DNA from: Sphingomonadales bacterium
GTDB lineage: Bacteria; Pseudomonadota; Alphaproteobacteria; Sphingomonadales; Govanellaceae
Assembly: GCA_019455285.1 (NCBI GenBank)
Contig: JACFMS010000010.1
Coordinates: 1-64,000 of the forward strand
Direction of reading: 5' to 3'
DNA length: 64,000 bases
Shown: in pieces, positions 1-64,000 of the stretch
Numbering within the stretch: position 1 is the stretch's first letter
Layout: each line of letters opens with the position of its first letter
The notes under the pieces: generated by a model
What the model was told of the DNA's origin: nothing
Databases searched by the model: none
Seen by the model: only the letters and a program-made list of their open reading frames with translations
Made by a program: the position numbers and the translations under genes

Positions 1-51
1 CGTCCCGATGTTCACATGCGGCTTCGTCCGCTCAAACTTCGCCTTTGCCAT
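1..51 (-). CDS. tuf: Elongation factor Tu, 5' end only (cut by the window edge)
   Basis: Only the first 17 codons are present, reading MAKAKFERTKPHVNIGT on the minus strand, which is the near-invariant start of bacterial EF-Tu just before the GHVDHGKT loop. EF-Tu is the GTPase that brings aminoacyl-tRNA to the ribosome. The gene lies just downstream of tRNA-Tyr and tRNA-Gly on the same strand, the classic tRNA-tufB arrangement, so it is probably transcribed with them. The rest lies outside the window, so intactness cannot be judged. Confidence 0.93.
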   Translation of the reverse strand, partial: MAKAKFERTKPHVNIGT

Positions 52-125
52 GGTTATCTAGCCACTTTCCGTTGTTTAGCGCCAAAAATCCTAGTTCTGC
101 CGTTCGCCCGACCCAGAGCCATAAC

Positions 126-199
126 TGGAGCGGGTGATGGGAATCGAACCCACGTCACCTGCTTGGAAGGCAGGGGCTCTACCATTGAGCTACACCCGC
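126..199 (-). tRNA. tRNA-Gly (anticodon TCC)
   Basis: The minus strand folds as a standard 74-nt cloverleaf with CCA encoded. The acceptor arm is GCGGGTG/CACCCGC, the anticodon stem is CCTGC/GCAGG around loop CTTCCAA, and the T-loop is GGTTCGATTCC. The anticodon TCC reads glycine codons GGA/GGG. It sits between tRNA-Tyr and tuf. Confidence 0.96.
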
Positions 200-227
200 G
201 TGGCCTATAGGCCCTACCGCAAGGCAG

Positions 228-313
228 TGGTGGAGGGGGAAGGATTCGAACCTTCGTAGGGAAAACCCGGCAGATTTACAGTCTGCTGCCATTGACCGCT
301 CGGCCACCCCTCC
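228..313 (-). tRNA. tRNA-Tyr (anticodon GTA)
   Basis: The minus strand gives an 86-nt class II tRNA with a long variable arm and encoded CCA. The acceptor stem is GGAGGGG/CCCCTCC, the anticodon loop is CTGTAAA with anticodon GTA, and the T-arm contains GGTTCGAATCC. It is the first gene of the tRNA-Tyr, tRNA-Gly, tuf series. Confidence 0.96.
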
Positions 314-484
314 GCATGCCGCTATAAAGGCCCGGCTGCTCGCGGAAGTGCCGGACTATCAACATTCGCAACGGCGGTCAACCGCAAAACGGGACAGACA
401 CCTGATTTGTCCCACGATCAGCAGCAGCCGGCTTATCTGCAATAGCCCTTGCACCCTTTGCCGGCGCGGAATATACGGGCCTTG

Positions 485-1309
485 ATGAACAAAGGCAAGC
501 GACACCACGGGGCTTCTCGGCCCCCCGGCAAACCCTTGGGCGGGCGTGAAAAATCGCCCCCTCGCGGCAGCCTGCCGGGGGTCTGGTTTTATGGCCATCA
601 CGCAGTTGCGGCGGCGCTCGCCAATCCACGTCGGACGGTGTTGTCGCTTACCGCCACCCGCAGCGCCTTGGACGCCCTGCCCGAGGCCGCCCGCGCCGCC
701 CTGGCGCGACGGCGCTTGAGCGCCGAGCCGGTGGATGCGGAGACGATCAACCGGCTTTTTCCCGACAGCAGCGTGCATCAGGGGATCGCCGCCCGGGTGG
801 AGCCCCTGCCCGCCGGCAGCCTGGAAGACGTGCCGGCCATCCTCAACCTGGAAGCGCCGGCGATCGTGGTGGCGCTCGACCAGGTGACCGACCCTCACAA
901 TGTCGGCGCCATCATGCGCTCGGCCGCCGCCTTCGGAGCCGTCGCCCTGATCACCACCGACCGCCATGCGCCGGGCGAAAGCGCGGTGTTGGCCAAGGCC
1001 GCCTCGGGGGCCTTGGAAACCCTGCCCTGGGTGCGGGTGGTCAACCTGGCGCGCGCCCTCGATGACTTAACCGACCATGGCTTCTGGCGGGTCGGCCTCG
1101 ACGGGGGGGCCAAGCAGTGCCTGCACGAGATCGACCCCGGCCGGCGGGTGGCGCTGGTGCTGGGGGCGGAAGGCGAAGGCCTGCGCCATGGCACCCAGAC
1201 CCATTGCGACCTGATGGCCCGCCTGCCCATCGCATCGGCCGTGGAAAGCCTCAACGTGTCCAACGCCGCCGCAGTGGCGCTTTATGAGCTTGCCCGGCGG
1301 CGGGATTGA
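485..1309 (+). CDS. rlmB: SpoU-family 23S rRNA 2'-O-methyltransferase (RlmB type)
   Basis: This is a 274-residue SpoU/TrmH-type methyltransferase. In RlmB, the enzyme methylates the ribose of G2251 in 23S rRNA using S-adenosylmethionine. The three SpoU motifs are visible: DQVTDPHNVGAIMRSA near residues 132-147 with the conserved Asn and Arg, LGAEGEGLR near 226-234, and SLNVSNAAA near 255-263; these form the trefoil-knot SAM site. The N-terminal part contains the GHHAVAAAL substrate-binding region. The ATG at 485 is preferred because the upstream in-frame ATG at 449 adds an unconserved stretch. The N-terminal tail is basic. RlmB versus another SpoU paralogue is inferred. Confidence 0.88.
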   Translation: MNKGKRHHGASRPPGKPLGGREKSPPRGSLPGVWFYGHHAVAAALANPRRTVLSLTATRSALDALPEAARAALARRRLSAEPVDAETINRLFPDSSVHQGIAARVEPLPAGSLEDVPAILNLEAPAIVVALDQVTDPHNVGAIMRSAAAFGAVALITTDRHAPGESAVLAKAASGALETLPWVRVVNLARALDDLTDHGFWRVGLDGGAKQCLHEIDPGRRVALVLGAEGEGLRHGTQTHCDLMARLPIASAVESLNVSNAAAVALYELARRRD

Positions 1310-1361
1310 TGATTAATTTGCGCCCGACCCATCGTGAGGGCCTGTTTACCTAGCCCTCAAG

Positions 1362-1437
<76 letters not shown>

Positions 1438-1457
1438 ATAATAAAGCGAGAGAGACC

Positions 1458-2231
1458 ATGCCCCTCGATATCGTGCAGATTCCTGTCCTTAGTGATAATT
1501 ACGTCTACCTTGTTCGCGACCCCAAAAGCGACAAGACGGCGGTGGTCGATCCGGCGGTGGCCGAGCCGGTATTGCAGGAGCTCAATAAGCGCGGCTGGGT
1601 GTTGACCCATATCCTGAATACCCACCACCACGGCGACCATGTGGGCGCGAACGAAGAATTAAAGCGCCTGACCGGCTGCACCATCGTCGGCCCCCGCGCC
1701 GACCGCGACCGCATCCCCGGCATCGACATCGCGGTGGGTGACGGCGAGAGCTATTTTTTGGGTAGTGCGGAAGCCAAGGTGTTCGACGTGCCGGCCCACA
1801 CCCGGGGTCACATCGCCTATTGGTTCGCCGATGACCGTGCGCTGTTTTGCGGCGACACGTTGTTCGCCTTGGGCTGCGGCCGGCTGTTTGAAGGCACGCC
1901 GCAGCAATTGTGGAGCTCCTTGTCGAAGTTCATGGCGCTGCCGGACGACACCCGCATCTATTGCGCCCATGAATACACCGAATCCAACGGCCGCTTCGCG
2001 CTTGTCATTGAGCCGGGCAATGCCGCGCTGCAAGCGCGCATGAACGAGGTGCGACGCAAGCGCGAGAAAAACCTGCCGACCGTACCCTCAACCTTAGGCG
2101 AAGAAAAGGCGACCAATCCGTTTTTGCGCCCCGACAGCCCGGAAATTCAAAAAAGCGTTGGCCTCATGGGCGGCGATGTGGTGGCGGTGCTCGGCAAAAC
2201 CCGCGCCCTTAAGGATGAGTTTCGCGGTTGA
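1458..2231 (+). CDS. gloB: Hydroxyacylglutathione hydrolase (glyoxalase II)
   Basis: A 257-residue metallo-beta-lactamase-fold enzyme that hydrolyses S-D-lactoylglutathione to lactate and glutathione, the second step of methylglyoxal detoxification. The metal motif THHHGDH is at residues 55-61, followed by the third histidine in PAHTRGH and the bridging aspartate in CGDTLF. The C-terminal HAGH domain carries YCAHEYTESN and the basic VRRKREKNLPTVPSTLGEE region expected of true glyoxalase II. Length matches the family (about 255). The ATG at 1458 follows GAGAGA. Its 3' end overlaps the convergent symporter gene by 23 bp. Confidence 0.95.
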   Translation: MPLDIVQIPVLSDNYVYLVRDPKSDKTAVVDPAVAEPVLQELNKRGWVLTHILNTHHHGDHVGANEELKRLTGCTIVGPRADRDRIPGIDIAVGDGESYFLGSAEAKVFDVPAHTRGHIAYWFADDRALFCGDTLFALGCGRLFEGTPQQLWSSLSKFMALPDDTRIYCAHEYTESNGRFALVIEPGNAALQARMNEVRRKREKNLPTVPSTLGEEKATNPFLRPDSPEIQKSVGLMGGDVVAVLGKTRALKDEFRG

Positions 2232-3435
2232 TATCGGGGAGAAAGCGGTGCAGCACCGCCGCGCCCACCGCATCGCCCCACACGTTCACCGTGGTGCGGA
2301 AACGGTCGAGAAACCAGTCCACCGCCAGCAACAAGCCGATGCCCTCCAGCGGCAACCCCACCGCTTTCAGTACGATTACCATGGTGACCAATCCGGCTTC
2401 GGGAATACCGGCGGCGCCAATGGCGGCCAAGGTCGCGGTAAGGAAAATGATTACTTGCGCGCCCAGCGACAGGTCGATGCCGTATGCCTGGGCGATGAAC
2501 AGGGCGGCGCAGGCTTCATAAAGCGCGGTGCCGTTCATGTTGACGGTAGAGCCCAAGGGGATGACGAAGCGCACCGCCCGTTGATCAAGCCCGGCTTCGG
2601 TCGCGCATTCCATGGTCAACGGCAGCGTTGCTGATGAACTCGCCGTGCCGAAGGCGGTCAACAGCGCCCGCAGCATCTCTCTAATAAAGCCGAAGCCGCG
2701 CCGGGCAACCACCATCAAAATCACGATCAGCAGTGCGGTATGAATGCCAAGGCCGGTCAGCACCGTGACCACATGCAGACCCACCGCTTGCAGTTCAGCA
2801 AAAAACGCGTCGCCGCCGCCGGCCCGTCCCAGCCGTGATGCAATGAGCGCGAATATGCCCATGGGCGCAAAGTACATGAACCAGGTGACGAGCTTCATCA
2901 TCGCCTCATTGAGGCCGTTGAAAAACGCGATCACCGGCTCGCCAACCTTGCCGATGGTTGTCAGCGCCGCCGATAACAGAATGGAAAACAGAATAAGCGG
3001 CAATAGATCGGTGCGCGCCGCCGAGTCCACCAGATTGGGGCTGACCAGCGACAGCAATATATCCGAAACGCCAACCTCGCCCTTGGCGGCGAATGTATCG
3101 GCCGCCGCGGCACCCAAGACCACCCCCACGCCGGGCTTGATCAGATTGACCACGATCAGACCGATCATCACCGCCAAGCCCGTGGTGGCAAGAAAATACC
3201 CCACCGTGATGGCGCCGATGCGCCCAAGCTTGCGAATGTCGCCCAGGGACGCCACGCCGCTGACCACCGCTGCGACGATCAGCGGCAGAATCAGCATCTT
3301 CAGGCCATTCAAGAACAGCTTGCCGAGCCATTCCACCGCCACCATGGCCGGGCCATAAACCCAGCCCATCAGCCCGCCGGCAATGACCGCGATGACGATC
3401 GCAGCCAACAGGCCAATCGCGTGCTTGTGAGGCAT
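2209..3435 (-). CDS. Dicarboxylate/amino acid:cation symporter (DAACS, GltP/DctA-like)
   Basis: A 408-residue integral membrane protein of the glutamate/dicarboxylate sodium- or proton-symporter family. It shows many hydrophobic segments and the family hallmarks: the serine-rich re-entrant loop ASSSATLPLT, the NMNGTALYE motif (normally NMDGT, here Asn for Asp) and AAIGAAGIPEAG of the second re-entrant loop. The likely substrate is glutamate, aspartate or a C4-dicarboxylate, but sequence alone does not settle it. The ATG at 3435 has a GGGGAG ribosome site eight bases upstream; longer in-frame extensions are not conserved-looking. It runs convergently into gloB. Confidence 0.9.
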   Translation of the reverse strand: MPHKHAIGLLAAIVIAVIAGGLMGWVYGPAMVAVEWLGKLFLNGLKMLILPLIVAAVVSGVASLGDIRKLGRIGAITVGYFLATTGLAVMIGLIVVNLIKPGVGVVLGAAAADTFAAKGEVGVSDILLSLVSPNLVDSAARTDLLPLILFSILLSAALTTIGKVGEPVIAFFNGLNEAMMKLVTWFMYFAPMGIFALIASRLGRAGGGDAFFAELQAVGLHVVTVLTGLGIHTALLIVILMVVARRGFGFIREMLRALLTAFGTASSSATLPLTMECATEAGLDQRAVRFVIPLGSTVNMNGTALYEACAALFIAQAYGIDLSLGAQVIIFLTATLAAIGAAGIPEAGLVTMVIVLKAVGLPLEGIGLLLAVDWFLDRFRTTVNVWGDAVGAAVLHRFLPDINRETHP

Positions 3436-3507
3436 ATATGAGTTCTCCCCTCGCTCCTGCCGCGATATGATGGCGGCTTGAGCGCAGAGGAACAAGGGAA
3501 AAGCACC

Positions 3508-3906
3508 ATGACGACCAAGATCGAGAAAACCGACAGCGAATGGCAATCATGCTTGAGCGCCGATGAATACGCCGTCACCCGCTGCGGCGGCACCGAGCGG
3601 GCATTCAGCGGCCGTTATTGGAACACCAAGACGCCGGGGGTCTACCATTGCGTCTGTTGCCATGAGCCCTTGTTTTCATCGGAAACCAAGTATGATTCCG
3701 GGTCAGGCTGGCCGAGCTTTTGGGCGCCGGTAAGCCCGCAGGCGCTGAGCGTCCGCACCGATTCCAGTCACGGCATGGTGCGCGACGAAGTGGTGTGCGC
3801 CAAATGCGACGCTCATCTGGGCCACGTCTTCCCCGACGGGCCGCAGCCCACCGGCCTGCGCTATTGCATGAACTCGGCGGCGCTGGAGTTGAAGGAGAAA
3901 ACTTAA
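3508..3906 (+). CDS. msrB: Peptide-methionine (R)-S-oxide reductase
   Basis: A 132-residue MsrB that reduces the R epimer of methionine sulfoxide in proteins, repairing oxidative damage. The zinc-binding pairs are Cys48/Cys51 and Cys97/Cys100. The catalytic cysteine is Cys120 in RYCMNSAAL. The SGSGWPSFW substrate-binding motif is intact. A TTG start at 3478 exists but the ATG at 3508 with AAGGG upstream is better. The gene is divergent from the symporter, with 72 bp between the start codons. No MsrA fusion is seen. Confidence 0.96.
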
Positions 3907-4091
3907 GCCGCGTTGAAATAGCGGTCGACTTCGGCCCTGAACACCGTGCGGTCCTTGACATAAACCCCCAACCGGCCATCGAGCACATGATAGGCCATGG
4001 TGCGGTTAGCTGGCCGCACATGGCGCAGCAGCACGCGCGCCACCCGGCGCACGCCCTCGTGATCATAATCCATTGTTGCCAATCCCTTCAT
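3903..4091 (-). CDS. Small hypothetical basic protein (62 aa)
   Basis: I do not recognise this ORF. It encodes 62 residues, rich in Arg and Val, without a membrane segment or a motif I can name. It ends with a 4-bp convergent overlap with msrB. It is supported by a strong AAGGAG site nine bases before its ATG and by the absence of a competing gene on this strand. That ribosome site is buried in a perfect 13-bp inverted repeat (4097-4133). A second in-frame ATG is seven codons in. It may be a real small gene or a chance ORF behind the terminator of the upstream DUF885 gene. Confidence 0.45.
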
Positions 4092-4096
4092 GGCAA

Positions 4097-4133
4097 AACA
4101 CTCCTTGGCTTTTTTTCATCGCCAAGGAGTGTT
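4097..4133 (-). promoter_or_regulatory. 13-bp inverted repeat covering the ribosome site of the 62-aa ORF
   Basis: AACACTCCTTGGC and GCCAAGGAGTGTT form a perfect stem around an 11-nt A-rich loop. On the minus strand the 3' arm contains AAGGAG, the ribosome site of the 62-aa ORF, so the hairpin would mask translation. It also lies 33 bp after the stop of the DUF885 gene and is followed by TTTT, so it could instead be that gene's terminator. Confidence 0.6.
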
Positions 4134-4165
4134 GCATAGGAAAGTTACAGTTTTTTGGCAGTTTT

Positions 4166-6028
4166 TTATGACGCCGGCGTCATGGCCTTGGTCTTGGCGA
4201 CCCAATCATTGACCACTTCTTCGAGGACCGTGAGCGGCAGCGCGCCGCCTTTTAGCACGGTGTCATGATAGGCCCGGATATCGAAACGATCACCCAGCTC
4301 CTGGCGCGCCTTCTCCCGCAAAGCCAAGAATTTCAACATGCCCACCTTATAGGCGGTCGCCTGCCCCGGATAGACGATGTAGCGCTCCACCTCGCGGGTA
4401 ATGTCGCCCACCGGGAACGGCGTATTTTGCACCAGGTAATCGATGGTCTGCTGGCGCGTCCAGCGCTTGGCGTGAATGCCGGTATCGACCACCAGCCGCG
4501 CCGCCCGCCAGATTTCATAAGACAACCGCCCGAAGTCGTCATAAGGATCCTGGTAAAGACCGATTTCCTTGGGCAACAGCTCGGCATAAAGCCCCCAGCC
4601 CTCGATATAGGCGGTGAAATCCGCTACCTTGCGGAATTCAGGAATGCCTTGCAGCTCCTGCGCGATGGCGATCTGCATGTGATGGCCGGGGATGGCTTCA
4701 TGATAGACCAGCGCCGCCAGGGTATTTTTCGGCATCTGGCGCATATCGGACAGGTTTTCATAGTAGATGCCGGGACGGCTGCCATCCATCGCCGGCTGTT
4801 GGTAGAACGCCGTCGCCGAACCGCTTTCGCGGAACGCCTCCACCCGCTTGACGATCACGTCGGCCTTGGGCTTGGTAATGAACAGCTCATCGAGACGGCC
4901 TTTGATATCGCCCAGAAATTTCACCGTCAGGTCCATGTACGCCTGCCGGCCGGCATCAGTATTGGGATAGAAGAAACGATCGTCGGTGGTGACGAACTTG
5001 AAGAAGTCTTGCAAGCTGCCCTTGAAGCCAACCTTGGTCTTGATTGCTTCCATCTCTTGATGGATGCGCGCCACTTCGCGAAGACCTAAGTCATGCAATT
5101 CTTCCGCCGTCATATTGGTGGTGGTGTAATGGCGCAACTGGAAGGCGTAGAAATCAGCGCCATCGGGAAGCTTCCACACGCCATCATCGGCGGTGGCCTT
5201 GGGCTGGATATCCAGCAGCGCCGCGATCACGGCGTCATAGCCAGGCTTGACCGAATTTTTCAACGCCGACTCCGCCGCCGCGATCAGCCGCTGTTTCTCC
5301 TGCGGCGTAATATCCAACGCACCCACCTTGGTTTTGATGTCCTCCAGGAAGGGACTGTCAGCCGGACCGTTGTCAAAGGGATGGCCGGTAATCACGTTAC
5401 GCGACTGCTCCAAGGTCATGGGGAAGACGAATTGCGGCGGAATAACGCCTTTTTCGGCGCGCAGACGAAGGCCTTTGGCCACTTCGCCGAAGAATTCCTT
5501 CATGGCGTTTAAGCGCGAAATATAAGCTTCGGCATCGGCGACGGAAGCAACGCCATGGGCGGTAATGAGCAGCGCCGGGATATCCGTATGCCAGCCGAAC
5601 ATCTGGTTGACGATATAGTCATGGTGCCGCCAGCGGTCGCCCTCGATATCATCCTTGGCGAGATGCTCAAAAATCTTGTAACTGAGCGTCGCATCCGCAT
5701 CGAGCTTGGCGACGTCGAATTCCTTGTGCAGCCGATCCAGATCCTGGCGCACCAATGCAATGTCTTCATCCTGGCGCGCTTCGCTGATGTCGTCGAGCTT
5801 ATCGTAATCGTCCTTGCGCCCGAGGTAGGTCTGGAAGATCGGGCTGCGCTTGACGTCACGTTCGAAAACCTCGGCGAAGAAGGCGTTCAGGCGGGCGGAT
5901 TCACTCTTGATTTCCTCAGCCGTCGGCGTGGCCTGCACCGGCGGGCTTTCCTTGCCGCAAGCGGCAAGGCCGAGCGCCAGGGCGGTGGCGGCCGCCCAAA
6001 TAGCCATGCGAAGGTCAAACTTTGTCAT
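4166..6028 (-). CDS. DUF885 family lipoprotein, putative zinc metallo-carboxypeptidase
   Basis: A 620-residue exported protein. The N-terminus has a hydrophobic segment ending in a lipobox (GLAAC, Cys at about residue 24), so it should be a periplasm-facing lipoprotein. The DUF885 family is related to M32-like and gluzincin peptidases; the zinc motif HEAIPGHH is at residues 443-450, followed by the conserved YIEGWGLYAE segment. The ATG at 6028 is chosen because it starts the signal peptide and has AGGGACA upstream; the ORF could be read 55 codons further upstream, but that part is not signal-like. Substrate unknown. Confidence 0.85.
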   Translation of the reverse strand: MTKFDLRMAIWAAATALALGLAACGKESPPVQATPTAEEIKSESARLNAFFAEVFERDVKRSPIFQTYLGRKDDYDKLDDISEARQDEDIALVRQDLDRLHKEFDVAKLDADATLSYKIFEHLAKDDIEGDRWRHHDYIVNQMFGWHTDIPALLITAHGVASVADAEAYISRLNAMKEFFGEVAKGLRLRAEKGVIPPQFVFPMTLEQSRNVITGHPFDNGPADSPFLEDIKTKVGALDITPQEKQRLIAAAESALKNSVKPGYDAVIAALLDIQPKATADDGVWKLPDGADFYAFQLRHYTTTNMTAEELHDLGLREVARIHQEMEAIKTKVGFKGSLQDFFKFVTTDDRFFYPNTDAGRQAYMDLTVKFLGDIKGRLDELFITKPKADVIVKRVEAFRESGSATAFYQQPAMDGSRPGIYYENLSDMRQMPKNTLAALVYHEAIPGHHMQIAIAQELQGIPEFRKVADFTAYIEGWGLYAELLPKEIGLYQDPYDDFGRLSYEIWRAARLVVDTGIHAKRWTRQQTIDYLVQNTPFPVGDITREVERYIVYPGQATAYKVGMLKFLALREKARQELGDRFDIRAYHDTVLKGGALPLTVLEEVVNDWVAKTKAMTPAS

Positions 6029-6149
6029 CAGATTGTCCCTTTGGATGATTATTGAAAGATATTTCAAAAAATTTTTGCCCAGCCTAGCGAAAGCTTTGGC
6101 AAAAGCAAGTCCCCTTTTCAAGCCGCTCACGGGGTTGTGAGCGGCGTTC

Positions 6150-6518
6150 TTAATCCATACCGATATGAAACCAGGGGATACGCTCGGCGGCAAAGGCCTG
6201 GTGGGTGGTGGGGAAGTTCTCGGGATGGTCGAAGGTGGCGGTCAACACGTGTATCTCGTTGGCCCATTTCTCGCCTTGGTAGGTGAGCGACGTGCCGCAG
6301 CGGCTGCAAAAGGTCCGTCTCACCCCAGGCGAGGACTGGTAAACTGCGGGCACGCCCTTGATGTAGCGAAACGACGACGCCGAAAAGCAGGCAAAGGTCG
6401 CCACCACCGCGCCCACGGCGCGGCGGCAGCTTTCACAATGGCAATGGGCCGTCCGCAAGGGTGCGCCGTCGACCTCGTAGCGCACCGCGCCGCACAAACA
6501 ACCGCCCTGATCGCTCAT
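6150..6518 (-). CDS. GFA (glutathione-dependent formaldehyde-activating / CENP-V) domain protein
   Basis: A 122-residue small zinc protein. The cysteine pattern GGCLCGAVRYE, HCHCESCRR and FCSRCGTSL matches the GFA fold with two zinc sites. Family members include glutathione-formaldehyde adduct enzymes but most have no proven activity, so the substrate is left open. It follows the acyl-CoA dehydrogenase by 45 bp on the same strand with a GGAGG ribosome site, so it probably sits at the end of the fatty-acid operon. Confidence 0.88.
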   Translation of the reverse strand: MSDQGGCLCGAVRYEVDGAPLRTAHCHCESCRRAVGAVVATFACFSASSFRYIKGVPAVYQSSPGVRRTFCSRCGTSLTYQGEKWANEIHVLTATFDHPENFPTTHQAFAAERIPWFHIGMD

Positions 6519-6563
6519 CCGAGGGCCTCCGTCAAAGAGACCGATGATAACCGATAGGCGGCG

Positions 6564-7769
6564 TCAGAGGTACTTCTTCAATTCCAGCCTGGCGATGGCC
6601 TCGCGGTGAACCTCATCGGGACCATCGGCGAAGCGCAGCGTGCGGGCGTCGGCGTACATGCGGGCCAGCGGGAAATCCTCGGACAAGCCCGCCCCACCAT
6701 GGACCTGGATCGCCCGGTCGATGACACGCAGCGCCAGATTGGGCGCCACCACCTTGATCATGGCGATCTCGGCTTTGGCCACCTTGTTGCCCACGGTGTC
6801 CATCATATGGGCGGCGCGCAGCACCAAGAGCCGCGCCTGATCGATCTCGATGCGCGAGTTGGCGATGTCGGCCCGCACCGTACCCATTTCGGCCAGCTTC
6901 TTGCCGAAGGCGACGCGGGATTGCGCGCGCTTGCACATATATTCCAGCGCCCGCTCGGCCTGGCCAATCAAGCGCATGCAATGATGGATGCGCCCCGGCC
7001 CCAGGCGGCCTTGCGCGATTTCAAAGCCGCGGCCTTCGCCAAGCAGCATGTTCGATGCCGGTACACGTACGTTTTTAAATTCAATCTCGGCATGACCATG
7101 CGGCGCGTCATCGTCGCCGAATACCGTCAACGGGCGAACGATGCGCACCCCCGGCGTCTCGGTAGGCACCAGGATCATGGAGTGCTGTTGATGTCGAGGG
7201 CCATCGCTGCTGGTGCGCCCGAGGACGATCATGATCTTGCAGCGATTGTCCGGCGCGCCGGTGATCCACCACTTGCGGCCGTTGATGACATAATGGTCGC
7301 CGTCGCGGCGTATTTCACACGAGATGTTGGTGGCGTCCGAGGAAGCGACATCGGGTTCGGTCATAGCGAAGGCGGAGCGTATTTTTCCTTCCAACAGCGG
7401 CGCGAGCCACGCCGCTTTTTGCGCCTCATTGCCGTAGCGTTCGATGGTTTCCATGTTGCCGGTGTCGGGGGCGTTGCAATTGAACACCTCGGGCGCCCAA
7501 TGGACGCGGCCCATGATCTCGCACAGATGAGCGTATTCCAGATTGGTCAGCCCCGCCCCGCGCGAACTTTCGGGCAGGAACAGATTCCACAAGCCTTCGG
7601 CGCGCGCCTTGGCCTTCAACTCCTCGATGAAGGCCGGGGTATCCCAGCGGTCGGCCAGGGCCGCGTGCTCGCGCTTGCGCCGCTCCTCATTGGGATAGAT
7701 ATGCTCGTCCATGAAGCGCTGAAGCTGGGCTTTCAGCGCCTCGACTCGGGGCGATAGCTGGAAATACAT
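6564..7769 (-). CDS. Acyl-CoA dehydrogenase (ACAD10/11-like)
   Basis: A 401-residue flavoprotein that should introduce the alpha-beta double bond in acyl-CoA. The FAD-binding middle domain contains [17 protein letters not shown] and [13 protein letters not shown]. The C-terminal helical domain carries [20 protein letters not shown] and ends in [20 protein letters not shown], a tail typical of the ACAD11-like group. The ATG at 7769 has GAGAGGG upstream. A 12-bp perfect palindrome (7795-7806) lies just upstream of the start, so this gene may have its own regulated promoter within the fad cluster. Chain-length specificity is unknown. Confidence 0.92.
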
Positions 7770-7794
7770 GACAGCCCTCTCATACGATAGTTTC

Positions 7795-7806
7795 AAACGA
7801 TCGTTT
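7795..7806. promoter_or_regulatory. Palindromic operator candidate AAACGATCGTTT
   Basis: A perfect 12-bp palindrome lies 26 bp upstream of the acyl-CoA dehydrogenase start, in the 81-bp gap after the SDR gene. Half-site AAAC resembles that of TetR-type fatty-acid regulators such as PsrA. A related site is found upstream of the fadB-like gene. Binding is inferred from symmetry and position only. Confidence 0.5.
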
Positions 7807-7850
7807 AAATACTATGAATCGCCGGGTTTGTCAATGAACCGGACACTCCC

Positions 7851-8621
7851 TTACATGAAACTACAGGTGGCCATGGTCACGCCGCCGTCCACCACCAGGT
7901 TGTGGGCGGTGACGAAGCGCGCGGCGTCGGAGGCCAGGAACACCACCGGCCCGGCGATGTCGTCGGGCTCTCCCGGCCGTTTCAACGGCGTCAGACGATC
8001 GATGAAGGTGGCGGACTCAGGGTTATCAAACAGCGCCTTGGCGAAATCGGTCTTAATCAGACCCGGCGAGATGCAGTTGATCCGCACGCCCTTATCCCCC
8101 CACTCCACGGCGTAGTTGCGCGCCAGTTGCACGTCGGCGGCCTTGGAAATGGCGTAGGCGCCGATGTTGCTGGTGCCGGCCAGACCGACAACGCTGGAGA
8201 TGATGATCACCGAGCCGCCGCCCCGCGCCGCCATTTGCGGGATCACCATATTGCACAGCCAGAGGTTGCTTTTGACATTGGTGCTCATGATCTTGTCGAA
8301 AGCATCGTCGCTGATCTCGCCCATGGTCCCGTAGAAGGGATTGACGGCAGCGTTACACACCAGAATGTCGATGGGGCCAAGCTGACGCTCAGTTTCGGCC
8401 ACCAGGCGTTCCAATTCCTCCTTGCGCGACACATTGGCCGGGATGGCGACCGCGACGCCCCCCGCTGCTTTAATTTCGTCCACCACCGCCGCGCAGGCAT
8501 CGGCCTTGCGGCTCGACACCACCACCTTGGCCCCGGCCTTGGCCAGCGCCATCACCGACGCCTTGCCGATGCCGCGGCTCGACCCGGTGACGACCGCGAC
8601 TTTTCCTGATAGATCGAACAT
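7851..8621 (-). CDS. SDR-family oxidoreductase (short-chain dehydrogenase)
   Basis: A 256-residue classical short-chain dehydrogenase. The nucleotide-binding motif VTGSSRGIGKAS is near residues 11-22, NAAV near 90, the catalytic Ser region IIISSVVG near 140, and the YAISK Tyr-Lys pair near 155-159. The C-terminus has FVTAHNLVVDGG, typical of 3-oxoacyl reductase-like enzymes. Its ribosome site GGAGAAGG overlaps the stop codon of the fadB-like gene, which suggests translational coupling and a role in the same acyl-CoA pathway. Substrate not known. Confidence 0.9.
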   Translation of the reverse strand: MFDLSGKVAVVTGSSRGIGKASVMALAKAGAKVVVSSRKADACAAVVDEIKAAGGVAVAIPANVSRKEELERLVAETERQLGPIDILVCNAAVNPFYGTMGEISDDAFDKIMSTNVKSNLWLCNMVIPQMAARGGGSVIIISSVVGLAGTSNIGAYAISKAADVQLARNYAVEWGDKGVRINCISPGLIKTDFAKALFDNPESATFIDRLTPLKRPGEPDDIAGPVVFLASDAARFVTAHNLVVDGGVTMATCSFM

Positions 8622-8633
8622 GAATGCCTTCTC

Positions 8634-10739
<2,106 letters not shown>

Positions 10740-10762
10740 AGGGTCTACTGCTCGCTTTCTTA

Positions 10763-10778
10763 ATTCAAACGTTTGTAT
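10763..10778. promoter_or_regulatory. Palindromic operator candidate upstream of fadB
   Basis: ATTCAAACGTTTGTAT matches its own reverse complement at 14 of 16 positions, with a perfect 10-bp core CAAACGTTTG at 10766-10775. It lies 24 bp upstream of the fadB-like start. The half-sites resemble those in front of the acyl-CoA dehydrogenase (CAAAC/GTTT), which suggests one regulator for both. Confidence 0.5.
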
Positions 10779-10933
10779 GATTATCTATCCTGACTGTCGC
10801 GCTAAGGCAACCGAGAACCCGTACCATAGCGTGAAGGCAGGGGATTCCAATGGATTACCGCGTGACTTGGGCGGCCCCCTTCCGGTATCGTCGCAAGGGG
10901 AATTAAAAAGGCCAGGGGAGCGGAGCAAGAAAC

Positions 10934-12073
10934 GTGGCGGCGGGCGATGAACGGCCTTCCTTCGAGCTGGTCATGGATGGCGATGGCGCGACCGTGCGGC
11001 TGGCCGGCGCCTGGACGGTGGAAACCGCCGGCCCCTTGTTCCAGGAGCTGCAACTACTCCGACTGCCGGTCCGCGGCCGCCTGATCCTTGATGGCGCCGC
11101 CTTAAGCGCGGTGGACACCGCCGGCGCGTGGCTGATCTACCGCCTCGGCCGGGAGGCGCGCAAAAACAATCTGGCTGTCGACCTTGCCGCCATGCGCGGC
11201 CCCCACCGCGCGCTCATTGACGAAGTGGCGGCCAACGACGCCCCCTGCCCAGTCAAGCCGCCCCAAAAACTGGGCGCGATCGAACTTCTTGAAGACCTGG
11301 GACAAGGGACGGTGGATCTTTGGCGGGAAGGCTTGAAGTTCATCAACTTCGTCGGCCTCGTCGTCGTCACCATCGGCCGCACCATCATGAAACCCCAACG
11401 ACTGCGCTTGACCTCGGTGGTCTATCACATGGAGCAAGTGGGCGTGCGCGCCATGCCGATCGTCGGTCTGATGGCGTTTCTCCTCGGCATCGTCATCGCC
11501 CAGCAGGGCGAATTTCAATTGCGCCGCTTCGGCGCGGAAGTGTTCGTCGTCGATCTGGTGGCGATCTCCATTTTGCGCGAAATCGCCATTTTGATTACCG
11601 CCATCATGCTGGCCGGCCGCTCGGGCAGCGCCTTTACGGCGCAGATCGGCTCCATGGTGCTAAACGAGGAGATTGACGCCATGCGCACGCTGGGCATCGA
11701 TCCCATCGAAACGTTGGTGCTGCCGCGCCTCCTCGCCATCGTGCTGATGACGCCGCTTCTGACCTTTTATTCCGACATCATCGGCATTTTCGGCGGCGGG
11801 CTTTTTTCCTGGCTGGCGCTCGATATGACGCCGGCGGCCTTCATTGATCGCCTGAACGCGGCGATCACCACCGACAGCTTTTTGGTCGGCATCATCAAGG
11901 CGCCGTTCTTCGCCGCCGTGATTGCGCTGTCCGGCTGTTTCGAGGGCTTGAAGGTTTCCGGCGGTGCGGAAAGCGTCGGCAAGCAGACCACCCGTTCGGT
12001 GGTGGAATCGATTTTCCTGGTGATCGTGCTCGACGCCGCGTTCGCGGTGTTCTTCTCGGCCATCGACATGTGA
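10934..12073 (+). CDS. mlaE: MlaE-family ABC transporter permease with N-terminal STAS domain
   Basis: A 379-residue protein. Residues 1 to about 100 form a STAS-like domain (RLILDGAALSAVDTAGAWLIYRL), which in E. coli is a separate protein, MlaB. The rest is an MlaE permease with about five membrane helices and the family motifs GLMAFLLGIVIAQQG, NEEIDAMRTLGIDPIE and SGCFEGLKVSGGAESVG. It forms the membrane part of an outer-membrane lipid asymmetry or phospholipid transporter. The start is GTG after GGAGCGGAGC. It begins a plus-strand operon with mlaF, mlaD and a lipoprotein gene. Confidence 0.93.
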   Translation: MAAGDERPSFELVMDGDGATVRLAGAWTVETAGPLFQELQLLRLPVRGRLILDGAALSAVDTAGAWLIYRLGREARKNNLAVDLAAMRGPHRALIDEVAANDAPCPVKPPQKLGAIELLEDLGQGTVDLWREGLKFINFVGLVVVTIGRTIMKPQRLRLTSVVYHMEQVGVRAMPIVGLMAFLLGIVIAQQGEFQLRRFGAEVFVVDLVAISILREIAILITAIMLAGRSGSAFTAQIGSMVLNEEIDAMRTLGIDPIETLVLPRLLAIVLMTPLLTFYSDIIGIFGGGLFSWLALDMTPAAFIDRLNAAITTDSFLVGIIKAPFFAAVIALSGCFEGLKVSGGAESVGKQTTRSVVESIFLVIVLDAAFAVFFSAIDM

Positions 12074-12083
12074 GGCGATGGCG

Positions 12084-12875
12084 ATGCCCGGCAACCCCGT
12101 CATCAAAGTACGCGGCTTGAAAACGGCGTTTGGACCGCAAGTGGTGCATGACAACCTCGACATCGACGTCTATCAGGGCGAGATCATTGGCGTGGTCGGC
12201 GGCTCGGGCACCGGCAAGTCGGTGCTGTTGCGCTCCATCATCGGTTTGTTGCATCCCGTGGCGGGCTCGATCGAAGTTCTGGGCAAGAATATCATCGGCA
12301 TGTCGCAGTATGAACTTCTAGAGCTGGCGGTGCGCTGGGGCGTCCTCTTTCAGCACGGCGCGCTCTTTACCTCGCTCACCGTGGCGCAGAACATCGAAGC
12401 GCCGTTGCGCGAGCATACCAAGATGCCGCAACAGCTGATGGACGAGATTGCGTCCTATAAGCTCAGTATGGTGGGACTGCCGCCGGATGCCGGGGCGAAG
12501 TACCCCGCCGAATTGTCGGGCGGCATGATCAAGCGCGCTGCTCTGGCGCGCTCCTTGGCGCTTGATCCGGACATTCTTTTTCTCGATGAGCCCACCTCGG
12601 GGCTCGACCCTATCGGCGCCGCCGCCTTCGACGGCCTCATTCGCCGCCTGCGCGACGCCTTGGGGCTGACCGTCTTTCTCGTCACCCACGATCTCGACAC
12701 GCTGCACGCGGTATGCGACCGCATTGCCGTCCTGGCCGAGAAACGTGTTATCGTCATTGGCGCCATGGATGATATGTTGGCGTGCGAGCATCCGTGGGTC
12801 AGGGAATACTTCCACGGACCGCGCTCACGCGCCGCGGGGCTGCACAAGGCCGCCGGCGACGGGCCACAAGGGTAG
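12084..12875 (+). CDS. mlaF: MlaF-type ABC transporter ATPase
   Basis: A 263-residue ATPase that powers the MlaE permease. Walker A is GGSGTGKS near residue 39, the signature is LSGGMIKRAALARS, Walker B is ILFLDEPTSGLDP, and the switch histidine is in VTHD. The AMR-T type signature with MIKR is typical of MlaF/Ttg2A. The second in-frame ATG (12084) is chosen because GAGG, overlapping the mlaE stop, is eight bases upstream; the first ATG (12078) is only two bases from it. Confidence 0.93.
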   Translation: MPGNPVIKVRGLKTAFGPQVVHDNLDIDVYQGEIIGVVGGSGTGKSVLLRSIIGLLHPVAGSIEVLGKNIIGMSQYELLELAVRWGVLFQHGALFTSLTVAQNIEAPLREHTKMPQQLMDEIASYKLSMVGLPPDAGAKYPAELSGGMIKRAALARSLALDPDILFLDEPTSGLDPIGAAAFDGLIRRLRDALGLTVFLVTHDLDTLHAVCDRIAVLAEKRVIVIGAMDDMLACEHPWVREYFHGPRSRAAGLHKAAGDGPQG

Positions 12876-12885
12876 GATAACGGGC

Positions 12886-13830
12886 ATGGAGACACGGGCC
12901 AGCTACGTGATGATCGGCAGCATCGTGCTAAGCCTTCTCGTCGCGACATTCGCCTTCGTCATCTGGATCGTCAAGCTGGACATCGACCGTGAATTCGTCG
13001 CCTACGACGTGGTTTTTGACAGCGCGGTCACCGGCCTGACGCTCGGCGCGCCGGTGCGTTATCAGGGCGTCGAGGTGGGACAGGTCAAGCGCATCTCGCT
13101 CGATCCGAAAAAGCCGGGTTGGGTGCGGGTGCGGATCGAGGTTGATGAGTTGACGCCGATCCGGCAGGACTCCTCCGCCTCGCTGGAGTTCCAGGGCTTG
13201 ACCGGCGTTTCCTTCGTCCAACTCAGCGGCGGCTCGGCGGATGCGCCGCCCTTGGAGGTCAAGCCCGGCGAGGAACGGCCGGTGATTATGGGCCGTCCCT
13301 CGTCCCTCGAAACCATTTTCACCGACGTGCCGGGACTGATCGCCGAGGTCTCAGTGACGCTCAATGATGTCCGCAAGCTATTGAGCCCAGAAAACCGCGA
13401 GCTGGTCACCGGCATCCTGAAGAACGTCCATACGGTCAGCGGCGGCGTTGCCGACCGCACCGAGCGCATCAAGACGACGATTGATGATCTGGATGCGGCC
13501 ATTGTCGAAGTTCGCGCCGCCGCCAAGGAGTACGGCAAGGTGGCGCGCACTCTCGACAATGCCGTCGCGACCGACGTCAAGCCGACGCTGGAGCGCTTTA
13601 ATCGCACCGCACAGTCGCTGGAGCGCATGGCCAACAACCTCGACGCCATGGTCGCCGACAGCAAAGGTCCGATCACGTCGTTTACCGCCAACACCCTGCC
13701 CGAGGCGGCCGAGTTCGTGGCCGAGGCGCGGCGGCTGTCGGCCTCCTTGGCGCGCATTTCCGAACGCCTGGAGCGCAATCCCAGCGAATTCATGTTCCCG
13801 CCCCAAGCACAGGAGTACAAGGCAAAATGA
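12886..13830 (+). CDS. mlaD: MlaD/MCE-family lipid-binding periplasmic protein
   Basis: A 314-residue protein with one N-terminal membrane anchor (residues about 8-28) and an MCE domain: VTGLTLGAPVRYQGVEVGQVKRI and SLEFQGLTGVSFVQLSGG. MCE proteins form hexamers that carry phospholipids across the periplasm. The C-terminal half is longer than in E. coli MlaD and looks like an extended helical tail (RTLDNAVATDVKPTLERFNRTAQS), as in the longer MCE proteins that may span more of the periplasm. Starts 10 bp after mlaF and overlaps the next gene by 4 bp. Confidence 0.92.
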   Translation: METRASYVMIGSIVLSLLVATFAFVIWIVKLDIDREFVAYDVVFDSAVTGLTLGAPVRYQGVEVGQVKRISLDPKKPGWVRVRIEVDELTPIRQDSSASLEFQGLTGVSFVQLSGGSADAPPLEVKPGEERPVIMGRPSSLETIFTDVPGLIAEVSVTLNDVRKLLSPENRELVTGILKNVHTVSGGVADRTERIKTTIDDLDAAIVEVRAAAKEYGKVARTLDNAVATDVKPTLERFNRTAQSLERMANNLDAMVADSKGPITSFTANTLPEAAEFVAEARRLSASLARISERLERNPSEFMFPPQAQEYKAK

Positions 13831-14438
13831 TCCGGCATCGTATTCTCCTAGCGCTGGCGATGACCCTGCCGCTCGCTGGTTGCGGCTCGATCTTGAAATT
13901 GCCCGGCGGCGAACCGGCGGCGCATTACATGCTGCGGCCAGCGCCAGCGCGCGAGGTCGAGGCGCCCTTGCCGGTGGTGATCATGATCGCCGAGCCCGAC
14001 GCCTCGGCGGCGCTCGACAGCAATCGGGTGGCGTTGAAGCCATCTGACCTGGAATTGCAATATTACGCCGGCGCGCGTTGGGTCGACCGCGCGACGCGGA
14101 TGCTGCAAAATCATCTCATCGCGGCGCTATCCGGCACAGTGAAGGATGTCGGCACCGAAGCGATGACGCTGGCCGCCGATTATCGCGTGCAGACCAACCT
14201 GGCGGCGTTTGAAGCGGTATATGACGGCAATAAAATCCCCACCGTACGCGTTGTCCTCGAGGCTAAGCTGTTCTCGCGCACGCCGCTGGCGCTGCGCGAG
14301 CGCCGCACCTTTCGCGCCGAGGTCGCCGCGGCGAGCGACAAACAGGCCGCCATCATCAACGCCTTCGATCGCGCCACGGCGGAGGTCACCAATGAGTTCG
14401 TCGATTGGGTGCTGGCGGGGGTGAAAGAGCGTCGGTAA
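13827..14438 (+). CDS. ABC-type transport auxiliary lipoprotein (PqiC/YmbA-like)
   Basis: A 203-residue lipoprotein. A signal peptide ends in the lipobox LAGC (Cys about residue 19). The following YMLRP...IMIAEP stretch and the central LQYYAGARWVDRATRMLQNHL segment are characteristic of the auxiliary lipoprotein family paired with MCE transporters, as PqiC is with PqiAB. It should sit in the outer membrane and dock the MCE protein. It starts on an ATGA overlap with mlaD, which supports joint function. Confidence 0.88.
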   Translation: MIRHRILLALAMTLPLAGCGSILKLPGGEPAAHYMLRPAPAREVEAPLPVVIMIAEPDASAALDSNRVALKPSDLELQYYAGARWVDRATRMLQNHLIAALSGTVKDVGTEAMTLAADYRVQTNLAAFEAVYDGNKIPTVRVVLEAKLFSRTPLALRERRTFRAEVAAASDKQAAIINAFDRATAEVTNEFVDWVLAGVKERR

Positions 14439-14598
14439 GAGGTATGCCCTAAATTTGTCGCCAGATTTTACAGAATAATATCGTAGAAGTTTTGTAAATG
14501 CCGTTATCTAACTGATATATATAGATATTTATTTTCTGGCATCGGATTTGCTTGCGTGCGGCAAGTAGTAATACTCGTGATTCACTGGGGGAATTGTA

Positions 14599-15321
14599 AT
14601 GCGATCGGTTCTTAAAATTATCGCGGCGGCATGGTTGTCCACTGCGTCTTTTTCCGCGACCAACGCCGCGCCGGTGACCATCGGCAGCAACGAGTGGTAT
14701 CAGGTTCGCGACATGACTGGCGTTACCTGGATCGACATGTTCAATGCCTGCCCTCTGGCATCGTCCTATCAATGCTCAGGCACCGTCAACGGTCATGACC
14801 TGACCGGCTGGACTTGGGCCAGCGGAACGGAAGTGGCAGCGATGTTCGCCACCGTCGATCCGGCTTCCGTCACCAATATTGACCCATGGTTCTCGTCATG
14901 GGGCGACAAGCTGGCGCTGACCGGCATGGCGATGACCTATCACAACCCAACCTATCTCGATGTCTGGAGCGGCTGGACCCATGACGCTCCCGCCTGGGAC
15001 AGCGGCCAAGTTTACGCCTGGATCAACGCTGGCTTTACCAATCAAGACGGTCACGACTATACGCAGTACTTTTATTTGCCTTGGTCCGTGACCGATCCGA
15101 ACATCGGCGCCTGGCTGTGGCGGGAAACGACCGAGAATTCGCCCCTACCCTGCGGCGCTCTGGCGCCTTGCCCGGCGGAAGACATTCCGGCCGACGACCC
15201 GATTGACTGCGGCGCGGCCTTCCCCTGCGCGCCGACTGAAACGCCAGCCCCCGCCGGCTGGGCGCTGTTCGGTTTGGGCCTGGCTGGATTGCGTCTGATC
15301 AGGACCAGAAAACGCTCGTAA
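14599..15321 (+). CDS. Secreted protein with PEP-CTERM-like sorting tail
   Basis: A 240-residue protein with an N-terminal signal peptide (MRSVLKIIAAAWLSTASFSA) and no domain I recognise. The body is rich in Trp, Asp and Thr. The C-terminus has the three parts of an exosortase signal: a Pro-containing motif (TPAPAGW), a hydrophobic helix (ALFGLGLAGLRLI) and a basic cluster (RTRKRS). Two cysteine repeats (CGALAPCPAEDIP and CGAAFPCAPTETP) precede it. The 160-bp upstream region is very A+T-rich for this window and probably holds the promoter; GGGGGA precedes the ATG. No exosortase gene is seen here. Confidence 0.75.
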   Translation: MRSVLKIIAAAWLSTASFSATNAAPVTIGSNEWYQVRDMTGVTWIDMFNACPLASSYQCSGTVNGHDLTGWTWASGTEVAAMFATVDPASVTNIDPWFSSWGDKLALTGMAMTYHNPTYLDVWSGWTHDAPAWDSGQVYAWINAGFTNQDGHDYTQYFYLPWSVTDPNIGAWLWRETTENSPLPCGALAPCPAEDIPADDPIDCGAAFPCAPTETPAPAGWALFGLGLAGLRLIRTRKRS

Positions 15322-15368
15322 CATGACAGCGATTGGCGCCAGCAAGCATTTAGGCCTGCTGGCGCTGA

Positions 15369-15848
15369 TCATTTGAGTTGTAACGCCCTCTCCGTCAGCC
15401 GCGCCAACAGGCGGTCGAAGGCGACGCGATCTTCCGCCGCAAGACTCTCCACCAACGCCGCCTCCATGCGCCGGGCCAGCGGCACCACCTGATCATAGAC
15501 CCCCCAGCCCTTGGCCGATAAGGTCAACATTGAGCGCCGGCGATCCTCGTCGGCGAATTGGCGCTCCAGGTAGCCTGCCTCCTTTCGCCGCGCCACCGCG
15601 CGGCTGACCGCCACCTTGTCCATGGCGGTGCGCACCGCCGCCTCGCCCGCCGAGAGGCCGGGATGCTGGGCAAGGATCGCCATCACCCGCCAACCGGGAA
15701 TGGTGAGCCCGAATCGCTCGGCATAAATCCGCGAGATCGCCTCGCTCACCGTGTTCGACAGTATCGACAGGCGGTAGGGCAAAAAGGCGTTAAGATCAAG
15801 GATATCCCTGGTCTTCTCCCGAGCTTTTGCAGCCACGCCGGCCTCCAT
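15369..15848 (-). CDS. MarR-family transcriptional regulator
   Basis: A 159-residue winged-helix regulator. The DNA-binding region is GWRVMAILAQHPGLSAGEAA...DKVAVSRAVARRKEAGYLERQ...DRRRSMLTLSAKG, the full MarR pattern, between flanking dimerisation helices. The ATG at 15848 with AAGGGG upstream is preferred over a TTG at 15866. It is divergent from the hpd operon, and a perfect inverted repeat lies between them, so it probably controls itself and tyrosine catabolism, perhaps sensing an aromatic intermediate. Confidence 0.9.
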   Translation of the reverse strand: MEAGVAAKAREKTRDILDLNAFLPYRLSILSNTVSEAISRIYAERFGLTIPGWRVMAILAQHPGLSAGEAAVRTAMDKVAVSRAVARRKEAGYLERQFADEDRRRSMLTLSAKGWGVYDQVVPLARRMEAALVESLAAEDRVAFDRLLARLTERALQLK

Positions 15849-15866
15849 CGAAAAAACCCCTTGCAA

Positions 15867-15886
15867 TTAGTTTCTCATGAAACTAA
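15867..15886. promoter_or_regulatory. MarR operator candidate (8-4-8 inverted repeat)
   Basis: TTAGTTTC-TCAT-GAAACTAA is a perfect 8-bp inverted repeat with a 4-bp spacer, 18 bp upstream of the marR start codon. A further half-site GAAACTA occurs at 15900, and TATAAA at 15905-15910 may be a -10 element for the hpd side. Size and position fit a MarR operator. Confidence 0.65.
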
Positions 15887-15975
15887 AGTAATTACAAATG
15901 AAACTATAAACTGCCGCCCGGCAGGAACGCCAGCACAGCGTGATCTTCAATTCGCGGATTTTAAGAGGAACTGCA

Positions 15976-17055
15976 ATGGCCGATCTTTTCGATAATCCCA
16001 TGGGCACCGATGGTTTCGAATTCGTCGAGTTCGCGGGGCCCAACCCCGCCGATCTCGATAAAGTTTTTCGCACCTTGGGCTTTGCCCCCGTCGCCCACCA
16101 CCGTTCCAAGGACGTCACCCTCTATCGCCAGGGTGACATCAATTTCATCCTCAACAACGAACCGAAAAGCCCGGCCTATTATTTCGCCGAGGAGCATGGG
16201 CCGTCGGCCTGCGGTCTGGCGTTCCGGGTGCGCGATTCGCACAAAGCCTATCGCCGCGCCATCGAGCTTGGCGCGCAGCCCATCGATATTCCCACCGGGC
16301 CGATGGAATTGAAGCTGCCGGCGATCAAGGGCATCGGCGGCGCGCCCCTTTATCTCATCGATCGCTATCAGGATGGCTCCAGCATCTACGACATCGACTT
16401 TGCATTTTATCTCGATGTCGAACGCCATCCCGAAGGCTGCGGCCTGACCGAAATCGATCACCTGACCCACAACGTCTATCGCGGTCGCATGGCTTATTGG
16501 GGGCAATTCTACGAAAAGCTCTTTAATTTCCGGGAAATCCGTTACTTCGACATCAAGGGCGAATATACCGGCTTGACGTCGCGCGCCATGACCGCGCCCG
16601 ACGGCAAGATCCGTATTCCCTTGAACGAGGAAGCCTCCAGGGGCACCGGCCAGATCGAGGAATTCCTGATGCGCTATAATGGCGAGGGCATTCAGCATGT
16701 GGCGCTCTCCACCAGGGATATTTTCAAGACCTGGGACGCCTTGAAGAAAAACGGCACGCCGTTCATGACGCCGCCGCCCGACACCTATTATGAAATGCTG
16801 GAAGAACGCTTGTCCGGGCATGGCGAACCAGTGGCGGAGCTGCAAAAACGCGGCATTCTCCTTGATGGCTCGACGAAGAACGGTCAGAAGAAATTATTGC
16901 TGCAAATCTTTACCGAGTGCATGATTGGTCCGATGTTCATCGAGATCATCGAGCGCAAGGCCGACGAAGGTTTCGGCGAAGGCAATTTCCGCGCTCTTTT
17001 TGAATCCATGGAGCGCGACCAAGTCCGCCGTGGCGTCGTACAGCCGACCGAATAA
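15976..17055 (+). CDS. hpd: 4-hydroxyphenylpyruvate dioxygenase
   Basis: A 359-residue non-haem iron enzyme that converts 4-hydroxyphenylpyruvate to homogentisate. The two-domain vicinal-oxygen-chelate fold is visible, with iron ligands in [21 protein letters not shown] and MFIEIIERK. The C-terminal segment [17 protein letters not shown] lines the active site. Length is within the family range. AGAGGAA precedes the ATG at 15976. It is the first gene of the tyrosine catabolic operon, followed by hmgA after 34 bp. Confidence 0.95.
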
Positions 17056-17089
17056 TCATCGCCCCCCTGATAGAGAGGAGTAATCTCTC

Positions 17090-18214
17090 ATGAAAAACTG
17101 GATTTCATTCCCCAAAGTCGAAGGCACGGCCAGCCGGCAGGCGCACGTCGATCTGCCCGCCGGCACTTATGAACGGGAAATGGGCAAGGAAGGATTCTTC
17201 GGTCCTGCCGCCCATCTTTATCATAAGCACCCGCCCACCGCTTGGACTTCGTTCGAAGGACCATTGCAGCCCCGCGCCTTCGACACCACCAAGTGGAATC
17301 ACACCGGTGATCGGCCATGGGACGCTAAAATCTTGCTATCAAACGCCCACTGCAAGGTCGCCTTCTGGCAGGCGCGCAAAGCGATGGATCGGCTGGTGCG
17401 CAACAGCGACGGCGATCACTTGCTGTTCGTGCACAATGGCGCCGGCGATTTTTATTGCGACTTCGGCCGTCTCACTTACCGCGACGGCGATTACATCATG
17501 ATCCCGCGCGGCACGATGTGGCGTATCGAGCCGAAAGAGACCACCGATTTGTTGTTGATCGAAGCCAGCAACGGCAGCTACAAGCTGCCCGACAAGGGAT
17601 TAGTAGGACCGCACGCCATCTTTGATCCGGCGATCCTCGATACGCCGCGCATGGATGACAAGTTCCGCGCCCAGCAGACGGAAACGCCATGGACGGTAGA
17701 AATCAAACGGCTCGATAAGATTTCTACCATCACCTTTCCGTTCAATCCCCTGGACGCGGTGGGCTGGAAGGGCGACTTGACGGTAGTGCGCGTCAACTGG
17801 CGCGACATCCGCCCCTTGATGAGCCACCGCTATCATCTGCCGCCCTCGGCGCACAGCACGTTTGTCGCCGACGGTTTCGTGGTCTGTACCTTCGTGCCGC
17901 GGCCCATCGAATCCGATCCCGGCGCGCTTAAAGTGCCGTTCTATCACAACAACGACGACTACGATGAATTCATCTTCTATCACCGAGGCGAGTTCTTCAG
18001 CCGCGACAACATCAAGCCCGGCATGACCACCTATCACCCCTGGGGCTTCACCCACGGGCCGCACCCCAAGGCGTTCAAGGCCGGCGAGAAATTCGCCCGC
18101 AAGGAGACCGACGAGGTGGCGGTGATGATTGACACCCGCTTTGCCTTGGAGGTGGCCAAGGACGCCGAGGGCATCGAATTGAAAGACTACGTGAACTCGT
18201 GGAAGTCGGCGTAA
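17090..18214 (+). CDS. hmgA: Homogentisate 1,2-dioxygenase
   Basis: A 374-residue cupin-fold ring-cleavage dioxygenase expected to convert homogentisate to maleylacetoacetate. The C-terminal half has FYHNNDDYDEFIFYHRGEFF and the GMTTYHPWGFTHGPHPKAF segment that hold the iron-binding His/Glu residues. It is shorter than the roughly 430-residue HmgA of Pseudomonas, lacking much of the N-terminal region, but such short forms are found in other bacteria. Position directly after hpd supports the call. AGAGAGGAG precedes the ATG. Confidence 0.9.
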   Translation: MKNWISFPKVEGTASRQAHVDLPAGTYEREMGKEGFFGPAAHLYHKHPPTAWTSFEGPLQPRAFDTTKWNHTGDRPWDAKILLSNAHCKVAFWQARKAMDRLVRNSDGDHLLFVHNGAGDFYCDFGRLTYRDGDYIMIPRGTMWRIEPKETTDLLLIEASNGSYKLPDKGLVGPHAIFDPAILDTPRMDDKFRAQQTETPWTVEIKRLDKISTITFPFNPLDAVGWKGDLTVVRVNWRDIRPLMSHRYHLPPSAHSTFVADGFVVCTFVPRPIESDPGALKVPFYHNNDDYDEFIFYHRGEFFSRDNIKPGMTTYHPWGFTHGPHPKAFKAGEKFARKETDEVAVMIDTRFALEVAKDAEGIELKDYVNSWKSA

Positions 18215-18226
18215 CGTTCTGGATCA

Positions 18227-18323
18227 CCCCCTCACCCTACCCTCTCCCCCATGATTGGGGGAGAGGGATACGAAGGGTTGGCCCGCGGTAACGCGGGCCT
18301 TAGCCCGAAGTTGGGTGAGGGGG
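18227..18323. repeat. Cruciform-type intergenic repeat with two inner hairpins
   Basis: An outer 11-bp inverted repeat (CCCCCTCACCC at 18227-18237 and GGGTGAGGGGG at 18313-18323) encloses two perfect stems: CCCTCTCCCCC/GGGGGAGAGGG (18240-18267) and GGCCCGCG/CGCGGGCC (18280-18299). This is the build of a REP/BIME-like element. It fills most of the gap between hmgA and the FAH gene, in the middle of the operon. Confidence 0.8.
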
Positions 18324-18367
18324 AATTTCGAATATAATTAGACCAGTAACAAAAGGCATGAGAGAAC

Positions 18368-19357
18368 ATGAAACTTGCTTCCTTAAAAGACGGTCGTGAC
18401 GGGCGTCTGGTCATCGTGTCGCGGGATTTAAGCCGGGCGTCGGCGGCGTCCGACATCGCGCCGACCTTGCAGGCAGCGCTTGATGAATGGCACGCCATTG
18501 CGCCCAAGCTGCGCCAGGCGGCCGCTGATTTGGAAGCTGGCAAGCGGCAAAGTTTTGCCTTCGATCCTGCGGCCTGTGCCTCGCCCTTGCCCCGCGCCTT
18601 CCAATGGGCCGACGGCTCGGCCTATGTCAATCACGTGGAACTGGTGCGAAAAGCGCGCGGCGCGGAAATGCCGGCGAGCTTCTGGACCGATCCCTTGATG
18701 TACCAGGGCGGTTCCGACGCCTTCTTGGGCCCCCGCGACGACATCCTAATGGCTGATGAGGCCTGGGGCATCGACTTGGAGGCCGAGGTCGCCGTCATCA
18801 CCGACGACGTGCCCATGGGCGTCACGCCGACCGCCGCGGCGGGCCACATCAAGCTCGTGATGCTGGTCAATGACGTCTCGTTGCGCAATCTCATCCCGGC
18901 GGAGCTGGCCAAGGGCTTCGGCTTTTTCCAATCAAAGCCATCAAGCGCCTTCTCGCCGGTGGCGGTGACGCCGAATGAACTGGGCGATGCCTGGGCGGAT
19001 GGCAAAGTGCATTTGCCCCTGATCGCCGACATCAATGGTCAGCGCCTGGGCGCGCCCAATGCCGGCGTCGACATGACCTTCAACTTCCCCACCCTCATCG
19101 CCCACGCCGCCAAGACCCGGCCTTTAGGCGCCGGCTGTATTATTGGTTCCGGCACGGTTTCCAACGTCGACCGCAGCGCCGGCTCGTGCTGCCTGGCCGA
19201 GGTGCGCATGCTGGAGACCATCGAAAAGGGCAAGCCCGCCACTCCGTTCCTGAAGTTCGGCGACCGGGTGACCATCGACATGCAGGATAAAACCGGCCGC
19301 TCGATCTTTGGCAGGATCGACCAGACGGTGCGTCCATATTTCCCTGACGTAGAGTAA
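18368..19357 (+). CDS. Fumarylacetoacetate hydrolase family protein
   Basis: A 329-residue FAH-fold enzyme that probably cleaves fumarylacetoacetate to fumarate and acetoacetate, the last step of tyrosine breakdown. The metal site is in IDLEAEVAVI and LVNDVSLRN, followed by FQSKPSSAFSPVAVTP with the catalytic Lys region, and GSGTVSN near the C-terminus. An N-terminal domain of about 100 residues precedes the catalytic domain. It is the third gene of the operon. No maleylacetoacetate isomerase is present in the window, so that step must be supplied elsewhere. Confidence 0.88.
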   Translation: MKLASLKDGRDGRLVIVSRDLSRASAASDIAPTLQAALDEWHAIAPKLRQAAADLEAGKRQSFAFDPAACASPLPRAFQWADGSAYVNHVELVRKARGAEMPASFWTDPLMYQGGSDAFLGPRDDILMADEAWGIDLEAEVAVITDDVPMGVTPTAAAGHIKLVMLVNDVSLRNLIPAELAKGFGFFQSKPSSAFSPVAVTPNELGDAWADGKVHLPLIADINGQRLGAPNAGVDMTFNFPTLIAHAAKTRPLGAGCIIGSGTVSNVDRSAGSCCLAEVRMLETIEKGKPATPFLKFGDRVTIDMQDKTGRSIFGRIDQTVRPYFPDVE

Positions 19358-19487
19358 AATCTGCCGGAAATTCGACTTTCCTCACTCATTTCTTGCTTTT
19401 TTGTCAAATAATCGCAAAGGCTCGTGCGATTGTGGCCCGTAGACGTTAGCATGGGCAAAAATTGGATGGTCGATGGAGTCTTTTGTG

Positions 19488-20576
19488 ATGAATGCACCCT
19501 TCCCGCGTCCCGGCATTTTGGAGATCACCCCCTATCAAGCCGGCGAGTCGAAGATCGCCGGCAAGACGACGGTGATGAAGCTGGCCTCCAATGAATCGCC
19601 GCTGGGGCCGAGCCCCGCCGTCGCCGAAGCACTGAAAGCGGGATTTGATACCCTGCAACTCTATCCCGACCCCACGGCCAGCGCCTTGCGGGAGGCGCTC
19701 GCCGCCAAGTATGGCGTGCCGGCCGAGCAAATCCTGTGCACCTCGGGGTCCGAGCAGGCGCTCCACCTGGTTACCCGCGCTTATGCAAGCGTCGGCGACG
19801 AAGTGCTGTTCAGTCAATACGGCTTCATCGCCTACCCCATCGCCGCCAAGGCGGCCGGCGCGACCCCGGTCATCGCGCCGGAACAGAATTTCACCACCGA
19901 TATCGACGCACTGATTGCGCGGGTGAGCGCGCGCACCAAGGTTCTGTTTCTCGCCAATCCCAATAATCCCACCGGCACCTACCGGCCGCTTGCTGACATT
20001 CGCCGCCTGCATGCCGCGCTGCCAGAGCGGGTGCTGTTGGTGCTGGACGAGGCCTATGCTGAATACGTCAGCCGCGACGATTACCAATCCGCCCTCGCGC
20101 TGGTCAAGGAAGGCGCGCCCAACGTCATGGTCAGCCGTACCTTTTCGAAGATTTACGGCCTGGCGGCGATGCGCGTTGGCTGGTCGGTATGTCCGCCGGC
20201 GGTGATCGACGTCTTCAACCGTATTCGCGAAACCTTCAATGTCGGCGCGCTGTCGCAACGCGCCGCTTTGGCGGCGCTCGCCGATGAGGCGCACGTCACG
20301 GCGGCGCGCGACCACAACGCCAAGTGGCTGGCGTGGATTTCCGATCAGTTGACCAAGATGGGATTGAAGGTCACGCCCAGCCTTGGCAATTTCCTGCTCG
20401 CGCATTTTGCCGACGCTGATGCCGCCAAGGCCGCCGATCAGCACTTGCGCGGCGACGGCATCATCGTTCGCCCGGTAGCCGGCTACGGCCTGCCGCAATG
20501 TCTGCGCATCTCCGTCGGCAAGGAAAGCGAGAACAAGGCGCTGGTGGAAAGCCTTGGCCAATTCATGGGTAAATAA
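19488..20576 (+). CDS. hisC: HisC-type aminotransferase (histidinol-phosphate or aromatic amino acid)
   Basis: A 362-residue PLP enzyme of fold type I. The PLP lysine is in SRTFSKIYGLAAMRVGW, and LANPNNPTGT, LDEAYAEY and the C-terminal IIVRPVAGYGLPQCLRIS with the carboxylate-binding Arg are all present. By sequence it is HisC-like, acting on imidazole-acetol phosphate in histidine synthesis. Its place after hpd, hmgA and FAH makes tyrosine a plausible substrate, since transamination yields the Hpd substrate. The ATG at 19488 has GGAG nine bases upstream; an ATG at 19473 is the alternative. Confidence 0.88.
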   Translation: MNAPFPRPGILEITPYQAGESKIAGKTTVMKLASNESPLGPSPAVAEALKAGFDTLQLYPDPTASALREALAAKYGVPAEQILCTSGSEQALHLVTRAYASVGDEVLFSQYGFIAYPIAAKAAGATPVIAPEQNFTTDIDALIARVSARTKVLFLANPNNPTGTYRPLADIRRLHAALPERVLLVLDEAYAEYVSRDDYQSALALVKEGAPNVMVSRTFSKIYGLAAMRVGWSVCPPAVIDVFNRIRETFNVGALSQRAALAALADEAHVTAARDHNAKWLAWISDQLTKMGLKVTPSLGNFLLAHFADADAAKAADQHLRGDGIIVRPVAGYGLPQCLRISVGKESENKALVESLGQFMGK

Positions 20577-20579
20577 AAG

Positions 20580-20903
20580 ATGTCAGACAATGGCAAATCC
20601 ATTTACGCCGTTATTTTATGGATTCCAGCAGCGGTGGAAGCTGATTATGTGCAATGGCTCGATGGGCGTCATATTGCCGAAGTGGCGGCTGAGCCGGGTT
20701 TTTTACGCGGCCGCCGCGTGCGCTTGAACCAAACTGATGCCGATGGGCGGCAGGGGTATCTGGTCCTCTATGATGTCGCCTCCGGCCGTGACCTCGACGC
20801 CTATCTAAAAGGCGACAACCGCCAGCGCTTCATCGCTTACGGCGCCCGCTTTGAAGGCGTGCGCATCGAGCGTCTGGACGGCACGGTGGAATTTACCGTG
20901 TGA
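20580..20903 (+). CDS. DUF4286-like small protein (107 aa)
   Basis: A 107-residue soluble protein with the pattern YAVILWIPAAVEADYVQWL...HIAEVAAEPGFLRGRRVRL, which I associate with the DUF4286 group of dimeric alpha/beta-barrel proteins. No catalytic residues can be assigned. It starts 3 bp after the aminotransferase stop, so it is very likely translated from the same mRNA. Confidence 0.7.
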   Translation: MSDNGKSIYAVILWIPAAVEADYVQWLDGRHIAEVAAEPGFLRGRRVRLNQTDADGRQGYLVLYDVASGRDLDAYLKGDNRQRFIAYGARFEGVRIERLDGTVEFTV

Positions 20904-20904
20904 T

Positions 20905-21546
20905 TTAGCCTAAGACCGCTTCCCGCACACCGTCGATGATGAATTGCACCGCCAGCGCCGCAAGAATGATGCCCAAGAGACGAGTAATGACCGTGGTCAT
21001 CGTCGCGCCGGCGAAGCGGACAAACCAGCCGGATAGCTCCAAAAGAACGTAGGTGATCGCCATCACGCTCAATAGCGCCGCGATGACCACACCCTGATGC
21101 GCGATGTTGCCGGCGCGCTCGGTCATCAACAGGATGACGGTGGTGATGGCGCCCGGACCAGCGATGAAGGGGATGGCCAGCGGCACCACCGAAATATCAT
21201 CCGCCACCTTGGGTCGTTCCGTGGTGGCGCTCTCGGCAGTGCGGCTGCGCCGCTTGGCGCGAAACTCAAAAATCATTTCAAAGGCGGTAGAAAATAACAA
21301 TAGCCCGCCGGCGATCCGGAATGCCGCAAGGGTGATGCCGAAGGTGCTGAGCAGCGCATCGCCGAGAAGAGCAAACAGCAACAACACCCCGGTTGCCACC
21401 AACGAACCACGGATCGCCATAACGCGGCGGTGCGCCGCTTCCATATCGCGGCTGAGCGCGGCAAAGATCGGCATCAGCCCCACCGAGTCGATGATGACGA
21501 ACAGCGTTACGAATGCCGGAATGAAGACGTTGATCAGATCGTTCAT
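20905..21546 (-). CDS. marC: MarC family integral membrane protein
   Basis: A 213-residue protein with about six membrane helices. MarC family features include FVIIDSVGLMPIFAAL in the first helix, FRIAGGLLLFSTAFEM, and PLAIPFIAGPGAITTVI. Despite the name, MarC has no proven role in multidrug resistance and its function is unknown. The central loop (RRSRTAESATTERPK) is cytoplasmic and basic. The ATG at 21546 is chosen; a TTG three codons upstream is possible. Lies 9 bp after the NnrU-type gene, same strand. Confidence 0.9.
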   Translation of the reverse strand: MNDLINVFIPAFVTLFVIIDSVGLMPIFAALSRDMEAAHRRVMAIRGSLVATGVLLLFALLGDALLSTFGITLAAFRIAGGLLLFSTAFEMIFEFRAKRRSRTAESATTERPKVADDISVVPLAIPFIAGPGAITTVILLMTERAGNIAHQGVVIAALLSVMAITYVLLELSGWFVRFAGATMTTVITRLLGIILAALAVQFIIDGVREAVLG

Positions 21547-21555
21547 CGGCAACAA

Positions 21556-22236
21556 TCAGGAATGAGGGGCAACGCCAAACAGCCAGGCGTGCGCCACATA
21601 AAGCGCCACATAGACCACCACGCCGCCCGCGAGCCGCCAGATACCGATCTCGCCAACTTTGAGCTGATTGCGTCCCGCGGCGATGGCGGCGAACGGCAGG
21701 CTGGAGGTAACGGCCTGGTATTTTGTCCATGTCTCGCCCAACGCCGCTTGGCGTTTCCGGTCGATGAGGAAAGGCCCCATCAGCGCCAACAGCGTCAAGC
21801 CGCCAAAGAACACGATGGATGCCAGATCGCCGTTGGCGAGGAGATGGGCCAGGCCCCATAACGTAATGCCCCACATCACCGGATGGCGGGTGATGCGTAA
21901 AACCCCTTTGGCCGGCTCCGGCGCGGCCAGGGCTTTCTCGCCGCCGGCTGCCGCCGGGTTGGGGGTGCTGACGCCGCCCACCACCAACAGCGCCGCCGCC
22001 AGGACGAGAAGCGCCGAGAGCCCCTTGGCCCACCCCCCGAACGCCCACAGCACATCGCTGATCGGCGCCGCGTTATAGGCCCGCGCCAGCCACACCAGCG
22101 TTACCAGGGAGACGGCCGAGAAGATCGCCTGAAAGGCTTTCTCGCCGATTTTGCCGACCAGCGCCGGGCGCAGCGGCGTCGAGCTGAGGACATGAATACC
22201 GATAAAGACGATAGCAGCCAGGATGAGCTGTTGCAT
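21556..22236 (-). CDS. NnrU family membrane protein
   Basis: A 226-residue protein with six or so hydrophobic segments and the NnrU/isoprenylcysteine-methyltransferase-like signature VLRITRHPVMWGITLWGLAHLLANGD, followed by YQAVTSSLPFAA. NnrU was named from denitrification clusters, but family members occur widely without such genes, and no nitrite or NO reductase is seen here. A very strong AGGGAGGGGGAG site precedes the ATG. Confidence 0.9.
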   Translation of the reverse strand: MQQLILAAIVFIGIHVLSSTPLRPALVGKIGEKAFQAIFSAVSLVTLVWLARAYNAAPISDVLWAFGGWAKGLSALLVLAAALLVVGGVSTPNPAAAGGEKALAAPEPAKGVLRITRHPVMWGITLWGLAHLLANGDLASIVFFGGLTLLALMGPFLIDRKRQAALGETWTKYQAVTSSLPFAAIAAGRNQLKVGEIGIWRLAGGVVVYVALYVAHAWLFGVAPHS

Positions 22237-22288
22237 CTCCCCCTCCCTTATTGGCGGAAGTGCAGTCTATCACCTTCAGGAGAAAGCG

Positions 22289-22612
22289 TCAGCCCAAGAG
22301 ACGTAAGCGGCGGTCGACAAGGTCGGCGCCGACGGCGATAGTCTCCACGGCGACGCTATAGACCAAAACCGAGGCGCGGATTTTCTCGGCGATGACGCCG
22401 GCGCGGCGATCATCAAGACCACGCGCCTTGATGTCGATGGTCAAGAGACCGCCATTGAAGCGACGCGACCGCACCAGCTCGGGCAGAATGTCATTGAGGG
22501 CAAAAAATTCCACCACCCGGGACAACGCCGCGGGATCGGCCGCAGCCGATACGGTAAAATGGACGGTATTTAAGGAAACCAGCTCTTGCTGAGCCGCAAC
22601 GGCGGTAGACAT
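22289..22612 (-). CDS. Small ACT-domain-like protein (107 aa)
   Basis: A 107-residue protein whose residues 13-85 (VHFTVSAAADPAALSRVVEFF ... LLTIDIKARGLDDRRAGVIA) have the beta-alpha-beta-beta-alpha-beta spacing of an ACT domain, similar to small acetolactate-synthase regulatory subunits. It is not next to a large subunit. ACT domains bind amino acids, so a regulatory role is likely. The ATG at 22612 has AAGG eight bases upstream; a GTG at 22621 overlaps that site. Its mRNA leader carries a short peptide gene and a stem that hides the ribosome site. Confidence 0.6.
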   Translation of the reverse strand: MSTAVAAQQELVSLNTVHFTVSAAADPAALSRVVEFFALNDILPELVRSRRFNGGLLTIDIKARGLDDRRAGVIAEKIRASVLVYSVAVETIAVGADLVDRRLRLLG

Positions 22613-22618
22613 GACGGA

Positions 22619-22722
22619 CACCTTAGTGACAAACGAATGGGATGAGTGAACGACTGAAAGCCCGGCCCTACGCGAGGACCGGGGTTTTAATTCGTGCCGT
22701 GCACATTCGTTTGCTTAAGGTG
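22619..22722 (-). promoter_or_regulatory. Structured mRNA leader masking the ribosome site of the ACT-domain gene
   Basis: Two stretches at the ends of the leader pair: CACCTTA and CAAACGAATG near the 5' side of the minus transcript (22704-22722) with CATTCGTTTG and TAAGGTG near the 3' side (22619-22639), giving 17 base pairs with one internal loop. The AAGGTG ribosome site of the ACT gene is in the 3' arm. Between them lies a G+C-rich hairpin, CCCGGTCC/GGGCCGGG (22661-22683). A 19-codon leader ORF runs through the 5' arm into that hairpin. Confidence 0.7.
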
Positions 22723-22727
22723 CGCAT
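22668..22727 (-). CDS. Leader peptide (19 aa) upstream of the ACT-domain gene
   Basis: A 20-codon reading frame, peptide MRTLSKRMCTARIKTPVLA, begins with ATG preceded at four bases by AAAGGGG, one of the best ribosome sites in the window. Codons 2-8 form the 5' arm of the stem that hides the downstream ribosome site, and the TAG stop lies in the loop of the inner hairpin. This placement is what a translation-coupled attenuator needs. No single amino acid is over-represented, so the sensed signal is not evident. Confidence 0.55.
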   Translation of the reverse strand: MRTLSKRMCTARIKTPVLA

Positions 22728-22851
22728 ACCACCCCTTTACGCCGATCGGCAGGGAGTGTCAAGAAAGTCTCTTGCCCAAATTGCCCGGTCTTGGTTGCAT
22801 TTTCCCTAATATCACCCTAGAAGATGAGGTTTCTTGCGGGGAGGTTAAGGA

Positions 22852-23337
22852 ATGACCGGGCTTGATCATATGGACGTCAAAATTCTCAGCGTCCTGCAGG
22901 AAAACGCTCGCATCTCCAACCAGGATCTGGCGGATAAGGTCGGGCTATCCCCCTCGCCCTGCTGGCGACGGGTGCGCCGGCTGGAGGAGGAGGGGATCAT
23001 CAGCCGCTATGCCGCGCTTCTGGTCCCCGAGGCCATCGGCCTCCATATCACCGCTTTCGCCCATGTCATGCTGGACAATCACCACGCCGAGACGGTGCGA
23101 GTATTCGAACAGGCGATCGCCGGCGCGCCTTATGTGCTTGAATGCTGCTCTACGAGCGGCGAATACGACTATCTGTTGCGCGTCATCGCCCCCAGCATGA
23201 GCGCCTATGAGGCGTTCCTGACCAGCACGTTGTTGCAAATTCCCGCCGTGCGATCGGTCAGCACCAGCTTCGTGCTGAAGATGAAGAAAAGCACCACCGT
23301 GCTGCCGCTAGACGGCATCAGCGTCGTTGCCGGATAA
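22852..23337 (+). CDS. Lrp/AsnC family transcriptional regulator
   Basis: A 161-residue regulator. The N-terminal helix-turn-helix (LDHMDVKILSVLQENARISNQ; SPSPCWRRVRRLEEEGII) is followed by an effector-binding RAM/ACT domain with CCSTSGEYDYLLRV and the SVSTSFVLKMKKSTTVLPL tail common to this family. It should sense an amino acid. GGGGAGG lies before the ATG. It is transcribed away from the ACT-domain gene, and the two share a 239-bp upstream region, so it may regulate that gene. Confidence 0.92.
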   Translation: MTGLDHMDVKILSVLQENARISNQDLADKVGLSPSPCWRRVRRLEEEGIISRYAALLVPEAIGLHITAFAHVMLDNHHAETVRVFEQAIAGAPYVLECCSTSGEYDYLLRVIAPSMSAYEAFLTSTLLQIPAVRSVSTSFVLKMKKSTTVLPLDGISVVAG

Positions 23338-23340
23338 AGT

Positions 23341-24066
23341 CTAAATCACCGTCAGCATGGCCGCCACCAAGGGATGGCGGACGATGTCGCGCTCTTCCAT
23401 GCGGATGACCGCCACATCAGGCAGCGCATCGAGACGGTGAGCGATATCACCCAGCCCCGACATGCCGGACAACAGGTCGCTCTGGTCGGGATCGCCGGTG
23501 ACCACCATGGTCGAATGCCAGCCGAGCCTGGTGAGCAGCATTTTTAATTGGGTGTAGGTGCAATTCTGCGCCTCATCGATCACCACGAAGGCATTGTTGA
23601 GCGTGCGGCCGCGCATGAAGCCGATGGGGGCGATTTCGATCGCCCCTTCGGCCAAGCATTTTTTCAGCCGCTTGGCCCCCATGCGGTCGCTCAAGGCGTC
23701 ATAAAGCGGCCGCAGGTACGGCGCGAGCTTTTCCTCCATGGCGCCGGGCAGAAAACCAATCGCCTCGCCGGCCTCCACCGCCGGCCGCGACAGCACGATG
23801 CGGCCGATCCGCCCCGCCTCCATCGCCTCCACCGCCTTGGCGATGGCCAGATAGGTCTTGCCGGTGCCGGCCGGCCCGATGGCAAGAACGACGTTGCAGG
23901 CATCAATGGCTTCCAGCATACGCCGCTGATTGTCGCTTTGCGGCTTTACTGTGCGGATATAGCTCTGTTCGCGGTGGGGCTGGTAGTGGAGAGGATCCCA
24001 ATCGGCCTCGGTTTCGGGAAAGGCATGGACGTTGGTTGTGAGACGGCGAGCGGCGCGTTTACCCAT
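23341..24066 (-). CDS. phoH: PhoH-like ATPase
   Basis: A 241-residue P-loop ATPase of the PhoH family, whose members are RNA-helicase-like and linked to stress or RNA metabolism. Walker A is AIGPAGTGKTYLA near residue 66, Walker B is AFVVIDEAQN, and VVTGDPDQSDL corresponds to the sensor motif. It is the short form without a KH or PIN domain. The ATG at 24066 is used, with GGAG seven bases upstream. It lies alone, downstream of a terminator-like hairpin at 24100-24133. Confidence 0.92.
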   Translation of the reverse strand: MGKRAARRLTTNVHAFPETEADWDPLHYQPHREQSYIRTVKPQSDNQRRMLEAIDACNVVLAIGPAGTGKTYLAIAKAVEAMEAGRIGRIVLSRPAVEAGEAIGFLPGAMEEKLAPYLRPLYDALSDRMGAKRLKKCLAEGAIEIAPIGFMRGRTLNNAFVVIDEAQNCTYTQLKMLLTRLGWHSTMVVTGDPDQSDLLSGMSGLGDIAHRLDALPDVAVIRMEERDIVRHPLVAAMLTVI

Positions 24067-24099
24067 CAAAATCTCCAACTGTTACAGTTACATGGACGT

Positions 24100-24133
24100 A
24101 AAAAACCGAAGGGCGCCCCGAGGGGCGCCCTTC
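24100..24133 (-). terminator. Rho-independent terminator on the minus strand
   Basis: GAAGGGCGCCCC/GGGGCGCCCTTC forms a perfect 12-bp stem with a 2-nt loop, followed on the minus strand by GG and then TTTTTT. It must end a minus-strand transcript that starts between here and the ompW terminator, as no annotated gene lies there. Confidence 0.8.
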
Positions 24134-24344
24134 ATGCGATCGCAGTCGCTGCGGTTGCTGTTGCCGGGTACGGCCGTACCCTTGCCGGTGTCTTCCTCAT
24201 CCCGTTTTTGTCGCTTTCTCCCTGTCAATTCTGGGACCGCCAAAACTGAATACCTCAACAGTCTAGGATGCCAAGACCGCCCTGGTAAAGCCCTTTTTGT
24301 GGTTGTCGTGAATTTTCACACAACAGCTTGTGGCCTTTACAAAG

Positions 24345-24530
24345 AGAATGGGGCCCGCCTTGCACGGGCCCCGATCAGTCTGGGGAGGGTATCAGGAACA
24401 CTGAGGAGCAGCGCGAAGGCGGCGTAATCTTGGGGGAAGCACGCGCCCTCTTGCTAGGCGCTGCCCCTCAGGTGCTACTACGTCGGCCTGGGGGGTAGTC
24501 CGACGCAATCTGCACCTTTGGGTACGCATG
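24345..24530. ncRNA. Candidate structured RNA, class unknown, strand uncertain
   Basis: Two adjacent stem-loops, CTGAGG-A-GCAGCGC / GCGCTGC-C-CCTCAG (24401-24471) and GGTGC..CGTCGG / CCGACG..GCACC (24471-24516), follow a hairpin GGGGCCCG/CGGGCCCC (24350-24372). Read on the plus strand, a terminator follows at once (24531-24570); read on the minus strand, the GGGGCCCG hairpin or the 24100 terminator could end it. I looked for RNase P, SRP and tmRNA hallmark sequences and found none; 6S RNA cannot be excluded but the fold is not a single rod. Confidence 0.45.
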
Positions 24531-24570
24531 AAAAAGCGGGGCGGATCATGCCGCCCCGCGATATTTTTTT
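24531..24570. terminator. Bidirectional terminator between ompW and the intergenic region
   Basis: GCGGGGCGG/CCGCCCCGC is a perfect 9-bp stem with a 6-nt loop. It has AAAAA on the left (T run on the minus strand, ending ompW) and ATATTTTTTT on the right (ending any plus-strand transcript). Confidence 0.85.
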
Positions 24571-24588
24571 AGGAAAAAGAAGGAAAAT

Positions 24589-25218
24589 CTAGAAGCGGTA
24601 GCCGACGCCGAAGCCAAAGATCCAGGGATCGATATCGACGTCCGCCGTCACCGCCCCGGCATTGATCGAGACATCGGTGTTGATCCAGATTTTTTTCACA
24701 TCGACGTTGATCAGCCAGCGATCATTGATGGCGTAATCGATGCCGGCCTGCAGCGCGAGCCCAAAGCTTGAATCATAATCAATGTCGGTAACGATGCCGC
24801 CCGAGGGCACATCCGCATCGAAAAATTTGGTGTAATTGACGCCGACGCCGACATAGGGGCTCATCTTCTCCTTGGGCATGAAGTGGTACTGCAGCGTCAA
24901 GGTCGGCGGCAGCAAGGTGACATCACCAAGATCAACGTCGCCAAGCGCGGTGCCTTTCGCCGCCACATCATGAGGCGTCACGGCAAGAATAAGCTCAACA
25001 GCGATGTTGTCGGTGAAGAAATAACTGAAATCCAATTCCGGCATCACCGAGTTGTCGATCGCAGGCTTGCCGCCGATGGAGATATCGGCGCTCTCATCCG
25101 GCGCCACATAAATGGCGCGGGCGCGCACCAGCAAATCACCGGCCTCTTTGGCGGAAGCGGCAAACGGTAATGCGGCAACAATAATGGCGGTGGCTGATAG
25201 CAGCGTCTTCTTGAGCAT
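24589..25218 (-). CDS. ompW: OmpW family outer-membrane protein
   Basis: A 209-residue beta-barrel protein. A signal peptide (MLKKTLLSATAIIVAALPFAASA) precedes DLLVRARAIYVAPDESAD, the typical mature OmpW start, and the chain ends in GFGVGYRF with the C-terminal Phe recognised by the BAM machinery. The pattern LPPTLTLQYHFMPKEKMSPYVGVGVNYTKFF is characteristic. OmpW forms a small eight-stranded channel for hydrophobic molecules. GAGGA precedes the ATG. A terminator follows at once. Confidence 0.94.
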   Translation of the reverse strand: MLKKTLLSATAIIVAALPFAASAKEAGDLLVRARAIYVAPDESADISIGGKPAIDNSVMPELDFSYFFTDNIAVELILAVTPHDVAAKGTALGDVDLGDVTLLPPTLTLQYHFMPKEKMSPYVGVGVNYTKFFDADVPSGGIVTDIDYDSSFGLALQAGIDYAINDRWLINVDVKKIWINTDVSINAGAVTADVDIDPWIFGFGVGYRF

Positions 25219-25336
25219 GGACGGTTCCTCTCTCTCTTCTCACAATCATTGCCTCGTGGGTGAAGCGATGTGAGATGAGAGATAAACAGCCATGAAAATC
25301 CCAACGTTGATTTGAATCAGAATAGTGAAAAAAACA

Positions 25337-27220
25337 TCACCAGCCGCCGCCACCACCGCCGCCACCGCCGCCGCTGGAACCGCCGCCGCCAAAGCCGCTG
25401 GACGTTCCTGGCGCCTGCGCAGCGGCGGCAACCGCGCCGGCAAGAGCGGACCCTAGCGTCGCCGGAAAGTTGCCAAGACGGGCCGGGGTGAAGTGGCGGC
25501 CGGCATACCAGCGCGGCTGATAAGTCCCAGCCGCCGCGGCTTTTTCCAGGACGTCAGCAAACTTCTCGCCCCACCGGGTTTCGACATCGAGGGCGATGGC
25601 GTAGGGCAGAAATTTTTCAAAGAGTTCAGGCGTGCGCTCCGGCTCATGGGCCCAATCAAGCCGGTCCTGCTCGGCCACCGAGAGATAAAGTTTGAAGCCC
25701 TCGATGGCGTCCAAGACCCGTCGGCCGAGCAGCGTCGGCGCCTTCAAGAGCTCCAAAAACAGCAGATTAATCCCGATAATGACCGCAATCAGCGCCACCG
25801 CCGGCCACGAAGCCTCCTCGGCGAAGGCAACGGCGCCGAACCCCAGCCCGGCAATAAACGGCAGCGCGAACGCGGTGGTAAGGATGGCCCGTCCCAACCC
25901 CAGGAGATTGCCTCGGACCGCTCCCCAGGCTGCCGCCACACGCAAGACCAGGATATAACAGCCGGCGCTCCAGCCGGCGAGCCAGATCGAGAGAAAGAGC
26001 GCCGCGCCAGGATCGGCCGACAGCAACGCCAAGCCGGCTATCACCGCCAACGATAAGGCGACCCCCGGCAATATCCAGCCGCGGTTGGTCAGAAAGTAGG
26101 TTTTTTCATAATTGGTCGAGAGCTTGGCCTTCAGCGCGCTTAAAGCCCGCCGCAGCGTCCGATGTTCGGCCTGCTTTAAAGCTAATGTTTCTCCGCCACC
26201 GGCAAGCAACGACCGCACCATGGCCGCCTCATCCGCCGACAGTCCCGCCCCCTCGCCAAGTTTTTCAATGGTAAATACGCCCTCCTCCGTCTCATGAAGT
26301 CGGATCGCCCCTTTGACCGCCAGGCTGACCAGAGCCGCGGCCAGCGCCTTCTGATCAAAGCCCAGGCGAGAGATGAAGCGGGTGGCGGCCGGCGACAGGT
26401 TGGCGGGCGGTTCATAACGGGGATAAATGGCGCCCTTCTCGGGATCGCGGCCGACCCTCAACCACACCGCCACGTAATAGACGACGATCACCATCAGACC
26501 CAATACGGCGAGCGTAATTTGCCGCAGATCGCCGAAGCCGCCGAGCGTCCGCTCAAGCGCGCTTGGCGCATCGACATGACCCTTGGGCCAGGCAACGGCG
26601 ATGGTCAGCCCTTCGCCGGGACTGAGCGCGCGCGTGGTTTCAAACACCACCCCGGCGCCCGAAACATAGGCGCTGGCGTCCCCGCCGCGCGCGCCTACGG
26701 GCCCGGTGTAATAGGTAAAATCGGTGGGCCGCACGCCGGACGGCAGGCGCACCACGGCCCGCGCCTGATCGATGGGAAATTTCCAATCGTTGCCGGTGAC
26801 GTTCCAGTAAAGCTCGTCATGGGTATCAAAGAAACCAATCTGGCGCGTCGTGCGATAGGTCAGGCGATAGGCGTGAACGCCCGGCGTCAGAAAACGTTCG
26901 GCGCTGCCAAAATAAATCCGCACGCCATTCGACAGGCGCTCGGTGTGATAATCTTCATCGCCGCCGTCGCGGCCGACCTCCAGGACATCAAAGCCGACCC
27001 GCATCCGACCGCCGCCGGGCAGCGTGTAATCGGTGGGAAAATCACGGTAGATACCGCGCCGGATCTGCTGCCCCTCGGCATTGACGGTGATCGTTTCCGT
27101 CACCACCAAGCTGCCGTCGCGATTGATCTGAATATCGCTGGCAAAGAATAGAATCCGCTCCTCCGCCCGGACGTTGCCGAAAAGCGCAAGGAAGGCAACA
27201 AAGAAGGCGATGAAGCGCAC
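25337..27220 (-). CDS. DUF2207 domain-containing membrane protein with Gly-rich tail
   Basis: A 627-residue protein. A signal peptide (about 1-19) is followed by the extracytoplasmic DUF2207 domain ([21 protein letters not shown] ...), a membrane helix near residue 240, two more near 380-450 and 460-500, and a cytoplasmic region ending in an almost pure Gly/Ser tail with a final Trp, as is usual for DUF2207 proteins. The start is GTG directly after the lemA stop, so the two are translationally linked. LemA plus DUF2207 pairs are widespread; their role is unknown, perhaps in envelope stress. Confidence 0.9.
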
Positions 27221-27778
27221 TTAGAATTCTACCTTGACGTTTTCCCGCTCCGCGCCGTTGTCGATCTCGAAAAACTCGGCGGTGCGAAAGCCGAAGTTTT
27301 GCGCAATGAGGTTGCTGGGAAACTGCATGACGTAGGTATTATTGTCGCGTACCGTGCCGTTGTAATAGCGCCGCGCCGATTGGATGTGGCCCTCGATTTC
27401 GCTTAAATCCCGCTGCAACGACAGGAAGTTTTCATTGGCCTTGAGATTGGGGTATTGCTCCGCCAGCGCGAATAACGAACGCAGCGCGCCGCTGAGCGCA
27501 TTTTCCGCCTTGGCCTGCTGGTCCGGCGCGCCGTCCGCCGCTTGCGCCCGATTGCGCGCCTCGACCACCGCCTCTAAAGTCTTGGCCTCATGCGCGGCAT
27601 AGCCCTTGACCGTTTCCACCAAGTTGGGAATGAGGTTGTAGCGGCGCTTTAATTGCACGTCGATGTCGCTCCACGCCGCCTCCACGCGATACTTAAATCG
27701 CGTCAGCCGGTTGTAAACGGCGATGCCATAGATGATGGCGATGACGATGAGTAGAGCCAGGATTTCAAGAACGATCAT
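27221..27778 (-). CDS. lemA: LemA family protein
   Basis: A 185-residue protein with an N-terminal membrane helix (VLEILALLIVIAIIYGIAVYN) and a long helical domain. The hallmark NRLTRFKYRVEAAWSDIDVQLKRRYNLIPNLVETVKGYAAHE is complete, as is the FNGTVRDNNTYVMQFPSN-like region (here YYNGTVRDNNTYVMQFPSNL). The N-terminus is probably outside or periplasmic with the helical bundle on the other side; function is unknown. GGGGGA precedes the ATG. Directly followed by the DUF2207 gene. Confidence 0.94.
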   Translation of the reverse strand: MIVLEILALLIVIAIIYGIAVYNRLTRFKYRVEAAWSDIDVQLKRRYNLIPNLVETVKGYAAHEAKTLEAVVEARNRAQAADGAPDQQAKAENALSGALRSLFALAEQYPNLKANENFLSLQRDLSEIEGHIQSARRYYNGTVRDNNTYVMQFPSNLIAQNFGFRTAEFFEIDNGAERENVKVEF

Positions 27779-27920
27779 AGCGCTGTCCCCCCTGATCGAA
27801 TGGCAGCGTCGGCTACGATACGCGTTTCATCGTCGCCAAACAATGACCGCCTAGACGTTCGGGCCTCGCCAAGCGGCGGCTTTTCCAGTACAAGGAGCCT
27901 GCGCAACATAAGGTCTGTCC

Positions 27921-28823
27921 ATGGCCATCACCATCCCCTTTAATCGCAATTTCGACCCTGCTTACGGCAGCGCAGAAACGATCAGCCCGCTCATCCGCCG
28001 GGTGGTGGCGAAAAATCCCGGCCCCTTCACCTTCACCGGCACCGGCACCTACCTCATCGGCCGCGAGGCGGTGGCGGTGATCGACCCTGGCCCCGATATG
28101 GCGAGCCACGTCGGGGCGCTTCTAAAGGCCCTTGAAGGCCAGCGGGTGAGTCATATCCTGATCACCCATACCCACCGTGACCATTCGCCGGCCAGCCGCG
28201 CGCTGCAAGCCGCCACCGGCGCGCCGATCTACGCCTTCGGCCCCCACGGCAGCGGCCGTGACGACGAGGGCGATCCGTTGGAGGAAGGGGCTGATCGCGA
28301 TTTCGTCTTCGACGTGCGGCTCCATCACCAAGACCAGGTGCGCGGGCCGGATTGGACCATCGAGGCGGTGCATACCCCCGGCCACACCTCCAATCACCTG
28401 TGCTTCGCCCTTCTGGAAGAAAGCGCGCTCTTTACCGGCGATCAGGTGATGGGATGGTCGACCAGCGTCGTCTCTCCGCCCGACGGCGACATGGCGGCCT
28501 ATATGCGGTCTTTGCGGGAGTTGATGGCCCGTGATGACGCCATCTATTACCCGACCCACGGCCCGGCCATCCTGGAGCCGCAAGCCTTTGTTGCCGCTCT
28601 CCTCGCCCACCGCGAGGAGCGGGAGCGGGAAATCCTGGCCTGCGTCGCCGAGGGGCTGGCCACCATCCCGCGGATGGTCGAGCGCATGTACGCCGCTGTG
28701 CCCAAGGGCCTTCATCCCGCCGCCGCCCGCTCGGTTCTCGCCCATATCATTCATTTGTGTGAGAGCGGCCGCCTGAAGACCGACGGCGCGCCCAAGGCCG
28801 ACGGCCGCTATCGCCTGCGTTAA
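27921..28823 (+). CDS. MBL-fold metallo-hydrolase (LACTB2-like)
   Basis: A 300-residue metallo-beta-lactamase-fold protein. THTHRDHSPAS holds the HxHxDH metal motif; HTPGHTSNH, FTGDQVMGW and YYPTHGPAI supply the remaining ligands. A C-terminal winged-helix-like region (VERMYAAVPKGLHPAAARSVLAHI) places it with the LACTB2/endoribonuclease-like subgroup, though bacterial substrates are unknown. AAGG is eight bases before the ATG. Convergent with the next gene, overlapping it by 4 bp. Confidence 0.88.
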   Translation: MAITIPFNRNFDPAYGSAETISPLIRRVVAKNPGPFTFTGTGTYLIGREAVAVIDPGPDMASHVGALLKALEGQRVSHILITHTHRDHSPASRALQAATGAPIYAFGPHGSGRDDEGDPLEEGADRDFVFDVRLHHQDQVRGPDWTIEAVHTPGHTSNHLCFALLEESALFTGDQVMGWSTSVVSPPDGDMAAYMRSLRELMARDDAIYYPTHGPAILEPQAFVAALLAHREEREREILACVAEGLATIPRMVERMYAAVPKGLHPAAARSVLAHIIHLCESGRLKTDGAPKADGRYRLR

Positions 28824-29188
28824 TCCTGCTGGCCTTCAATGAACAGCGTCAAAGGGTGGCTATAGCCGTACTGGCGGCGCGCCACGCTCAGCGCCCGGCG
28901 CTGATAGACCCGGCGGCGGAGGCGTGATGGCTCGTCATAGGCCATGGACATCAAGAGCGGCACCACCGCCAAATGGCCCGGCCCCACCCGCGCCGTTAAG
29001 GTATCCAAAGCCGCATCGCGCAGCCGCCGCTGCATGGCTGACCCTTTGTCCGCCGCCGGCTGGCCGCTGAGCGCCTCATAAGCCGCGGCCGCGCCAGTCT
29101 GTGGCTGGACCGCCGAGCGCTTCATCCACCAGCGGACGAAGGGCGCGCAAAGGAAACTCCGGCAATATTGGAAAAACTTTTTGACCAT
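28820..29188 (-). CDS. Hypothetical protein (122 aa)
   Basis: Not recognised. The 122-residue product begins with a short aromatic and hydrophobic stretch (FFQYCRSFLCAPFVRWW) that could associate with membrane, followed by an Ala-rich region and a basic helical part (RLRRRVYQRRALSVARRQYGYSHPL). AAGG lies nine bases before the ATG, and the ORF shows the usual codon bias of this genome. It is divergent from nadA and convergent with the MBL gene. Confidence 0.6.
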   Translation of the reverse strand: MVKKFFQYCRSFLCAPFVRWWMKRSAVQPQTGAAAAYEALSGQPAADKGSAMQRRLRDAALDTLTARVGPGHLAVVPLLMSMAYDEPSRLRRRVYQRRALSVARRQYGYSHPLTLFIEGQQD

Positions 29189-29275
29189 GCGCTATCGCCT
29201 TGAAAGAGGGGGGACAATGACTGATATATGACGCATGAGCCGCCGATTCGTGGCGCTGGTGGTGGGGTAAAGTAC

Positions 29276-30304
29276 ATGGACGCTAAGTCATTGGAAGTCA
29301 AAAGTTTTACGCCGATGCCTCTGAGCCGGAGCGTCGACCCCACCCTTGACCTGGAAGCCGAGATCAAGCGTTTACGGCGGGAAAAGAACGCCGTCATCCT
29401 CGCCCACTACTACCAGGAGGCGGAGATTCAGGACATTGCCGATTTCGTCGGCGATTCCCTGGACCTGTCGCGCAAGGCCGCGGCCACCGACGCCGACATG
29501 ATTGTGTTTTGCGGCGTCCGTTTCATGGCCGAGGTGGCGAAGATCTTAAGCCCGCAAAAGAAAGTGGTGCTGCCCGATTTGGAAGCGGGATGCAGCCTGG
29601 AAGACAGTTGCCAAGCCGAGGACTTCCGCCGCTTCCGCGAGGCCCATCCCGACCATGTGTCGCTCACTTACATCAACTGCTCGGCCGAGGTGAAGGCGTT
29701 GACCGATATCATCGTCACCTCGTCCAACGCCGAGCATATCATCCGGCAAATTCCCGCCGATCAGCCGATCCTGTTTGCGCCCGATCGCCATTTGGGCGCG
29801 TATCTGGCGAAAAAAACCGGCCGGCCAATGACGCTGTGGCCCGGCACCTGCATCGTCCACGAGCGTTTTTCCGAAGAGGAACTCTTGAAACTGAAAGCGC
29901 AGCATCCCGATGCGCCGGTAGCCGCCCATCCCGAGTGCCCAGACTTTATTCTGGCGCACGCCGAGCATGTCGGCTCCACCTCCTCGATCTTGAAGTTTGC
30001 GCTCTCTCACGACGCCAAGACTTTCATCATCGCCACCGAGCCGCACATCATTCATCAGATGGAAAAAGCCGCGCCGCACAAGGTGTTTTTGGGTGCGCCC
30101 GGCGCGGACGGCCAGTGCAGTTGCAACAACTGCCCGTTCATGGCCTTGAACACCATGGAAAAGCTCTACCTCTGCTTGCGCGACGAAACGCCGGAAATCA
30201 TCGTGCCGGAAGACATTCGCCTAAAAGCGCTGAAACCGTTGGAGCGGATGCTGGAGATGAGCCCGCCCATGGCGCAAAACCGTGTCGCCGCCATGGCGTC
30301 TTGA
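29276..30304 (+). CDS. nadA: Quinolinate synthase
   Basis: A 342-residue [4Fe-4S] enzyme that condenses iminoaspartate and dihydroxyacetone phosphate to quinolinate in NAD synthesis. [19 protein letters not shown] and FCGVRFMAE are typical. The cluster cysteines are in [20 protein letters not shown] and [10 protein letters not shown]. The ATG at 29276 with GGGG upstream is preferred to one at 29228. Followed after 4 bp by nadC; nadB is not in the window. Confidence 0.95.
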
Positions 30305-30308
30305 AGCG

Positions 30309-31157
30309 ATGGACTTATCGCAGAGCGACATCGAGCGCGTGGTGCGCATGGCCTTGGCCGAAGATGTCGGCCATGGCGATCTGACCAGCGCCGTCACCAT
30401 TTCCGAGCGCGCCACTCTAAGCGCCGTGATGGCGGCGCGCGAACCGTTGGTATTGGCTGGCCTGCCGTTCGCTGAGGCCACGTTTAAAGCCTGCGATCCT
30501 GATGTGACGTTTCGCGCCGAGGCGCAAGATGGCGACAGGCTGGCTGCCGGCGCCATCATCGCCCGCGTCACCGGCAAGGCGCGCGCCGTGCTGACGGCCG
30601 AGCGCACCGCCTTGAACATCGTGCAGCATTTGTCCGGTATCGCCACCTTGACTCATGCCTACGCCAGCCGCATCGCCCACACCAAGGCCAAGCTTCTTGA
30701 CACCCGAAAAACCATTCCCGGTTTGCGCGTCGTTGCCAAGTACGCGGTGCGCATGGGTGGCGGCCATAATCACCGTATGCGGCTCGATGACGGCATTCTG
30801 ATCAAGGACAATCACGTCGCCCGCTGCGGCGGCGTCGCCGCTGCCGTGCGCGCCGCCAAAAGTCATGACATCTCCGCCAGTCGCTTCGGCGTTGCGGTTG
30901 AATGCGACACCCTGGAACAGGTCAAGGCGGCGATCGCGGCGGGCGCCGACCGCCTCCTGCTCGACAACATGAGCCTGGAGATGCTGCGCGAGGCGGTGCG
31001 CATCGCCGACGGACGATTGCCCTTGGAAGCCTCGGGCGGGGTGACGCTGGAGACCATCGCCGCCATCGCCGAAACCGGCGTTGACTACATCTCAGTCGGC
31101 CGCATCACCCAATCCGCCCCGGCGGTGGACATCGGGCTGGATTACGAAGGCGCCTGA
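30309..31157 (+). CDS. nadC: Nicotinate-nucleotide pyrophosphorylase (carboxylating)
   Basis: A 282-residue enzyme that turns quinolinate and PRPP into nicotinate mononucleotide. Family motifs include EDVGHGDLTSA, TERTALN-type ERTALNIVQHLSGIAT, LLDTRKTIPGLRVVAKYAVRMGGGHNHRMRL (substrate-binding Arg, Lys and His residues) and LEASGGVTLETI. The ATG at 30309, 4 bp after nadA, gives the usual N-terminus; an in-frame ATG at 30282 inside nadA is the alternative. Confidence 0.95.
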   Translation: MDLSQSDIERVVRMALAEDVGHGDLTSAVTISERATLSAVMAAREPLVLAGLPFAEATFKACDPDVTFRAEAQDGDRLAAGAIIARVTGKARAVLTAERTALNIVQHLSGIATLTHAYASRIAHTKAKLLDTRKTIPGLRVVAKYAVRMGGGHNHRMRLDDGILIKDNHVARCGGVAAAVRAAKSHDISASRFGVAVECDTLEQVKAAIAAGADRLLLDNMSLEMLREAVRIADGRLPLEASGGVTLETIAAIAETGVDYISVGRITQSAPAVDIGLDYEGA

Positions 31158-31190
31158 TTCGCCAGAGAGGAATAGCCCTCTTAAAGCGCG

Positions 31191-31231
31191 TTGACAAATG
31201 TATGTACAAATGACATCATGGACTCATGATG
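31191..31231 (+). promoter_or_regulatory. Promoter and palindromic operator of brnTA
   Basis: TTGACA (31191-31196), a 17-bp spacer and CATCAT (31214-31219) form a sigma-70-like promoter. A perfect 7-bp inverted repeat CATCATG-GACT-CATGATG (31214-31231) spans the -10 element and the start codon, suited to repression by the antitoxin. The ATG begins 6 nt after the -10, so the transcript is predicted to have no leader. Confidence 0.6.
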
Positions 31232-31540
31232 CATAAGGTTGCGGGATTCAATTGGGATTCTGGCAATTTGCAGAAATGCCGCAAGCATGGGGTTTCCCGC
31301 GCGGAGGTTGAATTTGTCTTCAAGCACGGCCCTCGTATCGTGCCGGATTTGAAACATTCCGATAAAGAGACGCGGTACTTGGCGATCGGCAGATCGTCCG
31401 CTGGAAGGCCGTTATTCATTGCCTTCACGTTACGCCACATCGGCGGGAAAGTTTATATTCGTCCTATCAGCGCCCGCTACATGCACCAGAAAGAGGTGAA
31501 AAGCTATGAAACGCAAACTTCCCAGGATGAAGAGCGATAA
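31226..31540 (+). CDS. brnT: BrnT family toxin (type II toxin-antitoxin)
   Basis: A 104-residue DUF497/BrnT protein, a RelE-fold ribonuclease toxin. FNWDSGNLQKCRKHGVSRAEVE is the family start (usually WD..K...N..KHG), and RYLAIGRSSAGRPLFIAFTLR and IRPISARYMHQKEVKSYE complete it. It overlaps brnA by 35 bp. Two ATG codons in a row (31226 and 31229) could both serve; there is no ribosome site, which fits a leaderless mRNA. Confidence 0.9.
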   Translation: MMHKVAGFNWDSGNLQKCRKHGVSRAEVEFVFKHGPRIVPDLKHSDKETRYLAIGRSSAGRPLFIAFTLRHIGGKVYIRPISARYMHQKEVKSYETQTSQDEER

Positions 31541-31757
31541 AGCGGCGGAAGACCTGTTGCGCCAGGACTTGTCAAACCTGGACTTTCGTCAGTTCAAGCC
31601 CGTGCAGTTCGAGTTTGAGCCGAAAGCCGCCCGCGTCAATATGCGGCTCCCGGAACCACTCCTTGATGCGGTCAAGGCAAAAGCGGCGCGCCTCGGCATC
31701 CCCTACCAGCGCTATATCCGCCAAGCGCTGGAACAGGCGGTAACGCGGGGGAAATAG
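31506..31757 (+). CDS. brnA: BrnA-like antitoxin (ribbon-helix-helix)
   Basis: An 83-residue antitoxin partner. The C-terminal VNMRLPEPLLDAVKAKAARLGIPYQRYIRQALEQAV is a CopG/BrnA ribbon-helix-helix that would bind the promoter palindrome, and the N-terminal FRQFKPVQFEFEP region should wrap the toxin. GAGG lies upstream of its ATG inside brnT. Toxin first, antitoxin second is the standard brnTA order. Confidence 0.9.
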   Translation: MKRKLPRMKSDKAAEDLLRQDLSNLDFRQFKPVQFEFEPKAARVNMRLPEPLLDAVKAKAARLGIPYQRYIRQALEQAVTRGK

Positions 31758-31779
31758 CGAAAGCCTGCCTGCACCACAA

Positions 31780-32250
31780 TTACGCCGAAAGCGGCAAGGC
31801 GGTGGTGGTCTTGACCCGGCGCAAGACGATGGAGGTCACCACCGAGCGCACTTCCGGCTGCTCCAACAGCACCCCGGTCATGAAGTGCTCATAAGAGCCG
31901 AGGTCGGGCGTGACCACCCGCATCTGGTAATCCTTCTCGCCGCTCAACAACCGGCATTCGACGATTTCCGGCCGCGCGCGGGCGAACTCCTCGAATTTGA
32001 GGCGGCTTTTCAGCCCGTGATCGGTCAGCGTCACCGAGGCGATGACCTCAAAACCCAGGCCGGCGCGTTCAGGATCAAGAATCGCCACCGTTTTGCGAAT
32101 GACCCCGGCTTCCTTCAACGAGCGCACCCGCCGCCAGCACGAGGACAGCGACAGCCCCGCCGTCTCGGCCACCTCTGCCATTGGCCGCTCGGCGTCCTCC
32201 TGCAACAGGGTCAAGATACGAATATCTTCACGATCCAGTTTTAATGACAT
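31780..32250 (-). CDS. Lrp/AsnC family transcriptional regulator
   Basis: A 156-residue Lrp-type protein with an N-terminal helix-turn-helix (LDREDIRILTLLQEDAERP; SLSSCWRRVRSLKEAGVI) and a C-terminal RAM domain (CRLLSGEKDYQMRVVTPDL). It is divergent from the methionine gamma-lyase-like gene, an arrangement known from mdeR/mdeA in Pseudomonas putida, so it likely controls that gene. The 133-bp intergenic region is A+T-rich. ATG at 32250 is used; a TTG two codons earlier is possible. Confidence 0.92.
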   Translation of the reverse strand: MSLKLDREDIRILTLLQEDAERPMAEVAETAGLSLSSCWRRVRSLKEAGVIRKTVAILDPERAGLGFEVIASVTLTDHGLKSRLKFEEFARARPEIVECRLLSGEKDYQMRVVTPDLGSYEHFMTGVLLEQPEVRSVVTSIVLRRVKTTTALPLSA

Positions 32251-32383
32251 TATCAAGCCATTATTTTAATAATAATCGACATATTTTCTCAATTTTATCC
32301 GAAAAACGCAACACTTTGAAAAGATAAATCTGCGGAATAGAATACATTAGCATCCCAGCAGCACCGCCTGGGAGGTTCACGCC

Positions 32384-33670
32384 ATGAAGCCGCACAAACC
32401 CTACCGTCATCGCACCCTGGGCAGCCACCGCCTGAGTCCCGAAACGCTGGCCATGAGCTACGGCTATGACCCGAAGCTGTCGGAAGGGGCGGTCAAGGCG
32501 CCGCTGTTCATGACCTCAACCTTCGTGTTCGACAGCACCCAAGCCGGCAAGGAATTCTTCGAACTCGCCTATGGTCTGCGCGAGCGTAAGGCGGGCGAGG
32601 ATCCTGGTCTGATTTATTCGCGCATCAACAACCCGGACCTGGAGATTCTCGAAGACCGCCTGACGCTATGGGACGACGCCGAGGATAGCTTGGTGTTTTC
32701 CAGCGGCATGGCGGCCATCGCCACCACCATTTTCGCCCACGTACGGCCGGGCGACGTGGTGGTGCACAGCGAGCCGGTTTATGGCGGCAGCGAATTTTTG
32801 CTGGCGCACATCCTGCCGCAATTCGGGGTGAGCCGGGTCGGTTTTGCCGCCGGCGCCGATCCGAAGCCATTGGCTGATGCCATAGAAACAGCAAAAAAGA
32901 TTGGCCGGGTGTCGGTGATTTACGTGGAAACGCCGGCCAACCCCACCAACGATCTGGTGGATATCGCCGCCTGCGCCGCGGCGGCGAAAGGGCTGCACGC
33001 TGCGCAAAATTTCCGTCCCGTGGTGATGGTCGACAACACGTTTCTTGGCCCGTTGTGGCAGCATCCGCTGTCCCATGGCGCGGACCTGGTGCTTTATTCG
33101 CTGACCAAATATGTCGGCGGTCACAGCGACGTCATCGCCGGCTGCGCGCTGGGATCGCAAGCGGCGCTCGCCGCGGTGCGCGGTTTTCGCACCATTCTCG
33201 GCACCATGTGCGATCCGCATACCGGCTGGCTTTTGATGCGCAGCCTGGAGACCTTGAAGCTCAGGATGACGGAAGCGGCGACGAATGCCAAAAAGATCGC
33301 CGACTTTCTCGTCACCCATCCCAAGATCGATGCGGTGCATTATCTCGGTCACCTGCCGCCGCGAAGTCCGGCGGGACGCTTGTTCGCCAAGCAATGTCTG
33401 TCCCCCGGCTCGACCTTTTCCATCGACGTCAAGGGCGGCGAAGCGGCGGCGTTTCGTTTCCTGGATTCTCTGAAACTGATGAAGCTTGCGGTCAGCCTTG
33501 GCGGCACCGAGAGCCTGGCCGAACATCCGGCAAGCATGACCCATTCTGATATACCGCCGGACGCGCAACAACGACTGGGTATCACGCCGAGCATGGTGCG
33601 GCTCTCCATCGGCATTGAAAATGCCGATGACCTGATTGTTGATCTGACTCAAGCGTTGAATGCGGTGTGA
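32384..33670 (+). CDS. Cys/Met metabolism PLP enzyme, methionine gamma-lyase-like
   Basis: A 428-residue PLP enzyme of the cystathionine gamma-synthase/gamma-lyase family. YSRINNPDLEILEDRL, SSGMAAIATTI, VETPANPTNDLVDI and the PLP lysine in YSLTKYVGGHSDVIAG are conserved. SLGGTESLAEHPASMTHS near the C-terminus is usual. Methionine gamma-lyase (to methanethiol, 2-oxobutyrate and ammonia) is favoured by the adjacent divergent Lrp regulator, but cystathionine gamma-synthase/lyase activity is possible. An N-terminal extension (HKPYRHRTLGSHRL) precedes the usual start. GGGAGG precedes the ATG. Confidence 0.88.
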   Translation: MKPHKPYRHRTLGSHRLSPETLAMSYGYDPKLSEGAVKAPLFMTSTFVFDSTQAGKEFFELAYGLRERKAGEDPGLIYSRINNPDLEILEDRLTLWDDAEDSLVFSSGMAAIATTIFAHVRPGDVVVHSEPVYGGSEFLLAHILPQFGVSRVGFAAGADPKPLADAIETAKKIGRVSVIYVETPANPTNDLVDIAACAAAAKGLHAAQNFRPVVMVDNTFLGPLWQHPLSHGADLVLYSLTKYVGGHSDVIAGCALGSQAALAAVRGFRTILGTMCDPHTGWLLMRSLETLKLRMTEAATNAKKIADFLVTHPKIDAVHYLGHLPPRSPAGRLFAKQCLSPGSTFSIDVKGGEAAAFRFLDSLKLMKLAVSLGGTESLAEHPASMTHSDIPPDAQQRLGITPSMVRLSIGIENADDLIVDLTQALNAV

Positions 33671-33675
33671 TCAGC

Positions 33676-34419
33676 TCACACGTGCTGGCCGCCGTTGATG
33701 TGAATTTCCGATCCCGTCACGTAGGACGACTGATCGGTGCACAGATAATAAATTGCCTTCGCCACTTCCTCCGGTTTGCCCAAGCGGCGCAGCGGAATGT
33801 CCGCCACCATCTTTTCCGTCCCCGGCGATAGGATCGCGGTATCGATCTCGCCCGGCGCGATGGCGTTGACGCGAATGCCGAAGGGGCCGAAGTCGGCGGC
33901 CATTTCCCGCGTCAGCGATGCCAAAGCAGCCTTCGAGGTCGCATAGGCGGCGCCGGCGAACGGGTGCACCCGGCTGCCGGCGATGGAGGTGACGTTGACG
34001 ATGGAGCCTTGAACGGCCTTCAATTCCTCGATGAGCCCGCGCGCCAGCACCACCGGCGCGAAGAAATTCACTTCAAACACCTTGCGCCAATCTTCCTCGG
34101 AGGTGGTGAGCGTATTCAGTCGCTCGCCCTTCGGGCCTTTGGGCGAAATGCCGGCGTTGTTGACCAGGGCGTGCACCGGCCCGCCGTTTAAGCGTTTGCG
34201 CAACTCCAGAACCGCCCGCGCGCGATCCTCGGGATCGCCGAGATCAACCTGCACATGATCTTCCGGTCCCGCTTCCCACGGACAATTTTCCGGAAACGGA
34301 TGACGCGAGCAGGTAATCACCCGCCAGCCGGCGCTGGAAAACCGTTTCACCGTGGCGTGACCGATGCCGCGACTGGCCCCCGTCAACACCAGAACACGTC
34401 GATTGCTGTCCGTGGACAT
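33676..34419 (-). CDS. SDR-family oxidoreductase
   Basis: A 247-residue short-chain dehydrogenase. The cofactor motif is LTGASRGIGHATVKRF, NNAG is near residue 88, the catalytic triad region is VTSIAGS...YATSK, and the C-terminus is SSYVTGSEIHINGGQHV. The residues after strand 2 (TCSRHPF) are compatible with NADP. Convergent with the gamma-lyase-like gene with 5 bp between them. Substrate not known. Confidence 0.9.
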   Translation of the reverse strand: MSTDSNRRVLVLTGASRGIGHATVKRFSSAGWRVITCSRHPFPENCPWEAGPEDHVQVDLGDPEDRARAVLELRKRLNGGPVHALVNNAGISPKGPKGERLNTLTTSEEDWRKVFEVNFFAPVVLARGLIEELKAVQGSIVNVTSIAGSRVHPFAGAAYATSKAALASLTREMAADFGPFGIRVNAIAPGEIDTAILSPGTEKMVADIPLRRLGKPEEVAKAIYYLCTDQSSYVTGSEIHINGGQHV

Positions 34420-34445
34420 GATTTACCGCCTATCAAATACCGCCA

Positions 34446-35390
34446 TCATGGCGTTGTTCCTAATCCATTGTCGACCACATCATGCGGCATCTCAACGCCA
34501 GACGGATCGGCGTGGATGATAATATCGGCATCGGGAAAAGTGCGCGCAATCGCCGCCTCCACCCGATCCGAAATGACATGCGCCTTGTCCAAACGAATGG
34601 CGGGATCAAGCTCCAAGTGAAACTGGATGAAGCTGTTGATGCCGGAAGTACGGGTGCGCAGATCATGAAGACCGCGCACTTCCGGATGGCTGAGCACAAC
34701 GGCCTCGATGCGGGCGCGTTCTTCCGGCGACATTTCACGATCCATCAAGGTATCGTAAGATTGCCGGGCAATCGACCAAGCGCTTTTGACGATAAATCCG
34801 GCAATCACCACGCCGATGATAGGATCGACGATGGTAAGCCCGAAAATACCGGATGCCGCTAAGGCCGCGATCACGCCGAGGTTCATAATAAGATCGCTGG
34901 TATAGTGCAGCGAATCGGCGGACACCGCCAAGGAGCCGGTCTGCTTTGCTACCCATTTTTGATAGCGCACGAGGGCAACGGTCAGCACCATGGAAATGAT
35001 GATCACCGCGATGCCCCATTCGCTGGCCATCACCGTTACGGGGCGGATGAAGTGGTTGATTGCCTCGATGAATAAAAATAGCGCCGAGCCGGTGATCACC
35101 GCCGCCTGGCCGAGCCCGGCGATGGCCTCCGCCTTGCCATGGCCGAAGCGGTGCTCTTCATCCGCCGGCAACAGCGCGTGATTGATCGCCAGCAGCGTCA
35201 AGCCTGACGCGATGGCATCCAGACAAGAGTCGAGGAGCGAGCCCAACAGCGCCACCGAGCCGCTGGCCACCCAGGCTGTTGCCTTGATGACGATGAGCAT
35301 CAGCGCTACCGCCACCGAGGCCCGTGACGCCTGGCGCATCAGCCTGGCGCGCCGTTCAGGAGATACCCTCGCTGTGGAAGCCTTTAACAC
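34446..35390 (-). CDS. Cation diffusion facilitator (FieF/YiiP-like) metal efflux transporter
   Basis: A 314-residue CDF transporter with six membrane helices and a C-terminal cytoplasmic metal-binding domain. Transport-site motifs are LLDSCLDAIASG and SADSLHYTSDLIMN (the DxxD-type and HxxxD ligands), with HRFGHGKAEA in the first loop. Zn or Fe efflux is likely. The start was placed at GTG (35390), five bases after AAGGAG; the open frame continues upstream through pdxH, but that part is not transporter-like. It follows pdxH by 28 bp. Confidence 0.9.
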   Translation of the reverse strand: MLKASTARVSPERRARLMRQASRASVAVALMLIVIKATAWVASGSVALLGSLLDSCLDAIASGLTLLAINHALLPADEEHRFGHGKAEAIAGLGQAAVITGSALFLFIEAINHFIRPVTVMASEWGIAVIIISMVLTVALVRYQKWVAKQTGSLAVSADSLHYTSDLIMNLGVIAALAASGIFGLTIVDPIIGVVIAGFIVKSAWSIARQSYDTLMDREMSPEERARIEAVVLSHPEVRGLHDLRTRTSGINSFIQFHLELDPAIRLDKAHVISDRVEAAIARTFPDADIIIHADPSGVEMPHDVVDNGLGTTP

Positions 35391-35418
35391 CTTCACTCCT
35401 TCACACCCTTGCCCAAGC

Positions 35419-36006
35419 TTAGGGGAAGAGGTAGCCCACCGTCCAGCCGTCATGGGTTTTGCGGAAAACCTGCCGCTCATGGAGGCGAAACGGCTTGGCG
35501 CGCCAGAATTCGACCGCCTCGGGATCGAGGCGAAAGCCCGACCAATGGGGCGGCCGCGGCACCTCGCCGACAGCGTACTTGGCGGCGTATTTCGCCACCT
35601 CCCGCTCCAGCTTGAATAACCCCTCCAAAGGCCGCGACTGGGCCGAGGCCCAAGCGCCAATGCGGCTGTCGCGCGGCCGCGAGGCGAAATAGGCATCGGC
35701 TTCCTCGGGGCTGACCGGCGTTACCGGACCCTCGATCCGCACCTGGCGCTGCAACGATTTCCAATGCAGGCACAGCGCGGCATGGGGGTTGGCCAACAGC
35801 TCGCCGCCCTTGCGGCTTTCCAGGTTGGTGTAGAACACGAAGCCATGCTCGTCCCAGCCTTTCAGGAGCACCATGCGGACCGATGGCCGACCATCCGGGG
35901 TCGCCGTGGCCAGCGCCATGGCGTTGGGGTCATTGATCTCGGTTTTTTCCGCTTCGGCAAACCACGCGCCGAAAAGCCGGTACGGATCAGAGACATCAGC
36001 CGTCAT
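35419..36006 (-). CDS. pdxH: Pyridoxamine 5'-phosphate oxidase
   Basis: A 195-residue FMN enzyme that makes pyridoxal 5'-phosphate. Family motifs are [58 protein letters not shown] and the C-terminal RLHERQVF...W. The ATG at 36006 with AGGAG eight bases upstream is the start; the frame is open much further but over the divergent lipoprotein promoter. Proximity to a dnaJ-type gene, fabI and aroC is a familiar alphaproteobacterial grouping. Confidence 0.95.
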
Positions 36007-36114
36007 GATGGCGCTCCTGTGACTTTTCGGAAACAACCGGTTGGCCCAATTGTTTCCACAATGGCGGTCCATATATAGTCGGCATAGGATTGAACCCCAA
36101 CAGGAATTCGTGCG

Positions 36115-36579
36115 ATGCGGAAAGAACTTATGGTTGGCGTTATGGCCTCCTCCCTGGCCCTGGCGGCATGCGAGGAAGGCCACGAGCGGGAACAGGCGGG
36201 AACCCTGATCGGGGCCGCCGCCGGCGCGCTTCTCGGCTCGGCGGTAAGCGACAGCGCAGTCTTGGTGGCGGTGGGCGCGGTGGCCGGCGCTTATCTTGGC
36301 GGCCAATTGGGGCGCAAGCTCGACGAGCGCGACCGTCAGTACATGCAAACCACCACGCAAAACTCCCTGACCAAGGCCCCGGCGGGACAGACCTCGCGCT
36401 GGGCCAATCCCGACAGCGGCAACTCCGGCACCATTACCCCGCAAAAGACCTTCAAGAATGCCGAGGGGCAGGATTGCCGGGAGTTTCAGCAAAGCGTCAC
36501 CGTTTCCGGCCAGACCGAAACCGGCTACGGCACCGCCTGCCGGCAACCGGACGGCACCTGGCGAGTGGTCAAGGGTTGA
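36115..36579 (+). CDS. 17-kDa surface-antigen-like glycine-zipper lipoprotein
   Basis: A 154-residue lipoprotein. The signal peptide ends in LAAC (Cys about residue 19). Residues 30-66 ([42 protein letters not shown]) form a glycine-zipper 2TM segment, followed by a surface-antigen domain with [33 protein letters not shown]. This is the layout of the Rickettsia 17-kDa antigen family in the outer membrane. AGGAA precedes the ATG. Divergent from pdxH. Confidence 0.9.
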
Positions 36580-36613
36580 GTCTCCATTCCCGCCAGGGAC
36601 CAGACCCTAACCC

Positions 36614-36668
36614 TTCGACAAGCTCAGGGGCGAACGGAATTTAAACCGTTCGCGGTGAGCCTGTCGAA
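36614..36668. repeat. REP-like palindromic repeat
   Basis: TTCGACAAGCTCA (36614-36626) pairs with TGAGCCTGTCGAA (36656-36668) with one mismatch, and inside it GCGAACGG pairs perfectly with CCGTTCGC around AATTTAAA. The CTTCGACAAGCTCAG motif is a common dispersed intergenic palindrome in proteobacterial genomes. Only one copy lies in this window. Confidence 0.8.
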
Positions 36669-36766
36669 CCGCGAGCAGCGCCTCCCACGCCGCAGCTAAC
36701 CCCTTTACACTTTGTGGAGAAATCTTACCTAAGATGTTCGACCTGACGAGCCGGCAGAAGGGTATG

Positions 36767-37040
36767 TAGACCCTTCTTCGACCAGATTTGGCCATTCTGA
36801 CGGAGCGGATTTGTGATCAGATCAAGCACAGACCCACAGAGCGTACCAGACGTACGGTCAAGGGGCTGTGCGCCGATATGGGCGCAAATCCGCCCGTCCC
36901 GCCTGGGTTTGCCGGCAACGGGCGTCCGCTGCGTCGGCCGGCTTGGCCGTAGGTTCTGCTACGCCCTGCGCCGGCCTCCTGTCGGGCCGCGCGCATTGCC
37001 GGCAAACAGAATTGTCCAAATATGGTCTAAGAAGGGTCTA
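36767..37040. mobile_element. MITE-like element with 33/34-bp terminal inverted repeats
   Basis: The left end starts TAGACCCTTCTT (36767) and the right end finishes AAGAAGGGTCTA (37040). The outer 33-34 bp match as an inverted repeat at 30 positions with three mismatches and one gap. Inside, a second inverted pair TTTGCCGGCAA / TTGCCGGCAAA is found. Both ends carry TA outside GACCC, as in TA-inserting Tc1/mariner/IS630-type elements. It has no ORF for a transposase, so it would depend on one elsewhere. No second copy lies in this window. Confidence 0.65.
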
Positions 37041-37048
37041 GTCCCCAC

Positions 37049-37969
37049 ATGAGCGACCTATACAGCATACTCGGCGTCCCCCGCGGCGCGTCCCAGGCCG
37101 AGCTGAAAAAGGCCTACCGCAAGCTTGCCAAGGAGCTGCATCCCGACCTGCATCCGGGTGACGCCAAGGTCGCTGACCGCTTCAAGGAAGCCTCCGCCGC
37201 CTACGCCATCCTGGGCGATGAGAAATTGCGCGGCCGCTATGACCGGGGCGAGATCGACGAGAATGGCAACGAACGGGCGTTTGCCGGCTTTGGCGCTGGT
37301 GCTGGCGCGCACCGCACTCGCCGCGCCCAGGCGGGCGCGTCGGGCGGCGGCCATGGCTTCGGCAATTTCAAGCCGGAGGACTTCTTTGCCGACATTTTCG
37401 GCGGCCAGGGGCGCAAAAAGCGCGGCCCCCAGCCGCGCCACGGTGCTGACCGCATCTACAAGGTGACCATCGACTTTCTTGACGCGGTCAGGGGCGTCAA
37501 ACGCAAGATTTCGCTGGAAAACGGCAAGACCCTCGCGGTGCATATCCCGAAAATGGTGCGCCAAGGCCAACAGATCCGCCTCAAAGGCCAGGGCGGACCC
37601 GGCGAGAACGGCGGTCATCCAGGAGACGCCTTGATCGAGGTCGACATCCGCCCCCATACCGAGTTTCGCCTGGAGGGGCATGACATCCATATCGATCTGG
37701 CCATCACCTTGCGCGAGGCGGTGCTGGGCGGCGAGGCGCGGGTCAATACCATCGACGGCGAAGTCAGCCTGAAGATCCCAGCCGGCAGCAACACCGGCAA
37801 GGTGCTGCGGCTGCGCGGCAAGGGGGTGGAAAAAGAGGACAAGACGAGAGGCGATCAATATGTCACCTTGCGCGTGGTGCTGCCCGACGCCATCGACGAG
37901 GATTTGCGCGACTTTATCGAGCGGTGGTCGGCCGAGCATCCCTATAGCGTCCGTCAACCCTTAAAGTAA
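37049..37969 (+). CDS. cbpA: CbpA-type DnaJ co-chaperone
   Basis: A 306-residue J-domain protein. The J domain is residues 1-66 with the HPD motif in ELHPDLHPGD. A Gly/Ala-rich linker (about 75-110) follows, then DnaJ C-terminal substrate-binding domains (VTIDFLDAVRGVKRKISL ... GGHPGDALIEVDIRPH ... GKVLRLRGKGV). The zinc-finger domain of classical DnaJ is missing, so it is of the CbpA type and should work with DnaK. Its start codon is 8 bp from the MITE-like element; the nearest ribosome-site-like sequence (GAAGGG, 12 bases away) lies inside that element. Confidence 0.92.
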   Translation: MSDLYSILGVPRGASQAELKKAYRKLAKELHPDLHPGDAKVADRFKEASAAYAILGDEKLRGRYDRGEIDENGNERAFAGFGAGAGAHRTRRAQAGASGGGHGFGNFKPEDFFADIFGGQGRKKRGPQPRHGADRIYKVTIDFLDAVRGVKRKISLENGKTLAVHIPKMVRQGQQIRLKGQGGPGENGGHPGDALIEVDIRPHTEFRLEGHDIHIDLAITLREAVLGGEARVNTIDGEVSLKIPAGSNTGKVLRLRGKGVEKEDKTRGDQYVTLRVVLPDAIDEDLRDFIERWSAEHPYSVRQPLK

Positions 37970-37978
37970 GGCGGCTCC

Positions 37979-38821
37979 ATGACCGCTCTCGCCGATCTCG
38001 GCAACGCGCTGAAAGCCTTTATACGCCATGAAGACGCGGTGATGGCGGGCCATCTGGCGTTTCTGACCATCCTCGGCCTGTTTCCCTTCCTGATCTTCCT
38101 GGTGGCGCTGGCCGGCCTCATCGGCCAGAGCGACGCCGGCATCGACGCCATCACCTTCCTGTTCGACAACCTGCCGCCCGAGGTGGGCGAAGTGTTGCGG
38201 GCACCAATCATCAGCCTGCTTGAAACCACCACCGGCGGCGTGCTCACCCTGGGCCTTCTGGGCGCGCTCTGGGTCGCCTCCTCGGCGCTGGGCGCCGCCC
38301 GGGTGGCCATCGACCGCGCCTTCGAGGCCGGCGACCCGCCCGCCTTCTGGCTGCGCCGGCTGCATGGCATCGGCCTCGTTATCGCCTCTGCCCTGTGCAT
38401 CGTGCTTGGCATGTCGGCCTTCGTGCTGGGCCCGCTAGCCTGGCAGGCGGCCCTCTACTTCCTGCCCATGTTGGAAAGCTGGAGCCGGCTATTCAACCTG
38501 CTCCGTTATGCCGCCAGCACGCTGGTAATCTTCCTGGCCCTGTGCAGCCTGCTGTTTGCCTTAAAACCCCGCTATAAGGGCCGTTTCGTACCGGTGGCGC
38601 GCGGCGCCTTTCTAACCATCGTCCTTTGGTTGGCGGTGGGCAGCGGCTTTTCGCTTTATCTGAAGTACCTGGCTCATTACGACATCACCTACGGCAGCCT
38701 GGCCGGGGCGATCATCGCCCTGATGTTCTTCTACCTGATGAGCGCCGGCTTTCTTCTTGGCGTGGAATTGAACGCTGCCGCCGCCAGACGGCGGGCGGCC
38801 GCGCCGCTCGCGCAAGATTGA
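37979..38821 (+). CDS. YihY/BrkB family inner-membrane protein
   Basis: A 280-residue integral membrane protein with about six helices. The family features HLAFLTILGLFPFLIFLVAL, the GGVLTLGLLGALWVASSALGAARVAIDRAF segment and the C-terminal YGSLAGAIIALMFFYLMSAGFLLGVELNAA are all present. The family was once called ribonuclease BN by mistake; its function is unknown, with BrkB linked to serum resistance in Bordetella. AAGGCGG precedes the ATG, 9 bp after cbpA, so the two are likely co-transcribed. Confidence 0.92.
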   Translation: MTALADLGNALKAFIRHEDAVMAGHLAFLTILGLFPFLIFLVALAGLIGQSDAGIDAITFLFDNLPPEVGEVLRAPIISLLETTTGGVLTLGLLGALWVASSALGAARVAIDRAFEAGDPPAFWLRRLHGIGLVIASALCIVLGMSAFVLGPLAWQAALYFLPMLESWSRLFNLLRYAASTLVIFLALCSLLFALKPRYKGRFVPVARGAFLTIVLWLAVGSGFSLYLKYLAHYDITYGSLAGAIIALMFFYLMSAGFLLGVELNAAAARRRAAAPLAQD

Positions 38822-38886
38822 TTCCGCTTTTCAATGGTGTAGGATGCCGCAAACGGCAACGTGCGGCAAAACGCAAGGGGACCTAA

Positions 38887-39717
38887 ATGGCTGGTGCGAG
38901 CGGACTTCTGGCAGGGAAAAAGGGGCTTATCATGGGCGTCGCCAACGAACGCTCCATCGCCTGGGGCGCGGCCAAGGCCGCCCATGCCCACGGCGCTGAC
39001 CTCGCCTTTACCTATCTGGGGGAAGCTCTGGAGAAGCGCGTGCGGCCGCTGGCGCAATCCGTCGGGTCGTCCCTAGTGATCCCATGCGATGCCGGCGATG
39101 CCGCCTCGCTGGATGCCGCCTTCGCCACGGTGCAGAAAGAATGGGGCAAACTGGATTTCGTGCTGCATGCCATCGCCTTTTCCGACAAAAATGAATTGAA
39201 GGGCCGCTACGTCGATACGTCGCTCGACAATTTTCTGATGACCCTGAACATCTCCTGCTACTCGTTCACGGCGGTGGCGCAGCGCGCCGCGGCCTTGATG
39301 CCGGACGGCGGCAGCCTGGTCACGCTTACCTACTACGGCGCGGAAAAGGTCATGCCGCACTACAACGTCATGGGCGTCGCCAAAGCGGCGCTGGAAGCCA
39401 GCGTGCGTTACATTGCGAAAGATCTCGGCAAGGATCGCATCCGGGTGAACGCGGTGTCCGCCGGACCGATCAAGACCTTGGCCGCCTCCGGCATCGGCGA
39501 TTTCCGCTACATCCTGAAATGGAACGAATACAACTCGCCGCTGCGCCGCAACGTCACCACTGATGAGGTAGGCAATTCCATCCTTTATCTGTTCAGCGAT
39601 CTATCGAGCGCGGTGACCGGCGAAGTGCATCACGTGGATTCCGGCTATCACGTGATCGGCATGAAGCTGGAAGACGCGCCCGACATCACCGTCGTTTCCA
39701 ATAACAACGGCGACTGA
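38887..39717 (+). CDS. fabI: Enoyl-[acyl-carrier-protein] reductase (NADH)
   Basis: A 276-residue FabI that performs the final reduction in fatty-acid elongation. The cofactor motif GVANERSIAWGAAKA and the catalytic YYGAEKVMPHYNVMGVAKAAL (Tyr-x6-Lys) are exact, as are SAGPIKTLAASGI and DSGYHVIGM. This is the classical triclosan-sensitive type. GGGG precedes the ATG. Followed after 9 bp by aroC. Confidence 0.96.
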   Translation: MAGASGLLAGKKGLIMGVANERSIAWGAAKAAHAHGADLAFTYLGEALEKRVRPLAQSVGSSLVIPCDAGDAASLDAAFATVQKEWGKLDFVLHAIAFSDKNELKGRYVDTSLDNFLMTLNISCYSFTAVAQRAAALMPDGGSLVTLTYYGAEKVMPHYNVMGVAKAALEASVRYIAKDLGKDRIRVNAVSAGPIKTLAASGIGDFRYILKWNEYNSPLRRNVTTDEVGNSILYLFSDLSSAVTGEVHHVDSGYHVIGMKLEDAPDITVVSNNNGD

Positions 39718-39726
39718 GCGCAACCG

Positions 39727-40803
39727 ATGTCGCACAACACCTACGGCCACCTCTTTCGCGTCACCACCTGGGGCGAAAGCCACGGGCCGGCGCTGGGCTG
39801 CGTGGTCGACGGCATGCCGCCAGGCATTGCTCTCGCGGAGAGTGATATTCAAGTTTGGCTGGATAAGCGCCGGCCAGGACAGTCGCGTTTCACCACCCAG
39901 CGCCAGGAGCCCGATCAGGTGAGAATTTTATCGGGCGTGTTTGAGGGCAACACCACTGGCGCGCCGATCAGCCTGATGATCGAAAACGTCGATCAGCGCT
40001 CCAAGGATTACGGCGATATAGCCGAGAAGTTCCGCCCCGGTCATGCCGATTATACCTACATGGCGAAATATGGCGTGCGCGATTATCGCGGCGGCGGCCG
40101 CGCCTCGGCCCGGGAAACCGCCGCCCGGGTTGCCGCCGGCGCCTTGGCGCGCAAAGTTCTGGGCGGCGGCGTGCGTATCCGCGGCGCGCTCATTCAGGTG
40201 GGCGAACACGCCATCGACCGCAGCCGCTGGAATTGGAATGAAGTGGAGAACAACCCCTTCTGGTGTCCGGACGGCGAGACTGCCAAGCGCTGGGAATCCT
40301 ATCTCGATGACCTGCGCCGGGACGGCAATTCGGTGGGCGCGGTGGTGGAAGTGGTGGCATCCGGCGCGCCGGCGGGATGGGGCGCGCCGATTTACGGCAA
40401 GCTCGACGCCGATCTGGCCGCCGCCATGATGAGCATCAACGCGGTCAAGGGGGTGGAGATCGGCGACGGCTTTGCGTCGGCCCGCCTGACCGGCGTCGAG
40501 AACGCCGACGAGATGCGCGCCGGCGACGACGGCAAGCCGCGCTTTCTATCCAATCACGCCGGCGGCATCCTGGGCGGCATTTCCTCAGGCCAGGACATCG
40601 TGGTGCGTTTTGCCGTCAAGCCCACCTCATCGATCCTCACCCCGCGCCGTACGGTGACTGTCGGCGGCGCGGAGACCGAGATCGTCACCAAGGGCCGTCA
40701 TGATCCATGCGTCGGCATCCGCGCCGTGCCGGTGGGCGAGGCGATGATGGCCGCCGTCTTGGCCGATCACCTGCTGCGCCACCGCGCCCAATGCGGCGGG
40801 TGA
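39727..40803 (+). CDS. aroC: Chorismate synthase
   Basis: A 358-residue FMN-dependent enzyme that makes chorismate from EPSP, the last step of the shikimate pathway. Signatures 1-3 are visible: [41 protein letters not shown] and [17 protein letters not shown]. HPGxxD-type [15 protein letters not shown] is intact. Length is normal. Tightly follows fabI. Confidence 0.97.
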
Positions 40804-40891
40804 TTGCTCAAATGCGATCTATTCCTTAACCAACCTTTAAACCACCAGTCCTTATTTTAACGCTCGCAAACCATATACGGGATGGCGACGC

Positions 40892-41557
40892 TTGAGGACG
40901 AAACCCCACTTGTTTCTGGCGATCGGCCTGATCTGCGGGCTCTTGCTGTCGTTGCCGGCGGCGGCCGGCAAAAAGACATATGAAGGCCTGACGGAGCTAT
41001 TGAGAACCATCGCCATGGACCCGGCGGTGATAGCCGCCGTGCGGGCGCAGAACCATCAGCATCAGACGCTGACCATCGACGAAATTTATCAAACTGACGC
41101 CCAATGGGTGGCCGAAACCAAGGTTGCCGCCCGCCCCACCATCGATGCCCTGCTGCGTCACCCCGCCTCGCTGGCGCTGCGCCGTCATGCCGAGAAGGCG
41201 GGAGTGGTCGAACCGTTGTTCGTCACCGACAATCGCGGCCTGCTGGTCGCCGCCAGCGACTTGACCTATCGCTTTTTGATGGATGAAACCGGGCTGTGGC
41301 AGCAGGCGTTCGTCAAGCGACCCGGCATCGTGCTGACCACACCCGCCTCCTGGCACGACGCCATGAACGGCGATGATGAGCGGTTGTGGATGAGCCTAGG
41401 AGTGCGTGATCCCAATACCCAAGACGTGATCGGCGTCGTCAGCGTGGAAATAAAAAAGCCAGCGGAAGTCAAAGCCGTCAACGGCGAAACGCCGCCGCCA
41501 GCTCCACATGCGGCGACCATAAAAACTGATCCACCGGCTGCACCGCGCGGCAACTAA
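40892..41557 (+). CDS. Exported hypothetical protein, possible sensor-like periplasmic domain
   Basis: A 221-residue protein with a signal peptide (LFLAIGLICGLLLSLPAAAG). The mature part (RTIAMDPAVIAAVRAQN...FVTDNRGLLVAASDLTYRFLMDETGLWQQAF...DPNTQDVIGVVSVEI) resembles the periplasmic PDC/Cache-type domain of chemoreceptors and histidine kinases, but here it stands alone without a signalling domain. The tail is Pro/Ala-rich. The start is TTG at 40892. Its last 80 bp overlap the convergent methyltransferase gene. Function is not assigned. Confidence 0.7.
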   Translation: MRTKPHLFLAIGLICGLLLSLPAAAGKKTYEGLTELLRTIAMDPAVIAAVRAQNHQHQTLTIDEIYQTDAQWVAETKVAARPTIDALLRHPASLALRRHAEKAGVVEPLFVTDNRGLLVAASDLTYRFLMDETGLWQQAFVKRPGIVLTTPASWHDAMNGDDERLWMSLGVRDPNTQDVIGVVSVEIKKPAEVKAVNGETPPPAPHAATIKTDPPAAPRGN

Positions 41558-42691
41558 ATCCGGCATCCAAAAGGACGCGGGCATCCCGGGCGAAGGTCGC
41601 GGGATTACAGGAAACCATCATCACCGTCGATACTGTTGAGACGGCCAGCGCCGCCACCTGGGCCTGTGCCCCGGCGCGGGGCGGGTCGACGATGGCAACG
41701 TCATACCCCTGAAGCTCCACCGGTAAGAGCGGATTGCGAAACAGATCGCGCCGCTCAACCACGATCTTGCGGCCGCTCCGCCGCGCTGCATCGCTCAGCG
41801 CACGCACCGCGGCGGCGTCACTTTCGACGGCATGGACCAACGACGCCTGCGGCAGCGACAAGGCGAAGGTGCCAACCCCGGCAAAGAGATCGACCACGCG
41901 GGCCGCCTGGTCCACCGCTTGTTGGGCGGCGTGGATCAACGCCGTCTCGCCATCCCGTGTCGCCTGCAAAAAGCTCGCGGGCGGCAGCGTCACCTCGCCA
42001 GCAGCAAACCGCGCCACCGGGGCGCGCCGCTCCACGATGGTCTCGCCATCGGAAGTAAGCCGCGCGAAATCCCCCGCCTCCGCTAGGCTCGCCAACGCCG
42101 CCAGGCGCTCCTGGCCCGCCGCCTTGACGCCGTCCAGCGCCACGTCGAGACCGCCATCGGTCAGCGTCAGCGTTGCCGCGGCCTCACGAGACACCAGGGC
42201 GACGAGGTGGCGGCGCAACAGCGGCAGCGCGGCGACGATTTCCGGGCGCAACACCGAACATGCCGTCACCTCCACCAGACGGTGACTGCGCCGTTCGGCA
42301 AAACCGACGATCAATCCCCGCCCCGTGCGCTTCAAGGCGAAGCGCGCCCGCCGGCGACTGGCGGGCGGGCTGACGAGGGGATCGAGCACCGGAATCTCCA
42401 GCCCGCGATGGGATAACGCCGTCACCACCGTCCGCTGCTTCCAGGCGCGATAGGGTACTGCGGCCAGATGTTGCAGGGCGCAGCCGCCGCAAACGCCGAA
42501 ATGGGGACAGACGGGGGCGATGCGGTCGGGGCTTTCTTGTTCGACGGCGATCAGCTCGCCCCGCTCGCCGTCCATCCGCACGCGCGCCCGCTCGCCGGGA
42601 AGCGTGAACGGCACATAAAGCGGCTTGCCGTCCACCTGGGCGATCCCATCGCCCTGCGCGCCCAGGCTATCGATGGCCACCGTTCGCTCCG

Positions 42692-42695
<4 letters not shown>
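41478..42695 (-). CDS. TRAM-domain class I RNA (uracil-5-)-methyltransferase (RlmD/TrmFO-independent RumA type)
   Basis: A 405-residue RumA-like enzyme. Residues 1-50 form a TRAM RNA-binding domain (IDSLGAQGDGIAQVDGKPLYVPFTLPGE). The [4Fe-4S] cysteines are in CPHFGVCGGC. The SAM site has VDLFAGVGTFALSL, then DPPRAGA, and the catalytic Cys is in VSCNPATFARD. It should methylate uracil C5 in rRNA or tRNA. It overlaps tlyA by 4 bp and ends 80 bp inside the convergent hypothetical gene. Confidence 0.9.
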
Positions 42696-43438
<743 letters not shown>

Positions 43439-43450
43439 GGGCGGGCGCCG

Positions 43451-45391
43451 TCAGGCGTTGAGCGCGGACTTCAAATCGTTGCGCCGCATGGCCCGCAAGA
43501 CCTCGGCGACGATCTGCGGCGCATTAAGCCCGGCGATGTCATACATGCGATAGGGCGTATCCTGATCAATGAATACGTCGGGCAGCATCATCGGCCGCAC
43601 CTTGAGCCCGGCCTCCAGCAATCCGGTTTTGGCAAGGTAATCGAGCACATGAGCGGCAAAGCCGCCCACCGCGCCCTCCTCCACGGTGAGCAGGATTTCA
43701 TGCTCGCGAGCCAGGCGGCTCACCAGGTCTACGTCCAACGGCTTGGCGAACCGGGCGTCGGCCACCGTCACGGAGATGCCGCGCGCCTGCAACTCATCCG
43801 CCGCCTTAAGACATTCTGCTAACCTTGTGCCAAGGCTCAAGATTGCAACGTTTGTTCCTTCCCGTAAAACCCGCCCTTTACCGATCTCCAGGGGTGTGCC
43901 AAGGGCCGGTAGAGCCACGCCAATCCCTTCGCCCCGGGGATAGCGGAAGGCCGAGGGCCGGTCGTCGATGGCCGCGGCGGTGGCCACCATATGGACCAAT
44001 TCCGCCTCATCAGCCGCCGCCATGACGACGAAATCAGGCAAGCTCGCCAGGTAGGTAATATCGAACGCGCCGGCGTGGGTCGGGCCGTCGGCGCCCACCA
44101 GCCCGGCGCGGTCGATGGCGAAGCGCACCGGCAGGCGCTGGATCGCCACGTCGTGCACCACCTGGTCATAGGCCCGTTGCAAAAAGGTGGAATAGATCGC
44201 CGCGAACGGCTTCATGCCCTCGGCGGCCAAGCCGGCGGCGAAGGTCACGCCGTGCTGTTCGGCGATGCCGACGTCAAAAAAACGTCTGGGAAATTCGCTG
44301 GCGAACAGGTCAAGCCCGGTGCCCGACGGCATGGCGGCGGTGATGGCGACGATCTTGTCGTCGCGCCGCGCCTCGGCCATCAGCGCCTCGGCAAACACCT
44401 TGGTGTAGCTGGGAGCGGTGGCTGCCCCCTTGGCCTGCGCCCCGGTCACCACGTCGAACTTGCCGACGCCGTGGAACTTGTCCTCGGCTGCTTCCGCCGG
44501 CGGATAGCCCTTGCCCTTCTTGGTCACCACATGGACCAGGATCGGCCCTCGATCGGCCTTACAGACGTTTTCCAGGACCGGCAACAGGTGATCCAGGTTA
44601 TGGCCATCGATGGGGCCAACGTAATAAAAGCCCATCTCCTCAAATAGCGTGCCGCCGGTGGCGAAACCCCGGGCGTATTCCTCGGCCCGCTTGGCGGTGC
44701 GGGTGATGGGCTCGGGCAGGATACTGACGATCTCCTTGGCGACATCGCGCAACCCCAGGTACGAACGTGATGACAGCAACCGCGCCAGATAGGCGCTCAT
44801 CGCCCCCACCGGCGGAGCGATGGACATATCATTGTCGTTTAAAATGACGATCAGCCGTGCGCCCAGATGCCCGGCGTTGTTCATCGCCTCATAGGCCATG
44901 CCGGCGCTCATGGCGCCATCGCCGATGACCGCGATCACCCGCTCGTCGGTGCCGCGCAGGTCATGGGCCACCGCCATGCCCAGGGCCGCCGAGATTGAGG
45001 TCGAGCTGTGGGCGGCGCCGAAGGGGTCATAGGCGCTTTCGGTCCGCTTGGTGAAACCGGAAAGGCCGCCGCCCTGGCGCAAGGTGCGGATACGGCTCCT
45101 GCGGCCGGTGAGGATCTTATGGGGATAGGACTGATGCCCTACGTCCCAAATGAGTTTATCCTTGGGCGTATCGAACACGTAATGGAGGGCGACGGTCAGC
45201 TCAACCACCCCCAGCCCCGCGCCCAAGTGGCCGCCGGTGACCGATACCGCGTCGATCATCTCGGCCCGCACCTCGTCCGCCAGCTCCTGGAGCTGGGACG
45301 GCTTCAACTTCTTGATGTCGCTGGGGTTATCGACGGTATCGAGAAGCGGCGTCTGAAGGTTTGAACTCAATGGCTCCACCGGGGGGTTCAC
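43451..45391 (-). CDS. dxs: 1-deoxy-D-xylulose-5-phosphate synthase
   Basis: A 646-residue thiamine-diphosphate enzyme that starts the non-mevalonate isoprenoid pathway from pyruvate and glyceraldehyde 3-phosphate. [21 protein letters not shown] is at the N-terminus, the ThDP motif is [18 protein letters not shown]...NDN, and the transketolase pyrimidine and C-terminal domains contain [18 protein letters not shown] and [12 protein letters not shown]. The start is GTG at 45391, 9 bp after ispA. Its pairing with ispA makes an isoprenoid operon. Confidence 0.96.
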
Positions 45392-45400
45392 TCGCGCTGT

Positions 45401-46303
45401 CTATTTATTGCGCTTTATAGCAAATCGGGCAACGTCGCGCAAAAGCTCCGCCGCCGCGCCGAAAACGTCCAGATACTCAATGGCTTGATCGGTCAGGATT
45501 TCCGCCTGGGTGCGCGCCCGCTCGACCCCGAGGGCGGTGACGAATGTCGCCTTGCCGGCTGCCTGATCCTTGCCGGTATCCTTGCCCAGCGTGGCGGCAT
45601 CGCCCTCGATGTCCAATAGATCGTCGGCGATCTGAAACGCCAGTCCCATGTCGCGGGCGTAGCCGCGCAGGGCATGGCGCTTGTCCATCGGCGCACGACC
45701 CAAAATCGCCCCTGCTTCCACCGAAAAGCCCATCAAGGCCCCGGTTTTCATCTGTTGCAGACGGGTGATGGCGCTCAAATCCATGGCTTCGGTTTCCGCC
45801 ACCAGGTCAATCATCTGGCCGCCCACCATGCCATGAAACCCGCTGGCGACGGCCAGCGAGCGCACCAGCTCCAGGCGCACCCGAGGATCGCTGTGGGTAG
45901 CCTCCTCGGCCAGGATTTCAAAGGCATAGGTCAAAAGAGCATCGCCGGCGAGCACCGCCGTTGCCTCGTCAAACACCTTATGGACCGTCGGCTTGCCGCG
46001 CCGGGTATCAGCGTCATCCATGCACGGCAGGTCATCGTGGATGAGGGAATAGGTATGCACGAACTCCACCGCGGCGGCGACCCTGAGCGAACAGTCGCGC
46101 GCGACGCCGAACAGATCGGCGCTCGCCACCACCAGAAATGGCCGCAGACGCTTACCGCCGGCGAGCACGGCGTATTTTACGGCATCGGCAAGCCGGGCCT
46201 CATGACCCTCAGCCACCGGCAGGAGCTTTTCCATCCGCCGCTCCACCAGGCGGGCCACCTCGTTTAACGCCGCCTCAACGCTAACTTTCGTCCCCACGGT
46301 CAT
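45401..46303 (-). CDS. ispA: Polyprenyl synthetase, farnesyl diphosphate synthase
   Basis: A 300-residue trans-prenyltransferase. The first Asp-rich motif is DDLPCMDDADTRRG (DDx4D, the usual bacterial FPP synthase form) and the second is QIADDLLDIEGD. GGKRLRPFLV and the KTG...F region are typical. It builds FPP from IPP and DMAPP/GPP for quinones, bactoprenol and hopanoids. Overlaps xseB by 4 bp (ATGA) and precedes dxs. Confidence 0.95.
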   Translation of the reverse strand: MTVGTKVSVEAALNEVARLVERRMEKLLPVAEGHEARLADAVKYAVLAGGKRLRPFLVVASADLFGVARDCSLRVAAAVEFVHTYSLIHDDLPCMDDADTRRGKPTVHKVFDEATAVLAGDALLTYAFEILAEEATHSDPRVRLELVRSLAVASGFHGMVGGQMIDLVAETEAMDLSAITRLQQMKTGALMGFSVEAGAILGRAPMDKRHALRGYARDMGLAFQIADDLLDIEGDAATLGKDTGKDQAAGKATFVTALGVERARTQAEILTDQAIEYLDVFGAAAELLRDVARFAIKRNK

Positions 46304-46548
46304 TCTTCCACGTCAAGCGGCGTGGTTTTGACCCCGGCGCCGGTTTCGGTGATTTTGCGGATGCGCATTTCGGCGTCCTTCAGCTTGGCCTCGCAAAGCT
46401 GACGCAGCTCTGTACCGCGAGTGTAGAGATCAATGGAGGACTCCAGGGAGGCGCTGCCGCTTTCCAACTGGTGGACGATGCTCTCCAGTTCCTTGAGCGC
46501 CTCCTCGAAGGATAGCGCCGTGATCTCCCCCGGCCGTTCCTTGGTCAT
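46300..46548 (-). CDS. xseB: Exodeoxyribonuclease VII small subunit
   Basis: An 82-residue protein with the XseB pattern SFEEALKELESIVHQLESGSASLESSIDLYTRGTELRQLCEAKL, the single-stranded DNA exonuclease partner of XseA, which is not in the window. AAAGGA precedes its ATG. Standing directly upstream of ispA is the conserved bacterial order. Confidence 0.96.
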   Translation of the reverse strand: MTKERPGEITALSFEEALKELESIVHQLESGSASLESSIDLYTRGTELRQLCEAKLKDAEMRIRKITETGAGVKTTPLDVEE

Positions 46549-46561
46549 CGATACAATCCTT

Positions 46562-47488
46562 TCAGCCCGCCATCAGCGCCCCGACATGGGCCGTCACCGA
46601 CCGCCCCAGCGCCGCCAGATCATAGCCGCCTTCCAACATCGAGACGACCCGGCCGCCGCATAATTTGCGGGCGCGGGCGCAAATCTGCCCGGTCACCCAG
46701 GCGTAGTCTTCCTCATGCAAGCGCAAGTTGGCCAACGGGTCATCCTGATGGCCGTCAAAGCCCGCCGATATGAACACAAAGTCGGGAGCGAAGGCATCGA
46801 GCGCCGGCAGAATGACATCCTCATAGGCGGCCCGGAATAGCGGACCGCCGGAGCCCGGGTCAAGGGGCGCGTTGACGATGACGCCCTTACCCTTGTCGCG
46901 CACACTGCCGGTTCCCGGATAAAGCGGCCACTGGTGGGTCGACGCATAGAAGAAATCGCCATCGCCGGCCGCCACGGTCTGGGTGCCGTTGCCATGGTGG
47001 ACATCAAAGTCGATCACCGCCAAACGCTGAAATCCATGGATCGCGCGGGCGTGAAGCGCGGCAACCGCGATGTTATTGAAGAGGCAAAAGCCCATGGCCT
47101 GAGCCGGTTCGGCATGATGGCCGGGCGGGCGGACGGCGCAAAAGGCGTTATCGACCTCCCTCTTGGCCACCGCATCCACCGCCGCGCATCCCGCCCCAGC
47201 GGCCCGAAGCGCCGCCTCCCTTGATCCCGGCGAGACCACGGTATCGGCATCAAGCCGGGCGTAGCCGGCCGTAGGAATGGCGGCCAGCACCTGATCAATG
47301 TAGGCCGCCGGATGGACCCGCAGCAGGTCGTCCCGCTCGGCCAAGGGCGCTTCGTGATGGATAAGGCCGGCGCAGGCCTCGTCGGCCAGCACTTCCATGA
47401 CGGCGCGCAGGCGTTCGCTGCGCTCGGCATGGCCGGGGCCGGTATCGTGCCGCAAGCAGGCGTTATGGGTAAACAGCGCGGTGGTCAT
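46562..47488 (-). CDS. Histone deacetylase family protein (acetoin-utilisation AcuC-like)
   Basis: A 308-residue class II HDAC-like zinc amidohydrolase. HDTGPGHAERSERL at the start, RPPGHHAEPAQAMGFCLFNNIAVAA with the catalytic His pair, IDFDVHHGNGTQ with metal-binding Asp/His, and ISAGFDGHQDDPLA are all conserved. Bacterial substrates include acetylated enzymes such as acetyl-CoA synthetase, or acetylpolyamines. Its place between a fatty acyl-CoA ligase gene (4 bp upstream) and xseB makes deacetylation of a CoA ligase an attractive idea, but this is inference. Confidence 0.92.
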   Translation of the reverse strand: MTTALFTHNACLRHDTGPGHAERSERLRAVMEVLADEACAGLIHHEAPLAERDDLLRVHPAAYIDQVLAAIPTAGYARLDADTVVSPGSREAALRAAGAGCAAVDAVAKREVDNAFCAVRPPGHHAEPAQAMGFCLFNNIAVAALHARAIHGFQRLAVIDFDVHHGNGTQTVAAGDGDFFYASTHQWPLYPGTGSVRDKGKGVIVNAPLDPGSGGPLFRAAYEDVILPALDAFAPDFVFISAGFDGHQDDPLANLRLHEEDYAWVTGQICARARKLCGGRVVSMLEGGYDLAALGRSVTAHVGALMAG

Positions 47489-47492
47489 GATC

Positions 47493-49190
47493 TCAGGGTA
47501 CCTTGGCGGCGGCTGGCTGCCGCTTCGCCAACTCCTCGTCCTTCAGCTCCTTCTTCGACAGCTTGCCAACCATGGTCTTGGGCAGCGAGGGGCGGATTTC
47601 GATCTCCACCGGCATTTCGTGCTTGCCGATGCGGGGGCGCAAGAATTCCTTGATGGTGTCCGCGGTGACGCTGTTATGCCCCGGCTTTAGGGCGACGAAC
47701 GCCTTGGGCGCTTCGCCGCGGTAAGCGTCGGGAATGCCGATCACCACCACCTCGGCAACCGAGGGGTGTTCATAGATAGCCTCCTCCACCACGCGGGGGA
47801 ACACGTTATAGCCGCTGACCAGGATAAGGTCCTTCTCGCGGTCGACGATATAGGTATAGCCCTCCTCGTCCATGCGCCCCAAGTCGCCGGTCAACAGCCG
47901 GCCGTTGACGATGGTCTCGGCGGTGGCCTCGGGCCGCTTCCAGTAGCCCTTCATCACCTGCGGCCCAACGATGGCGATCTCGCCGACCTCACCCAAGGGC
48001 ATTTCCTTCATCGGGTCGTCGCGGTCGACGATCAGGATGTCGGTGGCCGGCATGGGCAGGCCGATGGAGCCTTCCTTGTTTTTCCCACTATAGGGATTGC
48101 CTGAAGCCACCGGCGAGCATTCGGTCAAGCCGTAGCCTTCAAAGAGCTTGCATCCCGATTCCGCCTCGAACGCCCGCTTTAGTTCCAAGGGCAACGGCGC
48201 GCCGCCGGAGAAGCAGGCCTTCAAGGAACGCAACGCTCCCTCTTTTGCCGCCGGATGATTGAGAAAGGCGCGAAACATGGTCGGCACGCCGGCCATCAAG
48301 GTCGGTTTTCTCCGGGCAATGGCCTTCATCACCTCGTTAAGCTCGAACTTCGGCAGCATAACGATTTCGGCGGCGATCAGGATGCCCATGGTCATCACGC
48401 CGGTGAGTGCGAAAGCGTGGAAGAACGGCAGCACGCCCAACATTCGCTCGCTGCCCACCCCGGCTTCTGACGTCCACAGCCGCGACTGCACGGCGTTCAC
48501 ATAGAGATTGGCGTGGGTCAGCATCGCGCCCTTGGGCGTGCCGGTGGTGCCGCCGGTGTATTGCAGCACCGCCACATCTTCCTTGGGATTGACGGCGACC
48601 GGCGTCGGCTTCTCGCCAAACCGCAAGAGATCACGAAAGCTGGTGTGCTTGTCGTCCCAGGTGACCACCGCGATGTCCTTCGGTCGGACGAGGGGAAACA
48701 GGAAGTTTTTGGGAAACGGCAGCACGTCGGTCAACGAGCCGACGATCAGGCGCTTCAGGCGGCTTTCCCGCACCACCTGCGCCATCTTGGGGTAGAGGGC
48801 CTCCAGGTCGAGAGTGACCATGAGGTCGGTGTCGGAATCCTCGACTTGGTAGAGAAGCTCACGCTCGGCATAAAGCGGGCTGTAGTTGACCACCGTGCCG
48901 CCGGCCTTCAGCACGCCGAAAAAGGCGATGACGAACTGCGGACAATTGGGCAGGAAAAGGCCGACCTTGGTCCCCTTCGTCACTCCTAAGGCCTGGAACC
49001 CGGCCGCCGCCTGGTTGACCATCTCGCCGAGCTGGCGGTAGCTGAAGCGCTTGCCCATGAAGTCCATGGCCGGACGATCGGGATAATCGCGCGCCGCCGC
49101 GTCGACCAAATCCCACAACGGCCGCGGCGTGATCTTGACATGCCAATCCACGCCCGCCGGATAATGCGCCAACCACGGCCGCTCGACCAT
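47493..49190 (-). CDS. fadD: Long-chain fatty-acid-CoA ligase
   Basis: A 565-residue AMP-forming ligase that activates fatty acids to acyl-CoA. The P-loop motif is LQYTGGTTGTPKGAMLTHAN, followed by EGYGLTECSPV (A5), TGDLGRMDEEGYTYIVDREKDLI (A7-A8) and the C-terminal catalytic Lys in LPKTMVGKLSKKEL. GGGAGGTG precedes the ATG. It is the first gene of a minus-strand series continuing into the HDAC gene and xseB-ispA-dxs-tlyA. Confidence 0.94.
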   Translation of the reverse strand: MVERPWLAHYPAGVDWHVKITPRPLWDLVDAAARDYPDRPAMDFMGKRFSYRQLGEMVNQAAAGFQALGVTKGTKVGLFLPNCPQFVIAFFGVLKAGGTVVNYSPLYAERELLYQVEDSDTDLMVTLDLEALYPKMAQVVRESRLKRLIVGSLTDVLPFPKNFLFPLVRPKDIAVVTWDDKHTSFRDLLRFGEKPTPVAVNPKEDVAVLQYTGGTTGTPKGAMLTHANLYVNAVQSRLWTSEAGVGSERMLGVLPFFHAFALTGVMTMGILIAAEIVMLPKFELNEVMKAIARRKPTLMAGVPTMFRAFLNHPAAKEGALRSLKACFSGGAPLPLELKRAFEAESGCKLFEGYGLTECSPVASGNPYSGKNKEGSIGLPMPATDILIVDRDDPMKEMPLGEVGEIAIVGPQVMKGYWKRPEATAETIVNGRLLTGDLGRMDEEGYTYIVDREKDLILVSGYNVFPRVVEEAIYEHPSVAEVVVIGIPDAYRGEAPKAFVALKPGHNSVTADTIKEFLRPRIGKHEMPVEIEIRPSLPKTMVGKLSKKELKDEELAKRQPAAAKVP

Positions 49191-49277
49191 CAGAACACCT
49201 CCCCGCTTACTCCCGAGACGGACAGTCTACCCCGTCTATCCTGGTTTTGCATCCGTGCGATGAAGGAAGTCTCTGTC

Positions 49278-49313
49278 TTGACACCCGATACGTAACAGGG
49301 TACATTACCGCCA
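49278..49313 (+). promoter_or_regulatory. Promoter of higBA
   Basis: TTGACA (49278-49283), a 17-bp spacer and TACATT (49301-49306) form a good sigma-70-type promoter. GTAA-N9-TTAC overlaps the -10 and may be part of the operator. The ATG starts 6 nt after the -10, predicting a leaderless transcript, the same geometry as brnTA. Confidence 0.65.
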
Positions 49314-49594
49314 TGATACGGCGGATCAAGCATAAAGGCTTGAAGAAGCTTTACCAGAAGGGGGACGCTTCGGCCTTTAATGCCGATCACGTCAAACGCT
49401 TGCGTCTGATTTTGCAATGGTTGGACGCTGCCGGAAAACCGGAAGACCTGGATTTACCTGGTTTTGCCTTGCACCAACTGAAAGGCGCACGCAAAGGCGC
49501 GTGGTCCGTCACCGTCGCGGGTCCGTACCGCGTCACCTGGAAGATAGATGACGATGGCGGCTTTATCGAAATTGATTATGAGGACTATCACTGA
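49313..49594 (+). CDS. higB: HigB-type toxin (RelE/HigB family mRNA interferase)
   Basis: A 93-residue toxin. [36 protein letters not shown] is the HigB N-terminal pattern and [26 protein letters not shown] the catalytic core; HigB cleaves mRNA at the ribosome. The ATG at 49313 is used since the in-frame extension upstream covers the promoter. Its TGA stop overlaps the higA ATG. Confidence 0.94.
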
Positions 49595-49881
49595 TGATGC
49601 ACAATCCTCCTCACCCCGGTGAAAGCATCCGTGAGTTGTGCCTTGAACCGCTAGACTTAAGCGTGACTGAGGCAGCCAAACACTTAGGCGTTTCGCGCAA
49701 GCACTTTTCAGCGCTGCTCAACGGACACGCGGGTATTTCCCCCGAAATGGCCATTCGGCTTGCCAAGGCATTCGGCGGTTCCGAGGAAGCATGGCTGCGG
49801 CTGCAAATGAACTACGACCTGTCCATTGCTCGCCAACACGCCAATGAAATTCATGTGACACGGCTGCGTAGGGCGGCGTAA
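49594..49881 (+). CDS. higA: HigA-type antitoxin (XRE family)
   Basis: A 95-residue antitoxin with a helix-turn-helix ([39 protein letters not shown]) and the HPGE motif [17 protein letters not shown] usual in HigA. It should neutralise HigB and bind the promoter. Toxin-first gene order is the norm for higBA. The ATG overlaps the higB stop by one base. Confidence 0.95.
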
Positions 49882-49903
49882 ACAAGCCAATTCTCGGGAA
49901 ATT

Positions 49904-49979
49904 GTAGTGTGGGTTAAGCGCAAGCGAACCCACAATCAGGTCATAAAATTCGCGGGTCCGCTGCGCTTGACCCACGCTA
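49904..49979. repeat. Dispersed GTGGGTT repeat, long copy with inverted ends
   Basis: TAGTGTGGGTTAAGCGCAAG at the left is followed at once by CGAACCCACA, making a small hairpin (GTGGGTT/AACCCAC), and the same element recurs inverted at the right end (CGCTGCGCTTGACCCACGCTA). A near-identical left part occurs at 55271-55303. It lies between higA and the convergent MBL gene. Confidence 0.75.
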
Positions 49980-49985
49980 CGGGAG

Positions 49986-51017
49986 TCATGAAGAAGGGAC
50001 GGAGAACCACCTTACCCCGTCAGCGTCGTCTTCGAATGTCAATTCGCCGCGCTCGCGCAGGTAATGGAGATGTGCGGTGGCTTCGCCCGCCGCCAACAAG
50101 ATCTGCCGGCCCACCACCTCGCGCTTGAAGATGTGCGGCAGGAGATCGATGGCGCGTTGCGGCGTGCGGCACAGCGCGCGCACCGTGTTCAAGCGATCCT
50201 CGTGCTCGGCGATCAGCGCCTTGGCGCGCACGGCAGCGCCATAAAACGGCAAGCCATGGGCCGGCAGCACCAGCGTGTCATCGGACAGCTGCGCCATCTC
50301 AGCCAAGCTATCGAGCCACTCCGCCAAGGGATCGGCCTCGGGCTCCATGGCGTGCACGCTGATGTTGGAGGAAATTTTCGGCAATAATTGATCGCCGGAA
50401 ATCATCAAGCCGTCGTGCGGCCGAATAAGGCACGCATGTTCCGGCGAATGACCGCGCCCCACCTTCACCTGAAATGTTTGCGCTCCAAGATTCAGCGTCA
50501 TGCCATCACGCAAGCGGCAAAACGCAGCGGGCGGCGGCAGGGAAGTATCGGCGAAATGACCATAGCCCGCTTTATCCACCAGCTCCTGCTCGGCCAAGCT
50601 TAGCCCCGTGCGCTTGAAAAACGCCATGATCTCCGGCGGCGCCTTGTCCCAGCGGCCAAGCGTCAAGGAGCGGCCGACGAAATATTCCTCCGCCGTCATG
50701 TAGAGCGGCGCGTTCAAACGCTCGCACAGCCAACCGGCAAGGCCCATGTGATCGGGATGCATATGGGTAACGATGACGCGGCGCACCGGCTTTTGGCTGA
50801 GCGGTCCGGCCAGCAATTTCTCCCACGCGCGCTGCAAGTTCGGCATTTTAATGCCGGTATCAACCAGCGTCCAGCCGTCGCCTTCGTCGATCGCCCATAA
50901 ATTGATATGATCGAGAATAAACGGTAACGGCATCCTGATCCACAAGATGCTCTCGGCAACCTCCACCGCCTCGCCAACGGCAGGCGGCTGTTGTTCATGA
51001 TACCGGATTTTGCGCAT
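49986..51017 (-). CDS. MBL-fold metallo-hydrolase
   Basis: A 343-residue metallo-beta-lactamase-fold protein with VTHMHPDHMGLAGWL (HxHxDH), VGRGHSPEHACLI (third His), MISGDQLLP (Asp) and LPAHGLPF (last His). A C-terminal winged-helix-like region (ALCRTPQRAIDLLP...EATAHLHYLRERGEL) is present as in LACTB2-type proteins. Its ATG directly abuts the stop codon of the acyl-CoA dehydrogenase gene, so the two are coupled; a role in acyl-CoA or thioester chemistry is possible but unproven. Confidence 0.88.
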   Translation of the reverse strand: MRKIRYHEQQPPAVGEAVEVAESILWIRMPLPFILDHINLWAIDEGDGWTLVDTGIKMPNLQRAWEKLLAGPLSQKPVRRVIVTHMHPDHMGLAGWLCERLNAPLYMTAEEYFVGRSLTLGRWDKAPPEIMAFFKRTGLSLAEQELVDKAGYGHFADTSLPPPAAFCRLRDGMTLNLGAQTFQVKVGRGHSPEHACLIRPHDGLMISGDQLLPKISSNISVHAMEPEADPLAEWLDSLAEMAQLSDDTLVLPAHGLPFYGAAVRAKALIAEHEDRLNTVRALCRTPQRAIDLLPHIFKREVVGRQILLAAGEATAHLHYLRERGELTFEDDADGVRWFSVPSS

Positions 51018-52811
51018 CTATACCGCCAGTTGCTCGACGCTCAGCGCATAAAGCAGCGCATCGCCTTTAACGATTGGCTCCACCAGCGCCACCGCCGGCG
51101 GCAAGAGTTGTTCCACATAGAACCGTGCCACGACGACGCGGGCCTGCAAATACGCGGCATCGCCCTCGCCGTTCGCCAGCATGGCGGTCGCCCGCTTCGC
51201 GCCAAGGCCCAGCAGGTATGCGCCCACCGTCATGGCAAACAAACGCAAATACGGCGTCGCCCCGGCGGCGGCGGCGCGTAAGCTTTGCTCGCGCTCCGCC
51301 ATCATCCATGCCGTGGCGCGGCGCAGCGCGGCAAGCGCATGCCCGACGCCATCCGCGATGGCCCCTAAGTCGCCGTCGGGCGGCAGATCATTGACAAACG
51401 CCTCGATGCGATTAAACAGCGCCTGCCAATGCTCGCCGGCGTCCTGACCGAGCTTGCGGCCGATAAGATCCATGGCCTGGACGCCGTTGGTGCCTTCATA
51501 GATCGGCGTGATGCGCACATCGCGCAAGGTCTGAGCGACGCCGGTTTCCTCGATAAAGCCCATGCCGCCATGCACCTGGATGGCGAGCGAGGCCGCTTCC
51601 ACGCCGACGTCGGAGCCGTAAGCCTTGCTCAACGGCGTCAGCAAATCGGCCAAGCCCTGGTTCCACCACCGCTCTTCCCGATCGGCGGCGTGGTGCGCCA
51701 GATCAATGGCCTTGGCGTTGAGATAGCCAATCGCGCGCACCGCTTCCACCGACGCCTTGATGGTGAGGAGCATACGCCGGACATCAGGATGCTCGAGGAT
51801 GGGAGCTTTGGCATCGCTGGCGCCGATGGGCTTGCCCTGCACCCGCTCGCGCGCATAGCCAAGCGCCTGTTGATAGGCAAGCTCGGCCACTCCGAGCCCC
51901 TGCATACCGACGCCGAGCCGGGCCAGGTTCATCATGGTGAACATGCAGCTCATGCCCTTATTTTCCTCGCCGATGAGATAGCCGACGCAGCGGCCATTAT
52001 CGCCATAGGACATGACGCAGGTGGGGCTGGCGTGAATGCCGAGCTTGTGTTCCAGGGACACCGGGCGCAGATCGTTGCGCGCGCCCAGGGAACCATCCTT
52101 GTTGACCAGGAACTTCGGCACCAGAAACAGCGAGATGCCCTTGGTGCCGGCGGGCGCATCGGGCAGACGGGCAAGCACCAGATGAATGATGTTGTCCGTC
52201 ATATCGTGGTCGCCGTAGGTGATGAAGATCTTCTGGCCCGAGATGAGGTAAGTGCCGTCGGCCTGGCGCTCGGCCTTGGTGCGGAGCGCGCCGACGTCGG
52301 TGCCGGCCTGCGGCTCGGTCAGGTTCATGGTGCCGGTCCATTCCCCCGAGATGAGCTTGGGCAGGTAGGTCGCCTTCAGCTCGTCGGAGCCATGGGCAAG
52401 GAGCGCTTCCGTGGCGCCATGGTTGAGCATCGGACACAGCCCAAACGCCGTGTTGGCGGAGGCGATCATTTCATTCAAGATGACCCCGAAAATATACGGC
52501 AGCCCCTGGCCGCCGTAAGCCGGATCGAGGGAGATGCCGTTCCAGCCCCCCTCCACATACTGCCGGTAGGCCTCGGCAAAGCCCTTGGCCGTGCGCACCT
52601 GGCCATTCTCTATCCGCGCCCCTTCCGCATCCGCCGAGCGGCGCAGGGGGCCTAAGACTTCGGCGGTGAATTTGCCGGCCTCTTCCAGGATGGTGGCGAC
52701 GAAATCGCCGCCGGCCTCGGCATAGCCCGGCAGTTTGGTCAGGTCCTCGTAGCCGATGACGTGGTCGAGAACAAAGCGCATATCGCGAACCGGCGCGACG
52801 TAAGCAGCCAT
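51018..52811 (-). CDS. Acyl-CoA dehydrogenase, 600-residue DmdC/AcdA type
   Basis: A 597-residue acyl-CoA dehydrogenase. The middle domain has TMNLTEPQAGTDVGALRT and YLISGQKIFITYGDHD; the helical domain has SLAIQVHGGMGFIEETGVAQTLRDVRI and the YEGTNGVQAMDLIGRKL active-site segment. A C-terminal extension of about 150 residues sets it apart from 380-residue enzymes and matches the DmdC group (3-methylmercaptopropionyl-CoA) and related enzymes of unknown chain length. GGAG precedes the ATG. Divergent from the Sua5-type gene. Confidence 0.92.
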   Translation of the reverse strand: MAAYVAPVRDMRFVLDHVIGYEDLTKLPGYAEAGGDFVATILEEAGKFTAEVLGPLRRSADAEGARIENGQVRTAKGFAEAYRQYVEGGWNGISLDPAYGGQGLPYIFGVILNEMIASANTAFGLCPMLNHGATEALLAHGSDELKATYLPKLISGEWTGTMNLTEPQAGTDVGALRTKAERQADGTYLISGQKIFITYGDHDMTDNIIHLVLARLPDAPAGTKGISLFLVPKFLVNKDGSLGARNDLRPVSLEHKLGIHASPTCVMSYGDNGRCVGYLIGEENKGMSCMFTMMNLARLGVGMQGLGVAELAYQQALGYARERVQGKPIGASDAKAPILEHPDVRRMLLTIKASVEAVRAIGYLNAKAIDLAHHAADREERWWNQGLADLLTPLSKAYGSDVGVEAASLAIQVHGGMGFIEETGVAQTLRDVRITPIYEGTNGVQAMDLIGRKLGQDAGEHWQALFNRIEAFVNDLPPDGDLGAIADGVGHALAALRRATAWMMAEREQSLRAAAAGATPYLRLFAMTVGAYLLGLGAKRATAMLANGEGDAAYLQARVVVARFYVEQLLPPAVALVEPIVKGDALLYALSVEQLAV

Positions 52812-52883
52812 AACACTCCATCTCCATGCTTCTCAGGGGGCCTCAAGAAAGCTATGCATACGGATCAGATAAGGCAAGGATCA

Positions 52884-53867
52884 ATGCAGGTGCCAACCAG
52901 TGACGTAGCGGCAACCGGGGCGATGCGGCGGCCATGGGCGACGGCGGCCGAGGCCGCCAGCGCCTTGCGCGCCGGCCGACTCGTCATCCTGCCCACCGAG
53001 ACCGTCTATGGCTTGGGGGCGGACGCCTGTAATGACCTGGCGGTGGCGGCGGTGTTCGAGGCCAAGGGCCGGCCCCAGTTCAACCCCCTCATCGTCCATG
53101 TCCAGGACGCCGCCATGGCGGCACGCCATGCCCGCCTGGAGGGGGTGGCGAGGACGCTGGCCGACGCCTTCTGGCCGGGGCCGTTGACCCTGGTGCTGCC
53201 GCGCATGCCCGATAGCCCGATCTCGCTCCTGGTCAGCGCCGGGCTTGATACCCTGGCGGTGCGCGCCCCGGCCCACCCAGTGGCGCAGGAGATCCTCACC
53301 GATTTCGGCGGCCCCATCGCCGCGCCCTCGGCCAACCGCTCTGGCCATGTCAGCCCGACCCGGGTCGAGGACGCCGCCGCCGAGCTGGGCGACAAGGCGG
53401 CAGCCATCGTCGATGGCGGCCCGTGCCGCGAGGGTCTAGAATCCACCATCATCGCGGTGCGCGAAGGCCACGTGGCGATCCTGCGCCCCGGCACCATAAC
53501 GCCGGATATGATCGAGCGGGCGGCCGGCCTGCCGGCGCGTATCGAAGGCGCGGACGCGCGGCCGACCGCGCCGGGACAACTGGAAAGCCACTATGCCCCG
53601 CGCGCCGAGGTGCGGCTCGATGCCACTGCGCCGAAACCCGGCGAAGCCTTCCTCGCCTTCGGACCCGGCGCACCGCCCGGATTGAACTTGAGCCCAGCGG
53701 GTGATTTAAGAGAAGCCGCCGCGCATCTTTTTGCCTATCTGCGGCAATTGGACGCCAGCGGCGTTGAGCATATCGCGGTGATGCCGATCCCCGAGGCGGG
53801 ATTGGGGCTGGCCATCAATGACCGCCTGCGCCGCGCCGCCGCGCCGCGCCCGGAGAGACGAGCATGA
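52884..53867 (+). CDS. tsaC: L-threonylcarbamoyladenylate synthase (Sua5 type)
   Basis: A 327-residue enzyme that makes threonylcarbamoyl-AMP for the t6A37 tRNA modification. The YrdC domain has LRAGRLVILPTETVYGLGADACN, KGRPQFNPLIVHV and APSANRSGHVSPT. Residues after about 215 (APGQLESHYAPRAEVRL onward) form the extra Sua5 domain, so it is the long form. The ATG at 52884 with AAGGA upstream is chosen; ATG codons at 52854 and 52761 are in frame. Overlaps the next gene by 4 bp. Confidence 0.93.
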   Translation: MQVPTSDVAATGAMRRPWATAAEAASALRAGRLVILPTETVYGLGADACNDLAVAAVFEAKGRPQFNPLIVHVQDAAMAARHARLEGVARTLADAFWPGPLTLVLPRMPDSPISLLVSAGLDTLAVRAPAHPVAQEILTDFGGPIAAPSANRSGHVSPTRVEDAAAELGDKAAAIVDGGPCREGLESTIIAVREGHVAILRPGTITPDMIERAAGLPARIEGADARPTAPGQLESHYAPRAEVRLDATAPKPGEAFLAFGPGAPPGLNLSPAGDLREAAAHLFAYLRQLDASGVEHIAVMPIPEAGLGLAINDRLRRAAAPRPERRA

Positions 53868-55273
53868 GCGTGCTTGATCAGTTGAAGGCCATCGTCGGCC
53901 GCAAGGGCTGGAGCGAAGATGCCGATGAAATCGCGCCGCACCTCATCGAATGGCGCGGGCTTTATCGCGGTCAAACGCCGCTGTTGTTGAAGCCAGCATC
54001 CACCGCCGAAGTGGCGGCGATCCTCAAAATCTGTCAGGACAACGGCGCGCGCATCGCCGTGCAGGGCGGCAACACCGGCGTGGTGTGCGGCGGCGTGCCT
54101 GATGACGGCGGCGAGGAAATTCTGCTTACGCTGTCGCGCCTGCACGCCATCCGCGCGGTGGATGCGGCGAACTTCACGCTGACGGCGGAAGCGGGAGTCA
54201 CCGTCACGGCGCTGCAAGAGGCGGCCAAAGCCCATGACCGATTATTTCCCCTCAGTCTCGCCTCGGAAGGCTCATGCACATTAGGCGGCGTCATCGCCAC
54301 CAACGCCGGCGGCGTCAACGTGCTGCGCTATGGCGTGATGCGCGATCTGGTGCTCGGCATCGAGGCGGTGCTGCCAACGGGCGAGATAGTGGAGCTCCTC
54401 AGCGGTTTGCGCAAGGACAACACCGGTTACGATGTCAAACAATTGTTCATCGGCGCGGAAGGCACGCTGGGCATCGTCACGGCGGCAACGGTCAAACTTT
54501 TCCCCGCGCCCAAGGTGATGGCGACCGCGTTCGTCGCCGTGCCCAACCCGCAAGCGGCGCTCGATTTGCTCGCGTTGGCGCGGGCCGAGACCGGCGACCG
54601 CTTGACCGCGTTCGAGCTCATTTGCCGCGCCGGTGTCGAACTGGTGATCAAACACATTCCCGGCGCGCGCGATCCCTTAACCGAACGCGCGCCCTGGTAC
54701 GTGCTGTTGGAAGTTACCACCTCGAATGCCGAGGAAGCGCTGGAGCCGCGCCTGGAAGCGCTAGCGGCGACGGCGGCGGAACGCGGACTTCTTGGCGACG
54801 GCACGGTGGCGCAAACGGAAGCGCAACGTCAAAGCTTATGGAAGCTGCGCGAAAATATGTCGGAAGCGCAAAAGATTGACAGCGCCAGCATCAAGCACGA
54901 CATCTCGCTGCCGCTCTCCGCCATTCCCGATTTTCTGACGCGCGCCAGCGACGCCGTTCTCGCTGCCATCCCTGGCGCGCGGCCCATGCCCTTCGGGCAT
55001 TTGGGCGATGGCAATCTGCATTTCAACATCTCGGCCCCCATTGGCATGGAGCGGCGCGCCTTTGAGGCGCGCTGGAGCGAGCTCAACCGCATCGTGCATG
55101 ATATCGTCGTCGACATGGGCGGCAGCATCAGCGCCGAGCACGGCATCGGGCGCTTAAAGAAGGCCGATCTCGCCCACTACAAAGACGCCACGGCGCTTTC
55201 GGTGATGCGCGCGCTGAAGCGCACGCTCGACCCCAAGAACATCCTCAACCGCGGCCGGATTTTTGATGTGTAG
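53864..55273 (+). CDS. FAD-linked oxidase, D-2-hydroxyacid dehydrogenase (GlcD/D2HGDH-like)
   Basis: A 469-residue VAO-family flavoprotein. The FAD domain shows IAVQGGNTGVVCGGVPDDGG, LASEGSCTLGGVIATNAGG and KDNTGYDVKQLFIGAEGTLGIVT. The C-terminal domain has PFGHLGDGNLHFNIS (metal-binding His) and ISAEHGIGRLKK. D-2-hydroxyglutarate or D-lactate is the likely substrate group. It starts on an ATGA overlap with the Sua5-type gene, a pairing without obvious functional sense. Confidence 0.92.
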   Translation: MSVLDQLKAIVGRKGWSEDADEIAPHLIEWRGLYRGQTPLLLKPASTAEVAAILKICQDNGARIAVQGGNTGVVCGGVPDDGGEEILLTLSRLHAIRAVDAANFTLTAEAGVTVTALQEAAKAHDRLFPLSLASEGSCTLGGVIATNAGGVNVLRYGVMRDLVLGIEAVLPTGEIVELLSGLRKDNTGYDVKQLFIGAEGTLGIVTAATVKLFPAPKVMATAFVAVPNPQAALDLLALARAETGDRLTAFELICRAGVELVIKHIPGARDPLTERAPWYVLLEVTTSNAEEALEPRLEALAATAAERGLLGDGTVAQTEAQRQSLWKLRENMSEAQKIDSASIKHDISLPLSAIPDFLTRASDAVLAAIPGARPMPFGHLGDGNLHFNISAPIGMERRAFEARWSELNRIVHDIVVDMGGSISAEHGIGRLKKADLAHYKDATALSVMRALKRTLDPKNILNRGRIFDV

Positions 55274-55303
55274 TGTGGGTTTTAGCGCAAGCGAACCCAC
55301 AAT
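55271..55303. repeat. Dispersed GTGGGTT repeat, short copy
   Basis: GTGTGGGTTTTAGCGCAAG followed by CGAACCCACAATC nearly repeats 49905-49936. It overlaps the stop codon of the FAD dehydrogenase gene (TAG of GATGTGTAG) and forms a GTGGGTT/AACCCAC hairpin. Confidence 0.75.
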
Positions 55304-55312
55304 CTACTGAAG

Positions 55313-55460
55313 CCTTCCCCCTCGATGGGGGAAGGTTTGGATGGGGATGATTCATCGCAAGAAATGTTCGACATCACCCCCACCCCGGCCCTCCCCCATC
55401 AATGGGGAGGGAGAAGACTCTATCGCGTGATGCCTTCTCCTCAAAGGAGAAGGTTGGTGA
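55313..55460. repeat. Cluster of three REP-like hairpins
   Basis: Three stems follow one another: CCTTCCCCC/GGGGGAAGG, CTCCCCCAT/ATGGGGAG (one bulged C) and CCTTCTCC/GGAGAAGG. The make-up is akin to the element at 18227-18323. It fills the convergent gap between the FAD dehydrogenase and DUF4139 genes and could act as a two-way terminator. Confidence 0.75.
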
Positions 55461-57392
55461 TCATCCTTCAACCCTCAGATTTTTTATGTAATCGCGCAAG
55501 TTGGCTTCGGCGGCGCGTAAGGCGTCGTTGGCTGATTGCTGTTCAAGCTTCAGCTTGTCAACCGCCGCTTCCGCTTCCACCAGCTTATCGAGATAACGTT
55601 GGCGCAGCGCATCCGCGCCCACCGCGGTCAAATTCTGCCGCGCGCGATCCTCATCCTGCTCTGCGGCTTGCAATTGCTCCGTCACCTCGGCAACGCGGCG
55701 CTTGGCGGCTACTGTCGCTTCCTTGCGCTTGACCACTTCCGCCAACGCCGCCTGCATCGCCGGCAACAGATCGCCGCCCTGCACATAGACGGCCAACTGC
55801 GAGGCGTCCGTTTCCAGCAACGCAAAACGGCGGCTCATGTCTTGCGCAAAGCGTGCTTCCACCACCCCCTTCGCGCCGGCGGAAAATGATTTGGTGATGC
55901 GGTAGCCGTCCTTGATCTTGCGCGCGCCCTTCTCCGGCGCGACCAGTTTCCAGTTATCACTGGCGGGCAGATCAACAACGAAGGTGCGCGCCTCGCCTTT
56001 CGGCAGCGCCACGTCCACCGCCTTGGTGTAATACTGTGTTTCGATAATGGTCAGAACGCCATCGGCGATTTTGGCGCTGGTGACCGAGCGCGAGGCATCC
56101 TCACGGCGATCGACCTTGACCTTGGCATCGCCGGCAAAGGCCAGCAGGCGATCTTCGCCCGCCGGCACCATGCCGAGGCGAGCGTCGCCCAAATATCCCA
56201 CCGCGCCCTTCGAAGCGTCATAAATCGTCGCCACGCCGGGCGGCAGCGCCGTCTGGCCGCGATTTTCCACCTGCACGGCGGCCAGCGGCCGGTCATCAAA
56301 CATGGCAAGGTAGGTCACCAATTTCGCCGGCACGTTGCCCGCCACGATGGGCAGCGTCAACGTTTGCCCGTTGGCCAGCGAAATATTGCTGCCGAGCTTG
56401 AACAGAATTTGCGTTGGTTCTTCCTGGATGCTCGGGCGTATCTGGGCTAAAGAAGGCGCAGGTACCAAATCTGCAGTAGGCGTGTCCATCGGAGGAACAT
56501 AAAGTGGTGGTGCAGCCCTAGCTATTTTCATCGCGCCTTCATCTTGCGGCGGCAGGATACGTTCAAACATTTCTACCAGCACTTCGGGACGATCGACGAA
56601 ATAGGCTTGATAAAGCGCCTGATGGAACGCCGCCGGATTGCCCGACGACAGCGTCACCTCCACCCCCTTCCAATCATGGCCGGAATAATTCTCCAACACG
56701 GCCCAGCCTTGAAGCGCGCCGCTGCCGCCCTCAAGCGTCAGGCGATAGGTGCTTTTCCACAGCGGCGCGGCAGCGACATAGGCAAGCGCCGTCTGACCGC
56801 GAGCGCCATCCAGCGTAATATCAAGCCGCCGCATGCCCTCGCCCCGGGCTTCCTGAAACGCATCCAAGGCCTTCGCCACCGCTGCGTTAAGGGCGGCGTC
56901 GGCAAGTTGCATGCCCTGCACCTCGGTCAAGGGCAGGCGGATCAGGCCGGTCTCGTTTTGCAGGGTGAGCGCCGCGCTGGCATCGCCGCCAACGATGGGA
57001 TCGACGGCGACGATCCGCCCCGTCGCTTGCCGTTCACCGCTGACCGTCACCATTTCGCCTTTCAAGGCCCGCAACAAATCAGGCAGCGATTGGAAGGCTG
57101 CCTCACTGAGCGGCAGGCTGCCGAAGGCGACGCTTAACGGCGCATCGCCCGGCAGGCGCACGGACGCCACCTGCGCCTTGGACCCAAGCACCACCAAGCT
57201 TTTTAAAATGTCGTCCAATTGCGCGCGGGGCGCGTCGAGGTAGAGCTTGCCCTTGGCGTCGGCAGCGGCGGCAAATTCGTAATAGGCGACGCCGCCCTGG
57301 CTGAGAAGCACCCTCGTCAGCCGCGCCTCGTCGGCATAAGCGTGTCCGGCACTGAGGATGCCAAGGATAAGACAGACTTTGGTGGATTTCAT
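55461..57392 (-). CDS. DUF4139 domain-containing exported protein
   Basis: A 643-residue protein with a signal peptide (MKSTKVCLILGILSAGHAYA). The body matches DUF4139: a beta-rich region with LSYVAAAPLWKSTYRLTL-like sequence (here LAYVAAAPLWKSTYRLTL) and NYSGHDWKGVEVTLSSGNP. The last 90 residues form a charged coiled coil (VVKRKEATVAAKRRVAEVTEQLQAAEQDEDRARQNLTAV...), which in most relatives is at the N-terminus as DUF4140. A Pro-rich linker lies near residues 290-320. GGAAGG precedes the ATG at 57392. Function unknown. Confidence 0.85.
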   Translation of the reverse strand: MKSTKVCLILGILSAGHAYADEARLTRVLLSQGGVAYYEFAAAADAKGKLYLDAPRAQLDDILKSLVVLGSKAQVASVRLPGDAPLSVAFGSLPLSEAAFQSLPDLLRALKGEMVTVSGERQATGRIVAVDPIVGGDASAALTLQNETGLIRLPLTEVQGMQLADAALNAAVAKALDAFQEARGEGMRRLDITLDGARGQTALAYVAAAPLWKSTYRLTLEGGSGALQGWAVLENYSGHDWKGVEVTLSSGNPAAFHQALYQAYFVDRPEVLVEMFERILPPQDEGAMKIARAAPPLYVPPMDTPTADLVPAPSLAQIRPSIQEEPTQILFKLGSNISLANGQTLTLPIVAGNVPAKLVTYLAMFDDRPLAAVQVENRGQTALPPGVATIYDASKGAVGYLGDARLGMVPAGEDRLLAFAGDAKVKVDRREDASRSVTSAKIADGVLTIIETQYYTKAVDVALPKGEARTFVVDLPASDNWKLVAPEKGARKIKDGYRITKSFSAGAKGVVEARFAQDMSRRFALLETDASQLAVYVQGGDLLPAMQAALAEVVKRKEATVAAKRRVAEVTEQLQAAEQDEDRARQNLTAVGADALRQRYLDKLVEAEAAVDKLKLEQQSANDALRAAEANLRDYIKNLRVEG

Positions 57393-57499
57393 GGCTGTGG
57401 CCTTCCGCTCTGGCATCTCCCCGCAACTTTGGGATATACCTCTGGTTCCTGGTCGAAATTAAGGCAGCTGCAAGAACAGCGCAATCGGAGAGCGAACCC

Positions 57500-57940
57500 A
57501 TGGACCGACAATACCCCACCCGGCCATTTGTCGGCGTCGGCGCCGTGGTGTGGCGGGGCGATCAGGTCTTGCTGGTGCAGCGCGGCAAGCCGCCGCGGCA
57601 AGGCGAATGGGGCCTGCCCGGCGGGGCGCAGCATGTCGGCGAGACGGTGGCCGACGCCGCGCGCCGGGAGGTGATGGAGGAAACCGGCATCGAGATCAAG
57701 GTGACCGGCCTTCTGGATATCGTCGACGTCATCGATCGCGACGAGGACGGTCGCGTCCGCTACCACTTCACGCTCATTGACGTCAATGCCGAGGCGGTTA
57801 GCAATGGCGAAGCGCGGCCTGGCGATGACGCCAGCGCCGTGATGTGGGCCGATCCGATCGCCCTTAACGACCTTGAGCTGTGGGCGGAAACGGCGCGCAT
57901 GATCGCGCTCGGCGCGGAGCGGCGGCGAGAGCGGTCATGA
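57500..57940 (+). CDS. Nudix hydrolase
   Basis: A 146-residue Nudix protein. The Nudix box is complete: GAQHVGE-TVADAAR-REVMEETGI fits Gx5Ex7REUxEExGU. The N-terminal VGVGAVVWRGDQVLLVQRGKPP is that of ADP-ribose/NADH-type pyrophosphatases, but the substrate cannot be read from sequence. GGAG lies nine bases before the ATG. It overlaps a small membrane ORF by 4 bp. Confidence 0.93.
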   Translation: MDRQYPTRPFVGVGAVVWRGDQVLLVQRGKPPRQGEWGLPGGAQHVGETVADAARREVMEETGIEIKVTGLLDIVDVIDRDEDGRVRYHFTLIDVNAEAVSNGEARPGDDASAVMWADPIALNDLELWAETARMIALGAERRRERS

Positions 57941-58061
57941 ACGAGCCTCGCTTCGATCGGCCATCCAAGCATCCGTTGGTGCACCTGCGGGTAGTGGCGT
58001 ATGCGGCAGCTTTCGGCCTTGGCGCATACGCCTTCATCCATGGGTTAAGGTGGCTGATCGC

Positions 58062-58083
<22 letters not shown>
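57937..58083 (+). CDS. Small single-span membrane protein (48 aa)
   Basis: A 48-residue ORF starting on the ATGA overlap with the Nudix gene. It has a basic N-terminal part ([18 protein letters not shown]) followed by a hydrophobic segment ([19 protein letters not shown]) and a short tail. The overlap start and hydrophobic pattern favour a real gene. Its last 22 bp overlap the convergent CoA ligase gene. Unknown function. Confidence 0.5.
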
Positions 58084-59651
<1,568 letters not shown>

Positions 59652-59835
59652 ATCGAGCTCCCTAGCCTGTTGTTTCTATGTATTCTTTGACGCTTTCGAC
59701 AGACTTTACCCTTAGCTTTGACTGAGGATCAATAACCCCCTTTGCTAGCGCTTAAAAACACGCCACAATTTCGGCCAATGTCCGGCTTATGGTCACAGGC
59801 AGGCGTTAAGGTAACGGCAAAGAGGATTAACACCA

Positions 59836-60423
59836 ATGGCGGGTTGGCGACGGATCATTCTTGGGGTGTTGGGCATCATGGCGATGGCTATGGTCTCCGC
59901 TGGGGCAATGGCCCAAACCGCGCCCAAGGATACCGAGGAAAATACCTACGATCAGCAGTCGATCATCGATGTCACCTCCAGTTTCCTGGGCGCCGGCTCG
60001 GAGGCGGTGGCCAAGGTGGTGGAGAAAGTGTTCGCCGACCTGGGGCGGCCCAATGCCTACATCATGGGCTCGGAGATCAGCGCCGCGGCGGTGGTAGGCT
60101 TGCGCTACGGCGACGGCGATATGCAGCATAAGATCGAGGGCAAGCGGCGGGTATTCTGGACCGGGCCGTCCTTAGGCATTGACCTTGGCGGCAACGCCGC
60201 CAAATCGGTGACGCTGGTCTATCACCTTTATGACACCGAGGATATTTACGGTCGTTTCCCGGCGGTGGAGGGCAGCTTCTATTATATCGGCGGCATCGGC
60301 GTGAACTACCAGCAGAAGGGCGACATCATCCTGGCGCCGATCCGGGTCGGCGTGGGCCTGCGCGCCGGCGCCAACCTCGGCTATCTCCATTACACCCGGG
60401 AGCGCAACTGGATACCGTTCTAA
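59836..60423 (+). CDS. DUF1134 (EipA-like) envelope protein
   Basis: A 195-residue exported protein. The signal peptide ends in AGAMAQ (about residue 27). The conserved domain covers STFLGAGSEAVAKVVEKVF-like sequence (here SSFLGAGSEAVAKVVEKVF), YIMGSEISAAAVVGLRYG and GIDLGGNAAKSVTLVYHLYDTEDIYGRFP. In Brucella, EipA is a periplasmic protein needed for envelope integrity; alphaproteobacterial distribution supports the taxonomic call. AGAGG precedes the ATG. Confidence 0.92.
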   Translation: MAGWRRIILGVLGIMAMAMVSAGAMAQTAPKDTEENTYDQQSIIDVTSSFLGAGSEAVAKVVEKVFADLGRPNAYIMGSEISAAAVVGLRYGDGDMQHKIEGKRRVFWTGPSLGIDLGGNAAKSVTLVYHLYDTEDIYGRFPAVEGSFYYIGGIGVNYQQKGDIILAPIRVGVGLRAGANLGYLHYTRERNWIPF

Positions 60424-60426
60424 GCA

Positions 60427-61197
60427 CTACCCCTTGCGGTGGAAGACCGGCATCTCAGCGGTTGAAGCGGCGGGCTGGTAGCGGTAGCCGCCGGCGCTGA
60501 ACTTCTTCAAGGCGTCAGGATCGGTGATCCGCTCTTCAACGATGTAGCGCGCCATCATGCCGCGCGCCCGTTTGGCCATCATGCCCAAGACCTTGGCCAC
60601 CCCGCCCTTTTCCTCCTTGAAAACCGGCGTGACCAGCCGCGCCTTGAGCTTTTCCGGCTTAAGGGCGGAGAAGTATTCGGCGGAGGCGAGATTGACCACC
60701 ACTGGGGTTTTTTCCTGGGCGATGATCTTGTTGATCTCGGTGGTCAACTTGTCCCCCCAATAATCATAAAGATCCTCGCCCTTGGGATTGGCCAATGCCG
60801 TTCCCATCTCCAGGCGATAGGGCTGGATGAGGTCCAGGGGGCGCAGCAGGCCATAAAGCCCCGACAGGATACGCACGTGGTCTTGCGCGTAGGCGAGATC
60901 ATCATCGCTCAAGGTCTTGGCGTTAAAGCCGATATAGGTATCGCCGGCAAACGCCAGCAGGGCATGCTTGGCGTTGTCCACCGTGGCCGTGGGGGCGAAG
61001 GCCTGAAACCGGGCGTGGTTTAAGGCCGCCAGCTTGTCACTGATCCCCATTAGGCCAGCCAACTGCCGTTTGGTGAGCTGGCGGGCAATGGCGGCCAGGG
61101 CAATGGCATCCTTCAGAAATACCGGACGCGTGGCCGGCAAATCGGTGCGCGCGGCCGTGATATCGAGCTTTTTCGCCGGAGATAGGAGCGCCAGCAT
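60427..61197 (-). CDS. yaaA: Peroxide stress protein YaaA
   Basis: A 256-residue YaaA/DUF328 protein. LALLSPAKKLD at the start, YIGFNAKTLSDDDLAYAQDHVRILSGLYGLLRPLD, QPYRLEMGT, NLASAEYFSALKP and ARGMMARYIVEERI are all family hallmarks. In E. coli YaaA limits intracellular iron during hydrogen peroxide stress. Convergent with the DUF1134 gene. Confidence 0.95.
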   Translation of the reverse strand: MLALLSPAKKLDITAARTDLPATRPVFLKDAIALAAIARQLTKRQLAGLMGISDKLAALNHARFQAFAPTATVDNAKHALLAFAGDTYIGFNAKTLSDDDLAYAQDHVRILSGLYGLLRPLDLIQPYRLEMGTALANPKGEDLYDYWGDKLTTEINKIIAQEKTPVVVNLASAEYFSALKPEKLKARLVTPVFKEEKGGVAKVLGMMAKRARGMMARYIVEERITDPDALKKFSAGGYRYQPAASTAEMPVFHRKG

Positions 61198-61296
61198 GTC
61201 CGTCTTTCGTTATCAGCGTCGGGATCCCTTTCATAGCGTTCCGACGGGGACGTTGGCAATATCGCGGCGCAGCATGATTTTTTTGTCAACAGATTA

Positions 61297-61310
61297 GTTT
61301 GATTTCAAAC
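61297..61310. promoter_or_regulatory. Palindrome GTTTGATTTCAAAC upstream of the amidohydrolase
   Basis: GTTTGA-TT-TCAAAC is a perfect 6-bp inverted repeat 53 bp upstream of the amidohydrolase start, in an A+T-rich stretch. It could be an operator or part of a promoter; no regulator gene is adjacent. Confidence 0.35.
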
Positions 61311-61363
61311 ATAATCCGGGTTTATCATGATCCCTCGCTTCCCTGGCTTAGGAGTATCGTCTG

Positions 61364-62863
61364 ATGAAAGTCCTTAAATCGCTTGCCCTGTCATCCTTCC
61401 TCATCATAGCCGTTAGCGTCTCAACTACGGTCTACGGCGCTTCTTATGATGTGGTCCTGAAGGGCGGTCGGGTGATGGATCCGGAGAGCGGGCTCGATGC
61501 AGTCAGAAACGTCGGCATCAAGGATGGCAAGATCGCCGCCATCACCACCGCGAAGCTTAACGGTGCACGCGAGATCGACGTGAGCGGGCTGGTGGTGGCT
61601 CCGGGCTTCATCGACATTCATGACCATGCTCAGGACAACCTGGGCAATGCCTTCCAGGCGCGGGACGGCGTTACCACGGCGCTGGAAATGGAGCTTGGGG
61701 TCTATCCGGTGGCGGCGTGGTATCAAAGCCGCGCAGGCAAGGCGATCTTGAATTACGGCGCCACCGTCAGCCACGGCAAGGCGCGGCTGGCCATGTTGAC
61801 GGGCAGCCGTTTTCGGCCAACCAACGATCCGGATGGCGCTGATGCGGTCCCGGCAGCGGAATTCCAGAAGGCCATCCGCACTGAACTTACCGACGATCAG
61901 ATCAAAGGCATGTTGAGCAACGTGGAGGAAGGGCTGCGGGACGGCGGGTTGGGCATTGGCATCGGGGTGGCCTATGTTCCCGGCGCACGGCGGACGGAGA
62001 TATTCCGCATCTTTCAATTTGCCCGGCAACACCATGCCTTGATCTTCGTGCACGGTCGTTACGGATCGCGCATCGAGCCCGACAGCTTGGATACCGCGCA
62101 AGAGCTGATCGCCAATGCCGCCGCCACCGGCGGCGCGGTGCATCTCTGCCATATCGGCAGCACCGGCGGCATGCTGGCCATGACGCTATTGGAAATGATC
62201 GAAGCGGCGCAGACGCGGCAGGTAAATATATCAACCGAAGTTTATCCCTACACCGCTTCCGATACCTGGATCGGCGCGCCGATTCTGGACCCCGGTTGGC
62301 AGCAACGCGTCGACATCACCTACAGCGACCTGGAATGGCGCGATACCGGCGAACGGCTGACTGAGGAGACCTTCAATAAATACCGCGCCGAACAGCCATT
62401 CGGCAAAGTCGTCGCCCATTTCATGAAGGAAGAGATGATCCGCCAGATCGTGGCCCGGCCGGGCGTGATCATTGTTTCCGATGCCACCGGCTTCAGCGAA
62501 GGAAGCGGTCACCCTCGCACCGCCGGTACCTTTGCCCGGGTGCTGGGGCGTTATGTGCGTGAGGAACAGGTGCTGCCGCTAATGGAAGCGCTGGCTAAAA
62601 TGACCATCCTGCCGGCGCGGCGATTGGAACCCTTTGCTCCCGCCATGGCGCATAAAGGACGGCTGCAAAAAGGCGCGGATGCCGACATCGCCGTCTTCGA
62701 TCCGGCAACGGTGATTGACAACGCCACCTTCAAGAACGCCATGCAGTATTCCACCGGCATCAAACATGTATTGGTGAACGGCGTGGTGGTGGTGGAGAAC
62801 GAGGCGCTGACGCCCAATGTCTTTCCCGGCAAGCCGGTGCGCAATGCTGTTGCTATGCCATAG
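61364..62863 (+). CDS. Exported amidohydrolase, N-acyl-D-amino-acid deacylase-like
   Basis: A 499-residue amidohydrolase-superfamily protein with an N-terminal signal peptide (LALSSFLIIAVSVSTTVYGA). DVVLKGGRVMDPESGLDAVRNVGIKDGKIAAI and APGFIDIHDHAQD (metal His pair) open the domain. HGRYGS, HLCHIGSTGG and SDATGFSEGSGHPRTAGTFARVLGRYVREE (catalytic Asp region) and KGRLQKGADADIAVFDPATV follow, the D-aminoacylase layout. Periplasmic location is unusual for that family. AGGAG precedes the ATG. Confidence 0.88.
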   Translation: MKVLKSLALSSFLIIAVSVSTTVYGASYDVVLKGGRVMDPESGLDAVRNVGIKDGKIAAITTAKLNGAREIDVSGLVVAPGFIDIHDHAQDNLGNAFQARDGVTTALEMELGVYPVAAWYQSRAGKAILNYGATVSHGKARLAMLTGSRFRPTNDPDGADAVPAAEFQKAIRTELTDDQIKGMLSNVEEGLRDGGLGIGIGVAYVPGARRTEIFRIFQFARQHHALIFVHGRYGSRIEPDSLDTAQELIANAAATGGAVHLCHIGSTGGMLAMTLLEMIEAAQTRQVNISTEVYPYTASDTWIGAPILDPGWQQRVDITYSDLEWRDTGERLTEETFNKYRAEQPFGKVVAHFMKEEMIRQIVARPGVIIVSDATGFSEGSGHPRTAGTFARVLGRYVREEQVLPLMEALAKMTILPARRLEPFAPAMAHKGRLQKGADADIAVFDPATVIDNATFKNAMQYSTGIKHVLVNGVVVVENEALTPNVFPGKPVRNAVAMP

Positions 62864-63010
62864 CGCATAATATTGTCACTGTGAGCCCCTTTTAGTGGGG
62901 CGATGGCGACGCCAATGCGCATGCCCTCACCTCCGTTCCGCTGATCTGTCTGCGGCCATAGTAAACAGGCGTCGGCGGCGGGTCAAAACAGCGGACGGGT
63001 GGATTGGTGG

Positions 63011-63050
63011 AAAAACAGGAAGGCTGTAAGAGGCGGCCTTCAGCTTCCTG
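63011..63050 (-). terminator. Rho-independent terminator of the bacteriohemerythrin gene
   Basis: On the minus strand CAGGAAGCTG pairs with CAGCCTTCCTG (one bulged base) around a 14-nt loop, directly followed by TTTTT. It lies 28 bp after the bacteriohemerythrin stop codon. Confidence 0.75.
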
Positions 63051-63077
63051 CATGAACAAGTAATCGCCGTAACTGGT

Positions 63078-63476
63078 CTAATGGCCCAGGGCGCTATGCA
63101 GACGGGCGTCTATGGTGCTGAAATGGCGACCGAACCAGGTGGAAAGTCGGGAGGCGAGAACCTCATCGACATCGCCGCCCTCGCCTTCCTCGTAAGCGTC
63201 CATGATATCGCGGATTTCGTCCAAAAGACGTTCATGGTCGGCCTTGTGCTCGTCATATCCGGCATAATTCATGGCGCGCATCTGCTGTTCTTCCAGCGCA
63301 AAATGTGAAGCAATCTTGGCGTAGATCTCGCCAAGAAACGCCATCACCACATCCTTGCCGCCCTGCGCCTTCATTTCGGCGTGCAGTTCGTTGATGAGTG
63401 CGATGAGATGCTGATGCTCATGATCAACCGCCGGTGATCCGGTGGAGTAAGTCTCATTCCAGCTCAGGAGAGTCAT
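63078..63476 (-). CDS. Bacteriohemerythrin
   Basis: A 132-residue hemerythrin with a non-haem di-iron O2-binding site. All seven ligands are seen: His19 (DHEHQ), His58 and Glu62 (SHFALEE), His77 and His81 (HKADH), His118 and Asp123 (HFSTID). Roles in O2 delivery, storage or sensing are known for the family. The ATG at 63476 is chosen over a TTG three codons earlier. It follows a membrane-anchored unknown protein after 13 bp, same strand, and has its own terminator. Confidence 0.95.
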   Translation of the reverse strand: MTLLSWNETYSTGSPAVDHEHQHLIALINELHAEMKAQGGKDVVMAFLGEIYAKIASHFALEEQQMRAMNYAGYDEHKADHERLLDEIRDIMDAYEEGEGGDVDEVLASRLSTWFGRHFSTIDARLHSALGH

Positions 63477-63489
63477 GATAGCCAATCTC

Positions 63490-63996
63490 TTACTTCAAGA
63501 TGATAAACCCGCCGCCTTCGGCGCGAAAGTCGATCACCATGCTGTGCCGCGGCCCCAAGTCCAGATCGAATGTCCGCTCGTAATCGAAGCCGCTTTCCCG
63601 GCGGCTATCGCGCATACGGACATCGATCTTGTGCCGTCCGACGGGCAGCGCGAACTTTTGATAAATTTTTGAAGGGCCATCGCCAAAAAGCCCAGTCGGC
63701 TTAGCGCTATCACGATAAATCGTCTCGCCATCCAGCGCAAGCTCGACCGCCAGCGACACCCGACCGCGGGGGCAGCTTTGTGGTTTTCGCATATTGGGCG
63801 GCAGCTTGGCCAGTTCCTCACGGGTGCGCTTGCGGCACTCCGTCACCGGCGCGCCACCATGATTGAAGGCCAGCCGCAACAGCGCCTGATCCTCGGGAAA
63901 ATGGCGATAGGCGGGCGTGGTCGAAAAATAACCGATGAGCGCCGCCAGCGCCGCATAAAACACTCCCTGGCCAGCATATTTAAACACGCTTGACAC
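63490..63996 (-). CDS. Membrane-anchored conserved hypothetical protein
   Basis: A 168-residue protein with one N-terminal hydrophobic helix (GVFYAALAALIGYFSTTPAY) and a beta-rich exterior domain with two cysteines (ECRKRT and SCPRGR) and RHKIDVRMRDSRRESGFDYERTF. I cannot name the domain. The start is GTG at 63996, at the window edge, so a longer N-terminus cannot be fully excluded. Tight linkage to bacteriohemerythrin suggests a shared role in oxygen or respiratory physiology. Confidence 0.7.
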   Translation of the reverse strand: MSSVFKYAGQGVFYAALAALIGYFSTTPAYRHFPEDQALLRLAFNHGGAPVTECRKRTREELAKLPPNMRKPQSCPRGRVSLAVELALDGETIYRDSAKPTGLFGDGPSKIYQKFALPVGRHKIDVRMRDSRRESGFDYERTFDLDLGPRHSMVIDFRAEGGGFIILK

Positions 63997-64000
63997 CAGC

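Follow-up and report, generated by a model that had tools for sequence, protein, structure and literature searches.

Does the short open reading frame found ahead of an ACT gene control the translation of this gene, and if so, what does it sense? The question is raised by a locus of the window (the whole 64,000-nucleotide stretch of Sphingomonadales DNA that was analysed). The original prediction described there, on the minus strand (22612-22740), a 19-codon leader with a near-perfect ribosome site, interlocked with a stem that hides the ribosome site of the ACT gene, and proposed that translation of the leader switches on the ACT protein. The arrangement that it described is present. Its interpretation is supported only in part: the conserved in-frame leader, the conserved stem and the hairpin holding the leader stop are borne out, with coupling of leader translation to ACT expression as the obvious logic.

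The leader, the stem and the hairpin in the window

The leader ORF (ATGCGCACC...GCGTAG, encoding MRTLSKRMCTARIKTPVLA, stop codon TAG) lies at 22668-22727 on the minus strand. Its codons 2-8 (22722-22704, minus strand; CACCUUA..CAAACGAAUG) pair with 22639-22619 (CAUUCGUUUG..UAAGGUG), giving 17 pairs in two blocks. The 3' arm holds AAGGTG, the ribosome site of the ACT gene, 6 nt before the start codon at 22612. The stop codon begins at the last loop base of a G+C-rich hairpin (CCCGGUCCU-CGCGU-AGGGCCGGG; 22661-22683, minus strand). A CGA-ATT (Arg-Ile) dicodon (22689-22694, minus strand) is located 4 nt before the CCCCGG that opens the hairpin arm. The minimum free energy of the region is -64.7 kcal/mol, against a mean of -46.7 for dinucleotide-shuffled sequences (z -4.45; 1 of 200 shuffles as good).

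The AAAGGGG string that was taken for the ribosome site of the leader is present, but it overlaps a probable promoter (22734-22762, minus strand; TTGACA-17 nt-TAAAGG) whose -10 box ends 6 nt before the ATG. This layout, and not the AAAGGGG string, is conserved in relatives. At most ACT and ileS leaders, a TTGAC- or TCGACA-like -35 box, 16-18 nt and a TAnnnn -10 box end 5-9 nt before the leader ATG; on average, 5% (ACT) and 2% (ileS) of random positions in the same locus score as well (the best of several possible ATGs was taken, which the control does not allow for). AAAGGGG is thus more likely -10 DNA plus spacer than a ribosome site. The transcript probably starts at the ATG, and the leader is probably leaderless, as is trpL of Sinorhizobium meliloti (PMC10117765).

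The downstream gene (22289-22612, minus strand) encodes a 107-aa protein without any Pfam hit. AlphaFold2 on an alignment of 49 relatives predicts an ACT fold (mean pLDDT 85.6; order of elements EHEEHE, then a C-terminal helix). The best PDB match of the model is IlvN, the regulatory subunit of acetolactate synthase (5ypp, E 4.4e-6), and a profile search hits another such subunit (2f1f, E 2.5e-4). The sequence does not reach the curated family cut-offs of the acetolactate synthase small subunit (IlvN/IlvM), and a separate true small subunit is encoded on contig 7 of the genome. The protein is thus referred to as IlvN-like and not as IlvN.

Conservation of the leader and its target genes

Orthologues of the ACT gene were found in all four genomes of the window's family (f1) and in many genomes of another family, f8. 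Each one examined has a leader at the same place (MRTLGKRMCTARIKTPVLA, MARDLERMGMTRIICPALA, MTYTHFARMSIARITGPVLG, MKQTASLRMRMYRIMTPVL, MKHYCLKRMCISRIMSPVFA and others), ending R-I-x-x-P-[VAIT]-[LF]-(x)-stop, with the stop at the hairpin loop. Changes in leader length before Arg-Ile are multiples of three. The loss of both leader and stem from orthologues had been named beforehand as a refutation; both are kept. At one f8 locus (L047, genome G110), the leader survives but a deletion joins it to the inside of the ACT gene, removing the ribosome site and the start: a decaying copy.

The hairpin covaries: 97% of cells are paired, with 11 both-side changes against 2.3 in shuffles, and class-wide the pair types C-G, U-A, U-G and G-C are found at one position. 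A covariance model built from f8 alone recognizes the window's element at E 0.002 and that of locus L003 at 4e-4 (filters off, search restricted to fetched loci). A full-length f8 model missed the window's family in whole-genome scans with filters, so its empty class-wide result carries no meaning.

A model of the leader plus hairpin found the same element in family f4 before a second IlvN-like gene, and before ileS (isoleucyl-tRNA synthetase) in families f2, f4 and f6. Among 89 loci of the class read upstream of ileS, 24 have a leader-like ORF ending R-I-x-x-P according to a loose regular expression that also admits a few false ones. A DNA pattern without any ORF requirement (CGAATTANNNNCCCGGYNCT) gave 40 hits in 36 of 255 alphaproteobacterial genomes, against 1 for the reversed control. 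By inspection, 22 hits lie before ileS, 17 before an IlvN-like ACT gene and 1 before a decayed ACT copy. The decayed copy (L215, position 1500) has a leader nearly identical to that of L220 in the same genome, and a truncated ACT start fused in frame to ribF just upstream of ileS. Two genomes carry leaders in tandem, about 190 nt apart, before one ACT gene (L221, 474 and 674; L222, 532 and 714). All 39 distinct hits have an in-frame ATG, against 2 and 3 in the other frames; 28 have the in-frame stop at the hairpin loop, against 3 and 1, and the other 11 read on. In 63 collected leaders, the dicodon is CGA-ATT in 53 and CGA-ATG in 10, and CCG is found four codons after CGA in all (some were collected with that spacing required). 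In window genes, CGA is 4% of Arg codons and ATT is 25% of Ile codons. The window's element fits the family defined by these hits: CGA-ATT followed at fixed spacing by CCCGG and in frame with an ATG, a hairpin with the leader stop at its loop, and ileS or the IlvN-like ACT gene downstream.

The ileS leader is found in S. meliloti (MTRFHRVIIDQRIIGPAFRAL), Shinella sp., Paracoccus denitrificans and Methylobacterium bullatum. It is lacking in Sphingopyxis indica, and the ileS gene of the window's own genome has no such leader. A leader-like ORF (MMKNTFKHINALWQQKRITIPV, then a stop) with a hairpin also precedes a small P-loop ATPase gene in two f4 genomes (L079, 1278-1361; L082, 909-992), which could be a third target.

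In ACT loci from 14 families or single genomes, the region from the leader start to Arg-Ile pairs with the ribosome-site region. MAFFT alone misaligns the 3' arm, and the long stem by itself shows little both-side covariation on the alignment examined; the stem was thus tested by swapping arms between families. A locus' own arms are more stable than the mean of swapped arms in 39 of 41 loci (median z -1.7). This control is conservative, as the arms share conserved bases, but loci within a family are not independent. For ileS, only some loci show the same stem.

Two architectures exist for ACT genes. Either the leader stops at the hairpin (window, f1, f8 and others), or it runs through the hairpin and ends 10-35 nt inside the ACT gene in another frame (most of f4: L070-L078, L087; single genomes: L189, L200, L204, L220, L225, L227).

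Putative mode of action

The cost of opening the ACT ribosome site was calculated for 24 loci, with the transcript starting at the ATG. The mean cost is 12.9 kcal/mol with no ribosome, 12.5 with a ribosome at the leader stop, 10.0 with the Ile codon in the A site, 8.4 with a second ribosome at the start and 7.1 with a ribosome at codon 5. The Ile stall lowers the cost by 2 kcal/mol or more in 18 of 24 loci, but not in the window: in the window and its closest kin, a single ribosome at the Ile codon hardly changes it (12.2 to 12.1), and only a ribosome near the leader start does (2.4-3.6). Modelling of unpaired probabilities showed no effect of a ribosome at the Ile codon, because the outer helix still forms. 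Thermodynamic folding ignores kinetics and ribosome sterics.

The explanation preferred here, with reasonable but not high confidence, is a leader-peptide attenuator acting on translation initiation. With no ribosome, or after one has finished, leader codons would pair with the ribosome site and keep the ACT gene off. A ribosome held on the early codons, or delayed with the conserved Ile codon in its A site, would mask the 5' arm, alone or with a following ribosome, and let the ACT gene be translated; in the window, a following ribosome must be invoked. The base of the hairpin lies about 5 nt after the Ile codon, where, as inferred from ribosome footprints, a ribosome front would meet it. Translation of the leader as such, as originally predicted, need not switch the gene on; pausing, and not completion, should. 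The original remark that this is not a textbook attenuator is right (there is one Ile codon and no run), but the peptide is not arbitrary: the Arg-Ile pair and Pro (CCG) are almost invariant, and the same leader precedes ileS, so that the sensed condition is most likely a shortage of charged tRNA-Ile. Both kinds of target, ileS and the IlvN-like ACT gene, are isoleucine-related. The leader, the stem, the hairpin, their conservation and the two kinds of target gene rest on the analysis itself, whereas the leaderless start, isoleucine as the signal and the direction of the response are inferred. The model does not account for the fixed CGA or for the few f4 leaders that lack Ile near it altogether (L076, L078, L088); some f4 leaders have Met instead of Ile after CGA, which also speaks against it.

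Translational coupling, in which ribosomes on the leader open the stem and hand over to, or allow starts at, the ACT ribosome site without any sensing, is less likely but is the most serious rival. In 15 of 43 ACT loci the leader ends inside the ACT gene, ribosomes early on the leader open the site best, and short leader-to-gene distances are common and were proposed to serve reinitiation (PMC4833913). However, coupling does not explain the near-invariant CGA-ATT, its fixed spacing to the hairpin, or why the only other established target class is ileS, and in most loci the leader stops 50 nt or more before the ACT start. Transcription attenuation of the ilv/trp type, with the hairpin as terminator, is suggested by the combination of a leader and a G+C-rich hairpin, and the ilvBN leader of Caulobacter crescentus works this way (PMC4117421, citing Tarleton 1994). 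It is improbable here: no U-run follows the hairpin in the window, a terminator scan does not list it, and in many relatives it is followed by AUAU, AAAA or G+C.

Nascent-peptide arrest, in which the peptide stalls the ribosome near its stop codon and a small molecule tunes it, is equally improbable. The conserved C-terminal R-I-x-x-P-V-L with its Pro and its short distance to the stop recalls arrest peptides, but the last residues drift (VL, AL, IL, TL, VF, AF) while the CGA and ATT codons are fixed at the nucleotide level, and a ribosome at the stop leaves the ribosome site closed. Least likely is a pure RNA element, binding a protein or a ligand, with an incidental ORF. CGAATT is indeed conserved as nucleotides and pairs with the 3' arm, but the ATG and the stop at the loop are found in the leader frame (39 of 39 and 28 of 39 hits), and no Rfam family matches at gathering or relaxed thresholds.

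Related systems and neighbouring genes

A C. crescentus study that mapped CDSs by ribosome profiling names an ileS leader CDS, CCNA_03934 (PMC4117421), which fits translation of ileS leaders in the class; the leaders found here before ileS are probably the same thing. The study was not found to describe a motif, structure or regulation for it, or to mention the ACT-gene branch. It is the only paper found that names an ileS leader. The motif, its structure, its spread and the ACT-gene branch were not found in the literature searched, which did not extend to subscription papers, so that prior mention (for example in Vitreschak et al. 2004 on proteobacterial attenuators) cannot be excluded.

In the actinobacterial LEU element before leuA, Leu codons of a leader pair with the Shine-Dalgarno box, but the element is a pseudoknot with a run of Leu codons; the translational T-box before actinobacterial ileS hides the ribosome site in a hairpin, but binds tRNA directly and has no leader peptide (PMC1262725). 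Both belong to another phylum and share no sequence with the present element. The Caulobacter ilvBN/ilvIH leader (described in PMC4117421, citing Tarleton 1994) also carries branched-chain amino acid codons, but uses tandem Ile/Val codons and a transcription terminator, before other genes. In erm/cat translational attenuators, ribosome stalling in a leader ORF likewise frees a sequestered ribosome site, but it is induced by antibiotics and the sequences are unrelated. S. meliloti trpL, a leaderless short ORF at the 5' end of its transcript, is a transcription attenuator with Trp codons, whose peptide also acts in trans (PMC10117765).

It is about as likely as not that much of the Alphaproteobacteria carries an undescribed, leaderless, ribosome-read isoleucine switch, with a near-invariant CGA-ATT placed one ribosome front before a hairpin, controlling translation of both ileS and a free-standing IlvN-like ACT protein in two architectures. 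If so, one leader peptide family would link charging of tRNA-Ile to an IlvN-like regulator, without terminators or codon runs, across a class that includes model organisms. It would give the uncharacterized ACT proteins a physiological setting and raise the question of why a rare Arg codon is held before the sensed codon.

A divergent Lrp/AsnC-type regulator gene (22852-23337) adjoins the leader in the window. Such a gene is also adjacent to the ACT gene in L003 and to the f4 paralogue, which suggests a second, transcriptional input. The f4 paralogue next to Lrp (L008, L012, L016, L024) lacks this leader and has its own conserved TAGGAACC motif upstream, in L012 with a matching GGGTTCC. In f8 (L007, L009, L022), the ACT gene is followed by a cysteine-synthase-like gene and, in L007 and L009, by a sulfurtransferase-like gene, possibly in one operon.
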